In this document: one piece after another, positions 1-64,000 of the stretch
Position numbering within the stretch: the first letter of the stretch is position 1
Layout of the letters: each line of letters opens with the position of its first letter
Source: Steinernema hermaphroditum
Lineage: Eukaryota; Nematoda; Chromadorea; Rhabditida; Steinernematidae
DNA: 64,000 bases
Reading direction: 5' to 3'
Assembly (NCBI GenBank): GCA_030435675.1
Contig: CM059622.1
Location: 1,426,001 to 1,490,000, forward strand
Program-made: the position numbers and the translations under genes
The notes under the pieces: generated by a model
The model's input: only the letters and a program-made list of their open reading frames with translations
Database searches by the model: none
What the model was told of the DNA's origin: nothing

Positions 1-927
1 CGTCGGCGCTTTAAACGTCCGTCGTGGCGGCGAGATCACAGCGTGCCGCATGATTAATTATTATAGTATTGGCGGCGCTGCTCGCTCCAAGAAGCGCCAC
101 TCTCCCGCAGCGGCGTGTAATATATGGTTATGGGATTGGATTGCTGGAGGCGCTCCTCCAAAACAAATGGCGTCGTTGTCGTCGTGGTTTGTGCACGCTG
201 GAGGGCGCAATTCGAATTCGTGGGAGCCGAAAAACGCCGAAGCCGAACTACTGCTGCTGACAATTGATCCGCCGATGAATTGGCGTCCATTAAAGTTTTT
301 GAGGAGGAGGGCGAGGAAGAAGTTTTGCGGTGGAAGGGGAACGGGAAGGGTGTAGGCAAACATGTTCTGGTTTGAGGGTTTGGGGGGTGGTTTAGAACTG
401 TGAATGGGGTCGGTCGAATGGTGACAAGAAAGCCTACCAAAAAGGGACAAGAAGACACATGAATTTATCGGACAGTTTTTGTGGACCACCAGGCTGGCCT
501 TGATGGCCTTTTAAGGCTACCACAAGTAGAAGACAGAGATCATCGGCCCAATTTGATGGCCTGTATAAAGCTGCTCTGAGACTCATCCAAATGTGGGGAT
601 TATCCAAAGGGGAAAAGTGTAGGCAAACTTGTTCTAGTTTGGGGGTTTGGGGAGTGATTTAGAATTGTGATTGGGGGTCGAAAACATGGCAAGAAGACAC
701 ATGAATCTATCGGACAGTTTCGTAGATCATAAAGAAACTTTGATCGCCTGTTTATGACTAGTATCATCCTCATCCAATGTGTTGATTGAGGATGTCATTT
801 TCCACCTCTTCATCTTGTTGCACTGACATTGACAGTATGACACTTGTTTATATCGCGTCAGGACACGATCCTTGATCAGGGTGGACCTTCATCTCCGAAT
901 ACACTGTAACACACCATATAATTTCAG
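1..927. other. Non-coding, probably an intron or upstream part of the Frizzled gene
   Basis: No coding exon could be supported. The open frames near 50-490 on both strands are low in complexity and resemble no family. The stretch holds an imperfect direct repeat: about 350-470 and about 617-720 share the start TGTAGGCAAAC and the block AAGAAGACACATGAAT. Confidence 0.5.
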
Positions 928-3900
928 AACGATCTGCTACGTGGCGGCATGCTACTTCTTCTACTCGCTCCCGTTCCTCAGCCGCTTCTTCTGGTCCATC
1001 GACCGAACCGCCTGCTCCAGCACCCCATCCCTCATTTCGTACCTCATTCACTCCGGCCTGGACAACACCATCTGCGTGGCCACGTTCGTCGTCACCTACT
1101 TCTTCAGCATGGCCGGCAGCCTGTGGTGGATCATGTTGGCGTTCACGTGGTGAGTCGTCTATTTGCTTTGTTGTGCGCGAGGCGATGTCGTCGGAGGTAA
1201 TTGCCTATCGGAGCGCCTCTCGTTCGTTGCCAATCGCAGCCCATTAGGGCGCAACAAGAGGGTGCAGGCGAGTGGGTTTCCTTGGAGAGGGAGAGTGAGA
1301 TGGGGGACCGGCAGAAGTTACAGTAGTGCAGAGATGAGATATACCGTAATGGATCATAGTATCTTTGCAACAGGTATCCTAGCTAATGCGTTTTCAAATC
1401 GAATGATATTGAGTTAACATTATTAAATGTAAGTTTGAAGTATGTCACTGGTACTGGTACGGTATTGGCGCACTTATAAAGCTCAGACTTCGGGGACGGA
1501 TCAGGTAGGGAGCTGAGCCATCATCTACAAACCCTTATCGTTATTTGAATATCAATTAGTTCACGATGCCCTGTAGGCTCTGTAGATCCTTCCCTTGAGT
1601 CCGAGCTTTGCATGATTGCATGAATGACCCTTCTTGTGGCATGTTTCAAATATAAAATCCATGTGCAAACTTTGTAAATGACTACAGCTAGGTGAGTGTA
1701 CTGGAACCCCAAAATGTCATCTGCTTATAACCACACTAGGTCGTGTATATTCCATTCGGAAGATGCATACAAATCAACAATGGTAAAACCCGAATTCTTT
1801 CTTTGAGCGGTTGATCTCAGGGCTACTATCAGACTCATCCAATGTGGGGATTCAGGGGTCTCACGAGCGTGGAATCTTCTTTAGTAAGATGCTTATGGTT
1901 TCCATGTTTTGTTAATCTAAACACTGGTGAGTTCGGAATTCAAGTTTTCTGAGCGATTAAACTACAGTATATGCTATCCGAAGATCGGAGATCAGGGTCC
2001 AGAATTCGATCTTAATCTCATATCGGCACTGCTCTCGTAAACAAACACTGAATGTTATTTACAGCTCCAAGAGCAGCTCTTCCCGGTCGCCGTGCCCCAA
2101 ATTGACCGTTAGCCCGCATAATCACATTGTCGTGCCTCCATTTGTTTTCCCACCGGAACGCGGCGATCTCGCGGCGCTAATGCAATTTGCCGCGCGCTCC
2201 CCGGGGTCGCCGTGACAGAAGCAATTCGAAACGAAGATGTTTTATCGTTTCCGTATGGGGACCATGTGTGCGCGGCGGCGGAGGCGATGCGGGTCGAGGA
2301 TCGAGGAAAATGGGCGAGAGGGACAGGTGCGCGGCGTGCACATAAATTGTAAAACAAAAGACGAATGGTCAGCGGGGGCTGTGGGATTAGGGAGATGGGG
2401 ATGCGAAAAATTGAGTTTTGATAAGGTCTGAGACGTAGGGTGAGTATACATAGACAGGACATGAAGTAAACTACATGGTGGCCCAAAAAGGGATTCTAGA
2501 AAGAAGTCTGGAACGTCATTTCCACGAGCATCCAAGGTTTCTTTCGTTTTTCGCTTTACTTTTTCATTTTCGGACCGATCTCACCATACGATGCTCATGG
2601 AAATGATATTCCAGACCTCTGTCTAGACCGTCTATGTCTTGGAAGGTGTTTGATGATCATCCTCGATGACCAAAATATAAGTTCCCTGCAGTAGAAATTG
2701 TTCAAACAACGAGCCAACAGAAATAGCATTCCAGACAACTGTCAAGATGTCTCTTTTGAGCCATCCTGCATGTATTCACAGCTTTTCGTTTTTTCGAAGT
2801 ACGGCTAAGAAAAGCCCTACAAGTGACCCATCACATTTCAGTAAGTCCTGTGATCCAAAAGGGCAAATCTGTGGCAGAGTAAATCAACCAAGGGAAATTA
2901 GGAGTTGTGCCTAATCGAGCCGTCGGAGCCACCAGAAAGTGGGGATTTTATGTTGGCTCTTCAATCCGTTAGTATTTACACGTGACACAGAATAACTCCA
3001 AGTATTGCGAATTTAGATAAAATAGATCTATAGTAGGTTACCCTTCCTTGGCAACTAACTAAATATTGGCTTTTTCGGGTTTTCGTTCTTGACATCAATG
3101 AACATCGCTTCTGTCATGATGCTCTTTCAAATGGAGAAGAAAGGATCTAGTGATTCATAACGAGTGATCTTCCCCGGTTCTCCATTTAGAATGAGAGCAT
3201 GACTAACGCTCTTATGAACCACTAGATCGTTTAGCTCTGATATGACGGTCAGAAGTCCTCTGAGAACTGGGGACTTTGATTTAAAAAACTGATGAGAGCC
3301 TTGCCTTAAAAGCTACGGTTATCGGATTAGAGAGACGAAGGATTATGGAGCGCTTAGAGCAGATCTAACAATGGAAGTCCCCCATGCGATAGACGCCGAT
3401 TTGGGTGTAATTTTGCGCACTAGAAGAACTTCGGACAGGTCCAGCGAGTATAGAAGGTATAGAAGGGGGTCGATTTCTCCTCCGTTTTTCTAAATTCGTC
3501 GATCTCATCTACTTATCTGATCTCCATTTCGGTTGTTTATCCCGCTCAGTACCGTAACCCACGTCCCCTTCCCTCATTCGCCCTATTTCCCCGCCATAAA
3601 TCACGCCTGATCGCGTCCGTTTCCGCCCGTAAACTAACTAACAACTGTCCAGGTTCCTCTCCGCCGGCCGTAAATGGGTTCCCGAAGGCATCGACGCGTG
3701 TCGCAGCTACCTACACCTGGTCGCGTGGGGAGTGCCGATGCTCCTCACGCTCGCCGTTCTCATTACCCACAAGGTTCGTTAGTTTTATTGTCGTGAGAAA
3801 GTTGGCGAAAGTGAACTTTAGGTCGACGCATCCGAACTGATCGGACTGTGCGGGGTCGGCAACAGCGATCCCTGGATGCTTCTCGGATTCCACATCGCTC

Positions 3901-4596
3901 CGAGGCTCGTTTTTGTCATCGTCGGCAGTTGCTTGATCGTGGCGGGATTCTCGAGCATGTGCCGGGAGAGGGAGGCCTTCCGGAGAAGAGTGAGTTGTCA
4001 AGATTACGGTATCATCGATGAAATGGCGGTTTTCAGGGCACGGACACGTCGAAGCTCGACAAGTTGATGGTTAAGATGGGACTGTTTTCGGCGCTCTATA
4101 TCATTCCTTCAATCATTTTGATTATTTGCGATGCTTACCACATGGCCACGCTCTTCCAGTGGTACCCGCAGACCATCGGATGCAAGGCCCAGGGGGGCGC
4201 CGATCGAGGACATTGCAATCGGCCTATCCATCCTCAGGTACGTACTGGAAGATATCAAGCCCTAACCCCCACCAGATCAGCCCTAAATACGCCTCTTTTC
4301 AGTGGGACCTGTACATGCTGAACCTGGTGATGACCTTTGTCATCGGCTCCTCCACCGGCCTCTGGATCTTTTCGTCGAAAACCTTCCTTTCCTGGCAGCG
4401 CTTCCTCTGCTGCGGCCTCTGCTCCCCACCCCCACCACCGAAGCTCCAGTCGAACGCCGTCGGCCAGGGCCACCCGCTCATCCCCGTGGGAAACCCCCCT
4501 CCTCACCCACCCAACGGCCACTACCTGCCCCTCTCCGTCGCCACTTCGGTTCCCTCCGCGCAACAACACTCGCTGTACCCATCGAAAGTGGTCTAA
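928..4596 (+). CDS. Frizzled family Wnt receptor, 3' half (TM segments and C-tail)
   Basis: Five exons: 928-1149, 3653-3773, 3822-3989, 4037-4237, 4303-4596, joined in frame by GT-AG introns, giving the last 334 residues. This is the seven-helix part of a Wnt receptor at the plasma membrane. The first exon carries the conserved segment ending FFSMAGSLWWIMLAFTW, followed by the next exon's FLSAGRKWVPEGIDA. The last exon has the juxtamembrane KTFLSW (4378-4395), the KTxxxW Dishevelled-binding signature, then a Pro-rich tail ending SKVV. The N-terminal Cys-rich ligand-binding domain and the first transmembrane segment are not seen and should lie to the left. The 2.5 kb intron after the first exon contrasts with the other 47-65 nt introns. 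I cannot say which of the nematode Frizzled paralogues it is. Confidence 0.95.
1150..3652 (+). other. Large intron of the Frizzled gene
   Basis: No further exon was recognised. It contains a mariner-like MITE hairpin (2474-2650), listed separately. Both ends follow the GT-AG rule and restore the Frizzled frame (codon split TG|G). Confidence 0.8.
2474..2650. repeat. Hairpin MITE copy, mariner-like dispersed family
   Basis: Starts with GGTGGCCCAAAAAGGG. An imperfect inverted pair, 2496-2531 and 2591-2626 (both include CTAGA and GTCTGGAA), forms a hairpin. Similar text (CAGACTTCTGTCTAGA with GACCGGTC) recurs at about 19425-19505, 22000-22125 and 40918-41163, so it is a dispersed family. The GGGTGGCC end resembles mariner-type termini, which is an inference. 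Confidence 0.5.
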
Positions 4597-5721
4597 AAGG
4601 CCGTCGGACCAACGGCTGCGCCAACGGATGATCTCGATCGGTGTGCACGGGTATGGAGCACTTTTGAGAATATTTATTAACCGCTTGATGACTTCTGGAA
4701 CTGTGGAACTTGTGTTTACCTCCGATTTTGCGAATTCTTCTGCTTTGTACATATGATATTTAGCACTTGTAGATTGTTTGATAAATGAGTAAAAGTAGGA
4801 TCATGGGATGAGGAACACATCTGAATTTGAAGAAACGTGAACATGCATAATCAACAATGTACGAAGAAGGTAGACACGATCAGTGATTCGTGACGTGAAG
4901 GCCGTTGATTCGGGAAAACATCGTAGAGCTGACAGCGGAGGAAGACGACTCTTCCATTTATGTGTAATGACGAGGAAATGAATTAAAGATCGTTTTGTTC
5001 ATTTCTTTGACCAAATCTGAAAAGATTTATAATGTGACACCATAGCACAATGCGAGGGACTTGGCTGGGGTGGAACATTGCTACACACTGCCGTTCCAAG
5101 TGCTTCGGAATCTTCCAAGCTCCCGCTGTGTAGATGAGAGTGACAGAGAGGCACCACCACGGAAGACGAGGACTGACAACAATTGCATTGCCCCTTTTTA
5201 GGCTACTCTTCAGTATACTTTTGCTTGACGAATACCACATCTTCGGGTTCGATGGTCCACCCTGATTAATTTCTGTTCGTTTTTTTGGTCGATTTTTGAT
5301 AGTGAATCACATATTGATATTGGATTTGATTTTGGATATTCAGTCATCAGGATCACTGTCTATGGGTCATCGTTAGCTCTTCCAAATCTAGATCAAAATC
5401 AAGATGCCATAAGGCTTTGCTTCCGAATACCGTAACCCTCACAAAGGCGCGTTCCCGCAAGCAATGCTTTTTAACCCTCCCTACAGATCTTCATCATCGT
5501 GCTGCTCCGAATAAAAACTATTCTGTGAGCCTCATGGATCGCTTCTTCTCCCGACTCTCTTAGTGGCCCTCTGAATGGTCATTTGGATGATCATTGTAAG
5601 CAGATCCAAAAATCCAGTTACCCAAGTGCGCCTTCCCATAAGCAATGCTCCTGGAGATATTGTCGCATTACATCAAATGAATAAAATGTTCACAGTCCCT
5701 ATCTATGATCAAACTGCAACC
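4597..5721. other. Intergenic
   Basis: Holds the 3'UTR of the Frizzled gene and the upstream region of the F-box-like gene. An in-frame ATG at 5575 precedes the chosen F-box start, but the 49 residues it would add look non-conserved. I see nothing else. Confidence 0.5.
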
Positions 5722-6591
5722 ATGATCAGCTTGTCACCCGATATCCTCTACGAAATCCTCAAGAACGCTTCAAAATCGGACCTGAAGAACCTGGTGCGTA
5801 GCGTTCAAGATTGGGACCACATCATCGAAAGCGTGCTGAAGACAAAGTCGAAGTTCGGAGCGAAAGTCTCTTTCGAGAAAGACCCCAAATTCTTCTTCTA
5901 CGACGAGGCATCGTCTGGGATTCGTCCAAAAGAAGAGCACTATGCTGATCTCTCCGATAGCCAGAAAACGAAGCTTGGCGATCTACGTGTGGTCAGCGAC
6001 TCCAGGATGTCGGACCACTTCAGAGTAGGTCACTTGGATGACCTGAATAAGTCCGTTCCAAAATTCGACCTCCAGTTCCGCACGTTGGTCGTCTTCGGCT
6101 ATAAGGGCTTCCTCCATGAGCTCCCAAGGGCTTTCCCGGTCAATTTTGAGGAGATCAAAGTCTGCTGTTCCAGCGTGAGCAGGATATTCTCCATTCCACC
6201 GACGGTCAAGAAGCTAACCCTGGAGAGCGTGAACCTATCGCAAGCGGCCGAGCTTCGCGTATCCTTCTTCCTTCTCGACCACGCCTGGGAAACGGTCGAA
6301 CTGTTCGGCCTGAATTCGCATCTACACTACGGTCTTGACGTGAGGATAGTGGAGACATGGATGACGGCTAAGAACCCCCAGCTCAAGAAGTACACCTGCG
6401 GATGGCGACCGAAAGGTGGATGGAACTATGTGCTTCTCGATTTGCTCCGCCTCGGAAAGCAGACTCCCGATGGATCGATTGTCGTTGGGCACAAGAAGGC
6501 AAAGAAGGCCCTGCGGATCTGGACGGCCAAGGGCCAGGACTTGGTGGTGAGAGGACAGGAAAGGATTGTGATAGAGTCGTTTGATCTGTGA
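5722..6591 (+). CDS. F-box-like protein (putative SCF substrate adaptor)
   Basis: Single open exon of 289 residues from the ATG at 5722; the frame stays open back to an ATG at 5575, which is the alternative start. The N-terminus (residues 1-45, beginning MISLSPDILYEILKNASK) has the hydrophobic spacing of an F-box, which binds SKP1 in SCF ubiquitin ligases. The remaining 240 residues have the Leu/Phe-rich pattern of the poorly conserved F-box-associated domains that are expanded in nematodes and bind substrate. AATAAA lies at 6610, 19 nt after the stop. A SKP1-related gene follows 2.6 kb downstream on the other strand. The F-box match is by pattern only, so a different small leucine-rich protein is possible. 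Confidence 0.6.
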   Translation: MISLSPDILYEILKNASKSDLKNLVRSVQDWDHIIESVLKTKSKFGAKVSFEKDPKFFFYDEASSGIRPKEEHYADLSDSQKTKLGDLRVVSDSRMSDHFRVGHLDDLNKSVPKFDLQFRTLVVFGYKGFLHELPRAFPVNFEEIKVCCSSVSRIFSIPPTVKKLTLESVNLSQAAELRVSFFLLDHAWETVELFGLNSHLHYGLDVRIVETWMTAKNPQLKKYTCGWRPKGGWNYVLLDLLRLGKQTPDGSIVVGHKKAKKALRIWTAKGQDLVVRGQERIVIESFDL

Positions 6592-9196
6592 GCTGATGGT
6601 TTGCAAGAAAATAAAACAGTGTTTCTTGATGTCATGGGGTCAAGGGTGTGTAGCGAGAATTAGGCAGAAGGAAGTAGAGCCTATAAGCGGGACTACAGAT
6701 GAGAGACGACAAAGACACAGTAGAAAAAGGAGCCAAGAAGGACCTGAAGAGATCCAAATATCTCATAGAGCCACTTTTTTCTTCTGCTTTGTGAGCGCTA
6801 CCGTAATCCACGCTCAAAACAACGTTTCGTTTCATTTCCACCCCATTAGCGCAATCGTCACCATAGGCGCCAGTCGCATTCCAGGCATGAGAACAACTGG
6901 TTATTGTTTGTTTATGGCGCGTGGAAACGGTTCACGAATGGGTGCGTCCATGGTGGGGGAAAGCGATTAGATTCTAGGTCAGACGAGTTCCGAGACGAAT
7001 ACACCAGAAACAATACTATTTTTCAACTTCAAGTTCAAGCCTAACCCCAAAGTCTCTTGTGCACGAACACCGAACATCTTAAATCCACTTTGAACTGATA
7101 GAGTTTGGGCTACCCCTTTGAACGATGTTCACCCATCCAATCCGCCATTCAGCTTCTAGGTAAAGCCAAAGTATATGTCTCTCTCAACCAGTGATGCCAA
7201 CGTGTCCGCCGACAAAAAAGCTAGGGCACATTTCAAGAGTTCAACTTCAAGAGCGGTTTTGAGAAAAACCAAACGGTACAGAAGCCGCTCTTATCCTTAT
7301 GAATATTTTTATTTAATGAGCTTTTAAAGAAGGGAAAAATCCCACATTGGAGAAAGGCGATCAGAAGTTGAAAATGCACTAGGTGCCCAGATAAAGGGGA
7401 ATGTAATTGTAGCCCACTGTTGGCGGACTCGTCGGGATCACTTTCTGTGACATCCTTACATTATAAATCTTTTGAGACTTGGTTGAAGCAGCGAGCGAAG
7501 CATTTCTGTGGACAGATAAGCATCCAAAAGTTGATGGAACCAGGAAGTCGTCCTTGAACGGAACCTCATCAAGTTGGAATCACTTTCTGTGGTCCAGAAG
7601 GGATGTCACAAAGTGTTCACCTAAGGCGTCGCAGCAAATCCTTCTTTACAGTTTTTTTTAGTTTTTTTTTCAGTGTCTTCCTTGCAGGTATAGCCATTTT
7701 GGTCCTCTAAACACTTCTATACACGTGCCAGAAGCCGGAGCCTGAACAAAACCAATAGTCATGATGTGCGCAAGGCCTGCTAGTGGTAGAGTATTGAGGA
7801 GAATTCAGAGTCTGTGAGTCACAAACTGCATTCGAACGGCAGAATAGAACCCTAGGAGAGCTCCATTTGCGAAGAGAGTGTCTACAATGTCCTCTTTTCC
7901 GTCTCGCGATTTCAGGTCTCCTCATCTGAACTTTCTCAGATTAGGAGTCGCTCAGAGAGTCCAACAGCCATTTACGTTTCCACTTAACCGCCTTCTCTAA
8001 TTACCTCAAAGCGCGCCTCTCGGCCAGGTGCGACATGTGTCAAACAGTAATCCGCCGCGCCTCAAAGGTCATTAACGCCAATAATCTCAAATTGTCGCGT
8101 GTTCCCTTCCCGTTGACCTCGTCACCTGGCGTCTTACAAGTAGGCTTCGTCCATGTCAGGGCTCGTATAATTGCAGCAGGACTAAAGAATCGAGGTTAAA
8201 GAACAAAATAAATCTTCCAAAATGTGATATTGGTGTCGGCTATTACTGAAATGGATATCCTGATGGGGTCGTTATCCCCAGCTGATGGATGGCGCCGAAT
8301 AAAAAAACCGCCTTAGAATGGCTCGGAGGCAATGGGTGGTAAACAGAGCAGATTTATGTGGGATAAAGCAAACTTCTGGAGCTGACATCTACTGACAGAG
8401 AGAATGTGCCATAAATAATGGTTATTGGATTGCTAAGGATAGGAGCTGTGGAGATTTGGTTATTAGCAAACAAACGGTCACTTCAAGCACGTTCTCTGCG
8501 GACCTGATTCTCATTCTGAACCCTGATTGTTAAAATACTGTTGAAACTACATGTTGAGGCTGTTCTAAGGAAATCACTTCAAGTGATAAGAGCCGATTGC
8601 GCTGAGGTGGGACGAATTGGGTGAAGGTTGGTATCAGGGCTATGCGAGTTTCGACTTTCGTAGTTTCGAGGCCTTTTTTGAGTTTCAAGTTCCGAGTTTT
8701 CGACGAAACTCAACTCGAAGCTCGCCGTGGTCCTGCCACTGTGATTTTATGCCACACACGATGATTTTCACCGCTACAAGCGCCGCAGAAGGCAAATATT
8801 CCACCTACCGTACACATGTAGACTTGGTTAGAGCTCAGGTTTCTGATCCATAAGATTCCTGTTTCAATGTTCTCATAACACTCTCTTCTATCTATGTTAC
8901 TGTCGTCATCCGCAAATGGCGACATCAGAGGAAATCACTCAGAAAAGTCGAAAATTGAACCAAAAACATTTTTTGAATGAATGCTTTGCGTTGTATCGTT
9001 TTTCATTATGTTATGTCATTTCTGCCGTCAATCTGTCCATCATTAATTTATCTAGACCAGGGGAGGAGGTTAACATATCACGTCAGAAAAGTGTCCTCAT
9101 ATCGATACTCTGAAGAACTAGGTCATAATTGTATAATGCATAAACTTGTTTATTTTAACGTATACACATAGCTGAAATCATCTCGACCTATTCTTC
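6592..9196. other. Intergenic, no gene recognised
   Basis: Holds AATAAA of the F-box-like gene (6610-6615) and, at the right end, the reverse-strand poly(A) signal (TTTATT, 9149-9154) of the SKP1-like gene. The short open frames here show no family resemblance, splice structure or repeats. Confidence 0.5.
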
Positions 9197-9865
9197 TTAT
9201 GGTGGAGCGCTGCCCTCGCCGGCTTCGACTCCTTGACCCTCCCCGGCTCCTTCCCGGGCCTGTTGCGATGTTCCAGGCTGGTCGGCGTCTATGCGCTCTC
9301 GCTTCTCGGCCGACTGTCCATCGTCGTTGTCTTCGCCTTGGTCGTCGGCGGCGGTTTTGCGCTCGTCCTTCTTGAGGGGAATCTCCAGCCACGAGGACAT
9401 CTCCTCGGCCGTCTTGCCCTCCAAGTTGTTGGCCGTGTACTTCACCAGCGCGTCGATCAGGTCGGGCATGTCGAGGAAGTAGGCGGCGTTGATGACGTCG
9501 GCCAGCTTCTTGCGCGGATTCTGCTGGTCGAAGAGCTCGACGTCCTCCTTGGCAACGTTCCGGTTGAAGCGGTGGATCTGACGGTCCTCGTCGGAGCGCG
9601 GCGCCTCGTCGGCGTGCAGGCGGCACCACTCAACGATGCACTCGAGGGCGTCGCCACCCACGGACGGCAACGGAACCGGCTGGCTCTCCATCGCCTCCTC
9701 TGAGTCGAGGCCCAGGTCCGCGATCATCGTCTGCAGCATGGCCGCCTTCTTGACGTCTTTGAGCGGAAAGAGGAACTCCTTGTCGTCCAGAGAGCGCAGC
9801 TTCAGGTTGCCCTCAACGGGAACCGACTCGGCGGGGACGGCGGATTCGGCGGAGGTCGAAGCCAT
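9197..9865 (-). CDS. SKP1-related protein (SCF ubiquitin ligase core), divergent C-tail
   Basis: Single-exon gene of 222 residues from the ATG at 9865, preferred over in-frame upstream codons because conservation begins just after it. SKP1 bridges cullin and F-box proteins. The BTB/POZ part is clear (LRSLDDKEFLFPL, then PVPLPSVGGDALECIVEWC), followed by LADVINAAYFLDMPDLIDAL and NNLEGKTAEEMSSWLEI, the conserved SKP1 core. After that core, where SKP1 proteins normally have a short helix ending near a Trp-Cys pair that packs on the F-box, this protein has about 60 residues of Lys, Asp, Glu, Gly and Gln. It therefore looks like one of the divergent nematode SKP1-related (skr) proteins. High codon GC suggests good expression. 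Poly(A) signal on the reverse strand near 9149. Confidence 0.88.
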   Translation of the reverse strand: MASTSAESAVPAESVPVEGNLKLRSLDDKEFLFPLKDVKKAAMLQTMIADLGLDSEEAMESQPVPLPSVGGDALECIVEWCRLHADEAPRSDEDRQIHRFNRNVAKEDVELFDQQNPRKKLADVINAAYFLDMPDLIDALVKYTANNLEGKTAEEMSSWLEIPLKKDERKTAADDQGEDNDDGQSAEKRERIDADQPGTSQQAREGAGEGQGVEAGEGSAPP

Positions 9866-10213
9866 GGCGGTTGATGGGATGGATCTGGTGACGATGCGTG
9901 GCTGAAGCCATCTATTTACGGGATTCGCGGTGATGCGTTTCCATTCACTTTGCATTGCAACACCCGAAGGCATCGCACAGTGGTTAGGGAGAGTGGAAAG
10001 AGGAGCTCAAAGAGGTTAGAGGTTACTCCAATCTGAAAAAGATGGACCTGTCCGAATTAGGATCTTCTCTGTTATGGGTATATAGCACTCGCATAGTTCG
10101 ATGTGACTACGAGCTGCCCCCTTTGATAATGCGACGTCGGCACTTCCAATATGCCATGAAAATGAAATAATCGAAGAGAAGATCAAATTTATACAGTATA
10201 CTCAGGGCCACAG
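9866..10213. other. Intergenic
   Basis: Upstream region of the SKP1-like gene and 3' flank of the small membrane-protein gene. No signal recognised. Confidence 0.4.
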
Positions 10214-10779
10214 TTAAGAATCCATTCCACAAACGGTCATTTGGCAGTCGGTCAGGCCGACGTCGTCGTCGAATTGGTCCAATTTCTTCATCTGTGGTTG
10301 GATGACGGCGAAGTAGAAGGCCCTAAAAGCAGCTAGTCCAAGCGAACGATCTAATCAGTTACATACGTTTCCACGGCGACTATCAACCAAGTCACTTTGA
10401 CGAACAACGGAATGGTGTTCTTGTCGTCAGGATCTATTCTTTTGGCCTAAAGTAGATGCCAATCATCGTAATCTCAAATCTTAAGGGAAATTTCGCTTTC
10501 AATGCAAGGACTCAACATTTTGAATCCGAACTCTATTTGCACATACATACCTTAACTTTGAGAGATTTCTGCAGTCCAAAGCTAAAATGTCTCTCCCAGG
10601 CGTTTGACGAAGACAAACATCTAGAAATCGATATTATTCTGGCCACAATCTCAAAATAAAACCTTCTAAACAACAAGCGAAGACGTGCAGTCGTCAAAGA
10701 GAACATGATCGAGAGCGGAACGGTCCCATTTGGTGGGTCGTCGGTTCGCCGGTGACCCTAACGCCTTTCCCGCCAACAT
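10214..10779 (-). CDS. Small single-TM protein, paralogue of the 12.1-12.5 kb gene
   Basis: Proposed exons on the reverse strand: 10779-10685, 10620-10551, 10446-10367, 10322-10214, about 117 residues. The last three exons are joined by good GTATGT donors and TAG acceptors. Exon 1, starting MLAGKALGSP, is weaker because its donor would be GTCTTC. The C-terminal half has one hydrophobic segment (VKVTWLIVAVETAFYFAVIQ) followed by PQMKK and an acidic tail. The same W-L...FY...PQ.KK pattern, interrupted by an intron at the same place and phase, occurs in the gene at 12127-12538, so the two are paralogues. The length, basic N-terminus and single membrane helix would suit a small mitochondrial or ER membrane protein, but I do not recognise the family. 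Confidence 0.55.
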
Positions 10780-12126
10780 CGATGTCGCCCATATGATCTC
10801 GCTGCAGTGATACAATGGGGCACCTTCGTCGATGGGAATGTTGTCAAATCTCTCTTTTTTTGACATGCGATTGTTAAAGGCGATGATAATCGCACACACG
10901 GGATGGGAAAGGTTGATCGGGGTTATGAATGTGCGCTTCCATGTGGATCCTCCATGGACATGATCTTCGTTTGATTTACGCTGTTTTCAAAATACTGAAA
11001 TACGATTTTCACTCTGAATATTAGCTCAATAGCAAATTTCATTGTTTAATTTGGTATCCCATCATGACTGACTCGTTTTGACGCGAGCATGGCCATACAA
11101 CTACCCAACTAGGAGTACGACCGTAATTCCAACATCACCTTGTAAATGAGAACGTCGCCACCGCCCAACTTCCCTGCGCCGTCAAATGAAGCCGAAGTTC
11201 TAGATAAATTGCATGTTCAACTACATAAATGAAGCAAATTAGTGTAAGTCTAGTCTACAGACTAGTTTCAACCGGTCCACAAACTCACGAAACCGTGAAT
11301 GACCATAATTAAACCTTGTGATCGATGCATTCTTATCTGCGGGGAAGCCGATATTGTGTTCATTTGCCACTACTGGATGCCGGAGGCTAATCAGCAAGAG
11401 GGCCTCGTGGCGCAATGGATAACGCGTCGGTCTACGGAACCGAAGATTGCAGGTTCGAATCCTGCCGAGGTCGAAATTTTTCTTTTCTTGTGAGGGCTGT
11501 AAACCTTCTTCTTTGGCTTGATTATTTGGCCTTTCGGTGCCGTTGAATATGGTTTGTTTCGATCCACGTGTTTCCCATTGGGAAGGCATAATGAACACCT
11601 TCTTTATCGTATCTACTCAAAACAACTTAAACAACTCAAAGTTCCCCATTTATACACGTCCCCTCTTATCGTTGAACGGCTGCCAAACCTCATCTGAAGT
11701 GCACCCGATGTTGTATATGCTTCCCCCTCATCGCAAAACGGCTTTCTATAGTGTTCTTCGATTTTGATCTTCTCTGTGCATCTCTTTGTCTGTCAATATG
11801 ATGCCTCTGCTGGTCATAAATGTGATCAAAAAAGTAACTCTTTCAGCATATCTCTCTTTATGTCACGAATCCTGTCTCCGCTCAAGCAAACTGAAGCGTT
11901 TGCCGTACAAACTGTCCGCTATTCTCACTACGGTTCACTGCACCCCACCCAAATCACTCTCTTATCTATCAAGGGTTACGTTCGTTTTTGAACTTTTATG
12001 TCTTATTATCGCGCCTCTTCTGCTCGATTTGTCTTGTACAGTGTACTTTATTGAACGACTGTACATTGTACAGATAGATATAACTACACGTATTTACATC
12101 GATAAGTCCATGTGCCATTGTCTCCC
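10780..12126. other. Intergenic with a tRNA gene
   Basis: Apart from the tRNA-Arg, this AT-rich stretch holds nothing I can support. A reverse-strand frame at 10780-10960 stays open but is not needed for the gene model. Confidence 0.4.
11401..11473 (+). tRNA. tRNA-Arg (anticodon ACG)
   Basis: 73 nt cloverleaf. Acceptor stem GGCCTCG pairs with CGAGGTC (one G-U). The anticodon stem TCGGT/ACCGA encloses CTACGGA, giving anticodon ACG. The T arm GCAGG-TTCGAAT-CCTGC is perfect, and A and B boxes are canonical. No intron. Intact and probably functional. Confidence 0.97.
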
Positions 12127-12538
12127 TCAATGCTTTCCAGTTTGTTGTTGCTTTTTCTGTTGAGGCCGGGCGAATCCAACGTAGAAAAGCCTTAAATCAA
12201 TGACATCACTTTGTAAATCGTTTTATGATGTAGCTTACACTTGAGAAACGAGAGCCAGCCAGATGGCCAGATCGACGAACGAACCCTTGCTGCTGGAGTT
12301 CTGCCACTTTTCGGAATTCTCGGCAACGCTCTTGTCGACGTTTTGTATGTCGCGGAAGACGTGTTGAGTGGCGAGGAAAGGTGCCAAGGAGGTGTTCGGA
12401 CCGGCGAGGGAGAGCTGGTAGAAGCCGCTAAAAGGTGCGGATGGAAAAACAGTTATATGATGGTGGTTACCGTTGGAGAACGACCAAATTCACTCTGGGC
12501 TTGGCGGCGATGGAGAGGGCTTTGGCGAAGGTGGACAT
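12127..12538 (-). CDS. Small single-TM protein (106 aa), paralogue of the 10.2-10.8 kb gene
   Basis: Three exons on the reverse strand: 12538-12471, 12427-12239, 12190-12127, with intact frame and phase (CG|C, GT|G). The protein starts MSTFAKALSIAAKPRVNL, a basic amphipathic N-terminus that could be a mitochondrial presequence. A polar middle follows, then one hydrophobic helix (FVDLAIWLALVSQVLFYVGF) and a short basic Gln/Lys tail. The last intron ends in TTTAAG rather than TTTCAG. It shares the helix pattern, the PQ-KK motif and the last intron's position and phase with the gene at 10214-10779. Function unknown. Confidence 0.65.
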
Positions 12539-12646
12539 GCTGGTCGGAATGGAATGTCTGAAAGGATTCTTACAATTATCGGAAAACAAACGCGGCCAAG
12601 TAGCCTACAGTAAACACGGTAAGCACGCTAAATGGAGACACCAATA

Positions 12647-12835
12647 GCCCTGCGGGTGGCAAGATTGGCGGTCATAAAATCGTTCATTTTTACCCATCAA
12701 ACAAATGGATAACGTAGGGGTTCGGAACGCATAGTGGCAGTGAACCGGTCTCTTCCCAACTGCCTAAGTGGCTCATTGCGAACGCGTTTCGTTCGTAATC
12801 GGTCGGTGTGGGTTCAATGCGGCCCGCGGTCCTCT
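12647..12835 (+). repeat. tRNA-derived SINE-like repeat, copy 1
   Basis: Begins with ATAGCCCTGCGGG and continues GGCAAGATTGG. Its 3' part (12757-12833) is tRNA-like, with GTGGCTCATTGCGAAC and GGGTTCAATGC standing where pol III A and B boxes would be. A second copy lies at 15228-15465. The acceptor stem is missing, so it is not a working tRNA. Confidence 0.55.
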
Positions 12836-13904
12836 TTTTGTCCCCTAGGGAAAATGAAGCGTCGAGGGGAAGAACGTCATCGGTAAATGAGGACTTGGCA
12901 AAAAAAGCGAGGCCATGTAAAAATGAAGAGTCAGAATTAGAGATGTCGGAAGAAAGATAGCGATGCAACGCCACAAATTACGACGCCTCATTCTCAAAAG
13001 CCAATGCTTCATTCAGCTCGAAGCCGTGTAATCTCGAAACTCGAAAGCTCCTCGAATGATCGACTTTTACCGTTCCTCTGTTCACAGAAAAACACAGAAC
13101 ACAACGAAAAGACATACAGTGGAAATTACCTTTTGTTACACTAAGTTACCTAGTTGCTTGTGTAAATGTTGCACAAATTCGGGGTTTTATCCCGATTTCA
13201 TCCATCTTCGCGGTTTACCAGTTCACTCGATCACGGGGCTTTTGTAATCTCATGTCATTCGCTTTTATCTTTATATATGAAAGGATGCCCTTAATTCAGT
13301 ATATTCAGGATGTTTAAAAGCGGTAAAAAACAATCAAAAAGCAATACTTTCATCCATCATCTCGTCATTGATTCATGTAATTCATCTCAGTTGATAGTTG
13401 AGTAAGACAGTGGTCGGCGCTGCTAAGGACACATGTCAATCAGAATATCTAAAATGCCAATAGCTGGGAGAAGGAGGGGTGACCAAAGCGATGGGATTCA
13501 AAAAGATTCATGATTAATGTACTTTGTCATTCCATAAAAGGTTACAAATCTAACTTGAAAGAGAGTGAATGAATCGTTCAAAAGCTACAACCAAAAACAC
13601 GAAAATCGGAAGAAAAGCGATCGGCCGACGCGCTCTTTGAAACACTGAAGCGAAGCGTCCATCGTCCAGGCAGTGAGCACTCAGCGTAGCTGCTGTAAAC
13701 AGGTCTGCACAGCGAATGGTCGACGCGGGGAGCGCCCATCGCGCCGAACTACGTGCAGATGCACCGAAAAGCAAAGGTCACACGTGAGATTCCAAAGAGC
13801 GACGAAACGGTGTGACCGATCGGAAGGACGTTGGCGAAAGGGGCGAAATCGATTTGTGAAGATTTCGACGCTACAGGAACGACTTTTAAAACATCAACCG
13901 ATCA
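12836..13904. other. Intergenic
   Basis: No gene recognised. Upstream region of the secreted-protein gene that starts at 13905. Confidence 0.4.
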
Positions 13905-15115
13905 ATGTGGCGCGTTTTATTGTTGCTAAGAGCAGCGTTGGGTGAGTCAGCGCGTCGCTGAGCGGCAAAGGCGGCAATGGAGGGACGCACAGGCCACCCT
14001 CTCACTGACAAACAAAAGCGCTTTGACCAAAGAGAGGCAAGGGATGAAGATTATGTGTGCGTCTCGAATGGCGCAGTAGGAAATGTGGCTCGAGCCCTCT
14101 TGTTATAGTGGTCAGAATGGGGAATACAGAGGATATATTCGCCTGGAAGCCGCCGAATATGCTCTGAAACTCCGACGTCCGCGCCGCCAGCCGGACCGAA
14201 GAATGGATCAGAATGTGGAATACAGAGGTTGAATCCTCTGACGTTGAAAGCATTAAAACCAATTCCCTCCTTCTTCCATTTCTATTGATCAGTTCACTTT
14301 GAATGTTTGAGAAGATCAATGAAGATTATCCGAAAAGAGCTTTTCTTCGGTCTCGTTGCGTCGAAATTTGCCATCAACCTTCATTCCCTATGTGTTTAAC
14401 TGAATGAAGCGCGTTTCCAATGAGCCACAGTTCAGATGCGACCTCAGGCCATCTGTTTGTTCAGTTTGTGATGTTACTCTGCCTTGCTATTTGCTATTTA
14501 TATGAAAGAAAACATAACAATCTAAGGGCTATAGTGAATATGTAAATGCATGTAAACACAGCCGGCCTTGTTCATTGTTTATGGATTCAGGTGGTTACTG
14601 GCTTCTTAGCTAGTGGTTGAAACTGCGGCCCTCTGATGTTCCTTGCCTTGTAGGGTAGACGAAATCTGAGTAAAACACAAAAATTTGTATGCGATTCGGA
14701 ACGGCGAAAGGCTGAATGCGGTACCCTGTTGCCGTTAGCCGCCTCGGTCTTTATCTCGCAAACAATGGTTAACCGAAATCTCGTTCTTCGGTCAACTTCA
14801 GTCTTCAACAAGGCACTCATTGGTCTTGAGTTGGGAACTCTGGTCACCTTGCCCACTTTCCATGAATACTACGTCTTAGAATCACTGGAATACGGAATCC
14901 TCCGATTCTTCAAGTTCTGGCTGTTGGAGGGTCACCGAGAGTTCGCTGTACGACTTTTGCAAACCATAGACCGAGTCTACTCGTCAGGAAGTATTCGCGT
15001 TACCCCATTTTTGAAAAATGTAATTGACACCAACGGTTGGTACCAAAATGAATGGAAGGTGGAGGAAACGGATTTCAACATTTCCGGATATGACATGATT
15101 GAATGTTTCTGTTGA
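13905..15115 (+). CDS. Putative small secreted protein (116 aa)
   Basis: Two proposed exons, 13905-13941 and 14802-15115. Exon 1 encodes only a signal-peptide-like start, MWRVLLLLRAAL, ending at a GTGAGT donor in phase 1. Exon 2 starts after AACTTCAG and restores frame, giving about 103 residues rich in Phe, Leu and charged residues and ending in Cys-Phe-Cys. AATAAA follows near 15177. The 860 nt intron carries one copy of a 127 bp repeat that ends just before the acceptor. The exon pairing rests on matching phase and on the poly(A) signal; exon 2 is open by itself and better supported than exon 1. No known family recognised. Confidence 0.45.
14665..14791 (+). repeat. 127 bp dispersed repeat, copy 1
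   Basis: Runs from TGAGTAAAACACAAAAATTT to CTCGTTCTTCGG. About 92% identical by eye to 15846-15971. Lies in the intron of the gene above, just before its acceptor. Confidence 0.7.
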
Positions 15116-15227
15116 CGAACGAACGACAAACGATTGGACGTGGAATAGGAGTGTGGAGTACACCTCAGATAATTTCAATAAACCCGGCTGCGCGCGAATT
15201 CGCGCCCTCCAGGTACTAAAAGCCAAT

Positions 15228-15465
15228 TAGCCCATAGCCCTGCGGGCGGCAAGATTGGTGCTCATACTGAAGTTGTCCAAAAAACTGCAAAGCTAAGAAA
15301 TACGCTAAAAACGGCACAAAAACTGTAAAGAAACGCAAAACCTTGCGTCCCCAGAGATATGGTGGAAGTATAGCGCTACCATTTCAACTGCTTGTGTGGC
15401 TCATTGCGAACGTGCTTCGTTTGTAAGCGGGCGGTGCCGGGTTCGATTCCCCTCGGGGTCCTTAT
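15228..15465 (+). repeat. tRNA-derived SINE-like repeat, copy 2, with (CA)n tract
   Basis: Starts with the same ATAGCCCTGCGGG-GGCAAGATTGG head as copy 1 and ends in a tRNA-like block (15391-15462) with GTGGCTCATTGCGAAC and the B box GGTTCGATTCC. A (CA)n microsatellite follows at 15498-15533, perhaps the element's degenerate tail. Confidence 0.55.
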
Positions 15466-15845
15466 TTTGTGTGGGTGTTTTCCCCGTGCTCGCAGAAAAA
15501 CACACACACACACACACACACGCACACACACACAATCTGACCAACGGACCCGTCGGTTCTCCATTTATATATAAGGGATTTGCATAAGTAAATGTTGGAA
15601 ACTAAGTTTCCAAAACCGTCTCGCAGGGTCCGATCCTGAACTTTTATCTCTCTCCTAAATGACTCCTCCAGGTTTTATCGCTCTCCCAAAAAGGAAACAC
15701 GCAAAGACGACGCAAACGTCATGTGCAATTTTTGATCGCTCGTCTGAGATGGCACAGGAACAAAAAAGGGCAAAGAGAAAATGATGTTGTCCGTATCCCT
15801 AATGACTGATTGCAGGAGGAAGTGTTGCGCTTCGGGATTGTTTAT

Positions 15846-15971
15846 CTGAGTAAAACGCAGAAATTTGTGTGCGATTCGGAACGGCGAAAGGCTGAATACG
15901 GTACCCTGTTGCCGTTAGCCGCCTCGTCTTTATTTCGCAAACAATGGTTGACCGAAATCTTGTTCTTCGGC
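15846..15971 (+). repeat. 127 bp dispersed repeat, copy 2
   Basis: Direct repeat of 14665-14791, 1.18 kb away in the same orientation. No terminal repeat or target duplication was apparent. The surrounding 15116-16240 holds no gene I can support. Confidence 0.7.
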
Positions 15972-16086
15972 CCTTTTTGTAAGGCGGAGTAAAACATGGC
16001 TAGCATTCATAACTGGAGTTCGGATACGATTGAGTGCGAGGAGAAAAAATCAAATCTAAATATGTTGGAGAGGAGAGAAGAAAAAA

Positions 16087-16158
16087 TGTGGGCCGGGAGA
16101 GGAGTCGAACCCGGACCCCAAAAACGTCAGCCAAGGTACTATCCAGCTCGGCCACACA
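16087..16158 (-). repeat. tRNA-like sequence (probable pseudogene or SINE head)
   Basis: On the reverse strand it reads TGGCCGAGCTGG (A-box-like) and GGGTTCGACTCC (B-box-like), but the acceptor and anticodon stems do not pair well. I therefore call it tRNA-derived rather than a tRNA gene. Confidence 0.4.
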
Positions 16159-16240
16159 CGCGTTTCTCACATCTCATGCGATGCATTAATCCCAAAAATT
16201 ACATTAATTTATCATAGACTCACGTCTCTGTCACTCAAAA

Positions 16241-17352
16241 ATGCTTCGCATAGGTAAGTACTTCAATCATGTGAAGCGAAGTTATGGCGCGGTCTCCGCT
16301 GTCACTGGTCCCTGTTGGAGAAGAACATTCTCGACAAAAAGCTACTGTGAAACAGCACGATTCTTTGCGCAAAAACGACAGGTATGGTAATGGTTATATG
16401 CTTGTGATTGATAGAATTTAAGGAGAGATGCAGTAGAATATACACTGGACACTTCCAAAAGCAGGAAGACGATCACGCGTTCAACTTCATGATCGCCGGA
16501 AATCTCACAGTCATCGCCTTATTCCTGGCTGTTTCACTGTAAGTGGCCGGAAGTAGATTTTTAATAACAAAAGCTGTTATAGGACTGTCCATCACCGGAT
16601 GATGCAGTTTCGGCATCGAAGCTCTCAAAGGACACTGTAGATATGAGTAGACAGACAATCAGCTCAGAATAAATTATCGTACAAAATCCCCTATATACCA
16701 CCACTACAGGGTGACAGGAAAGTTCTGTGAAATGAAAAACAGGCTGTTTATAACAGACAACGCATTCAAATCGGGAAACTAACCTTATGCACGCCAAATT
16801 GCATACAAATAGCCCGAATATCACTCGAAATGGTCATCTTTGGCTGCAAAAGCTTTTTAAAACTAGACCGAGGCACGCAGATTTTTTGTCGGGCCAGTTT
16901 TCGGATCGCTGAAGTTCTCGCGGTCTTCTATCTTCCGTTTTTGGGACGGTACTTGATCCCGCCAGTCTCCTATAATCGATTTCGCACTAGTCTGACGGCA
17001 CACCGAGGCACTTTTAGGTCCTTGCAGATGTCAAGGTTTAACTTCCCAGCACAATGCAGTTCGATGATCGCAGAACGCAGTATTTCGGAGCCCAATTTTG
17101 TTTTGAATCAGTCTTTATAGAAGTGAATAAGATAAGAAAATACCCGGCGACACGTACACCATCTGGAAACATGACTGGTAAAAAATTTAACAGAACTTTC
17201 TTGTCACTCTGTATGCCCCTGAGAATGTTAAGCCTTCATAGTCTCTTAAGTGATTTGTAGCCTATTTTGTGAATACGATTTTTGCCTACAGCTCAGAGGT
17301 CCGTGCTGATGGCTCACCCGCTGTGATCGGACAATTCCAGTTCGGGCACTAG
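16241..17352 (+). CDS. Small putative mitochondrial membrane protein (105 aa)
   Basis: Three exons, 16241-16381, 16423-16538 and 17292-17352, with matching phases. The first 47 residues start MLRIGKYFNHVKRSYGAVSA and are rich in Arg, Ser and Tyr with almost no acid, like a mitochondrial presequence. After an acidic patch comes one membrane helix (MIAGNLTVIALFLAVSL) and a short C-terminus ending FQFGH. The second intron (753 nt) contains a mariner relic, which explains its size. The family is not recognised; small respiratory-chain or inner-membrane assembly subunits look like this. The last exon is the least certain. Confidence 0.5.
16707..17211 (-). mobile_element. Degenerate mariner/Tc1-type element
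   Basis: About 505 bp, bounded by inverted repeats CAGGGTGACAGGAAAGTTCT (left) and the reverse complement of AGAACTTTCTTGTCACTCTG (right), flanked by TA on both sides. The reverse strand encodes a decayed N-terminal helix-turn-helix transposase segment with stops (AIIELHCAGKLNLDICKDLK, then TARTSAIRKLARQKI). The catalytic DDE/D part is absent, so it is non-autonomous. Confidence 0.8.
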
Positions 17353-18538
17353 TTCGAACGATGCTAACCAGTCGAGTACCTGTTTATACTAACGAATTAA
17401 TCTGGCACTACGTCCAAAACTATCTCTATCAGTTTCGCCTTCGTCTGTCGGTGCTGATGAGATCATGGAAGGAAGTACTACCCTTAGGGGATCTACCTTT
17501 TGTTATTCCCGCGTAACACACACAACAATATTACGGACTAATAGCACGTCGTTCAAATTTCAATTTTTTTCAAATCATCTACCCCCCTCCCCCGCTCGAC
17601 AATTGGAAACATAAGATTCAAGGAGGATTAGAACCCTGCGCCGTAGCAAAACCGCGATTGCGGGTTGACCGTCAGACAGTAAATTGTCCGCGGGTGGGCC
17701 AAGAACGCAATATCAACTTGCGGGACCCTTACGTTTTGTTCGGCAGTGAATTCTGAACATTTGAAGCCCATTCGCAAAAACTTGGCAGTTCTGAAATTTC
17801 TGGAGAGACCGGGTTTATGTATAGTCAGACCAACCGAGCGTACGCTGTAAATTCGTCCCGGAGAGTGCCGGATCACAGAAATCAGTTTATTTTTGTTTTG
17901 TTCGCCGTTCTCTGATCTACAACATAGGCCGTTCTCTCAAAAACTCGAAATTGAAAAGTTTCGATGAGGAGCCCCGAACCTTTGACCTTCTGCACCTCGA
18001 TCCGCCGCGTCAGAAACGGTCGACCGTAATGCAATAAATCGTCCGCAAGTGGGCCACGAACGCGAAATCAGCATTCGTCAGGGTTCACAGTCGCAGCCTT
18101 CGCGAACCAACACGAAAATGAAACACTTTCCTGTTGCGAGCCCGTGTCCTTTTGTGACCTAATTTCCTACCTCCTTCCCGGCTTTTTCAAACATTCAAGA
18201 GCCTTCCGATTCTTTACTCTTTATTCTACAACAAAGCTACAATAAAAAACTACAATAACAAAAAGAAGTGCGTCAGCGCTTGCCGACTTACCTAAATCCC
18301 AAAAGTATTAGGTGTTATAAGATGAGTTACTACAATTACCAATCGCAGATGTTCAGAATTGCATCCATTACTCCTATTGGTGGCGTCGCCGAGCAGCAGT
18401 TGGGCTCAGTTCGGAATCGTGCATCCGCATAAGCCACGTTCAGTCTTCTGAAAAAGTCAGATGTAATCTCATAAACTTGGTGAGAGAACTCGCCTTAGCA
18501 CATCGACCATCTTCTGTAAAGCATCGACGGTGTCCTTT
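17353..18538. other. Intergenic with an imperfect direct repeat
   Basis: About 17655-17735 and about 18010-18090 share the words AAATTGTCCGC/AAATCGTCCGC and GTGGGCCA-GAACGC. No gene recognised. Confidence 0.4.
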
Positions 18539-18881
18539 CTAACTGATCGCTCGAAACTGAGTACGATCGTCGCGTTTCGACGATTCGATGTCGAGACGAA
18601 AGAGCATTACTGTAAAGTAAAGCTCACGCAGATCGTGAAGCTCAATCCTCTCGAAGCGCATGAATCCGCGTTCCTAGTTAAGTAAACGAAATTCCAACTA
18701 AATATCAAGATGATCTTACCAGATAGGCTTTCCCTTTTCCATCGCAAATTTTTTCAATTGCCTCGACCACTTCGCTGTCCTTGTGGATTCCCCATGTAAT
18801 CGCCGCGGTTCCACCGATGGTCAGCGAGTAGAGAACTACAACAGTTGTGAAGAAATGCAAATCCACATGAGGAAAATTCAT
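18539..18881 (-). CDS. Small hydrophobic protein, IGG/ITWG family (98 aa)
   Basis: Two exons, 18881-18720 and 18673-18539, joined in phase 0 by a GTAAG donor and a CTAG acceptor. Exon 1 starts MNFPHVDLHFF, then has a glycine-rich hydrophobic helix (VLYSLTIGGTAAITWGI) and the signature DSEVVEAIEKICDGKGKAYL. The same arrangement (IGG, then ITWG, DSD/E, E-x-C-x-G) is found at 37388-37756, 38498-38818 and 45269-45650, so this is one of four local family members. It lacks the signal peptide and the dibasic site of the 38.5 kb member. In exon 2 another frame resembles the C-terminal exon of the 45 kb copy, so this copy may also carry a frame lesion. Function unknown. Confidence 0.5.
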
Positions 18882-19524
18882 TTTTGCATAGAGCCAAACG
18901 CGTGGCCGCTCACTCTTATTGACTTTAGAGAACCAATTGACAAAGTAGTATTGGTAGCTGTGCTCATTTTCCAGCATAGTGGGCTATCCACTAATTTCAG
19001 CGAAGTTTCCGTTTAGCGAAGGTATGTATTCATGCAGATAGAAATGTTATTCTATGGTTGGCATTTGAGTCAAAAAAACGCCGAATCATCCAGCCAACTC
19101 GACTTTAAGTGCCAACCCTATGTTATTCCATCTCGATCTCGAAACTCGATGAAATTTAGAGCGAGAAACATCTCTGCATACAGCCTGTGTTCAAAATTTA
19201 TAATCACGTTTAATAACCGAGTTGGAGCTGTGCTAATCGAGACCGGTCGGTTTCTTTCAATTTTCATTTCAGCTTTTCGTTTTCCGATCGGTCTCACCTT
19301 AGGGTACTCACAGAAATAACCTTTCGTACTTCTGTCTAAATGCAACTTTTTGGTGAGCTCTTTACATTTGGTGTGTCGAGCGGTGTTTCTGGATGACGAC
19401 GCCAATTGTCAAAAGATTCTGAACCAAGACCGGTCTCACCTTTGGATGCTTACGAAAACGACATTCCAGACTTCTGTCTAGATATAAACCCTTTTATAAA
19501 CCACCCCGTACAATAAGCATACTA
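18882..19524. other. Intergenic with short dispersed repeats
   Basis: A short inverted element at about 19056-19122 has GGTTGGCA and TGCCAACC ends. Mariner-MITE fragments lie at about 19230-19300 and 19425-19505 (GACCGGTC, CAGACTTCTGTCTAGA). Confidence 0.4.
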
Positions 19525-20947
19525 CAGTGCGTCCAGTAATGATACGTCCACCTCTTTTTTCTCGCATATCTCGCGATTAACGAACTTTGACAAACTGTAA
19601 CATCCACCATTTGAAAGAGCAGCCAAAATAACGGTACTTAGCATAGAACGTTCGGAGTTCGGTGTTGGAGGTTGGTGAAAAAAATATGGTTTTTTTAAAA
19701 ATAGGCCCAGATTGCTGTCCAGAAATGATACGTCCACCCAACGAATAATTCGCTGTTTTCTGTTTTTTGCGTTCGTTTTGCTTCAGGTTCACTGTTATTC
19801 ATAATTCTACGGCGTTCCAGGGTTGTTTTGTGAGTGGTGGGCCGCGACCCGTGCTCAAAAGATGTCGTAAAAGGCCATATTGTAGTCCTCCATGCCGAAT
19901 ACCTATCTAGCCGTCAAACTGCGTAAATTTTCTTCGCAAACAGCTTCCAAACCACGCAAAACACCGTTATCTGCGTCGAGAATTGCATAAGTGCACAAGT
20001 GAGATCATTTAAGCGTTTATGGGCATCACTTGCCCTTCAAAACTTAGAACCCCAACTTGACCTGTTTTCTTGCCCGGGTCCTGGAACGATCCGGAATACG
20101 GTATTTTCGGCTTTTTTCATCACCACCACGTCTTAGAGCGTATGCGAAAACCCTCCATATGTTTTATTCCATGAAAAATGATGTATCTTTCAACGTATTT
20201 CACGATATGCCACGTACCATGGAATTTACAATGGAAAAAGGCAGTTTTTCATGGGATTTTTCAAGATCCACAAATATTTTGAAAAGTACTCCATTTTGCA
20301 AGGAATAAAACATATGGAGGGTTTTCGCATACGCTCTAAAACGTGATAGCGATGAAAAAAGCCGAAAATACCGTATTCCGGATCGTTCCAGGACCCGGGC
20401 AAGAAAACAGGTCAAGTTGGGGTTCTAAGTTTTGAAGGGCAAGTGATGCCCATAAACGCTTAAATGATCTCACTTGTGCACTTATGCAATTCTCGACGCA
20501 GATAACGGTGTTTTGCGTGGTTTGGAAGCTGTTTGCGAAGAAAATTTACGCAGTTTGACGGCTAGATAGGTATTCGGCATGGAGGACTACAATATGGCCT
20601 TTTACGACATCTTTTGAGCACGGGTCGCGGCCCACCACTCACAAAACAACCCTGGAACGCCGTAGAATTATGAATAACAGTGAACCTGAAGCAAAACGAA
20701 CGCAAAAAACAGAAAACAGCGAATTATTCGTTGGGTGGACGTATCATTTCTGGACAGCAATCTGGGCCTATTTTTAAAAAAACCATATTTTTTTCACCAA
20801 CCTCCAACACCGAACTCCGAACGTTCTATGCTAAGTACCGTTATTTTGGCTGCTCTTTCAAATGGTGGATGTTACAGTTTGTCAAAGTTCGTTAATCGCG
20901 AGATATGCGAGAAAAAAGAGGTGGACGTATCATTACTGGACGCACTG
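19525..20947. mobile_element. 1.42 kb foldback element with 646 bp inverted arms
   Basis: Left arm 19525-20170 and right arm 20302-20947 are near-perfect reverse complements (only a few mismatches near 20125 by eye), around a 131 bp centre. The ends are CAGTGCGTCCAGTAATGATA, flanked by TA within the palindromic context CATAC-TA-GTATG. CAGTG ends with a TA target are typical of Tc1/mariner elements. The arms encode nothing I recognise; mirrored open frames are symmetric artefacts. The arms' near-identity implies a recent origin or ongoing correction. Confidence 0.9.
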
Positions 20948-21010
20948 TAGTATGTATATTTTGCAGGTTGTCAAAACCGTCCATGCACACACACACACGG
21001 TGCAAGGCCG

Positions 21011-21751
21011 GAGAAGGTGGAGGCCTGTAAAATCACGACATCCATTAGGAGAAAAGCACCTCGGAACCGTGAGGCGCCTGCAGCCTTGATTACCGCCTCT
21101 CTCCAAAATATTCCTGTAGCCGTCCAGGGGTCGCTCCCGCAAATTAAGGCAATGAAAAAATGCATCCAGCGTGCTAGAGGCCAGGGAAAGAAAGGACCTT
21201 CCGTCCCACAAGGATTGAACTTTGAAATTCCCGAGCGCTACAAGAACTACGATGCTGCTGGAACAGAGCCGTTCTTGCTGGCCGACAGCTACGACGAGGA
21301 CCTGGACTATGACTCTCGTGTTCTGCTCTTTGGCCGGCAAAGGAACATGGAATCGCCCGGCGAACTAACTCAAATATAAGGACCTTCCGTCCCAGCCTCC
21401 CAGCCCTCTTCCCTATTGAGATGTAGTCTGTCTACGCACGGACAAAGGACGGAACGGACCGAACTAACAATTACTCCGAGGCGGCGCACAGGCGCATCCA
21501 GGCAGAGTTCCAGATGCAACACCCCACAGTATGGAAGTTCATTGACGCCCTCCGGCAGGTGCAGGCGAGCCGCGATACCGCTTATGAGGCAATGGTACGG
21601 GGTGATCCACCACCAAAGAAGCGAAAGCATCTATCAGCTGATAGATGAGCGCCTCCTGCGGATCATCACAAACTTCGATGAATCTGAGCCTGATGGCAAC
21701 ATCGAAGAGTTCCTACGGGGCTGCGCTCATAACTTCCAAATGGACCCGTAA
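21011..21751 (+). pseudogene. Broken MULE (FLYWCH-associated type) transposase
   Basis: Two blocks in different frames. 21011-21379 encodes VEACKITTSIRRKAPRN, the run IPVAVQGSLPQIKAMKKCIQ and IPERYKNY, matching the segment that joins the FLYWCH finger to the MULE transposase domain. 21460-21751 encodes NNYSEAAHRR and HPTVWKFIDALRQVQASRDT, then PPPKKRK and a Leu-rich end, the usual C-terminus. The catalytic core between them is deleted. A one-base insertion after the KRK codons (about 21629) shifts frame relative to the intact C-terminus at 39061-39230. GCGACGAAACGGCC near 21834 matches the terminal repeats of the 38.4-39.5 kb MULE. Confidence 0.8.
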
Positions 21752-21893
21752 CAATGTCTTTCTTAACATTTACCCCTGTTAATAAATGTTGAATGTTTTT
21801 TTGACTTCCATCCTTTTTCGATTTTGATCACCGCGACGAAACGGCCCCGCCGCAAAACGTCCTGCTCCGGTGAATACAGGGTGGAAGTCTATA

Positions 21894-21966
21894 GGGCCGG
21901 TCATAGTTGCGGAAACAGTTTCCGGAAACTGTTTCCGGAAACCGTTTCCGGAACTATGACCGGCCC
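21894..21966. repeat. 73 bp palindromic micro-element
   Basis: Ends GGGCCGGTCATAGTT and AACTATGACCGGCCC are exact reverse complements. The interior is a run of the palindrome GGAAACNGTTTCC. It could fold into one hairpin. Looks like an internally deleted MITE. Confidence 0.7.
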
Positions 21967-22735
21967 TTAACAGAAACCATTCAGAGGTTCAGACCGGTGA
22001 GACCGGTCGGTTTTTTTTGTATTTTTCACTTCTCTTTTTTATTTTCCGACCGGTCCCACGCTTGGATGTTAAAAGAAATGAAAACATTCCAGACTTCTCT
22101 CTAGATGACTTTTTTGGTCAACCCTGCATAACAGGCAATTAGTGGAAGGTTGACGCTCACCAACAGGATGCGACAGAGAAACTGCAACATCTTTGATTCG
22201 TTCATTTAAGTTGATTTACGAGAGCACCTTCGGCCCACAGGGGAAACACCATTATTTAATAACTCATATTTAACGACACATTGCGGCGCAGAATGGATAT
22301 TTTGAAAAAACTTACATTTCATACGAATAGAAGCTCAGGAAAATGTCGACTTTAAAGGTGAGATTATGATCTGAAAGCGAAAGGACGGTATGAGACCGAG
22401 TTTAGAGAAAGACAAATCGTCGATCAACGCCTCTAAAGAACGCGATTCTCAATCGACTTCCAACAAGTGTTGGACACGCAGAACTGAACGAATATTCCGT
22501 TTTGGAGCGTTTAATGAAAGAGCCAATTCGCGACGACCACCCGCAACGACCGACTGTCGCTGATAGACAGCGACTGGTGTTCACTGCACTAACCATTTGC
22601 CACCAAGACCAAGGTACAAAGTACGAGGAGCAGTCAGTGAAGGCAAACGATAATCGAGCAATAGACGATCAACCAATGGCTTGATCGACTTTCTTCTTTA
22701 AATATAGGCATCTGATCAGATGTCAGATGGTCTGT
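21967..22735. other. Intergenic
   Basis: Contains a mariner-MITE fragment (about 22000-22125). No gene recognised. Confidence 0.4.
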
Positions 22736-23084
22736 CGGCTCTATTAGGGAGAAGTGACCAAAATGGTATTTATCTTGACAAAACTGTATTTATCTTGACA
22801 AAACTGTATTTATCTTGACAAAACCGTATTTATCTTGACAAAACCGACCAAAATTGACAAAACCGTATCTATCTTGACAAAACCGGCCAAAATTGACAAA
22901 ATCGACCAAAATTGACAGAATGGTATTTAGATTGACAAAACCGTATTTATCTTGACAAAACCGACCAAAATTGACAAAATCGACCAAAATTGACAGAATG
23001 GTATTTATCTTGACAAAAGTATTTTTTAATTGACAAAACTGAATTTATCTTGACACAACCAATTTTCACTGACAAAATTATAAA

Positions 23085-23420
23085 TCAGCCTCCATGTCTG
23101 GTTTTCTTCGATTTCTTCGGGGAACTCTTGGGCGACGGCGAGCGACTTCGTTCGCGAGTATTTTTCTTGTTTTTCGGGAAGCGTCCACGGCGATTATTAG
23201 CTGGGGCGGGTTGACTCGGTTGTAGTTGTCCACTGTGAGCCGCGGGAGATGTTTCGGAACTCTTCTTCTGGTTCTTTCGAGGACGGCCAGGTCCACGTCG
23301 CGGCGGGGACTGATCACGAGTCTGACTAGAGCTATCGGGTAACTGCGACAGGGGAGCGCTAGGTTCGTGCCTAAGCCATCTATCAGGAAGTGCAAGCCAT
23401 TTGACAAGGAGTGCAAGCAA
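23085..23420 (-). CDS. Open frame with an AT-hook inside the TIR element
   Basis: The frame is open but has no ATG at its start; it begins at a TTG or needs an upstream exon. It encodes SPPRRGPGRPRKNQKK, a textbook AT-hook with the Gly-Arg-Pro core, followed by Ser/Pro/Lys-rich basic sequence (SPKSSPKKSKKTR). That would suit a DNA-binding accessory protein. It could equally be chance coding in a GC-rich segment. Confidence 0.35.
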   Translation of the reverse strand: MLALLVKWLALPDRWLRHEPSAPLSQLPDSSSQTRDQSPPRRGPGRPRKNQKKSSETSPAAHSGQLQPSQPAPANNRRGRFPKNKKNTRERSRSPSPKSSPKKSKKTRHGG

Positions 23421-23505
23421 TCAATTCTCGCGGGTTCCTTTTTCCGCGGGTTCCGCAGACATCAGTGGCGGAGCGTACCGCCACGGGGGCACTCGCCATG
23501 GCGGG

Positions 23506-23796
23506 ATGCGCCATGGGGGCATGCGCCATGGGGGCATGCGCCATGGGGGCATGCGCCATGGCGACATCCACGGCGGGCGCATCACGGGTGGCAACAACCA
23601 CCTTAATCAGAACCTCTCCATCCCGGTGGTGGTCCACGTCCATGCCCCGCCTTCCGCTTCTGGAAGGCGGGCGAGAAAGAAGGCCAGGCAAAGCTCCGAA
23701 GAGAGCTCCGAAGAAAGCTCGGATGAGCCCGACGAGGAGCCCGAAGAAGAGTCCGAAGAAGAGCCGGAAGAAGAACCCGAAGAGGATGACTATTGA
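23506..23796 (+). CDS. Open frame with Met-Arg-His-Gly-Gly repeats and an acidic tail
   Basis: From the ATG at 23506, an imperfect 15 bp tandem repeat encodes MRHGG units, followed by a hydrophobic patch (LSIPVVVHVHAPP), a basic patch (GRRARKKAR) and a tail almost entirely of Glu, Asp, Ser and Pro up to the stop. Divergent to the AT-hook frame. No family recognised; the repeats also read open on the other strand, so confidence is low. Confidence 0.3.
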   Translation: MRHGGMRHGGMRHGGMRHGDIHGGRITGGNNHLNQNLSIPVVVHVHAPPSASGRRARKKARQSSEESSEESSDEPDEEPEEESEEEPEEEPEEDDY

Positions 23797-24113
23797 ACAG
23801 TTCCTTTTCTGTTTGTGATAAATTTGTTGATAAAAAACTTTGATCTTTGCAGTTAGTGGTTAAAGAACGTTTTGTCAGTGGAATTCTGTTTTGTCAGTGA
23901 AAATTGGTTTTGTCAATATAAATTCAGTTTTGTCAATTAAAAAATACTTTTGTCAAGATAAATACAGTTTTGTCAATCTAAATACCATTCTGTCAATTTT
24001 GGCCGGTTTTGTCAAGATAGATACGGTTTTGTCAATTTTGGTCGGTTTTGTCAAGATAAATACAGTTTTGTCAAGATAAATACCATTTTGGTCACTTCTC
24101 TCTAATAGAGCCG

Positions 24114-24682
24114 GTCTGTCTATGAAACCATTCTTCGACGAATCCCCGCGTAGCACTTAAGTACCATATGCACATGTTATGGATAAAGTTTGAGACGCCT
24201 GAGATGAATTCACTGAGCTATCCTACCAGCTGGTAAGTCGGTACCGTATTTGCTGTGCATTTTCCTTTAACATTTTAAACTTGGACAACTCTTAATGTAG
24301 ACTACTTTAGCGCTGTTATCATGCAATCGTGGAGATGTGGGGAATTGAGAGCGCAGGAGCGGAGCTCTTGGGTTGTTGCTCGGTGGATTGGCTCGAGGAT
24401 CAAGTAGACGTTCAGGACTTGGCACGTAGTGGTTCGGCATAGGAGTGACAAGCTAGACCCAAGTTCAAACGAACCAACTGTGTCCTCCACTTTTCCAGGG
24501 TTCCAAGATTACTTTACTTCTTGGTGGTTTAGCGGTCGTAAGATCGAATACAGTACTTTGTTGAGGTTAGGAGTGGGCTCGAGTTTGGCTTCGATAGCTG
24601 CTGAGGAGGAGAATCCTATGGGGTTGACAAGAGGCACAGCTTGTGATCATCTTTTATAGAGAGAGAGCATCAATACAGGGAG
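24114..24682. other. Intergenic
   Basis: No gene, repeat or RNA recognised. Confidence 0.4.
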
Positions 24683-25012
24683 TCAACTAAATACTGTCAC
24701 GCGCAAAAACAGCCATAATCTTTCTCCTGTCTCGTGGAAACGATGGACCACGCGGTGCACTTGTTTGCGGTGCAATTTGAGGGACTTCGAAATCACAGGA
24801 ATTGGTATCCCCCGCTTGTGGTGGGCGACGATGGCAGAGCGATCTTGTTCGGATACCATTTTAGCTGACGAATACAGAATTAATATCAGCGAATAACAGT
24901 ATTTAAAGGATAAAAAGACACGGAAAACGCGAAAGATACGACATAAGTGAGTGAGAAAGAATGAAAATAGGAAAAAAATTAAAAATCCGAACGCGTGACA
25001 GTATTTAGTTGA
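24683..25012 (-). mobile_element. Mariner-derived MITE with transposase N-terminus
   Basis: Inverted repeats TCAACTAAATACTGTCACGCG (24683-24703) and its complement (24992-25012). The reverse strand encodes MVSEQDRSAIVAHHKRGIPI followed by SKSLKLHRKQVHRVVHRF, a helix-turn-helix of the Tc1/mariner type, cut off before the catalytic domain. A 330 bp internally deleted derivative. No clear TA duplication at the ends. Confidence 0.75.
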
Positions 25013-25918
25013 CAATTACGGGAACATGGATGGTGGTCGCGGCGGGTCCGTCCGGGAATGACTGTCTCCTCCTGTCGTGGGGTGATCTTCCCTCTTTATT
25101 CGGGGGCGAGGGAGAGACAGTTCTTCCTAATAAAAATTCGTATATTACCTGACCGGAAAGCTTACGGTAGCATTCGAATGAGTCGAAGGTCAGAATTCTA
25201 CGGAAAGCGCTACGTGTATCATGGGTTACGGCAGTTAGATTGCTGTACGTTGATCTGTGGACCATGTGTCTTCAGTGAACAGCGTCTACCACACGGATCT
25301 CCTTATTTGCAGCAATTTATCTGCAAATGTACGGGTATCAGGAAAATTCCGCATATAGGCATTCTTCTCTGTGCTGCAGCGATTGATAGAGCGAAGGATG
25401 ACTTCATACCATGGAGTACGGTATGTCGTCCGGGTGTCGACCCTCCAGTGTTTCCCTTTCAAGCTCTTCGGTTCTTGGTGCCGAAGCATTCTTTTCTGTC
25501 TCCGACTTCAACTCAGGGATCTTCTTCGAACCGCAGCGGTGATTATGGTAGCTCTTTTTTGTGCATGGTTCAACCTTTCTTCGTTTTTCTCATGAGGGGA
25601 ATGAGCTGAAGAACCTCATCGACGGCTCCCTTTATCGGACGCGATGACTCATTGTCCCTGAAAGGGATAGACGAAAGAAGGCTTGTAGCTCGACAACCTG
25701 CAAAGCGAAACGGGTTTCACCATCGTGTTCGTCGGCAAAAGCTGGGTGGGGATTGTGGAACCCTCATAAAGATTTCCAGCCTTTTGAGTTTGACTCTCCT
25801 CGTCTCCGTGGTCCCGACGCGATCACCCTGAGTTCACAATTCCCTCCTTTTTTCAGTGACTTTTCAGAGAGACCCTCGCCGTTTTGAGGTTTTCACCACT
25901 TGAATCAAAGCTTCCCTC
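25013..25918. other. Intergenic with an unexplained long open frame
   Basis: A forward frame from 25058 to 25609 is open for 183 codons but matches nothing, and its reverse strand is also partly open. It has no splice or poly(A) context. The right end is the upstream region of the FRA10AC1 gene. Confidence 0.3.
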
Positions 25919-27627
25919 ATGGCTTCATCATTCGCCGACGATCCGCTGGACAACGTTTACGCTGTGGACAGGAAGCGGCCGCGTCAGGAACCGTCCACGT
26001 CGGCCGAAATTCAACGTGTTTGGTAAGACTTTTGCTACGTTTTTGGTCATATTTGATGTCTTCGTTCTCATGTTCTTTTCTTATTCCTAGCCGTTGCAAA
26101 CGTTGATGGAAATAAGATGAATTAAAGTGGAATCAAACGCTCGTTTCTTTACCGTTTATCTTTTGAATCCGGCCAATCGCAAAAAAAACCCTCAAATGAC
26201 GTTACAAATAATATATAATAATGCTGATGAATTTTGCGGTTTTGAATTAGATTTATGTCATCTCGTTCAGTTTTGACTAACTTGTTTAATCGTCCATCGC
26301 TTCTAATCTTCATATAATCTGTTCATTTTTGTCAAATTTATGATGCTAGATGGATGTGTACAAGAACTACATCGGTCGTCGTGCAATTTGATCGATTCTG
26401 AGCTCTACTGGGCGAAGCTTCCAGTGTTTTTGTTATGCATTCACTTCTATCACTCATCCCATTTCAGGCGCCGAGGAAGTGGACCTTATTTCTAGTCGTT
26501 CCATACATTGGTGGAAATGAAATGAATGAAGGTGGAATCAAATGGTCGTTTCCTTACCGGTGGCTGAATCCCGCCCATCACAAATCCCGCCCATTACAAA
26601 CAGTCTTTCGCTGATGAATTTTGTAATTTTGAAGTGAATTTGAGTCATTTGGTTCCGTTTGGCTAACTTGCGTTGAAATTTGTGTTGCTAGATGGATGTG
26701 CACAAGAACTGCACCTGTTGTCCTGCAATTTTTATCGATTTTTGCCGAAGCTTCCAGTGTTTTTCTCGTTCATTCACTCCGCTCACTCATCCCATTTTCA
26801 GGCGCCGAAGAAGCGGACCATCCATCGACGCTTACACGCGCCACAAGCAGCTGATCAACAACTACTTGCTCTTCCATCCAGGCGCCACGAAACAATTGGT
26901 TCGAGACGAGTCCCGCGACAAGAACGATTTTGACGTTATCCGTGAGAATCACAAGTTTCTCTGGGACAGCGCAGATGAAGACCTGAGTTGGGAGGCCCGA
27001 CTGGCGAAGCGCTATTATGACAAGCTGTTCAAGGAGTATTGCATTGCCGATCTGAGCCGGTACAAGGAGAACAAAGTGGCTCTGCGGTGGCGGATTGAGA
27101 AAGAAGTGAGGTCGGGGAAAGGCCAGTTTATCTGTGGGAACAAGCATTGTTCAAGCGAGAAAGGATTGGATAGTTGGGAGGTTGGCTGTTTGAAATGGCA
27201 GCTTCGTAAAGTCGACTTTTAGGTCAATTTCGCATACAAAGAAGAACGGATCCAAAAGAATGCTCTGGTCAAGCTGCGATTATGTCCGCAGTGTTCCGCA
27301 AAGCTCAACTATCACAGCCAGAAGAAGAAGGCCCAGCGAAAACTGAAGAGCAAAAAGCCTAGGAAGCGACGTAGCAGCGTTCTTGAAGATGAAAGCGAGT
27401 CAGTACATGTGAAGAGAGCAGTAAAAGAAGAACCACAGGATGATGAGGACCCACAAAAAGCGGAACAAGTGAGATTTGCCGTTGACACCAAAATAATTCG
27501 ATGGGTTTAGGCAGAAGAGAGAAAGGAAGAACCTGACAGCGTATGGAGCAAGCCGAGGGCTGTCGTTGACGAGGAAGCCGCGCGGGAAGAAGCGCTCGAT
27601 GAGTTCCTGGATGATTTGCTGTTTTGA
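25919..27627 (+). CDS. FRA10AC1: FRA10AC1-family protein (281 aa)
   Basis: Four exons: 25919-26022, 26802-27180, 27223-27468, 27511-27627, all phases consistent (TG|G, then phase 0). FRA10AC1 proteins are nuclear and spliceosome-associated. The conserved core is unmistakable: RDKNDFDVIRENHKFLW, then RLAKRYYDKLFKEYCIADLS and RYKENK, then SGKGQFICGNKHC, and in exon 3 a second Cys pair (LRLCPQCSAKLNYH) completing a zinc-binding set. The tail is Lys/Arg then Glu/Asp rich and ends DEFLDDLLF. The first 34 residues are family-variable. The 779 nt first intron contains a decoy copy of the exon 2 acceptor (see findings). Confidence 0.93.
26100..26815 (+). repeat. Tandem duplication across FRA10AC1 intron 1 and the exon 2 acceptor
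   Basis: About 26100-26480 and 26505-26815 are diverged direct copies (GTGGAATCAAA, GCTAGATGGATGTG, GAAGCTTCCAGTG, CTCATCCCAT then TTCAGGCGCCGA). The first copy carries an acceptor at 26467 followed by an in-frame TAG at 26493. Confidence 0.75.
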
Positions 27628-28050
27628 ATACTGTTGCTGCAGAAGTAAATAATGTGGGAAGAAAGATTCTCTGCAGAGTATGAACACAGCAAGATACACT
27701 TGACGTCAATTGGCCAACGACCGCCAAATTCCCGAGAAGGCCTCCCAAATGACTTTTCGTGGAGAAATTGCACGATTCAGACAGTCATCTTTTGTACTTT
27801 ACCTTTGCAGGACAGTGTTTGTTATCCTCGCTACTTGTCCTTTGCATCTAGAAACTCGACATAGAAATAAGAGCAAATATAGATTTCGGCACTTTTTCAT
27901 AGAATTTCAGCTCCGATACTGACTCCGCTTTTCAGAGAGACCGATAAAAGCACATGGATGAGCGATCATTCCGAAATGGTCTAGACTCGAAGTGTATGTT
28001 TCAGACAGAAGCTGTTGCAGCCCGATCATGTCGCAGGTCAGTTGTTGGAA
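27628..28050 (+). other. Intergenic between FRA10AC1 and the mucin-like gene
   Basis: 3' flank of FRA10AC1 and 5' flank of the mucin-like gene, both on the plus strand. No poly(A) hexamer stands out near 27640. Nothing else seen. Confidence 0.4.
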
Positions 28051-31000
28051 ATGCGACTCCTGAAAGCGGTTGTCTTCTGTGTGGTGCTCTTCGGCAACGC
28101 TGCTGCTGCTACCGACCCAGTCATTGCATCTGAAGTCGATGGTATGAACTTGTTTCTTACGAGCGAATCATTTCTTTTCAGGACATGGAGTGGACCCATC
28201 TACTGCGATTGCGGATTCGAACACTGCCGTCAACTTCGACGGTTTGTTTTTCTTCCTTTACAGTGCCTGAGTAACCTTTCCTTTTCAGACCTTTCAGACT
28301 TCTTGATGCCTCGGGTGCGAATGAACATTAAGGGAATGGAAAACGCAGGCTCTGAGGAGGAATCGATATTCGAAGCTGCGACGACAGCGACTGCGACAAA
28401 TACCACGGCCAATGCGACAAACAGCACTATGTCGACTACAAAAACCAGTGCAGCTTCGACGATAACATCCAGTACCAAACCGATCGCGAATACCAGTACT
28501 CCGACGAACGCCTCGGTGATTACGGCTGCTCCGACGAACGCCTCGTCGACTACTAGTACTCCGGCGAACGCCTCGTCGACTACCAGTACCCCGGCGAACG
28601 CCTCGACGACAACGGATACTGCGACGAATGCCTCAACTACCAGTACTCCGACGAATGCCTCGACTACGGCTACTCCGACAAACGCCTCGGTGACTACGGC
28701 TACTCCGACGAACGCCTCGGTGACTACGGCTATTCCGACGAACGCCTCGGTGACTACGGCTACTTCGACGAATGCCTCGACTACGGCTACTCCGACAAAC
28801 GTCTCGGTCACTACGGCTACTCCGACGAACGCCTCGGTGACTACGGCTACTTCGACGAATGCCTCGACTACGGCTACTCCGACAAACGCTTCGGTGACTA
28901 CGGCTACTCCGACGAACGCCTCGACGAATGCGGCTATTCCGACGAACGCCTCGGTGATTACGGCTATTCCGACGAACGCCTCGACTACGGATGCTCCGAC
29001 GAATGCCTCAACGATTACGGCTACTCCGACGAACGCCTCGGTGACTACGGCTACTCCGACGAACGCCTCGACTACGGATGCTCCGACGAATGCCTCAACG
29101 ATTACGGCTACTCCGACGAACGCCTCGGTGACTACGGCTACTCCGACAAACGTCTCGGTCACTACGGCTACTCCGACGAACGCCTCGGTGACTACGGCTA
29201 CTTCGACGAATGCCTCGACTACGGATGCTCCGACAAATGCCTCAACGATTACGGCTACTCCGACGAACGCCTCGGTGACTACGGCTACTCCGACGAACTC
29301 CTCGACGATTGCGGCTATTCCGACGAACGCCTCGCCGACTACGGCTGCTGCGACGAACGCCTCCATGATTGCGGCTGCTGCAACGACCGCCTCAACAAGT
29401 ACGACAAGTACGACTACCAGTACTCCGACGACTACGACAAGTACAACGACGACTACCAGTACTTCGACGACTACTCCGTCGACTATGACAAGTACGACGA
29501 CGACTACCAGTACTCCGACGACTACGTCAAGTACGACGACCACTACAGGTACTTCGACGACGACGACTACTCCGACGACCACCAGTACTTCGACGACTAC
29601 GACTAGTACGACGACGACTACGTCTACTCCGACGACTACGTCAAGTACGACGACGACTACCAGTACTTCGACGACTACGACTACTTCGACGACTACGACT
29701 ACTCCGACGACTACTACAAGTACGACGACGACTACAACTACTCCGACGACTACGACTACTCCGACTACTCCGACCACTACTAGTACTTCGACGACTACGA
29801 CTAGTACTCCGACGACTACTACAAGTACGACGACTACGACTACTCCGACGACCACCAGTACTTCGACGACTACGACTAGTACGACGACGACTACGAGTAC
29901 GACTACTCCGACGACCACCAGTACTTCGACGACTACGACTACTCCGACGACTACCAGTACTTCGACGACTACGACTAGTACGACGACGACTACGAGTACG
30001 ACTACTCCGACGACCACCAGTACTTCGACGACTACGACTACTCCGACGACCACCAGTACTTCGACGACTACGACTACTCCGACGACTACCAGTACTTCGA
30101 CGACTACGACTAGTACGACGACTACGACTACTCCGACCACTACTACTACTTCTACGACAACGACTACGACTAGCACGACTACGACTACAACTACTCCGAC
30201 GACTACGACTAGCACGACGACGACGACGACTACGACTACGACTACGACTACTCCGACGACTACCAGTACTTCGACGACTACGACTAGCACGACGACGACC
30301 ACGACTACTCCGACCACTACTAGTACTTCGACGTCTACGACTACTCCGACGACTACGACTAGTACGACGAAGATTCCTTATGTGACGATCCCTACTGAGT
30401 CAACAGCGGAGGAGGAGGATCCGTTTCCGGATGAAGAACCCAATTTCGAGAACCCGATCAGCAGTGGAACGCCGGAACCGTGAGTTTCTCAAAGTAGAAA
30501 CGTTTTCTACTTGCTTTTTTCAGCGAAGAAGCGAATCTTACGCTTGTTGTTATCATTCCCATTGTGGTCGTCTTCTCCGTAATCGTCGTTGGTTCGATCA
30601 TAGGATTCTTCTTGTGGCGCCGTCACAGAAAGCGCAAGGAGGAGAAGGAGCGCGCCAACGCCAAGCCCATGTTCGCCGGAGCGCCACCAAGCGATGTTAG
30701 TCGTAGTTCGAAGCGTTCGGGTGGAGCGGCAAGACCGCGACTCGGTGGGCCGAGTAAGTCGGGAGAGACCGTCGCTCCGGAGAGGAGGTTTGCTACAGGC
30801 CCTAACGCCCCACAGCATTTGCCGGCCAAGGCTTTCAAGCATATGGGACCGATCCATCTTCGTCCGCTTGCGGAACAGGTATGCTTGCCTTGCGAACTAT
30901 TTAGCAATTAACTTTGTTTAGGCGCACCTTTTCGAATCCGTGAGGAGTGAGTCTGTATCGGATAGCGCCAATGTCCATTTTGATGAAGAGAACAATCTTG

Positions 31001-31089
31001 TTTTTGACATCGGCTCGGAAGTAGAGCAACGCTACGAGGGGGGTCGCGCGCTGCCGAAGAAGCCGCCTACGAAGCGTTTAATGAAGTAA
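28051..31089 (+). CDS. Mucin-like single-pass membrane protein (954 aa)
   Basis: Five exons: 28051-28141, 28182-28241, 28289-30479, 30524-30878, 30922-31089. The ATG at 28051 is chosen because a signal peptide follows at once (MRLLKAVVFCVVLFGNAAAA). The ectodomain is Thr-rich: about 30 units of the type TPTNASVTTA, each with an Asn-x-Ser sequon, then about 330 residues of almost pure Thr/Ser/Pro, which would be densely O-glycosylated. A helix at about 786-812 (ends GSIIGFFLW, then RRHRKRK) anchors it. The cytoplasmic tail holds FATGPNAPQHLP, FKHMGP, LRPLAEQAHLFESV and a basic Pro motif, LPKKPPTKR. These tail motifs recur in the gene at 46807-48233, so the tail is the conserved functional part. 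The role is inferred only: a glycocalyx or adhesion receptor. Confidence 0.85.
28500..30370 (+). repeat. Coding minisatellite of the mucin domain
   Basis: 28500-29390 is a 27/30 bp repeat (ACTCCGACGAACGCCTCG core, with ACTACGGCT). 29395-30370 is a degenerate ACG/ACT trinucleotide array. Such arrays vary in length between individuals and are prone to assembly collapse, so the copy number here is only as good as the assembly. Confidence 0.9.
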
Positions 31090-31402
31090 GATCACAGACC
31101 AGTTCGTGCTTTGTCACTGATATCGTGCATTCGGTAAAGTTTCTTTTTCCATTTATGAGAAGGGCATATCTGCGGGGAGGCACAAAGTTTCGAATTTTGC
31201 AGAAATATCGAAGCCGAGCGGCTCGAGCGAGGGACCGTATAAACATGCGAACAGAAAGGTCATATTCTAGACGTGCTACTCTGCAGAAAAAGTAGACTTG
31301 TCTAGAATTTTGCTATCTAAGACATTCAGATGCAGAGTTCTGTTCGAAGAACAAAGTTGTACATATTGGACTGACAGTGAAGCCACTCTCTTTGTAGCAT
31401 TC

Positions 31403-31612
31403 TTAGCAGAAGTCGAGATGGCAGCGCTTTACGCGGTTCAACGGCACTTGTCCGATGGCCCCGGATTCGTCGGACTGACTGGAACGCACTCCTTGGGAAG
31501 TTGGGACTGAAAGGACAGAGATTACACCGCTGCGGAGTGACCATTAGTCACCAGAAAGAGCGGCTCCGAAGAAGGCGACGATGGCGAAGAGGAGGAAGAA
31601 GAAGCGGACCAT
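31403..31612 (-). CDS. CHLDFC peptide precursor, copy A (54 aa, VPTS type)
   Basis: Two exons, 31612-31552 and 31506-31403 (44 nt excluded as intron between them is 45 nt, GTGACT...CTTTCAG, phase 1). Exon 1 is the signal peptide MVRFFFLLFAIVAFFGAALS. Exon 2 is a 34-residue pro-part starting VPTSQGVRSS and ending LNRVKR-CHLDFC then stop. A Lys-Arg site, as cut by kexin-type proprotein convertases, would free the hexapeptide CHLDFC with a Cys at each end, able to close a disulfide ring. The encoded precursor is identical to copy F. Divergent partner of copy B. I do not recognise the family; a secreted signalling or defence peptide is the inference. Confidence 0.8.
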
Positions 31613-31976
31613 GGTGGGAGGAAGGACTTATCGGATGGCTGAAGAAGGTGCCACTCTTTAAGAGCTCATCCGAACAAGGAAGCTCTGTGTGATCTTCTGG
31701 TCAAACAGGTTATTCCGATCGTAGTTGCGACCTTTCGGCGATTTTATATAATTTTAAGATCAGCGCAGAGATCGAAACGTTTTTGCAAATCGCGAATTTC
31801 GCGTTTTTTCGCCGATTTCGAAGGAAAAGGGAAGCGAAATCTTTTTTTTGCGCTCCGCCAGAGATCGCTTTTTTGCTTTTGTGACCTGTTTCCGAAAAAG
31901 ACGATATCGTACTTCCTCTATGGAAGCTGTATTTAAGCAGTTCTGCGGTCAAATCCCCATCGATTTGGCTGTCATC
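31613..31976. promoter_or_regulatory. Bidirectional promoter of peptide pair A/B
   Basis: 364 bp between the two start codons, almost identical in all three pairs (34112-34475 and, inverted, 35793-36156). Core-promoter-like AT boxes sit about 45 bp before each ATG: TATTTAAG near 31930 for copy B and CTCTTTAAGAG near 31655 for copy A. A central TTATATAATTTTAAGATC lies at 31743. Also contains the near-palindrome TCGCGAATTTCGCG and repeated TTTCG words. Confidence 0.6.
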
Positions 31977-32179
31977 ATGGTCCGCTTCCTCCTCTTCGTC
32001 CTCGCCATCGTCGCTTTCTTCGGAGCCGCTCTTGCTGGTAGCTAAAAGCTCTTCCAAAGTCAACTCTATCCCCAATTTCAGGCGTAGAGCAGCAGCCTGA
32101 TCATCCCCTCACTGCTGCCGAACAGCCCGGCGAGGTCCCACGTATCCGCGCCAAACGCTGCCACCTCGATTTCTGTTGA
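31977..32179 (+). CDS. CHLDFC peptide precursor, copy B (52 aa, VEQQ type)
   Basis: Exons 31977-32037 and 32082-32179, intron of 44 nt in the same position and phase as copy A. Signal peptide MVRFLLFVLAIVAFFGAALA, pro-part GVEQQPDHPLTAAEQPGEVP, then RIRAKR and the terminal CHLDFC. The pro-part shares nothing with the VPTS type except the end, while the signal peptide and hexapeptide are nearly the same: the two ends are conserved and the middle is free. A poly(A) signal AATAAA lies near 32281. Confidence 0.82.
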
Positions 32180-32545
32180 AGAACTGCTCCAAAATCTGCC
32201 ATTTTCCAAGAATATGGATGTGAAAATGCCTTTCTTATGACCGTATCATGTGTCCCAATGTGCTACCGTACTACCTTCCAATAAATAACTTTCTTTAACC
32301 TCGAAATCTAGGAATAGAATTGGAACATTTGAGATATTCCACACACGATATGATGATGTGATATTCTTCCAAGGCTACTGTATATCGCCATTTCGTAGGA
32401 AGGCATTGGAAATGATGGTTAGCATTGTTTTCAGGAGAACATTGCGGTGCACAACAATTCCAAATTGTCACAATTTTGCATCGCAAAGCGAAGAAGAAAC
32501 TTTATTAAATCTGAAAATTGCCAAGAACAACCATAATCTTCAAGG

Positions 32546-33496
32546 ATGCAAGGCATCTCCCACTTCTTTGACGTTAGCAACTCAGCAATGGCTTGGCAGG
32601 CGTGGACGGAAACACTGATGCCCCAAAGCGACGCCTACGATGTCCACTACGCACTCCTCAGTCCCGTCTTCGCCACACGCGTCGCCGCCGTCGCCAAGTA
32701 CGTCCGAGAACGAATGCCCCCGAAGCTCGTCGAGAATAATCGCTTCATCGCCTCCTTGAACACCTCGGATGTGCCCGAAACGGGACCCTACGGCGCTCTG
32801 GTTAACAGTGCCGTCGAATTCGTGAAGCTTGTGGTGCTGGTCCACGCTCGCACGGATCCTATGGTAGTCGCCCACTTCTTCAACGAGCTCCAGCGCTCTA
32901 TGGACGTTCTCGATGAACAGAAGAAGCTGAGGAGCGTCGAGGAGGAGAAGCAGGAGCTGAGGTTGGAGGGCTGGGCGGAGAACTACGAGAAGCTGCTGAA
33001 GAGGAAGGAGGCCGAGGTCGAGTCGGCCCGGAAGCAGATGGAGCAGCAGGAAAGAAGGATCCAAAAGCTGAAGCAAGAAGGGGCGAATAGGGTGGAAGAG
33101 CTCGAGAAGAGGCTGGATCAGGAGAGCAGAAGAAGTGGCCAGCTGAAGGCGGACCTCGAGGAGGAGATCCTGTGGTTGAGGGAGAACGCGAGCAGCCTCG
33201 AAGAAGAGAACCTAGATCTCAAGGAGGAGCTGATGGATCTGGAGGAGAAGATCAAGAAGCTCGTGAAGAAGAGAGAAGAAGAGAACGAGCTGGGACGAGA
33301 ATTGGTTGAAGCCCTCGAAGAGAAGGTTCTAAAAGGACAAAAAGAGTTGGGCAAAGAAGAGGAGCGGAGAATCAACGCAGTTCACGAGTTGAAGCAGAAG
33401 GTGAAGAGGTTGCAACTGCAGGTGCTGCATTATCAGAGGGCTACCGAGAAGTTGCAGCTGTCTTACAACACGCTTCAAAAGCTCTTGTTGAAATGA
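32546..33496 (+). CDS. Intronless coiled-coil protein (316 aa)
   Basis: Single open exon with AATAAA at 33541. Residues 1-115 form a mixed, probably globular region (with LLSPVFATRVAAVAKYVRER and SAVEFVKLVVLVHARTD). Residues 120-310 are a nearly unbroken Glu/Lys/Arg/Leu heptad pattern, a long coiled coil. M1 or the Met 14 codons later (MAWQAWTETL) could be the start. It lies between peptide pairs A/B and C/D and is absent between C/D and E/F. The lack of introns among intron-rich neighbours may mean retroposition. Family not recognised; coiled-coil similarity alone is uninformative. Confidence 0.7.
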   Translation: MQGISHFFDVSNSAMAWQAWTETLMPQSDAYDVHYALLSPVFATRVAAVAKYVRERMPPKLVENNRFIASLNTSDVPETGPYGALVNSAVEFVKLVVLVHARTDPMVVAHFFNELQRSMDVLDEQKKLRSVEEEKQELRLEGWAENYEKLLKRKEAEVESARKQMEQQERRIQKLKQEGANRVEELEKRLDQESRRSGQLKADLEEEILWLRENASSLEEENLDLKEELMDLEEKIKKLVKKREEENELGRELVEALEEKVLKGQKELGKEEERRINAVHELKQKVKRLQLQVLHYQRATEKLQLSYNTLQKLLLK

Positions 33497-33901
33497 GCGT
33501 CTCCTTGTATAGTTCGTCTTGTGTTTATCGTTAATTTGGCAATAAATAGTGTTGTATGAATATCGGTGTATCGGTGGTCTTCTTCGACCGATTGTTAAGG
33601 TGATGCTTAGGGTTGGTATTCGAGCCAAAAAAAACGGCGAGTCATCGAAACAGAGTCACCCCTAAGATTACTATCCTTGACAGGAAACTGGAGAAATAGC
33701 CTAACCGTCGATCAGACGAATGCTTTGAAGAGAGACTTAGATCCTGTGTGACGTTTCTTTATTTGATCATCTAGTGCATTTCAGACCACTAGGCTTCATT
33801 TTCAATCCAGCTTAAATGCATACATAGGAACTAGCCAGTAACATAACAGGTAAATTAGACGCAGATTTCACAAAAAATGCTTGTTTTGTTTGCGAATCAT
33901 C
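33497..33901. other. Intergenic
   Basis: 3' flank of the coiled-coil gene with AATAAA at 33541, a short repeat fragment near 33600 (AGGGTTGGTATTCGAG) related to 19056-19122, and the 3' flank of peptide copy C, which diverges from the copies A and F flanks right after the stop codon. Confidence 0.5.
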
Positions 33902-34111
33902 TTAGCAGAAGTCGAGGTGGCAGCGCTTGGCGCGGTTCAACGGCACTTGTCCGATGACCCCGGATTCGTCGGACTGACTGGAACGCACTCCTAGGGAAGT
34001 TGGGACTGAAAGGACACAGATTACACCGCTGCGGAGTGACCAATAGTCACCGGAAAGAGCGGCTCCGAAGAAGGCGACGATGGCGAAGAGGAGGAAGAAG
34101 AAGCGGACCAT
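33902..34111 (-). CDS. CHLDFC peptide precursor, copy C (54 aa, VPTS type)
   Basis: Exons 34111-34051 and 34005-33902. Same signal peptide as copy A. The pro-part differs at three places (Leu for Gln after VPTS, Val for Ala, Ala for Val before KR), ending LNRAKR-CHLDFC. The last changes keep the Lys-Arg site and the hexapeptide. Divergent partner is copy D. Confidence 0.8.
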   Translation of the reverse strand: MVRFFFLLFAIVAFFGAALSGDYWSLRSGVICVLSVPTSLGVRSSQSDESGVIGQVPLNRAKRCHLDFC

Positions 34112-34475
34112 GGTGGGAGGAAGGACTTATCGGATGGCTGAAGAAGGTGCCACTCTTTAAGAGCTCATCCGAACAAGGAAGCTCTGTGTGATCTTCTGGT
34201 CAAACAGGTTATTCCGATCGTAGTTGCGACCTTTCGGCGATTTTATATAATTTTAAGATCAGCGCAGAGATCGAAACGTTTTTGCAAATCGCGAATTTCG
34301 CGTTTTTTCGCCGATTTCGAAGGAAAAGGGAAGCGAAATCTTTTTTTTGCGCTCCGCCAGAGATCGCTTTTTTGCTTTTGTGACCTGTTTCCGAAAAAGA
34401 CGATATCGTACTTCCTCTATGGAAGCTGTATTTAAGCAGTTCTGCGGTCAAATCCCCATCGATTTGGCTGTCATC
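34112..34475. promoter_or_regulatory. Bidirectional promoter of peptide pair C/D
   Basis: Practically the same sequence as 31613-31976, including both AT boxes and the TCGCGAATTTCGCG element. Confidence 0.6.
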
Positions 34476-34678
34476 ATGGTCCGCTTCCTCCTCTTCGTCC
34501 TCGCCATCGTCGCTTTCTTCGGAGCCGCTCTTGCTGGTAGCTAAAAGCTCTTCCAAAGTCAACTCTATCCCCAATTTCAGGCGTAGAGCAGCAGCCTGAT
34601 CATCCCCTCACTGCTGCCGAACAGCTTGGCGAGGTTCCACGAATCCGTGCCAAACGCTGCCACCTCGATTTCTGTTGA
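34476..34678 (+). CDS. CHLDFC peptide precursor, copy D (52 aa, VEQQ type)
   Basis: Exons 34476-34536 and 34581-34678. Identical signal peptide to copy B; the pro-part has Leu for Pro in AAEQ(P/L)GEVP; ends RIRAKR-CHLDFC. Two of the codon differences from copy B are silent (GTT/GTC, CGA/CGT), which hints at selection on the protein. Confidence 0.82.
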
Positions 34679-35589
34679 AGAACTGCTCCAAAATCTGCCC
34701 TTTTCCAAGAAGATGGATGTGAAAATGCCTTTCCCAGTGTGCTACCGTACTACCTTCCAATAAATAACTTTTTTCTTTGGAAATTTTATTGAAATTTTAT
34801 TTATTGAATAGGAGATATCGTGCCCACGATCCGATGGTGCGGCATTCTTCCAAGGCTACTGTAGCTGAACTTCTCCATCACCATCTTATAGGAAGGGATT
34901 AGGAAGCAGTTCTGCGATAAAATTCTCTAATTTTTGTATTTTGCTCCTGTAATTTGTGGTGTCCGAGATAGGGTGACTTCTCGAAGAAATTAGGCACCTG
35001 AAGATTGAGGCAGCGCGCGGCAAGAAGCCAGAGGACGTTGGTTAAATATGGGGTGCGACAACATGAAAAATGTTAAATATCGTAATAAAATTCACAATTC
35101 ATGGGAACTGAATTTACACTCACTCAGCACTTTAAACTTTTGTCGTAATAACAACCCTCTATGAAGATTCACTCTCCGATTTTTTCATACGCTACACATA
35201 TGAGTATTTCCATATTTTCGTCACTTTTCGGAGCGTGGCCCCGCGCTTGCACTAAGGGGATAACTCGAGATCACTTCGTGTCTTGGACACCAAAAACTAC
35301 AGGAGCAGAACACAAAAAAATAGATAATTTCTCGCAGAACTGCTTCCTAATACCTTCCTATAAGATGGTGATAGAGCAGTTCAGCTACAGTAACCTTGGA
35401 AGAATGCCACATGATCGGATCGTGTGCACGATATCTCGTATTCTCTAAATAAATTTCCAAAGAAAATTTCCGAAAAAAGTTATTTATTGGAAGGTAGTAC
35501 GGTAGCACACTGGGACACATGAATACGGTCATACGAAAGGCAGTTTCGCATCTATCTTCTTGGAAAAGGGCAGATTTCGGAGCAGTTCT
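34679..35589. other. Centre of the inverted duplication, between copies D and E
   Basis: Two inverted copies of the VEQQ-type 3' flank (each with AATAAATAACTT near its gene) around a unique AT-rich stretch (about 34976-35277). No gene. Confidence 0.6.
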
Positions 35590-35792
35590 TCAACAGAAAT
35601 CGAGGTGACAGCGTTTGGCGCGGATAAGTGGGACCTCGCCGGGCTGTTCGGCAGCAGTGAGGGGATGATCAGGCTGCTGCTCTACGCCTGAAATTGGGGA
35701 TAGAGTTGACTTTGGAAGAGCCTTTAGCTACCAGCAAGAGCGGCTCCGAAGAAAGCGACGATGGCGAGGACGAAGAGGAGGAAGCGGACCAT
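35590..35792 (-). CDS. CHLDFC peptide precursor, copy E (52 aa, VEQQ type)
   Basis: Exons 35792-35732 and 35687-35590, on the reverse strand. Differs from copy B at one residue (Leu for Arg in EVP(R/L)IRAKR); the signal peptide, Lys-Arg site and CHLDFC are the same. Its intron has AAAGGC for AAAAGC after the donor, otherwise unchanged. Confidence 0.82.
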
Positions 35793-36156
35793 GATGACAG
35801 CCAAATCGATGGGGATTTGACCGCAGAACTGCTTAAATACAGCTTCCATAGAGGAAGTACGATATCGTCTTTTTCGGAAACAGGTCACAAAAGCAAAAAA
35901 GCGATCTCTGGCGGAGCGCAAAAAAAAGATTTCGCTTCCCTTTTCCTTCGAAATCGGCGAAAAAACGCGAAATTCGCGATTTGCAAAAACGTTTCGATCT
36001 CTGCGCTGATCTTAAAATTATATAAAATCGCCGAAAGGTCGCAACTACGATCGGAATAACCTGTTTGACCAGAAGATCACACAGAGCTTCCTTGTTCGGA
36101 TGAGCTCTTAAAGAGTGGCACCTTCTTCAGCCATCCGATAAGTCCTTCCTCCCACC
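35793..36156. promoter_or_regulatory. Bidirectional promoter of peptide pair E/F
   Basis: Reverse complement of the A/B and C/D promoters with very few changes. The length between the start codons, 364 bp, is the same in all three. Confidence 0.6.
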
Positions 36157-36366
36157 ATGGTCCGCTTCTTCTTCCTCCTCTTCGCCATCGTCGCCTTCTT
36201 CGGAGCCGCTCTTTCTGGTGACTAATGGTCACTCCGCAGCGGTGTAATCTCTGTCCTTTCAGTCCCAACTTCCCAAGGAGTGCGTTCCAGTCAGTCCGAC
36301 GAATCCGGGGCCATCGGACAAGTGCCGTTGAACCGCGTAAAGCGCTGCCATCTCGACTTCTGCTAA
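36157..36366 (+). CDS. CHLDFC peptide precursor, copy F (54 aa, VPTS type)
   Basis: Exons 36157-36217 and 36263-36366. Protein identical to copy A, and the 3' flank (AAGAATGCTACAAAGAGAGT) also matches that of A, so F derives from A, or the two were homogenised. Confidence 0.82.
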
Positions 36367-36690
36367 GAATGCTACAAAGAGAGTGGCTTCACTGTCAGTC
36401 CAATATGTGTGTTCTTCAAGCAAGCCCCGCATCTGAATGTGTCTCAGATATTAAATCCTAATTGAAAGATCGTTTCCCTTTTCCATAAATTTATTATTGA
36501 AACAAGCTGATTTATCACTCTACAACGCATCATTACCAAGCCATCTTCATCAATTTCTTGTGGCAGGAAGACCATGATCGTACGCCGTGACCGTGGAGAC
36601 AACGGCAGATGCAGATGCAAGGCATACATTCACAATTTATTAAAACAGAAAACATAAACAACAACAGCAAGATCCTAAAGGGTTTTCTTT

Positions 36691-36997
36691 TCAGTGGACG
36701 AGGGAGGGTTCGAAGAACTTGACGTCTTCTTTGATTTCGAGGAATGTTTGCATCTCTGCCGAGTGGAAAACCTCGCAGGCGTCGCCCAATCCATGTAGAC
36801 AGCTTACGACGAGCATTTCGAGTGTTGGGAGTAACGGGAAAGAAAGGGCACTTCATGCCATTTTTCCACTTGGAAAGAATACGGCTTGAGAAAGTTGAGA
36901 ATTCTCGCCACGGCTTCGTGTCGCTGCTTGTCCATTTCGGAGAGGTGAGAGATCGGTGCACATCCGAACTTGCACGATCTTTGACATTGTCTGATAT
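36691..36997 (-). pseudogene. Gene remnant, frame-broken
   Basis: After an acceptor TATTTTCAG, one frame (36997-36804) reads IRQCQRSCKFGCAPISHLSE and KQRHEAVARILNFLKPYSFQ, then stops. A second frame continues with LLPTLEMLVVSCLHGLGDAC and FLEIKEDVKFFEPSLVH, ending at 36691, followed by a reverse-strand AATAAA near 36640. Both parts look like real coding sequence, but no intron joins the frames. Either a frameshifted 3' end of a gene or a missed small intron. Family not recognised. 36998-37387 holds nothing I can support. Confidence 0.35.
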
Positions 36998-37387
36998 CTG
37001 AAAATACAAAAATTGGAGGAAGTTGGACAAGGCAAAGATTGATATGTTCTGTCTCAAATAGGCTGCTTATAAGCAGGTATCGGGGCGAAGAGGTTGGCTA
37101 GGAGGAACAAAATTAGGTATCCGCCTTTTCCGGCACGTCAGGAGAGTCATCGCTTCTTCCAGCCTCTAGCCAGAAATCGTAATTGTAGCACAGATATGCA
37201 AATTAATTTATGGATTCTGTAAGGTCAGTAATTTTCCAAAGTGCGAACCGTCCGCTGATTAAGAAAAAGACCGTAACCAGATCTTGATCTCGATTAAGAT
37301 GTACTTTTGGCCCCACCAACTTGGTACCTACCGACTCGCTGACCCCCAACTCGCCGACGATAGAAAAAAAAACAAAACAACTGTATT

Positions 37388-37756
37388 TTAGTAACAAAAG
37401 CTAAAATAGAAAATACAAACATCAAGCTGATGGGTCTTCAGTCTTCGGCGGTGGTCTCTTCGTCCTCGCGCACCTCGCGAAATCAGCGGGAGGTCCGCAA
37501 GGGATCGCTTCTTTCGGCCCAGCTGCAATGGCGAGCAGTTTTTAACATCTTCAGAATCACTTACCTGGAGCTTCGCCAAGCAGGCGCGCTCGCGACCTTC
37601 ACACAGCTCCTCGACTGTGTCCATCAGATCCGAATCGGCGACTAGCCCCCACGTGATTAATGCGGAGACCAGTGCCGAGGCGACTGCTGCACCTCCTATG
37701 AGGAGAGCAGTAGGAATAGCGACCACAGCGGTCGCCGACGCAAGTGAAGTTGACAT
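37388..37756 (-). CDS. IGG/ITWG family member, lacking a signal peptide
   Basis: Exons 37756-37565 and 37522-37388 (42 nt intron, GTAAGT...TTGCAG). Exon 1 is 83% like the 38.5 kb member by eye: STSLASATAVVAIPTALLIG, then SALITWGLVADSDLMDTVEE and LCEGRERACLAKLQ. Exon 2 gives a basic tail (LGRKKRSLADLPL...). Another frame of exon 2 also stays open for 34 codons, so the tail is uncertain. No signal peptide or Lys-Arg pro-site precedes the core; instead a degenerate second copy of the hydrophobic module with a TAA stop lies upstream (37757-37830). It is probably a 5'-truncated gene, perhaps not functional. Confidence 0.45.
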   Translation of the reverse strand: MSTSLASATAVVAIPTALLIGGAAVASALVSALITWGLVADSDLMDTVEELCEGRERACLAKLQVSDSEDVKNCSPLQLGRKKRSLADLPLISRGARGRRDHRRRLKTHQLDVCIFYFSFCY

Positions 37757-37990
37757 CAGGTCAGTATCAGACACAATACCTTATGTTACCATGGCAGACA
37801 CGGTTGCAACAGCTGCTGCGACGCCTCCTATAAGAAGGTATTACATAGAATGTATTAATCATGCAAAATGTTATGGTCCATTGGGTACTTAGAATGGAAT
37901 AAAGTGCAGTTTTATTACCATGCAGCACGGTTATATTGATTCGAACCCGTTAACGGCGAGTTGTCTGTTTGGTCAAGTGATTCGCGTTTC
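37757..37990. repeat. Segment duplicated at 38283-38399 plus 39487-39590; empty MULE site
   Basis: The text CCTCCTATAAGAAGGTATTA through ATGCAAAATGTTAT, GGTCCATTGG and then AATAAAGTGCAGTTTTATTA recurs on the two sides of the MULE at 38400-39476. In this copy the GGTCCATTGG site is uninterrupted. The reverse strand encodes degenerate IGG/ITWG fragments, in one of which the Trp codon is replaced by TAA. Confidence 0.75.
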
Positions 37991-38497
37991 TCGCGAGATG
38001 GACGGCCATGGTGCTGGTAACGCAGGACTTAAGCCGAAGAATCAAAGAGAATCAAGGTGATGAGGAAGGCCGTTCGCATTCGCTTCGTGAACATCTGAAA
38101 AGCACTTTTTGAGTTGGAGTCAGACCTAAAGACTGAAACAGAAACAAGGAAACACCATCTCTTTGGATCTCTTTCATTTTGGCGCTCTTTTTTGGCGCTG
38201 TTTTTTTTTGGCGCTCGTGGAGGTTTTGGCTCTCTTTTATTTTGGCGCTCTTTTTTTTGGCTCTCTTTTTTTGGCGCTCCTGACTGGAAATCCAGGTCGG
38301 TATCATACATAATACCTCTTGTTACGGCTACTGAGACGCCTCCTATAAGAAGGTATTACATAGAATGTATTAATCATGCAAAATATTATGGACCATTGGC
38401 GGTCCACGACGTTTCGCCGCGAGACATTTCGCCGCGGTGATCAAAGTCGAAAAAGAACCGCCGATAAGGGGACACCCCAAACTCGCCGATCACTTAC

Positions 38498-38818
38498 GTG
38501 CAGCTTGGCCAGACAGGCGCGTTCGCGCCCTTCGCAGAGCTCCTCCACGGTTTCCAAGAGGTCCGAATCCGAAATCAACCCCCAGGTAATCAGCGAGGAG
38601 ACAATAGCCGCTCCTACTGCTGCTCCTCCTATGAGGATGGCCGTTGGAACGGCTACTACAGCCGTCGCGGAGGTAAGAGACGTCGACAAGAGCTCGCGCT
38701 TGTGTCGCTTCTCAGAAGCGTGTCGATGAGGGAGACGGTCGCCTTTCAATACGGCGCAATAGACAGGGTCCAAGGCGAGGACTATCAGAAACCAGGCGGT
38801 CCATCCAGACGAACGCAT
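38498..38818 (-). CDS. IGG/ITWG family peptide precursor inside the MULE (exon 1, 107 aa)
   Basis: Open exon from the ATG at 38818 to a GTAAGT donor at 38497; reading through instead gives 125 residues, stopping at 38441. It has a signal peptide (MRSSGWTAWFLIVLALDPVYC), a short pro-part ending SEKRHKR, a furin/kexin-like site, and then a mature part: ELLSTSLTSATAVVAVPTAI, a Gly/Ala-rich helix with LIGGAAVGAAIV, SSLITWGLISDSDLLETVEE and a two-Cys end LCEGRERACLAKLH. The best-preserved member of the local family, yet its second exon is missing at the MULE end. Hydrophobic, membrane-active secreted peptides look like this, but the function is unknown. Confidence 0.6.
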
Positions 38819-39060
38819 TGTGAAGCTGATGAAGAGTGTCGAAGCTGACGGCGGATGTCGAAGCTGAGGGGGCTGCTTTATTAGTCCCTTTTTTTGGGTG
38901 GAGCTTGAACGAGCCAAACTCAAAGTACACTTTCGAGGACGGACATATAACGCAATGTACAGGTTCTTTGCAAAATTCACTTCCAGATTTATCACACAAA
39001 GTGTACTTTGCCGTACTAAAACTGACAGTTCTTTGCAAAATCCCTGTTTGTCTCTTGTTG

Positions 39061-39230
39061 CTTATGAGGCAATGGTACGGGGTGATCCACCACCGAAGAA
39101 GCGAAAGCTCTATCAGCTGATAGATGAGCGCCTCCTGTGGATCATCACAAACTTCGATGAATCTGAGCCTGATGGCAACATCGAAGAGTTCCTACGGGGC
39201 TGCGCTCATAACTTCCAAATGGACCCGTAA
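39061..39230 (+). pseudogene. MULE transposase C-terminal fragment
   Basis: Encodes YEAMVRGDPPPKKRKLYQLI, DERLLWIITNFDESEPDG, NIEEFLRGCAHNFQMDP, stop. It is the intact-frame counterpart of the frameshifted end at 21590-21751 (a few mismatches only), showing that the two MULEs are the same family. Confidence 0.8.
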
Positions 39231-39302
39231 CAATGTCTTCAACCCCTGTTGATAAATTGTTAATGTTTTTTTTGGCCTTCCATCGCTTTTCAACTCCGAT
39301 CT

Positions 39303-39470
39303 CTGCGGCGAAACGGCTCGCGGCGAAACGGCCCCGCGGCGAAAGGTCTCGCGGCGAAAGGTCTCGCGGCGAAAGGTCTCGTGGCGAAAGGTCCCGCGGC
39401 GAAAGGTCCCGCGGCGAAAGGTCTCGCGGCGAAACGGCCCCGCGGCGAAAGGTCTCGCGGCGAAACGTCC
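39303..39470. repeat. 15 bp tandem repeat at the right end of the MULE
   Basis: About 11 units of GCGGCGAAAGGTCTC or GCGGCGAAACGGCCC. The unit is part of the terminal inverted repeat, so the array probably grew by slippage within the TIR. Confidence 0.85.
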
Positions 39471-39486
39471 TGCTCCGGACCATTGG

Positions 39487-41995
39487 GTAGTCGGCATGGG
39501 ATAAAGTGCAGTTTTATTACCATGCAGCGGTTATATTGATTCGAGCCCGTTAACGGCGAGTTGTCTGTTTGGTCAAGTGGTAAGGCTGCTGGTTCAGTCG
39601 AACCGGCTGGGGGCACCTTTAAATGTTCCCTTGTGAGAAAGCTTACCAAAGAAATATCGTTATTCTTCAGAATTGTGGAAGTCACTCGCTTCTTGAGTGA
39701 AAAATTGTGGCTAAAACACGGCAAGGAACATTTGTAGATGGACCGTTTTCCTTACTTTTGTGACAAACATGTGCTCATCACTTCGGATCGACGACTATCT
39801 ATTCGAGACGAATGGAAGGTCTTAAAATGGAAAGTCACTGTGTCATCTCATAAAGTGGCAAGGAACGTAGCTTTCCCGAAATGGCGTCATAGACATTAGT
39901 CAGCGAAGCGAACTGAGCTGGAGCCGAGTCAGCTCATGTGAGAAGTGATGGGGTTGGACCGGTGGCCAAATGATGGATGAAACAGTGAAATGGTGATAGA
40001 GGTGGATCTGTGGTGGAATGAACATGAAGCGGAACAGGGATGGCCGGAGCTCTGTAGCATGGACTGGGAGCTTATACGGGCTCAAAAATGCCATCGAAAA
40101 TAGGTGGAGGGGGAAAGGGGGTAGGGGGTGAGGGTGGCAATGTCCTCAAAAAGTTCGTTCAATTGCCTTAGCATCGGGTGCATTAGGAAGACTAACATAT
40201 ACTCGTGGATCAATGGCTTCCAGAGCACAACGAGAAGATCACATATCACAACGAGTTCAATACTTCCCATCTGATCACTATAGGGTGCATAATTACCATC
40301 AAAAGCTGGTTACTTAGTTTCGGAGTCTTTCTTTCAAGGATTTTTCAAAAAGGAAGATCTAATTCTTGGCAACACCTTCGCCCATCTAAGTGTAAAAGGA
40401 AGAAGACATTTTGGGGATCTGTGGAGTTCTTTCAAGTGATATTACCATGATAAAAAATCAGATTTCAACTAGGAAGAGTAACATGTGATATTTGCAGTCG
40501 CATGAAGCAAATCCGCGGAAAGTAAAGGGTTCCTGTCGTACCAGGGAAGCAGCGAATCAAAAGAATCGATTGAATCAAAAAGCAAAGTAAAAATATAGAA
40601 CATTTCCCCAGGCCACACGCATCGATTTGGCGAGAGACCGCGGCGAGGGTCTGATGAAAGGGTACACAGTGGTGACTAGACAGACGAGTAGACAAACAGC
40701 CGGACAGACAGCCGGGATGGATAGACAAACGCAGATTCGATAAGGGGAAGGAACACCACTGGAACAGATGAACTGCTTCTTACCTTCTAGCGCCAAATAA
40801 CGTGAAAGGAAATGTTTTTCACTTTTGGCTCATAGTTTGAGAGTAAAGCCATAGAACATGTATCTCAGAAGGCCGTTCAAGGCTTAAAGTCAAGCAGGCT
40901 TTCAGCAGAAATATATAGAATGGCCCAAAAAAGGGTATCTTGACAGAAGCTTGCAATGTCATTTCTGTGATCCTCTGTGACCGTCTGGATGTTCGAACCC
41001 TTCGTTGGCGGAGTATCCCAAAAAGACATTTGAGACAGTCATTTTTGTGAGGATCCTAAGGTGAGACCAGTCGGAAACCTGACCAGTCTCATCGGCTTGA
41101 ATTTACAAATGGATCTCTAGACTCCTGTCTGGATGTTCTATACTCCTTTTAAGGCCACCCTGAAGGTAACAACGCAATCAGAGCACTTTTTGAAACGTTT
41201 CAGTCTCCCTTTCAATACCTTTAGTAGCAAATTCGACGCTATTTTGAAAACCTTTCATTGACATGTGCAATGCATACCAAAAAGGCACTTGAGACGGTTT
41301 TTGGGAAGTCATTTTCGTCAGTAATCAAAAGGGAGACAGGTCGGAAAACGGAAGAAACCTAGTCATTTTTCATGTATAGGTCACCATGTATGAAGGCAAA
41401 AGCGTGTCTTATTTTCAAATGTTCAATAGTCAAGGTTGATGACCTTATAGTCCCTGTTCCCTAATCCATATATTGTAGTCGTTTTTGTACCGCTTTTGGC
41501 ATTTCATTTGTTGTGTAATATCCTGTACATTCCCTCCAGTAACTCCCACTAAGCCTTCAAAAGGTTTACGTCCAGTATGGGACTTGTCTAGACGGTCTGG
41601 TTCTCGACTGGCCGTCCATCAAAGGCTGTTTACCGTTTCAATTGAATGGCCGAATTCAGTCGGAATGCAAACAAGGAAAAAAGCGGCGTAAGAAGCGATC
41701 TTCGATCCCAGAACCAGCGCCACCGTGCATCTGCAAAAAGGCCCACTTGACTGCGCAACATTACAGCTTCTTGAGAGGCTATTGCGTATTTGCTTCCAGC
41801 GCCCAGTCGAACACCTCTCGAGCCGGCGGTGGTCACTACTGGGCGTCGACAAGAAAACAAAGATATCGTATGTCACGCGCATTACTTTTTGACACATCGC
41901 AAACAGGGGGAGGGATGACCGCACCCGAAACGGGGCCCGCGCGCTGTCCTGACAGCTGGCGCGCACTCGACAGATTCGGTGCGGCCTCGTGCGGT
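39487..41995. other. Intergenic with repeats
   Basis: Starts with the right half of the duplicated segment (to about 39590), ending in a tRNA-like block (TTTGGTCAAGTGGTAAGGC). The rest, apart from the MITE at 40918-41163, holds nothing I recognise until the glutaredoxin gene. Confidence 0.4.
40918..41163. repeat. Mariner-like MITE copy
   Basis: Left end AGAATGGCCCAAAAAAGG, right end CTTTTAAGGCCACCCTG; interior GAGACCAGTCGG and ACTCCTGTCTGGATG relate it to 2474-2650 and the fragments at 19.4 and 22.1 kb. Confidence 0.45.
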
Positions 41996-44496
41996 ATGCG
42001 TCTTCGCTGTCTTCTGCTCCTTCTGGCGGTGCTTCTTGTGGCCGATGCCGAAAAGTCGGAGCCGGAAAAGGTCGACATAGAGGCTGAGGAGTTCACTTCA
42101 AAGCGGTACTGTTTGCTTGATTAAGGATATCAAAGATATCGTATCATTCTTACTACGTATTAGGCATCCTATGCACTTCCAAGCATTTAGATTTAGTTTT
42201 ATATTTGCTTCACTCAGTACGAATATTTTTTTTGAGTGGCTGGGACGGACCTGATTAGCCAATTTACACTATTTACTCGATTGAAATGCTACGTTTTGGA
42301 TGCTTTTTTTCATCTTTTTAAAGCGTTTCTGAGTATAAGTGCAAGAAGAGGACTCATCGATTCGAGTACGCATGGTGTGTATTCCCATGGAAGGACTTAT
42401 GATGATGTGCACGGATGGCCGAGTGGTCTAAGGCGCCAGACTCAAGCGAGAGCTTAACGCGACGGAGCGTTCTGGTATCGGTATCGATGCGTGGGTTCGA
42501 ATCCCACTCCGTGCAAGAACTTTTTCATTTTGCAGTGATTACTTATGTCGCTGATTTTTCCAAACCTTTAAGACCACAGGCCACGGTTGACTCGTGGAAA
42601 GTGCTTACAGGCTAATCCAATAAAGATTCAGCTGGTTCAGCCTTTGTTTTGCAGCTTTATTTCCAACTGTTTGCCATTATAATGAAAGTTTATTTAGCTA
42701 AGGGGGTTCCATCATTTAGCTAACAATGTCAAGTGACCTTTGCTAGTTTTCGATCTATCTAAGTCGCTTTGCACGTCAGGGTCATATGAACAAAGATACA
42801 TGTTGGATGCGACTGTAAAAGACATGGGCCCTTTCGAAAGAAGAGTCTGTGGATACGGCAACTGCACTTTGGGTGCTGTTCTTATTTTTAGATGCTTTCT
42901 CATAAAATAAGATACGGTGCTCTTGAACAAAGCTTCTAGAACGAGTTTAGAGACCTTCTAGAACATATTCTTAGATGTGTGATATCTTCTTTTATTGAGG
43001 TTTCCTAAAATTTGGTCCATTTTACAGCTTCCTGGAGTTGTTTTAATCGTTTTAGATAGCATTCTTAGAGTAGGTCCATGGTGTGTTTACAGAATTAATT
43101 GGACGACCGATGTTGACCGTTCACTCCGACGAGATGAGCAATCGGTCACAAGAGGGCCCACTCAAGACGAACCGCTTCCAAACAGCTGTGAACAACTAAC
43201 TTGAACCAAACCGGCCAGAAGTGTTTAGTGTGTAATGAGTCGCAAACATAAGATATAGTTAGAATAAAGGGTGACCCGCTAATTTCATTGCAACTGAAAT
43301 GACGCCAAGGAGCGAAGCGTAGCGAGAAGGAGGCCCTATATACTTGATTGGTGCTTATATCTGCGTGCAAACTTATGATTTTGCAAAAGAAATCGTAAAT
43401 CCCAAATTTGGCGCGAAATAAAAATTATTGCTTCTGCTGCTATTCGAATCCAGAACTAAAGTCTAACATTCAAAAGTGTTGCCCTTCCACCGCCAGTAGG
43501 CTTTTGCATGTCGTATTAGCGAAATGATATAACCCCAATAGTAAAATTAAAAGTAACAGTGCTGTTGCTGCAAAGCCCCCCTTCACCACCTACTTATTTA
43601 GACTGAACGACTTCGGAGACTACTTCGATGGCGTATCCTATCCCTCTGCCCCTCCCGCCCAACCATACGGCTATCAACCCTATCGCCAGCCTCCCCAACA
43701 AACCCAATTCAACCGTTACCAAGTGGCTCCTCTCCCGGCGCCTCCCATGAACAACTACGGCAACTATCAGAACATGGGCTATGGACAGCGTCAGAACACC
43801 TTCTTCGACGTCATTCGCGACACTGTCCGTCGGGTTGACGACCGCCTCTCTGAGATGCCAACTGGTAGGCTGAGGTACAGTTCGATTACAAATCAGTTCG
43901 CTATTCAGTGCCTGGCAACGTCGCCATCCAAACCAACAACGGCTTCTTGGTGGAGAACGAAGAGGAGGCCGTTAAGAGGACACTTAGGGGTGGGGTCCCG
44001 CGAAGAATGCCTGCTTCTTATGACTTCTCGGCTAGCGTTTCCCAGGGGCAGGGATTCTACATGTCCAACCGAGGGTATACCTACATGGGATATATTGAGC
44101 GTCAGGTGAGTGACGCCACTCCATCCAATGCCCATAAAAGTCTTTCAGGTCAGACAGTACCCAATCATGATCTACACCCTAGTCCAATGCGTGCCCTGTC
44201 AACGCGCCAAGCACATGCTGGCCATATCCTACCCTGACATCAGAAGTCACTTTCTCGAAATTACCGGAAACGAAGATTGGCAAAGACAGCTTCAGGTGGG
44301 TTCCTTCACGTGAGGCTACGGTAGGCACTGTCGCGGTGTTCAGGTCGATCTGCACCACCTAACCGGAGCGGTCACCTTCCCCTACGTCTTCGTGTGTGGC
44401 TCATACATCGGCGGCTCCTCCGACCTGATGCAACTCCACCAAACGGGACAGCTTCGGCAGATGGTGAACGCCTGTAGTCGAAAGGCGAAGCTCTGA
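41996..44496 (+). CDS. Secreted glutaredoxin-domain protein (289 aa)
   Basis: Five exons: 41996-42105, 43602-43864, 43909-44105, 44149-44295, 44344-44496; all phases fit, although the first donor (GTACTG) is weak. Signal peptide MRLRCLLLLLAVLLVADA. Residues 37-120 are rich in Tyr, Pro, Gln and Asn (PYGYQPYRQPPQQ). The C-terminal glutaredoxin/thioredoxin fold has the redox pair Cys-Val-Pro-Cys (residues 204-207, in YTLVQCVPCQRAKHML), the cis-Pro of TFPYVFV (252) and the glutathione-loop GG of YIGGSSDLMQL (262-263). It would therefore act on disulfides in the secretory pathway or outside the cell. AATAAA at 44514. The 1.5 kb first intron holds a tRNA-Leu gene on the same strand. The pairing of exon 1 with the rest rests on phase only. 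Confidence 0.8.
42106..43601 (+). other. Intron 1 of the glutaredoxin-domain gene
   Basis: 1496 nt, with the tRNA-Leu gene; otherwise AT-rich sequence without recognised content. Confidence 0.55.
42409..42515 (+). tRNA. tRNA-Leu (anticodon CAA) with intron
   Basis: 107 nt. Acceptor GCACGGA pairs with TCCGTGC. Anticodon stem CCAGA with loop CTCAAG gives anticodon CAA (42443-42445). An intron of about 23 nt (about 42447-42469) follows position 37, as usual for nuclear tRNA introns. Then comes TCTGG, a long class II variable arm and the T arm GTGGG-TTCGAAT-CCCAC. Intact. Confidence 0.95.
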
Positions 44497-45268
44497 TCGA
44501 CGGGCTGGCATATAATAAAACGACTTAATTATACCCAACTGTCAGTTAAATATGATTTTGTTTGATAAATTTTATGAATATTTTCACTTTTTGTGGATGT
44601 TTTCGCGGAAAAGAACTCGAAGGCTTGAAGGCTGTTGCTTAAAATGCATGAACAAAGTTTGTACTCGTCCATGACCCTTTTCATATGCTTTAACATGATT
44701 ATATGTACAGACATGAGTTCAAGAGTGGATGAAGGTTGTCCAACCCGAAAGGGTCTCAACCGGGTTCTTCTTTGAGTGCCCTAAGGTGTCTCGGGATTCT
44801 ATTCTTTCATGGATCGGGTGGCGTCAGATGGGTCGTCAGATGGGTCATCGACAGAGTCCAGGACTACCCGCTTTGGCGGAAGAGTCTACGGCTTTTGGAC
44901 TGGGATTTGGACATAAATGCCTGCCTGCCTGTCCCAAATCGCCATGTTGATACGAGTTTGCCGTAGGGAACAAACGAGTCGTCAAAATTGTAAGAACCAT
45001 CATGGAGGGGAAGGAGAGAGCCATAATCCTACGATTATAAGAGTATTTTGAGCGGGTTATTTGTGAGGTGAAAACGCATGAGAACCTTAAGAGGGGAGAA
45101 GAGCGGAGCAAGAAAACCCGCCGCGGTATGATTACCTGACAAGAACGCCTCAAAAGAGAGCTCCGCAAAAGAAGAGGAAACATGTATTGAAGAACCCTTC
45201 AAGAACACAAAAACTCAAAACTTTTTTATTTCTAAAAAACTACAAAGCAGCGAAAAAGGGAAGGCGGC
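44497..45268. other. Intergenic
   Basis: AATAAA of the glutaredoxin gene at 44514 and, near 45222, a reverse-strand poly(A)-like TTTATT for the pseudogene. No gene recognised. Confidence 0.4.
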
Positions 45269-45650
45269 TTACAGCTCGTTCTCCAAATCTTGGAGAACCT
45301 TCCGGAGGGCCATGTGCACGGCGGCGGACAGCAGCATGTCCTTGAGCGGGCGGAAATCGACAGGGAGGATCACCTGTCTGCGGTGGTGGAGATGCCTCTT
45401 GGAACGGTACTAAATTGGGAGCTCGTCGCAGATAATTGTAACTAACTAACCGGAAGGTTCAGCTTGCGGAGACATAACTCCTCCTTTCCCGGAGCAGATG
45501 TGCTCGATTGCTTGGAACACGTCGGAATCCTTTAAAATCCCTCAGATAACGAGGGAAGACACGACCGATCCAGCGACTGTGGCGCCCCCGATGGCGATCG
45601 CCAGGGTTGCGTCAGCGACGGCAACTGGCCCTCCAATCGCGAACTGCGAC
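45269..45650 (-). pseudogene. Pseudogene of the IGG/ITWG peptide family
   Basis: Reverse strand. Exon 1 remnant reads VADATLAIAIGGATVAGSVV, SSLVI, stop (TGA in place of the conserved Trp TGG), GILKDSDVFQAIEHICSG. A one-base shift then moves the matching end (CLRKLNLP, before a GTTAGT donor) into another frame. The second exon (45409-45269) is intact: YRSKRHLHHRRQVILPVDF, then a Leu-rich helix ending QDLENEL. Two independent lesions argue for a dead copy, although the intact last exon suggests the loss is recent. Confidence 0.75.
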
Positions 45651-46806
45651 TAATTTCGCACCTCGGTAAGACATGCTGTCGGCCATTGTTCGACATTCCT
45701 CCACGGTGTGGTGTAGCTCCCGAGTTCCTCGATTCCATCCTTTGGTGTCCCCATAGTGGCACAAATATAACACACACGTTTATATGTACATGGAATACCA
45801 CAGCCTAATGAAGAGGGTCCCAGACGGTAGTCGTTAGCCGACCGGAGGGCCAACCGCGTCAGAGTGCTCCAGAATTCGTTCTGGAGCAGAGGACTTCCGT
45901 TGATGACGGGGTGTTCCCCGGAGATCAAGAGATCTCCGAGGAGAAAGTTCCACTCGTGGAGCGGGATGCCGCCTATGGCGCATGCCACCGCCTTGAACAT
46001 GCTCCCGTGGATCCGCACATCCAGGTCATAGGGGAGGTCCGCTGATAGGTGCTTGGGTACAGGTATTCGGGTACTCGGGTGCCTTGCTCTCGAAATTTAT
46101 TAGCGAAGCGGGGACAGAGCACGAGGTCTTCGACGGGAAGACACGGGGCTTTGGACTGGCAGAAGCGGGAAGTGGAGGCCTTGGACGGGCCTTGGAGGCA
46201 GAAGCGAGGGGTGGATGCCATGGATGGGCAGAAAGGGAAGAGGCGCGGACCTGCTAGCAGTTCCCCTTCGCCCTGCAGGCAAGGACCACCACCACCCGTC
46301 CACCCCTTGCTCACCCCTGGAGCACCCAAATGTGCGGGAATCCACTCTGTTCTAAACCAAATTAAATTTCCACGTTTACCACACCGTGTCAGCACATACT
46401 TTTTGGAAATTTTACGGCTCATGGGTGGTATCGACGTAAATCAATGTGGTTCAATCACCTAAAATGGGAAATTCGAAAATGTGAGGTTCTGAAACTGAAT
46501 GCACGCCTAGTTTCTCGGAAGATCAAGCTACTGCTAGGATAGCGACGTCTAGAATAGGAAAATCGAGGGATTTTCAGGCGCACTCGATTGTTGTGCACGA
46601 AAGCAAAGAACGGACGAAAATCGCCACCGAACGGATCGATAGCTAGGGGAAGAGTATCGGCAGCTGTCACTGCGGGCGGCCACACAAGCATAACTATCGT
46701 CGAAGACACAGAGGTGTTTAGGCTCATTGGTTTCTAGTCTTTCCAGGCAATTTAATCAATACAACTGAAAAACACCTCGTTTAACGGACTCTAACGGAGC
46801 GACAAT
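45651..46806. other. Intergenic with an unassigned open frame
   Basis: A reverse-strand frame at 45784-46018 reads like coding sequence (PVPKHLSADLPYDLDVRIHG, HEWNFLLGDLLISGEHPVIN) but has no recognisable start, partner exon or family. It could be a transposon fragment or an exon of an unrecognised gene. The remainder is GC-rich and repetitive (46090-46330). Confidence 0.35.
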
Positions 46807-48233
46807 CTATTTCTTCGGCGGCGGCTTCTTCGGAAGCAGCCGGTCCCCATCATAGCACTCCTCCACTTCAGAGCCGACGTCGAAAACGAGGTTGTTCTTC
46901 TCGTCAAACTGGACTACGAGGTCGTCCGGTATCTCTTCTTCGTCGTCTGGCACGTCGTCGAAAAGATGAGCCTAAACAGAAGCGGTTACCATTAAAAGAC
47001 GAAACAGGAACTTGCTAGTTCCGCGAGCGGACGAAGCTTGAGCGGTCCCATGTGCTTGAAAGACGTGACAGGCAAGTGGTCCGGTGCGTTGGGGCCAGTA
47101 GCGAACATCTTAATCGTAATACCGTCGTCTCCCGCTCTAGACGGGCTGTACGCTAGTTGTGATGTCAGTCTGTGCTGAATTTCACTTGGAGACTGTGGCG
47201 GCCCGGTGACTACGGGTACTTCAGCCTCCTTCTGCTTCTTGAGACGTCGCCACAAGAAGAATGCCGAGAGCGAACAAGCGACGATCAAAGAAAAAACCAC
47301 AAAGATTGGAACACCAACGGCAATCATTAGGTTGTGTCCGTCTCTAAACAATCAACGAGAAATTAGTTTAGTTAGCTTGATTTCTTACGGCTCCGGTGTT
47401 TCGTACTGCGTAGATGCTTGATGATGTTGCGTGTCATTCGAATCATCTGGTTCCAGAATTGGGTGAGTACGTGGAGTTCTTGTCGACGTAGTAATCTGGT
47501 TCGTAGACGCCACAGTACTGGTCGAAGCCTTGGGAAGCACTGTAGTAGAAGATTCGGAAGAAATTGACGACATCTGTATGGCTTCCTTAGAACTAGAAAT
47601 GACGTTAGATGCGGTGGTTGTTGATTTCGGAGGCGTTGTGCGCAAGATCGGATTGGTTTTAGGAGTTGATGTTGTTGTAGTTTTGATATTATTTGTACTA
47701 GCCGTCGTAGTAACATTGGCAATAGCTTCAGACGCGTTAGCGCTAGCAGATGTGAAATTCAGAGTTACGGTAGAAGAAATCGACGAAGAAACTGTTCTAG
47801 AAGCTGTCGCTGGGGGAGTTATGCTGACACTTTCCTCCTTCGGTTTCGCATTCGACTTCGGGGTAGTGGCAGGTCTCTTCGTCGTTGTACTCTTCAAATC
47901 TGCGCTCGATTTCGAAACAGCTGACGTAGAATTCTTATAAGCAGCACTAGTGTCATTTAGCGGCTCTTCTCCTATTTTGTATTTCTGACTTCGAGCAGGT
48001 GAGCGCGGATTCCTGCGCTCTGCCCAATTCGGTTTAGGCGATGAAGCTATCCGAGACAGTTGGGCGGATGTCCCGGGCACTGAAAAGAACAGGTAGGATT
48101 AGATGTTGTAGGAGAAGCGGAACTTGCCATTATTCATGGTGATTTGCTTATCTGAACCACTGACGGTGTCGATAGCAGCAGCAGCGGTGTTGAGGAGCAC
48201 TGTGCAGAAGACGACCGCTTTCGGAATTCGCAT
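46807..48233 (-). CDS. Mucin-like single-pass membrane protein, short paralogue (429 aa)
   Basis: Four exons on the reverse strand: 48233-48128, 48079-47389, 47343-47016, 46971-46807. Signal peptide MRIPKAVVFCTVLLNTAAAA, nearly that of the 28 kb gene. The ectodomain (about residues 21-265) is Ser/Thr/Asn-rich with many Asn-x-Thr/Ser sites but lacks the long repeat arrays. Helix about 271-297 (VGVPIFVVFSLIVACSLSAF, then FLWRRLKKQK). The tail repeats the paralogue's motifs: FATGPNAPDHLP, FKHMGP, LRPLAEL, AHLFDDV, FDEKNNLVFDVGSEVE and LPKKPPPKK. Introns lie at the same tail positions. Introns 1 and 3 appear to use GC donors (G|GCAAGT and A|GCAAGT), inferred from alignment with the paralogue. Confidence 0.85.
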
Positions 48234-48368
48234 TGTTGACATTTAGTCGGTCGAAATGAGAGTGACTTCGCTGCAACGTCTTCTGTCTACAATTTGCATT
48301 TTGCAAAAGCTTAAAGCGATTTCTAGATATTTTGGGAAGATGTTTGGACGTCAACTTCACATTTATTA

Positions 48369-50869
48369 TCAGCACTCATTGTCAGTGAAGAATTGCCTTG
48401 AATCACTATCCAATGTATCTTCTTGCGTCCCAGATTCGGATTCTGAAGACTTCGGCAAATCGATAACACCCTCTTCTATCATCCTCACAGCGTCGACCGT
48501 TGTAGGGTAGAAGTGTTCCTTCGGCACAAATTCGTGCAGTTCGCACTTCTCGAATAGCTCCCGGACAGCAGCTGAATCAGTAAATCATCAAAAATCCGGG
48601 TAACAGCATAATTTCGCTTACATTTGGCCGCTACGATTGAAACCGAAATTCCCAGCGAATCTAACTCTTCGAAGACGTCCCTCAGCATCTCTACGCCAGC
48701 TCGATCGATCTGGGTGAACCCGGATGCCTCGATAATAAAGTGATTAAGGTCTTTCGTCTAAAACTGCATTATATACACGCTGCTAACCGTACAAGCCAAC
48801 CTGTATTATCAGTTTGTGAACTTCCGATCGGAATCTTTCAGAATTTACGAATATCAACGGAGCATCGTATCTCATAACCACGAATTCTTTACACTTGGTC
48901 AACTTCGTGTACCGTTGACGATCGCGGAAGAGCTCTGTTGAATCGACTTGCCACATTTCAACGACATGCGGGCTAAAGGTGCAGCTGATCAATGAGCAAC
49001 TTCGCTGCACTTACAACTGGATTTGGATGATTACGGTAAGTAGAGAAAACGCTATAGCAACGGCCAAGCCCTCACTAAGACCCCAAAGTAACGTCGTCCA
49101 GAAACTAACCATCCATACAAGCTAAAAAACCTAATTAGTCCATGTTTCCAATCAATCAATCTTACAAAGTCGATCTTCGATATCCTGAAAATTCTTGGGA
49201 GCTCTGATGGTTGAAAGAGCATCTTCTGCAGAGCCACGATGATCACAGACGCCAGGACCGACTAAACAAGCGCAAATTATCGCTATTTAGAGTGTCCTCT
49301 TACCATAGGCAAGTGATAGAGAAATTTCCCGAAGAAGAGGATAACCGCGAGCATTACGGCAGAGGAAATTAGGGCAAACACCTGAAAATAGGGTGAAAAA
49401 AGAGCAAAAATAAAGAATCAAACCTGAGAGCTAGCCCCAAGCTGAGAAGATACGGTAGACCTCGACAGACTCGCACTACTTGGAATACATTGGAAAAAGG
49501 AAGACGCCACGTGGATGAACGCCAGTGCTCGAAGTTCCTGAGCTCCGACCACTTCATAGTGATGTTTTTTGGCGAAGCTTTTGCCGACAGAGTAGGTGAC
49601 TCCAAATATAACTATTGCTATCGAGATCGAGTCAACTATTATGTCGAAAAAGAGGGAGACCATTGGAGGTTTCGGAGTAGGAAAGCCAGTCGGGATCGTC
49701 CCAACAACAACGACTCCAAAGCGTTTCTCCAAATTTATCGCCCACGAGATCACAGTAACGACGACGATCTGAAATTCGTTCGTTACATCAAATAGGAACA
49801 TCGCTGACTTACAGAAATAAATTCGGTTGGCACTGGCATTTTGGGGATTCCTAAGCAGCCTGGTTTCAGAAAGACTTTTGAAGAGACCAGCAAAATAATT
49901 GTGATAGCTGATATGACAACATCGACCCAATTGAACGAAGGTAATTGACGGCACATGGCTATGAACACCTGAAACAAGTATCCAATAATGGCCAGAATCA
50001 CACAACCCTCACATGTATCAGTGCGAGAGGTCCATTTCCTTCGACTACGTTCAGTCCAAAAAGCTTCGGCAGCTGAGACATGAAAACGTGACAGGCGGCA
50101 GCAGTCGTAAACCCGGCGATAAGCGAATCAGAGAGATATACAGTAAATACATGGAGTTGAAGCACGACCATGACCGTCTAAAGTACTTATTCTTATTTTT
50201 AGTCCACAGCATCACTACTTACGAAAGCTATTCCAACGCAAAAAGTGATAACACAAGCTAACTGGATATCTTGAGCTGTTTGATCATCAGGAGAAAGAGT
50301 TGTGGAGTTCCCACTCTCGTCGACTCTACTGAGAAGATGTCGATGTTTCTCAATCGTTTGACCCGTCATCAAAGAAGCTACGGCGAACATTCCTAAAGAC
50401 GAAAATAAGTGAACAGAAAATGTATGCAGCTTACCCAAAGCGATATGTTTGGACGTTCCCAAAACGGAATAGAGAATCGTTGGAAAGAAGGATGTGTAAA
50501 GGCCAAGCACCGGGGGAAGATTAGCCAACGCTGCGTAGGCCATCGCTTGAGGCACGCACAGGATGCAGACGGTGATTCCAGCGATGAGATCTACAGGCAA
50601 GTCCGAACAGATCTTGTAGGAAGAGAGCCACTTGACTGGAGGAAACCATGTTCGGATGCGACCCTTCCACGCCGCTTTGGAGGCAAATTTTCCGCGTAGC
50701 AGCGATCGAGCGAAGATTCTGAAGCCGGAAGGTGGTTTGTTGTAGCCGTATTCTTCATCGAATGTTTTCTGAAACGTCACAGTGAGCCAAGACAGATGGG
50801 AAAATGGCAACTTACTTGATTGTACGCTCTTCGATCGATGCGAATCGCAACCGGGTTCTCGGATGACAT
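48369..50869 (-). CDS. SLC26-family anion transporter with STAS domain (671 aa)
   Basis: Twelve exons on the reverse strand: 50869-50816, 50768-50435, 50392-50223, 50177-50013, 49968-49813, 49768-49424, 49381-49304, 49261-49166, 49121-49015, 48972-48801, 48757-48622, 48571-48369; every phase fits. SLC26/SulP proteins exchange sulfate, chloride, bicarbonate or oxalate across membranes. Clear marks are DLPVDLIAGITVCILCVPQA, MAYAALANLPPVLGLYTSFF and PTILYSVLGTSKHIALG in the first helices, SRSTVSSQLGASSQ late in the membrane part, and a cytoplasmic STAS domain in the last three exons (KDLNHFIIEASGFTQIDRAG, VEMLRDVFEELDSLGISV). Length is typical. The C-terminus is acidic and Ser-rich. Corresponds to the nematode sulp group; which one cannot be told. 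Substrate not predictable. Confidence 0.95.
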
Positions 50870-51378
50870 GGAAGGGAAATAAATGGCCGCCGGCCAGTGA
50901 AGCTGTCTGCAGCCTTATGGCAATCTACTTCCTGCAGACAAAGACCGGCTGGAATGGTGTGTCTTGGCGGATCGCATAAGATTCTTCCTTAAAAAAACCC
51001 AGAGTTATTCAAGGAAGCATGATTCAAGTATCATGGATCAAATAAGCGGTCAAACAGCCAACGCACTATATCAAAAGGCTGATGTGATAAAATATTTAGG
51101 TCCAGAGAGCAAAGAGAAATTGGCCGGTAACGCCTTATTTCGATCGAAGTTGAAAAACACCATCAGGAGAAACAATAACAATTAATCATCTCGTTACACA
51201 ACGCTGTCGCAAACAGTACTGATGAAATTGGACAATACACGTCATATGTGATGCAATCTGATGAATCAGTTCGCTATTTTATAACTTTCCAATCGAACTT
51301 TCAATATTGTAAGTTGTAAGTTTTTTCTAAGCAAACACAAAAGAGAACATAAATAGCATGGTAACGTAAACATCATTA
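50870..51378. other. Intergenic between SLC26 and ZC3H4-like genes
   Basis: A 50-codon forward frame (51033-51185, MDQISGQTANALYQKADVIK...) might be a small gene but has no supporting context. Otherwise AT-rich. Confidence 0.35.
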
Positions 51379-53405
51379 TCAATTTCTTCGGTCGCCATAT
51401 TGGTTCGATGGTTGCGGCGTACGTGGAAGCAGTGTTCGTCGAGAGCCAGACGAAGACGCGTATGGACTCCGATCTTGTTGCTGCTGGCAATCCCCTCGAT
51501 ATGGGTATGGAGAGTTCACAGGCATCAAAGGAAAATCCGGACGCTGGAGAAGAGTTCGCCGTTTTTTGGCTGGAGCGCTATATCTGCGATCAGCTTGGTC
51601 CATCGGAATCCGACTGTACATGGCCACTTGAGGCTGACAATATGGCCTGTCGTCGACGTCCTGCGCGTCACCTTCCGGGAATGGCGCTACTTCGAGTACT
51701 GGTTCAAAAAAGTAGCCATTTGGCGATGAATAGACTGGAAAAGGCGCAACAGGAGCGTACAATGGAGGTTGGTAAGGTGCAACCAGTGGCTCAGGGTACT
51801 CCCGCGCATTTGACACCTCGGCGGCCCTTCGAAGATTCTCCTCGAAAGCGTTTGCCTCCCTAGAATAAGTACCGTAATGTAATTGATCAGCTCATTGTTT
51901 AGGTCATACATTGCTGCGGCCGATTTCGACTCATTCACATATCCATATCCCTTCAGGAGATCGGGCGAGGACTTCTTCTTGAGCTCCCGTTCTGTTCCTT
52001 CAGCGGGCTCTTCAGCTACAGACTATAAGTAAACAGCATCAGAAACTGTTGTGAATAAACCGATTTCACCTTCTTGCGTTTTGTTTCATCGGGAGATGCT
52101 GGGCTTTCAGCGTCGTGGGTCACGGATGCCTCAAGAATACACGTTCAGCGAGTGATATAAGGAAAATCACTCACCTCGGCCTCCGTTTCCGTTTCGCCAC
52201 TGCCACCGCCATTCAAGAATTGTGCCAGCATGTCGTTGATGTTGAAAGCGGATGAACTCGACTCTCCTCGAATGTTCACCATGGACGCTGCCTCGTTCGC
52301 GAGGCCCTCCAATGAGTCTGCACCTACGACATCCTGCAGATTCTCACGCGAAGACGACGCAGAGCCTCCGAGTTTGAAAACGATCTCAGAGTTGCGCTCA
52401 AACTTAACGGGCGACTCTTTAGCAGCAGGAGGCGGCAAGCCGAACTTTATAGGTGTGCGCATGGAGAGCGGAAGCAACGGAACTTCCGGCTTTGGAGTGT
52501 TCTGTGTTTCTTTGGCGAGCAGCTGAAAAGGACATTCAAGATACAAACGGGAAAAGTACCGAAAACCTTGTCAAGAAGCTCCTTCGAGAAGTCGTTCAAC
52601 GGCTTGTGCGAATAAGGGCAAGGATCCTTCGAGCACTCGCCTTTGTGGAACGCCTTGCACGGATATTCGCCATGCAAGAATTTGCACAAAAGCCCTCTTC
52701 TGCAGTAACCCTGCTTGTAGAAAGCGCACAGTTCGGGTTTGCAGGGTGAGTCTCGCACGTCGTGGCTCAAATGACACAAATCCCCATTTCGGCAGAAGCC
52801 CTGGCGGAAGAATTTACACACCGGGTAGGAAATACGCTTGCTGCTCGTTGATCTGTTTAACGCAGATTCGATCGACTGTGAGTACGAACAGTCGAAGAAG
52901 GTCGGACTCGTGGGGTCATCCAAGTCGACAGGTCTTTTCCTGAACACGGTTGAAATTATTGCAATTTTGCGTCAGTCAGCAAAGCGGCTTTTTTGAAATA
53001 GGGTGAGGGTCAACAAAAGTGCACAAAGTCGTAAAACCAATCGTACCTTCCTTTCCTCTCCGCCGACGACTCCTTTCTGCCATAAACGCTCGTATCCATC
53101 GAAAAGTCTTCAATGACAGGATGTTGCTCAACACTCCAAAAATGAGGCTCGGTATATTGAGGCGTATGACGGCGATACTCCGAATATGCGTTCGGAACTT
53201 TGGTGGGTGTCAAAGGCGACCTTTTGTCAAAACTTTGCGACGCTTTTTCTCCTCCTAAAGATGCACACACTTGGACTTTGGGACCGTTCCTCTTCCACGA
53301 ACCTTCCAAGATGCCATCATCTTCATCACTTGGGATTTCTCCCTCTTCCAGCTCACGTGCTGGTTGTCGTTCGTTGACACCAGGGTCAGCGACGTCCGAA
53401 AGCAT
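51379..53405 (-). CDS. ZC3H4-type CCCH zinc-finger protein (566 aa)
   Basis: Six exons: 53405-53047, 52939-52567, 52522-52175, 52129-52070, 52022-51939, 51855-51379. ZC3H4/Suppressor-of-sable proteins bind nascent RNA and restrict unproductive transcription in the nucleus. Near the N-terminus is ELEEGEIPSDEDDG. Exon 2 has three CCCH fingers in tandem: CKFFRQGFCRNGDLCHLSH, CAFYKQGYCRRGLLCKFLH (both C-x7-C-x5-C-x3-H) and CKAFHKGECSKDPCPYSH (C-x7-C-x4-C-x3-H), followed by PLNDFSKELLDKVF-like text as in the family. The rest is disordered, with Pro/Tyr/Gln-rich sequence at the end. An acceptor TATTTCCAG 24 nt before the ATG suggests trans-splicing. The exon 5 to 6 junction is the least certain; it needs acceptor TAGGGAG. 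Confidence 0.88.
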
Positions 53406-54548
53406 AATCTCGTCTTGTCGTTAAATTGCTGGAAATACGTAAACACTAGTAAACTGGCCAAGAAGATGGCGATGCACGTACAACCGATCTAAAGGTCAAA
53501 CAACGAGAATTCTTATTACTGTCTCAAATTTTGCAACCGACTGATCAAGACGGTGATTTAAATGTAAATAATCGTCGCTGCGAGTGAGGACACGGAAATA
53601 GACTAAACACAAAACAATCTCGGCAGGACCGGTTAATTTGTTGGAGCAAAACAGTGAAAGTCAGACAGCGACTTTGCAGCGAAACAGACGTCTGTTTAAA
53701 TGTAAATAATCGTAGTTATTTTGGCGAGTTATTTTGTTTCAGCACTTCGGCACGACCGATATGTTGTGAGGCGATCGGCCCAAATGCAGTCTCTCCAACC
53801 GACGGAGAAGCGAGAAGCAGAGAAAAACAGTCGTGATGAGACCCTTTCAAAAATGGCGCGAAATAACAAATGTCTCGTGTTCGTTCTTCGCAGAATTTGC
53901 AGCGAAACGCGAAAATTGATTTTCATCCAGATTTTTGCAGTTTGTGGCATGAGCTCTGTGTTTTGCACCACGTGTTCCAAACCTGCCTTCCAAGTATTGT
54001 GTTGTTAAGCACCTGAGATTTGACCCTTTGTTGGCAAAATTCTTGACCTGTTCTTTGTTGCATCTCTCTGGCATGATTTAGTACTCGTTTGTTTGTTCAT
54101 CTAAAGTTGATTGGAAGTTCGCAAATGCGATGCGTGCAGCTGCCAATGCAAAAACTTATCTGTGGACAACCAACCGGTGAGAATCCTTATTACTGTTTCA
54201 AATTTTGTAGCCGACTGTTCAAAACGGCGATTTGAATGCCAAAAAAGATCACCGCGGCGAGCGAGGAGGTGCAAATAGACTAGAGACAGAAACAGTCTCG
54301 GCAGCACAGATTTGTGAAAGTCGGGCAGCGCTTCAGCTCGCTTCATGTTTTACTACAACTGTTAGAACATACTTGGAGATGTTTTGGTTTGCTGACATCT
54401 GACTATTTGCTGCTATTTATTGGTGTGTTCTCTGTTGAATATCTCTGGCATAATGCAATGTTTGAAATTCGCGAGTGGCACACTCATTTCGCCCAACTCG
54501 AGTTTTCGTATTTTTCCCTTAAATATGTGACATTTTCAGCGCATCATC
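53406..54548. other. Divergent intergenic region between ZC3H4-like and SUCLG1
   Basis: Contains a diverged direct repeat, about 53505-53680 and 54175-54330 (shared TTATTACTGT-TCAAATTTTG, CCGACTG, TCTCGGCAG, GAAAGTC-G-CAGCG). Should hold both promoters. TTTTCAG at 54534-54540, 8 nt before the SUCLG1 ATG, is a probable spliced-leader acceptor. Confidence 0.5.
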
Positions 54549-55751
54549 ATGTTGTCGTCTCGTCAATTAATCAGCACTTCAGTGCGCTTCTACAACAGCA
54601 CCAGAGATCACCTCAAGATCAACCGCAACACTAAGGTTTGCTTATGACGACTGTTTGTAAAAGTGCTAAGGAGAAAAGTTGTAGGTTATTATTCAAGGTT
54701 TTACTGGAAAACAGGGAACTTTCCATGGCCAGCAGATGATTGATTACAACACCAATCTTGTCGGTGGAGTGTCGCCGAACAAAGCTGGCAGCACGCATCT
54801 CGGACGTCCCGTTTTTGCAACGGTCAAGGTGAGCTGTTGATGAATTGCAATCCTATATGCAAAGTTATCTTGTTAGGAAGCACGCGAGAAGACCGGCGCC
54901 GATGCCAGTGTTATTTACGTCCCGGCTCCGTTAGCAGCGAAAGCGATGGAAGAGGCCATCGAAGCTGAAATTCCTCTTGTTGTTTGCATTACAGAGGGGA
55001 TTCCTGAGCATGTACGTATGAAGTCGTATGAATGTGTGTCACCGAATTCGCAACTTTCAGGACATGGTTCGCGTCAAAAGTCAACTTCTCAAGCAGAACA
55101 AAACTCGTTTTCTTGGCCCCAACTGTCCGGGTATCATCGCTCCCGATGAATGCAAGATTGGAATCATGCCAGGCCACATTCACAAGAAGGGCGTTGTTGG
55201 GATTGTGTCTCGCTCGGGCACTCTCACCTATGAAGCTGTCCATCAAACTTCGGCCGTTGGCCTTGGCCAAACCCTGTGCGTTGGAATTGGCGGAGATCCA
55301 TTCAACGGCACAAACTTCATCGACTGCTTAGAGGTATCGATACTCGAATTGGCGTCAGTATCACATGGTATTCAGGTATTCCTGGAGGATCCTAACACTC
55401 GTGGAATCATTATGATTGGCGAAATTGGTGGGCAAGCAGAAGAACAAGCCGCTGAATTCCTGAAACAGAACAACAGCGGACCTAACGCGAAGCCGGTCGT
55501 TTCATTCATAGCCGGAGTCACGGCTCCACCCGGCAAGCGAATGGGACACGCTGGCGCTATTATTAGTGGCGGCAAGGGCACGGCTCAGGACAAGATTGTG
55601 GCGTTGAAGGATGCAGGCGTTCACGTTACTCCCTCTCCGGCCAACATGGGTATCCTGATGTCAAAAGCTCTCGTCGGCCGACTGAGTAAACAAAGTGAGT
55701 GTTTGTGAGGAACAGTTTCATTTTTTAAGTATTTTTTTTTCAGCCGCCTGA
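54549..55751 (+). CDS. SUCLG1: Succinyl-CoA ligase alpha subunit, mitochondrial (321 aa)
   Basis: Six exons: 54549-54635, 54685-54828, 54877-55011, 55061-55333, 55376-55694, 55744-55751. The enzyme interconverts succinyl-CoA and succinate with NDP phosphorylation in the citric acid cycle. The first 20 residues ([20 protein letters not shown]) are a mitochondrial presequence. CoA-binding part: [13 protein letters not shown] and [18 protein letters not shown]. Ligase part: [36 protein letters not shown] (228 on) and the active-site phospho-His in [17 protein letters not shown] (His about 271). Length is normal for the family. The last exon is only 8 nt (two codons plus the stop). Confidence 0.97.
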
Positions 55752-56255
55752 GAAGGATTGTTCCAGTGCAGCATTGGGCAAAATCAAAAAACAAGTTTGC
55801 ACTACCAATCGAGCCGTTGTGATCATTGTATTGTCGTTGTATTGTGTATTGTCGAATTAATTTTCCGTAGGCGTAAATAGTCGATGTATATCTGTGCGAC
55901 TTGGACTGTGCGTTGTAGCCAAAAACATTGCTTGAGGAACGGGGGCATTGGGTAGACTGCTAATTGCTTTGGTATGTGAATTTGCCTAACAGCTTGGACT
56001 TCAGGCTGTAGACAGAGACATTGTCTCTTTCGAATGTTCCTGGTCTCATCGCGACTGTTTATTAACTGTCTGACCTGCATTTGCTTCTTTCAAGCAGAGT
56101 CATGTTGCATTCTAGACACTGTTGAGCGGATGTGCTTCTTATTCATGGCAAGCTCATTGCAAAATTAAGCTGCTCAATTTTGCCTTCACGTTTTTCATGG
56201 TTTCTTTGCATTCTTCGCCGAACTCTTCCTACTAATCTTCTCTGTTTTCAGACCG

Positions 56256-57370
56256 ATGACATTACGCTGTAAGATCTGTGACGAGCCAGGTGGTGAACTT
56301 TTCGAGCTCGCTTGCGGACACCAGTTTCACGAAAGATGCGCTAATAAGTGGTTCAAGGTAGATTTGAGTGACTGCTATGATTTAAATCACCCAATTTGCA
56401 GCGCGTCGAAAAGTGCCCCTCGTGTCACATCGACAGCGAAACTATCGTGCTGAGGGCGCTGTTCCAAAGTTCTAGAGCAGTTAACAAGAAGACGGACGTT
56501 CGAATGCATTTAGAAGAGCTGGAGCGACTGAGGGAAGAACTGGCGACGGAAAAAAAGGATATTGAGCGGTTGAAGACGGAACTGGATGCGACGAATAAGA
56601 AATTGAATGAATACCACGAACTGTTGAAGGAATCGATAGAACAGAACATTGCATTACGGGCTGAAGTATGTTGGTTTTTCTGTTGTTCAAAAAGTGGTTG
56701 TGTCTGCAACTATCTTTATCTACGTATTTGGTTTCCCGGCCACCTAAGGTGAATATGCGTGTAGGGATTGCCACATTGTCTGTCTAGTTCAAAAGTAGGC
56801 AGTTCTGCAAACATGGACAGCCCCATTCAGCGAAGCTCACAACAAAGAACCGGTCGGGGTTACCTCCTTCTGCAATGCACTCTTCTTTTCCTACACCAAT
56901 GAAATGAAAATGCTTTTCAGAATAAGCGATTACTGGCGGGACGGAAGACAAGTGAAATGGGATCGACAGAGCCTACAAGCTTCAGCCGCCTTGGAAGTAT
57001 TGGAGCGTGTTTGATGGAAGAAGTGATCATGAGAATTCCCGGAAGACGCAAGGGATTTGCAACGTTTATGAAGGAAGTGTACGTTGTTCATGTGTAGAAA
57101 GGTTTCTGAAACTTGTCTTCTAGGACTCCACTAAACCAAGAAATACACGAGGGGAAACCAGAGCGAAGAACGAACATGGAACTTGCTACACCACCGCGGC
57201 AGATTTCGAGTAATCCTGAAGCAGAGTCGCTGCCGAAACGGAAATTCACTCCCGTCAGATGTGCCAGAGTTCGATCGAAAAGTGTTGGGTCCTCGCCTAA
57301 GTCTTTGCCTCAACTGCAGTTGTCCGATGTGCTCCGACCGCCGTGTCCCCGTGCCGATTTCCCGTTTTGA
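56256..57370 (+). CDS. TRAIP-like RING E3 ligase, paralogue 1 (256 aa)
   Basis: Exons 56256-56357, 56402-56665, 56921-57078, 57124-57370. A C3H2C3-type RING occupies residues 4-46 (CKICDEPGGELFELACGHQF, then CANKWFK, RVEKCPSC), split by an intron at the same place (after WF-x) as in the gene at 58313. A coiled coil follows (about 60-125, MHLEELERLREELATEKKDI). The C-terminal half is basic and Ser/Pro-rich. Much shorter than typical TRAIP; the middle coiled coil is missing. TTTTCAG directly before the ATG suggests trans-splicing. Role inferred from its neighbour: ubiquitin ligase. Confidence 0.75.
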
Positions 57371-57603
57371 TTTGGGTTGTTTGTATTTTGCATATTTCAG
57401 TGACATAGTAGTAAACCTTCACTGTAACACTAGTCATGTTTGCGATGCGGATGTGGGTTTACGGTGACCGAAGTGGTCCATCAGCCGGTTCTCGAGTGCT
57501 GTCACGGGCTTGGAGCAAGCATGTGGGTGGCGGGACTGGATGATTCACCAGTTCCGAGGAGACCATGACGATGATATGAAATGCACTCAGGTTGAGTTGT
57601 AGA

Positions 57604-57675
57604 GCCCCTTTAGCTCAGCCGGTAGAGCGTTAGACTTTTAATCTAACGGCCAAGGGTTCGAATCCCTTAGGGGCG
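57604..57675 (+). tRNA. tRNA-Lys (anticodon TTT)
   Basis: Acceptor GCCCCTT with TAGGGGC (one weak pair), D arm AGCTCAGCCGGTAGAGC, anticodon stem TTAGA/TCTAA around CTTTTAA (anticodon TTT), T arm AAGGG-TTCGAAT-CCCTT. No intron. Intact. Flanked on both sides by non-coding spacer (57371-58312). Confidence 0.97.
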
Positions 57676-58312
57676 AATTTTTTCCCCAATTTTTTTTACT
57701 ATGGCTGTGCTTGTTTATTGTTGCTTTCAATTCAGAGACCGTTTTATAGGAACTTAATTTTCCTCCATTATCTTTGTCACATGGCTAATTTGTTGCGATA
57801 TGATACAATATTCATAATCGTCCTATGAATATTAGTTGTAATGAATCTACAAGAAGATATACTACACTGCAATCGTAAGGCTTTAGCATGACTTCAAAGG
57901 CTGGAGAAAGGACAAAAGCGAAATTGTATCGCATCGTAGTGCTCGGTCTCACCACGCTGCGCTTGTCTTGTCTGCCATCTGTTGTTGGCGGGAATGGTAT
58001 CGCAACGAAAAAGTTCTCCTCTGTCCACTGTTTTAACGTTTTTGCTGGATGTTCCTCCATGGATTGAGATATCTGCTGGCTTGGAAGCCCTTTTTCAATG
58101 TACGACATGTATTTCGTGAGAAGTTTTTGCGATTTACAGCCTAGGGAGATATGCTACCCCTTGAAGCTGAACGAAGTAAAGCTTGTTTCGGAGTGCAGAG
58201 GTGGAGTATATGCTGAATTTGCGCTGCTGACAGCCACAAGCATGTTCATAGCGCTTTTTGTGATGTGTGCTGTCACAAGCGCTTCTAAAATTGCCTCACT
58301 TTCCAGAGCTTT

Positions 58313-60007
58313 ATGACAATATACTGCTCTATCTGTCAAGCGCGCTTCAGCTCCACAGGATCCGACGACACGGCGGCGGCGCTTCCCTGTGGGCACGTGT
58401 TCCACTACAGCTGCGTCAAGCAATGGTTCGACGTGAGTTTCCACTCCATTCAACTCAACGCAACGCTTCCTTTTAGCGCTCGACCAATACGTGTCCATCT
58501 TGCCGCGCCAAATGTCCCGAGAAGAAGCTGTATCGTCTTTTCTTGGATCAGCTGACCGACGACGGTGATCCAGAGACGGAGGTAAGATCGACGACAATTG
58601 GCAGAATAAACATGGACATGGTTTAGATCGAAAGTCTGACGATACAGCTGGCAGAGAAGTCGAATAAGCTTGCCGCGTCCCATCGAGAATTGATTGAGGG
58701 AAAGAAGAAGGCCAGTGAATTGCAGAAGGAGGTAAGCCAGACCGGTTCCTTGCTGTGAGCTTCGTTAAATGAGGCTTGGGCTTGTCTACAAAACTAGACA
58801 GATAGGGTTTATTTGCAAACTGCAGTTAGACGAGTCATTTGTACTGGAAGAGTAGAAGAGAGCGGTTGAAACTTGTCCAACAGCAGTTCAGTGTTTTCTT
58901 AGTTCTTGCTCTGTGGAACGCATACTGAATTCTACTTGTTTCAGAATGCCCGCTTGAAGAATGAGCGACAAGCACACAAACTCGCACTAGTGAAGCAGGG
59001 ACAGTTAGAGGAAAAAGTACGCACATTTGAGAAGGTATCCTCTGAGCGAGACCGCCTGAAAGTGAAGGTGCAAGCCTCTGAATTGTAAGTTTATCAACTA
59101 AGGGCTTGCCATACTCTTAGATTGTTGGTATTCAGAACGACTCATGCTTTGTGTTCCAGGTATGCATGCGTCATGGGCAACGGCTACTCGGAGCAGGAGT
59201 TGAACAGGCTCTTCGACGACCTCCGCATCGTGGAAACGGAGATGTTCGCACTGATGCGCTCGCAGCATATACAAATGAAGCAGAAGAGCGACGCGCAGAT
59301 AGCGGCACTGAAGGGCGAGGTAACCAGATACAGAAAGCAGCTTCGCGATCTGAATAGCGAGCTGTTGGAACTGAAGAAGAAGCGAAATCGCGATCGCGAA
59401 ACGCTACTGCCGAGGAAGGCCGAGTTGGAAGAGGAGATTATTGTGGACGGCCGGCGGAACAGCGACCGCTTCTCCCATGACGACACCGTCACCTCCGACA
59501 ACACGTCGATGTCTCTGTCGTTCCTGAACACGCCTGGACCGTCCACTGCTGGGATTGTGTCGCCGTCGGGCGTCGTGCGTCGTCACGGTCGTCCAACGAA
59601 CAGCGCGACCACGCCTTCCGCTGCAATCAAGGTGCGTCATGTGCCGAAGAAGTCTACGTCGTCAACGGAGAACAGCAGAATCAGCTTCAGTTTGGAGTAA
59701 GTCATCTAAGCTTTCAATCTGGATCTGGCCAACAGTTTCTCCAGTTTCTCATCGCCATCATGATCACCACCAATACGCACTTTTTTCCAGAGAAATACCC
59801 ACGATGATGAGAAAGGAGCCGAAACGCGACGTTCTAACTGAAGTCCCCGTTGCCACACTCCTCCATCACTCCAGAACAGCCAACGTAATGACAAATCGGT
59901 TTTCTCGCCATACAAGTCTTCGGGAACACGAGCGCCCGAGCCTCAAACGCAAGGCGCCAACCCTTATCAGAGCGCCGTCGAAATCGGACGTCATCGTCCT
60001 GCACTGA
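58313..60007 (+). CDS. TRAIP: TRAIP-like RING E3 ubiquitin ligase, paralogue 2 (407 aa)
   Basis: Exons 58313-58432, 58477-58581, 58627-58731, 58945-59084, 59160-59696, 59791-60007. TRAIP ubiquitinates the replisome at stalled or terminated forks in the nucleus. RING at residues 5-52 (CSICQARF, then LPCGHVFHYSCVKQWFD, RSTNTCPSCR), then KKLYRLFLDQLTD and coiled coil through about residue 235 (IESLTIQLAEKSNKLAASHR; NGYSEQELNRLFDDLRIVET). The C-terminus is Ser/Thr-rich then basic. The PCNA-binding box usually at the end of TRAIP is not seen; the protein ends SKSDVIVLH. A TTTCCAG acceptor lies 6 nt before the ATG. Confidence 0.85.
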
Positions 60008-63000
60008 TGCAGCTCATATCAATATAGTATCTTGATTTTATTTTGCGATTCCTTCGTGTGATTCGAACGATCTCAGAGTTTGTTGTGTTCGCGAATGAAG
60101 AGTAAAGCTCTCATTGATCGGTGCGCTGTGGTACAGCAATAAGAGGTTTGATCGGGCTCCAGTGGCCAATCAGCGTTGCATGCACACTGAGTCCCTAGTA
60201 TTTGAGGCTAACTATGGAACTGAGTATGAATGTGATGCTGATAGGCCTTGAAGATTGAATTGTCGAACTGGGCGGAGGAGAACATACACGCTGATGGCAA
60301 AAGAATGGGCAGAGGAGACGGTTTACACAGACGGTCGTCCAACAGTACAAAGCACAGTGACTGTAGTTGGCTAGCTGTACTGAGGACTGTTGGAGGTCGT
60401 CAGTGAATGGATCAGGGCCGGTAGAGCTTACAGTAGGCCGTGGGTAGGTGGTACCGCTGATGAGTATTCAGGTCAGAGAATATCAATAGATACAAATACT
60501 GAAGCCTTTGGCGACACCACAATATCGGTAACAAACGAATGTGACGTTAAAGCTGCTCAAATGCTACTATTGTTTGCTACTGACGTGACGGCGTCGTAGA
60601 GAGAAGAAGGAAGGTTGGGCATGCCTATAAAAATATGAGCTTGATCGTGTCTGCCAGATTGAGAATAGGATGGCTTGCCGGGCCAGAAGTAGGGATCGGA
60701 GGATCGTGGCGTCAACAAGTACAGATGAAGCTCATTATTTTATTAAATGATTGTTATCTGTACGTGTAGACTCCACGCTCCACTGGTGGATACGGTAGGG
60801 CAATTCTAGGGCCTCAACCCAAAATCTAGTTTCTCTAGTATTCCCATTAAACCATGTCATAATGAGAATCCAGGAGAGACTAGATCTTGGATCTAAGCGA
60901 CAGGAATAGCAGTAAATAGCGGTAATATCACAGGGTGGGTTACGGTAGCGATGATAGAAATAGAGGACTCAGCAAAGGAAGCTTATTGACATCCTAAGAA
61001 GGCTTTTCTGGAATAATTACTGTCGAATGGCTGTATAAAAAGTCATGGTCATCACCTTTTGGAGGATAACATCGCAGAAGAGGGTCGAGTCCAGGGATGA
61101 GGGATGGATGTCCCTTGATGTCCTTGGTAGTGGTGACCGGGGCTAGGGCGTAGAACTGCTTGATGTGGAGGGGAGGGAGGTGCTTTGAAGATCTTGAGGG
61201 CCAACCGATGATCTTTCGAGGGATTGGCCGTCAGAGTGCCCTTGGAGGAGCCAACATCTTCTGCTTGGTGATCTGGAGCGTGGCGAGAGCAGGCCTATAG
61301 AACACTAATGAATCGTGTGTGGAAAGGCGTGAAACTTAGCTTATGACATGTCCATACTCATGCCTCTATTTGTGATCCTTGGACGCAGAGGTCGGCTTGA
61401 GGCGATCTAGTCTCAGATCTGAAATTCTCGCCATCCATCCAGGGTCTCATTCAGCATCAAATGCCTGAAATTCTCTCCATCAAGGATTGACTATTCCAGC
61501 CTTCCAACCCCTGAAATGGCTTAAACAAAAAGTACCTTCCGTAGGTGAAGCCCGAATGAGGGATGGTGGGAGTCGGCTCACCAACATCCAGCTGTAGTTA
61601 ACACCTCACTTCTTAAACGCCAAGCGAGATGCTTAATTGAAGCTGGACGCTAACAAGCCAGCCCTGGCGCTGGAAGCTCAACTCTGGCGCCGCAGAATCG
61701 AACGGTCGGGCGGGTCGGACTGTCGCTAACCTGAGGAGTACGAGACGTGCCGATCGTTAGACTCTGTGGCGCGTGAGGATGTAGACGAATAGACACAGAC
61801 AGGGAGCTCTCACGAGAGTGTCTAGCTTCACCGTAGATCTCATTTTTCAAATGCTAAATGAGATACTTCGGTGATAGCTAGACGCTAGCGCAAGAGACGT
61901 TTCGAATAGAGTTATGTCATACGGTAGATCAGGCGACACAGGCAACCATTTTGGGGGAGGGAACATCGTAGGACGGGACCCAGCGGGTCTCAACCTGTCT
62001 TAAGTCACCAATTGGACATCTTTCAATTGATCCACTTAATACGGGTACAGCCCCGCTGGGCCCTCCATTGGACCACCTACTCTCGACACACATTGAGGTG
62101 GCAATTGGGACTGATTCTTAATTGCCACCTACAAGGAATGCAGAGTCTAGGAAGTCTAAGATACGGTGTTGATGATGGGTCCTAAAATGGAAGATTTTGA
62201 AGAGATCTCCCGAAATGCCCACCATAGGACGTCGAAGGAACCCAGCGGCATCAGAGGAGGGGTCAGAGGACGGCCTTTGTCTTCTCGATGACAGTGGCAT
62301 GGCTGTAGCGATGCGTGCGCCACGCCTGCTGATCGTCGAGAAGACTAAGACGGTTGTTGAACCGGAAGTGGGACGCGGAGGAGGAAGGAGAATCATGCGA
62401 TGAGTCAGTCGTACGAGAGATGAAGGCTTCGATTCCCTGGAGAAATGGGAATACGGTAGTGAGACAGGGTAGATTATCTGAAACAGGTCTTCTCAGATCG
62501 ATGGCAGAGAAAACAGAAACTTATCCTCGAATTGTGGCTGGACGGTCGCTGGATGGATGAGCCGGACTGGTGTAACTGGTCAAGACGGGTCGGAGCAGAA
62601 GATGAGTGATGAGAGCGAGAGTGGCTATGCTTCGAAAGGATCATTTTCTGAAACACACAATGTCAGAGCTCCTTTACAAGCAGGGACTTATTCGCCTCTG
62701 AGATGGAGCAGAAGATTCAGGTCCTCCATTTGGGCAGCTGCGATTGTAGAACTGCTCGTGGTGGAGTTCAACAAAACCAGATACCCTAATGGCGGACTTG
62801 AAGAAGTTTCCGAGCCGAGGAACCCATGAGGGAGGTCTGAATGTTGGGGTAGACGGGTTCAGCCGTAGTTGAGGGGCTACCGGTAGCCCTAGCCCTGATA
62901 GCGCAAAGACTTAGTAGGGAGAGGAGCGCATCTACAGTAGAAATCCTGCTCAAGAACTTGGGAACCAAGGAGCTCCAAGCCCAGCATCTACGGAGACGCA

Positions 63001-64000
63001 GCGCGGGGGCATACGGTAGTGTCGAGAACCGGTCCCTCTGAGCGTCCTGAGAAGTCCTTGAATGAAGGTGGTCGGCGGAGTAGGAGACGAAGGGATACTG
63101 TAGGCGAGTTGAGTCGAGAGTGGCCTACTGTAGGCCCCGGGGGAGGCTGCCGAGAGCGAGTGACCACAGGTAGCCTATGGTCTTCTTTTAAAGAGCTTCA
63201 TCCGCGACGCCGCCGCGCGCCGACCGCACCGCGGCTCCTCCCCGTCGCTACGCGCCACCCGCGCGACGCTCCAAGTTGGACATCCCGCCTGGAGCGCCGA
63301 TTCGAAATTTGCCGCTTCATTTGAAAAGTTGTAAAACTCGAATTGTCATCATGACCGAGGAAACGATCGTATTCTGCACACATATGAGTTTGGGAAGAGG
63401 CTGTGATGAGAAAACGCAGGTTATACGGTAGCGTCGACAACCAGTCCTCGAGGAAGGGCGTGGGAAATACGTGTCTTAACACTTGCTACCAGGGAATGTT
63501 CCTATTGGACGCCGGGGTCTTCGGCGTCGATTTCGGTGTTACCGTACAACCCAATCCTCTCCAGTTGACATTGAAGAGGACCTCAAAAACCTTCTGATTT
63601 GAAATACCGATAACCTCAAGACATACTTAGTCAGGGCGTATAAGACCCAGATGTCCCTACGTGATCCAAGCGAGTCTTTGTGAAGAAATGTCCAAATCGC
63701 TCTGTTTCCCTTTTCTGCAAAAACCCCATTACGCATAATTATGTGCATAGAGATCGGAAAGAGAGAGTCTAATGAGTTGGTGGCGCCGGATCCGTGACTC
63801 ACTCGTTTCCTGTCGCGCCGCTTCCAGTGACCCAGACGGACGATGACTCCGTCGACTTCTCATGAATAATCCGATCCACAGCCGCAAACAAAAGAGATGT
63901 TTCGCAATCTTTGATTCTGCAGATATCCAGCGCAGACAGAGAGATCTCACGATTACGGTACAATAGATAAAAAGGTGCTATAATTTTAGAAGAGTTTTTG
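60008..64000. other. Gene-poor right end
   Basis: No exon, RNA gene or complete transposon recognised. There is a perfect 11 bp inverted pair, AGGTGGCAATT (62096-62106) and AATTGCCACCT (62120-62130), and a short repeated phrase ACGGTAG-GTCGA-AACC (63013 and 63425). A GC-rich patch at 63200-63300 might be the 5' end of a gene beyond the window. The open frames are short and without family resemblance. Confidence 0.4.

Follow-up and report, generated by a model that had tools for sequence, protein, structure and literature searches.

The vasopressin/oxytocin peptides, including the nematode nematocin, are built on a six-residue C-x4-C ring closed between Cys1 and Cys6, which carries a Pro-x-Gly-amide tail and is released at a basic site from a secreted precursor that also contains neurophysin. 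A C-x4-C ring with aromatic residues, followed by one further residue, is also found in urotensin II, while the multi-copy FLP- and NLP-type precursors of nematodes combine a signal-like N-terminus, repeated short peptides, Lys-Arg (KR) before each of them, and acid-rich spacers. In insects, CNMamide is CHFKIC-NMamide, a C-x4-C ring whose second residue is His, going by the excerpted text of PMC4237046.

In Steinernema hermaphroditum, the 64,000-nt stretch analysed here (the window) contains six small genes, each ending in KRCHLDFC directly before the stop codon (Table 1). The six sites claimed in an earlier, sequence-only reading were all found, each with 0 mismatches, in a pattern search which tolerated up to 3 of them; 0.11 matches were expected and six or more occurred in 0/100 shuffles, figures on which an origin by chance was rejected. 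The two-exon models and the proposed precursor length of 52-54 aa also fit 6/6 genes: as predicted from sequence and selected among several GT-AG options, each has an exon 1 of 61 nt and a GT...TTTCAG intron of 44 nt in the VEQQ type (52 aa) or 45 nt in the VPTS type (54 aa). By eye, the N-termini of these precursors and of the C5 precursors described below are hydrophobic, with A-L-A or A-L-S ahead of a likely cut. Genome-wide, KR-CHLDFC has 11 matches, six in the window and five in one gene on contig C5 (poly-2), against 0 in a reversed control. We assign a probability of roughly 55% to the reading in which short secreted precursors, cut at Lys-Arg, release a disulfide-closed CHLDFC acting as an extracellular messenger.

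Table 1. Positions of the hexapeptide genes and associated features (window coordinates unless C5 is given).
Feature	Position	Strand	Description
VPTS-type gene, unit 1	31403..31612	-	exon 1 31552-31612, intron 31507-31551, exon 2 31403-31506; 54 aa, end RVKR-CHLDFC-stop
Intergenic stretch, unit 1	31613..31976	.	364 bp, head-to-head; TATTTAA at 31930 faces VEQQ gene
VEQQ-type gene, unit 1	31977..32179	+	exon 1 31977-32037, intron 32038-32081, exon 2 32082-32179; 52 aa, end RAKR-CHLDFC-stop; AATAAA at 32280
VPTS-type gene, unit 2	33902..34111	-	exon 1 34051-34111, intron 34006-34050, exon 2 33902-34005; end RAKR-CHLDFC-stop
Intergenic stretch, unit 2	34112..34475	.	364 bp, identical to unit 1
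VEQQ-type gene, unit 2	34476..34678	+	exon 1 34476-34536, intron 34537-34580, exon 2 34581-34678; end RAKR-CHLDFC-stop; AATAAA at 34759
VEQQ-type gene, unit 3 (inverted)	35590..35792	-	exon 1 35732-35792, intron 35688-35731, exon 2 35590-35687; end RAKR-CHLDFC-stop; AATAAA on - strand at 35488
Intergenic stretch, unit 3	35793..36156	.	364 bp, identical to units 1 and 2 once inverted
VPTS-type gene, unit 3 (inverted)	36157..36366	+	exon 1 36157-36217, intron 36218-36262, exon 2 36263-36366; end RVKR-CHLDFC-stop
KRCHLDFC sites	31406-31429, 32153-32176, 33905-33928, 34652-34675, 35593-35616, 36340-36363	-, +, -, +, -, +	
poly-2	C5:917278-916548	-	227-aa polyprotein, ten Cys-bounded hexapeptides between acidic spacers

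The predicted peptide would share with vasopressin/oxytocin the six-residue ring, the secreted precursor and the basic release site, but it has no Pro-x-Gly-amide tail, the stop codon following the second Cys in 6/6 window genes; the ring sequence is unrelated and the neurophysin domain is absent, no Pfam family reaching its curated cut-off in any of five proteins (best raw scores 12.2, none, 13.7, 13.8 and none, against cut-offs of at least 22). Urotensin II has a basic residue where the CHLDFC family has Asp or Glu, besides the residue after its ring. The polyproteins on C5 resemble FLP/NLP-type precursors in general build, whereas their peptides have Cys at both ends, lack an amidation Gly and are not directly followed by KR. 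A basic site directly before the peptide, a trait of convertase-processed precursors, is present in 6/6 window genes and in 13/15 units of poly-2 and its five-unit paralogue poly-3. CNMamide shares the ring and the His, but it was ruled out as a relative by its NM-amide tail and by its Lys in place of the acidic residue, both as given in the excerpt of PMC4237046; the window genes stop at the ring, and on C5 the His is not conserved.

The six genes do not count as separate witnesses; they represent one head-to-head VPTS/VEQQ pair present in three near-identical units, one of them inverted. Identity among the units is 96-99% with gaps allowed; the inverted arms measure 886 nt (99%) and 834 nt (98%), and the direct pair is 97% identical over 300 nt. 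Judged from these alignments the units are recent copies, and because of their near-identity they add little independent evidence for the messenger reading. The 364 bp between the paired start codons, identical in all three, would probably serve as a promoter shared by the two genes. A fourth, decayed unit lies at C2:1390226-1390617; its remnants end in SHLDFC and RRHLDFC, and the loss of Cys1 in 2/2 of them counts in favour of the messenger reading.

The signal parts of the two gene types have 14/20 residues in common. Their pro-parts had been described as unalignable, a claim which does not fully apply: the eight residues before KR align as G-[EQ]-V-P-[RL]-[IN]-R-[AV] with 4 to 6 of 8 identical across the nine VEQQ x VPTS pairs; R-[AV]-K-R thus directly precedes the hexapeptide in 6/6 genes. 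Within KRCHLDFC itself, 9/9 pairs differ by 3-5 changes, all of them synonymous. Its 24-nt block has five variable sites among the six genes, all synonymous, an outcome with a chance probability of p = 0.0001 to 0.0012 (kappa 1 to 5) if the five sites are independent. This synonymous-only change, along with the recurrence of the peptide in a differently built C5 polyprotein, upholds the main point of the sequence-only reading, namely the hexapeptide, rather than the pro-part, as the conserved unit; as a whole that reading is partly supported, in this main point but not in the gene count or the pro-part claim.

Stronger evidence than the window units came from the rest of the S. hermaphroditum genome, where the C5 polyprotein poly-2 was located through the hexapeptide alone. 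Five of its ten hexapeptides are exactly KR-CHLDFC and one more is NR-CHLDFC, and its paralogues on C5 are poly-3 and the one-unit poly-1. Ring positions 2-3 vary among the C5 paralogues (CLFDFC, CDIDFC, CHFEFC, CRFDFC, CPMDFC), while both Cys are retained in 22/22 hexapeptides (six in the window, ten in poly-2, five in poly-3 and one in poly-1). All cysteines past residue 25, 20 in poly-2 and 10 in poly-3, lie inside hexapeptides, and across unit pairs of poly-2 and poly-3 (8 x 3 full units) all 28 differences in the two Cys codons are synonymous. Hexapeptide and spacer have pN/pS values of 0.16 and 0.24 between poly-2 and poly-3, and of 0.06 and 0.30 within poly-2. Several observations on C5 count against the messenger reading: KR is replaced by NR in one poly-2 unit and by KH in one poly-3 unit, ring positions 2-3 in poly-3 have a pN/pS of 0.45, and the spacer is, by the ratios above, itself constrained. 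The sequence-only reading would have been contradicted by hexapeptides varying freely beside a conserved remainder, and here the picture is mixed: C5 positions 2-3 do vary while the spacers are alike, yet the hexapeptide as a whole is tighter than the spacer between the two genes. Common descent of window and C5 precursors is unproven, as no signal or spacer could be aligned between them and the introns differ in phase, lying after 61 nt in the window and after 120 nt on C5. At least four genes of the C5 cluster encode a second peptide with a cysteine pair, KLCNAHNL[IS]CNLWR.

The residues which follow the C5 hexapeptide also count against the messenger reading. They are acidic (EEEE, EDEE or similar), with EE, ED or KE next to nearly all copies, so that dibasic cleavage alone would yield peptides of about 20 residues. 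The true C5 product could be a longer, acid-tailed peptide of hexapeptide plus spacer (tailed forms include CHLDFCEEEEQIKEEEKPIA), with the bare hexapeptide of the window as a cut-down derivative. The missing basic pair directly after the hexapeptide in poly-2 and poly-3 and the spacer constraint, both between genes and within poly-2, speak for such a product, but the second Cys is the end of the last poly-2 unit (CQIEFC) and of all six window genes, poly-1 stops one residue past it, and within poly-2 the hexapeptide is the tighter of the two parts; we regard a tailed product as unlikely. Quite unlikely, too, is a host-directed effector secreted into the insect and acting on an insect receptor instead of the worm's own cells. 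S. hermaphroditum is an insect parasite, the recent gain of local copies and the restriction of the family to one species in protein searches would suit such a role, and the window R-x-K-R site, in line with the furin consensus, fits a general secretory route. Against this, we know of no insect peptide with a C-x-hydrophobic-acidic-Phe-C core, and CNMamide, as excerpted, agrees in ring size and His but differs at the acidic position and in having an amidated tail.

If the proteins were instead left unprocessed, as secreted acidic repeat proteins with Cys pairs that form cross-links or bind metal, the window genes would be their short relatives. That an acidic residue, and often a His, lies near the two Cys is compatible with this, as is the absence of KR from 2/15 C5 units; however, the His is not conserved, its place also being taken by L, D, R, P or Q, the remaining units and every window gene retain KR, and the window genes carry a single copy placed at the stop codon, which makes the proposal highly improbable. 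Hardly any weight can be given to the window genes being a spread of near-identical non-functional repeats with an ending common through recent copying. The high identity of the units and their invariant intergenic stretch are what it would predict, but it is already largely refuted by VPTS and VEQQ types which differ elsewhere and only synonymously in KRCHLDFC, by C5 genes encoding the same peptide, and by the decayed unit, which displays the appearance of loss.

The view that the peptide belongs to no known family held in every protein, Pfam and literature search made. Protein-database searches with these precursors returned only S. hermaphroditum proteins, an absence from other worms limited by the poor annotation of small genes, given that a database of 5.8 billion proteins did not return even intact poly-2. 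Seven PDB sequence matches (E 0.33 to 7) were taken as coiled or acidic look-alikes. The literature searches found no paper on CHLDFC or related motif strings and none relevant on nematode cyclic neuropeptides; HLDFC matched at least one paper, on Pseudomonas, and the CNAHN/NAHNL text match in one paper proved to lie within a German word from a cited reference. In the genome, the looser pattern KR/KS-C-xx-[DE]-[FL]-C had 39 matches against 11 in the reversed control, 20 of them at the two loci and the other 19 outside them. Twelve of these 19 (10 KR, 2 KS) were read in context and none lay in a similar precursor; the other seven encode Lys-Ser and not Lys-Arg. A CHLDFC-stop preceded by LSK at C5:4329853, where similarity to a window unit ends at 22 bases, was set aside because about 0.7 such 18-base chance matches are expected per genome; the stop codon right after its CHLDFC is curious. 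A weak match at C4:7466433 (E 0.10) offered one KR-C-x4-C-like reading only, at the far end of the fetched stretch, and was judged unrelated.

Under the messenger reading, the genes would be expressed and their products secreted after signal cleavage, then cut by a convertase after the basic Lys-Arg site, freeing CHLDFC; six matches to the P_proprotein (convertase-type) domain exceed the cut-off in the S. hermaphroditum genome. A Cys1-Cys6 disulfide would likely close the hexapeptide into a 20-membered ring, with a calculated [M+H]+ of 735.259, the linear form being 2.016 Da heavier, and the ring may act as an extracellular messenger on a receptor which we infer to be the worm's own. Two designs would deliver it. 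The window precursors end in a single hexapeptide directly after R-[AV]-K-R, a sequence matching the consensus of furin-type convertases. In the C5 polyproteins, ten or five hexapeptides lie between acidic spacers, each preceded by plain KR bar the two exceptions. Position 2 of the ring would be free to vary within a core of the form C-x-hydrophobic-acidic-Phe-C, and head-to-head pairing and unit duplication would provide more dose rather than product diversity. If it is freed and closed in this way, CHLDFC would probably be a new peptide signal. More tentatively, and at somewhat less than even odds, it may belong to an undescribed steinernematid signalling family with a single bare disulfide ring as the entire hormone. 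Its precursors would be of two unrelated designs, single-copy R-x-K-R genes duplicated as head-to-head pairs and acidic polyproteins with ten copies, and on C5 it would lie beside the second ring peptide, whose genes also preserve the mature end while the pro-part drifts.

These loci illustrate why annotation misses such genes, the ten-copy gene having escaped the protein search and the five-copy C5 gene being annotated as a fusion with its neighbour. With six residues and no amidation, the predicted peptide could feasibly be synthesised, assayed on receptors of worm or insect and searched for by mass in existing spectra. S. hermaphroditum is described as genetically tractable and, if the messenger reading is true, a tractable worm would hold a peptide messenger family unseen elsewhere in the sequence searches used, and an example of a short peptide held constant while its precursor changes.

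The string KRCHLDFC occurs six times in the window, which spans C2:1426001-1490000, each time without mismatch and as the C-terminal end of a two-exon gene, against 0.11 occurrences expected in the pattern search (at least six in 0 of 100 shuffles). The precursors take two forms, MVRFLLFVLAIVAFFGAALA-GVEQQPDHPLTAAEQPGEVPRIRA-KR-CHLDFC and MVRFFFLLFAIVAFFGAALS-VPTSQGVRSSQSDESGAIGQVPLNRV-KR-CHLDFC, with slight differences among copies. The six genes are a single head-to-head pair, one VPTS and one VEQQ gene, present as three units which are 96-99% identical in gapped alignment. The 364 bp separating the start codons are the same in all three units while same-type genes differ by 0 to 7 coding changes, which suggests a recent duplication in which gene conversion was focused on the middle that the units share. 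A 316-aa coiled-coil-like ORF (window 32546-33496, +) separates units 1 and 2, and the ORF list has no counterpart of it between units 2 and 3.

Coordinates of the units, related genes and tRNA genes
Feature	Position	Strand or orientation	Remark
Unit 1	window 31361-32246	direct	
Unit 2	window 33900-34733	direct	
Unit 3	window 35535-36408	inverted	
Broken fourth unit	C2:1390226-1390617		remnants of both genes
Poly-1	C5:915864	(-)	single CDLDFC, then Glu, then stop
Poly-2	C5:917278-916548	(-)	two exons, 47-nt intron, 227-aa polyprotein
Poly-3	C5:921062	(-)	upstream of poly-2, same strand; ends early
Companion gene	C5:924539-924312	(-)	
Companion gene	C5:925127-925348	(+)	
Companion gene	C5:930575-930793	(+)	
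Companion gene	C5:1492040-1492249	(+)	
tRNA gene	window 11401-11473	(+)	
tRNA gene	window 42409-42515	(+)	107 bases
tRNA gene	window 57604-57675	(+)	

Across the genome (90.6 Mb, 60 contigs), KR-CHLDFC was matched 11 times, six in the window and five at one place on C5, which reads as a polyprotein gene, poly-2. This has a hydrophobic start followed by ten hexapeptide units (CHLDFC, CHLDLC, CRLDFC, five CHLDFC, CRLDFC and CQIEFC), the last at the stop; KR precedes nine of them and NR one, and EEEEQIKEEEKPIA exemplifies the spacer. A protein search of the same genome found poly-1 and poly-3, the latter with CLFDFC, CDIDFC, CHFEFC, CRFDFC (after KH) and CPMDFC. All cysteines past residue 25 fall within hexapeptides (20/20 in poly-2, 10/10 in poly-3), and the core C-x-[LFIM]-[DE]-[FL]-C fits all 22 hexapeptides of the family, the first Cys being followed by H, R, Q, L, D or P. 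The family proposed by the sequence-only reading is better supported than claimed, through the C5 genes, while its window copies are less independent. An isolated CHLDFC-stop after RRLSK (C5:4329853), dissimilar to the units, was taken as chance.

Between VPTS and VEQQ genes, the last eight codons carry 3-5 synonymous and no non-synonymous changes in 9/9 pairs, whereas the signal part has 1-2 synonymous changes and 6 non-synonymous ones. The five variable sites in the KRCHLDFC block of the six window genes are all synonymous, an outcome with a chance of 0.0001 to 0.0012 (kappa 1 to 5) assuming independent changes. The pro-parts had been called unalignable, yet the eight-residue stretch preceding KR is related between the two types, with 4 to 6 of its 8 positions identical over the nine pairs. 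In the decayed fourth unit, VPTS exon 1 measures 41 nt versus 61, unit bases 362-782 are absent, and the remnants end in AKR-SHLDFC and IRAI-RRHLDFC. Both have lost the first Cys, which is kept in 22/22 hexapeptides of other genes; these are only two cases, but they point the way one would predict for cysteines that are important.

Full C5 units (poly-2, n=8; poly-3, n=3; few, with non-independent pairs) differ at Cys codons by 28 synonymous and 0 non-synonymous changes. For the hexapeptide, pN/pS is 0.16 between the two genes and 0.06 within poly-2; the spacer has 0.24 and 0.30, respectively, and ring positions 2-3 have 0.45 in the between-gene comparison. Judged by these ratios, the spacer is also under some constraint, which keeps alive a longer product comprising hexapeptide and spacer.

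Four open C5 genes (69-75 aa) end in an unrelated companion peptide, KR-KLCNAHNL[IS]CNLWR-stop. Their middles align poorly and their pro-parts are divergent; per pair, the KR and mature block has 5-8 differences that are synonymous and 0-2 that are not, against 8-16 non-synonymous ones for the signal part. A broken copy from C5:917850 (+), head-to-head with poly-2, has Tyr for the second Cys. As companion genes and poly-1 to poly-3 all start M-x-G-K, the C5 genes may have a common leader.

Protein-database searches matched one hypothetical protein to the window precursor (QR680_007624, S. hermaphroditum; 1 candidate) and otherwise solely QR680_000164 of the same species (7992 and 7988 candidates scored), which merges poly-3 with the companion gene at C5:924539 (C5:921062 to 924539), probably a gene-prediction artefact. 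Given this merger, and since poly-2 itself was not returned, absence of relatives from the database is weak evidence. No Pfam family passed the cut-off in five proteins scanned, and a literature string search found no published mention of CHLDFC or four further motif strings.

Elsewhere in the window, a 42-codon reading at 41996-42124 (+), MRLRCLLLLLAVLLVADAEKSEPEKVDIEAEEFTS-KR-YCLLD-stop, is a possible short secreted precursor with its peptide at the stop codon, and a long mucin-like ORF (28015-30483, +) contains Thr/Ser-rich repeats and a TNAS-type array. The second tRNA gene is long and probably contains an intron.

Most likely the precursor would be secreted and cut at KR, which in the window genes belongs to a furin-like site with Arg four residues before the predicted cut (R-[AV]-K-R in 6/6; 0/15 units of poly-2 and poly-3). 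Cleavage would leave CHLDFC with Cys at both ends, able to close into a 20-membered ring (computed [M+H]+ 735.259). The genome holds six P_proprotein (convertase-type) matches over cut-off, a domain also matched in one of the 14 control genomes, of which those with a name are all prokaryotic. The CHLDFC genes are a real gene family, predicted to encode processed peptide messengers. With the data favouring neither target, a messenger to the worm's own cells would be our first choice and action on the host our second.
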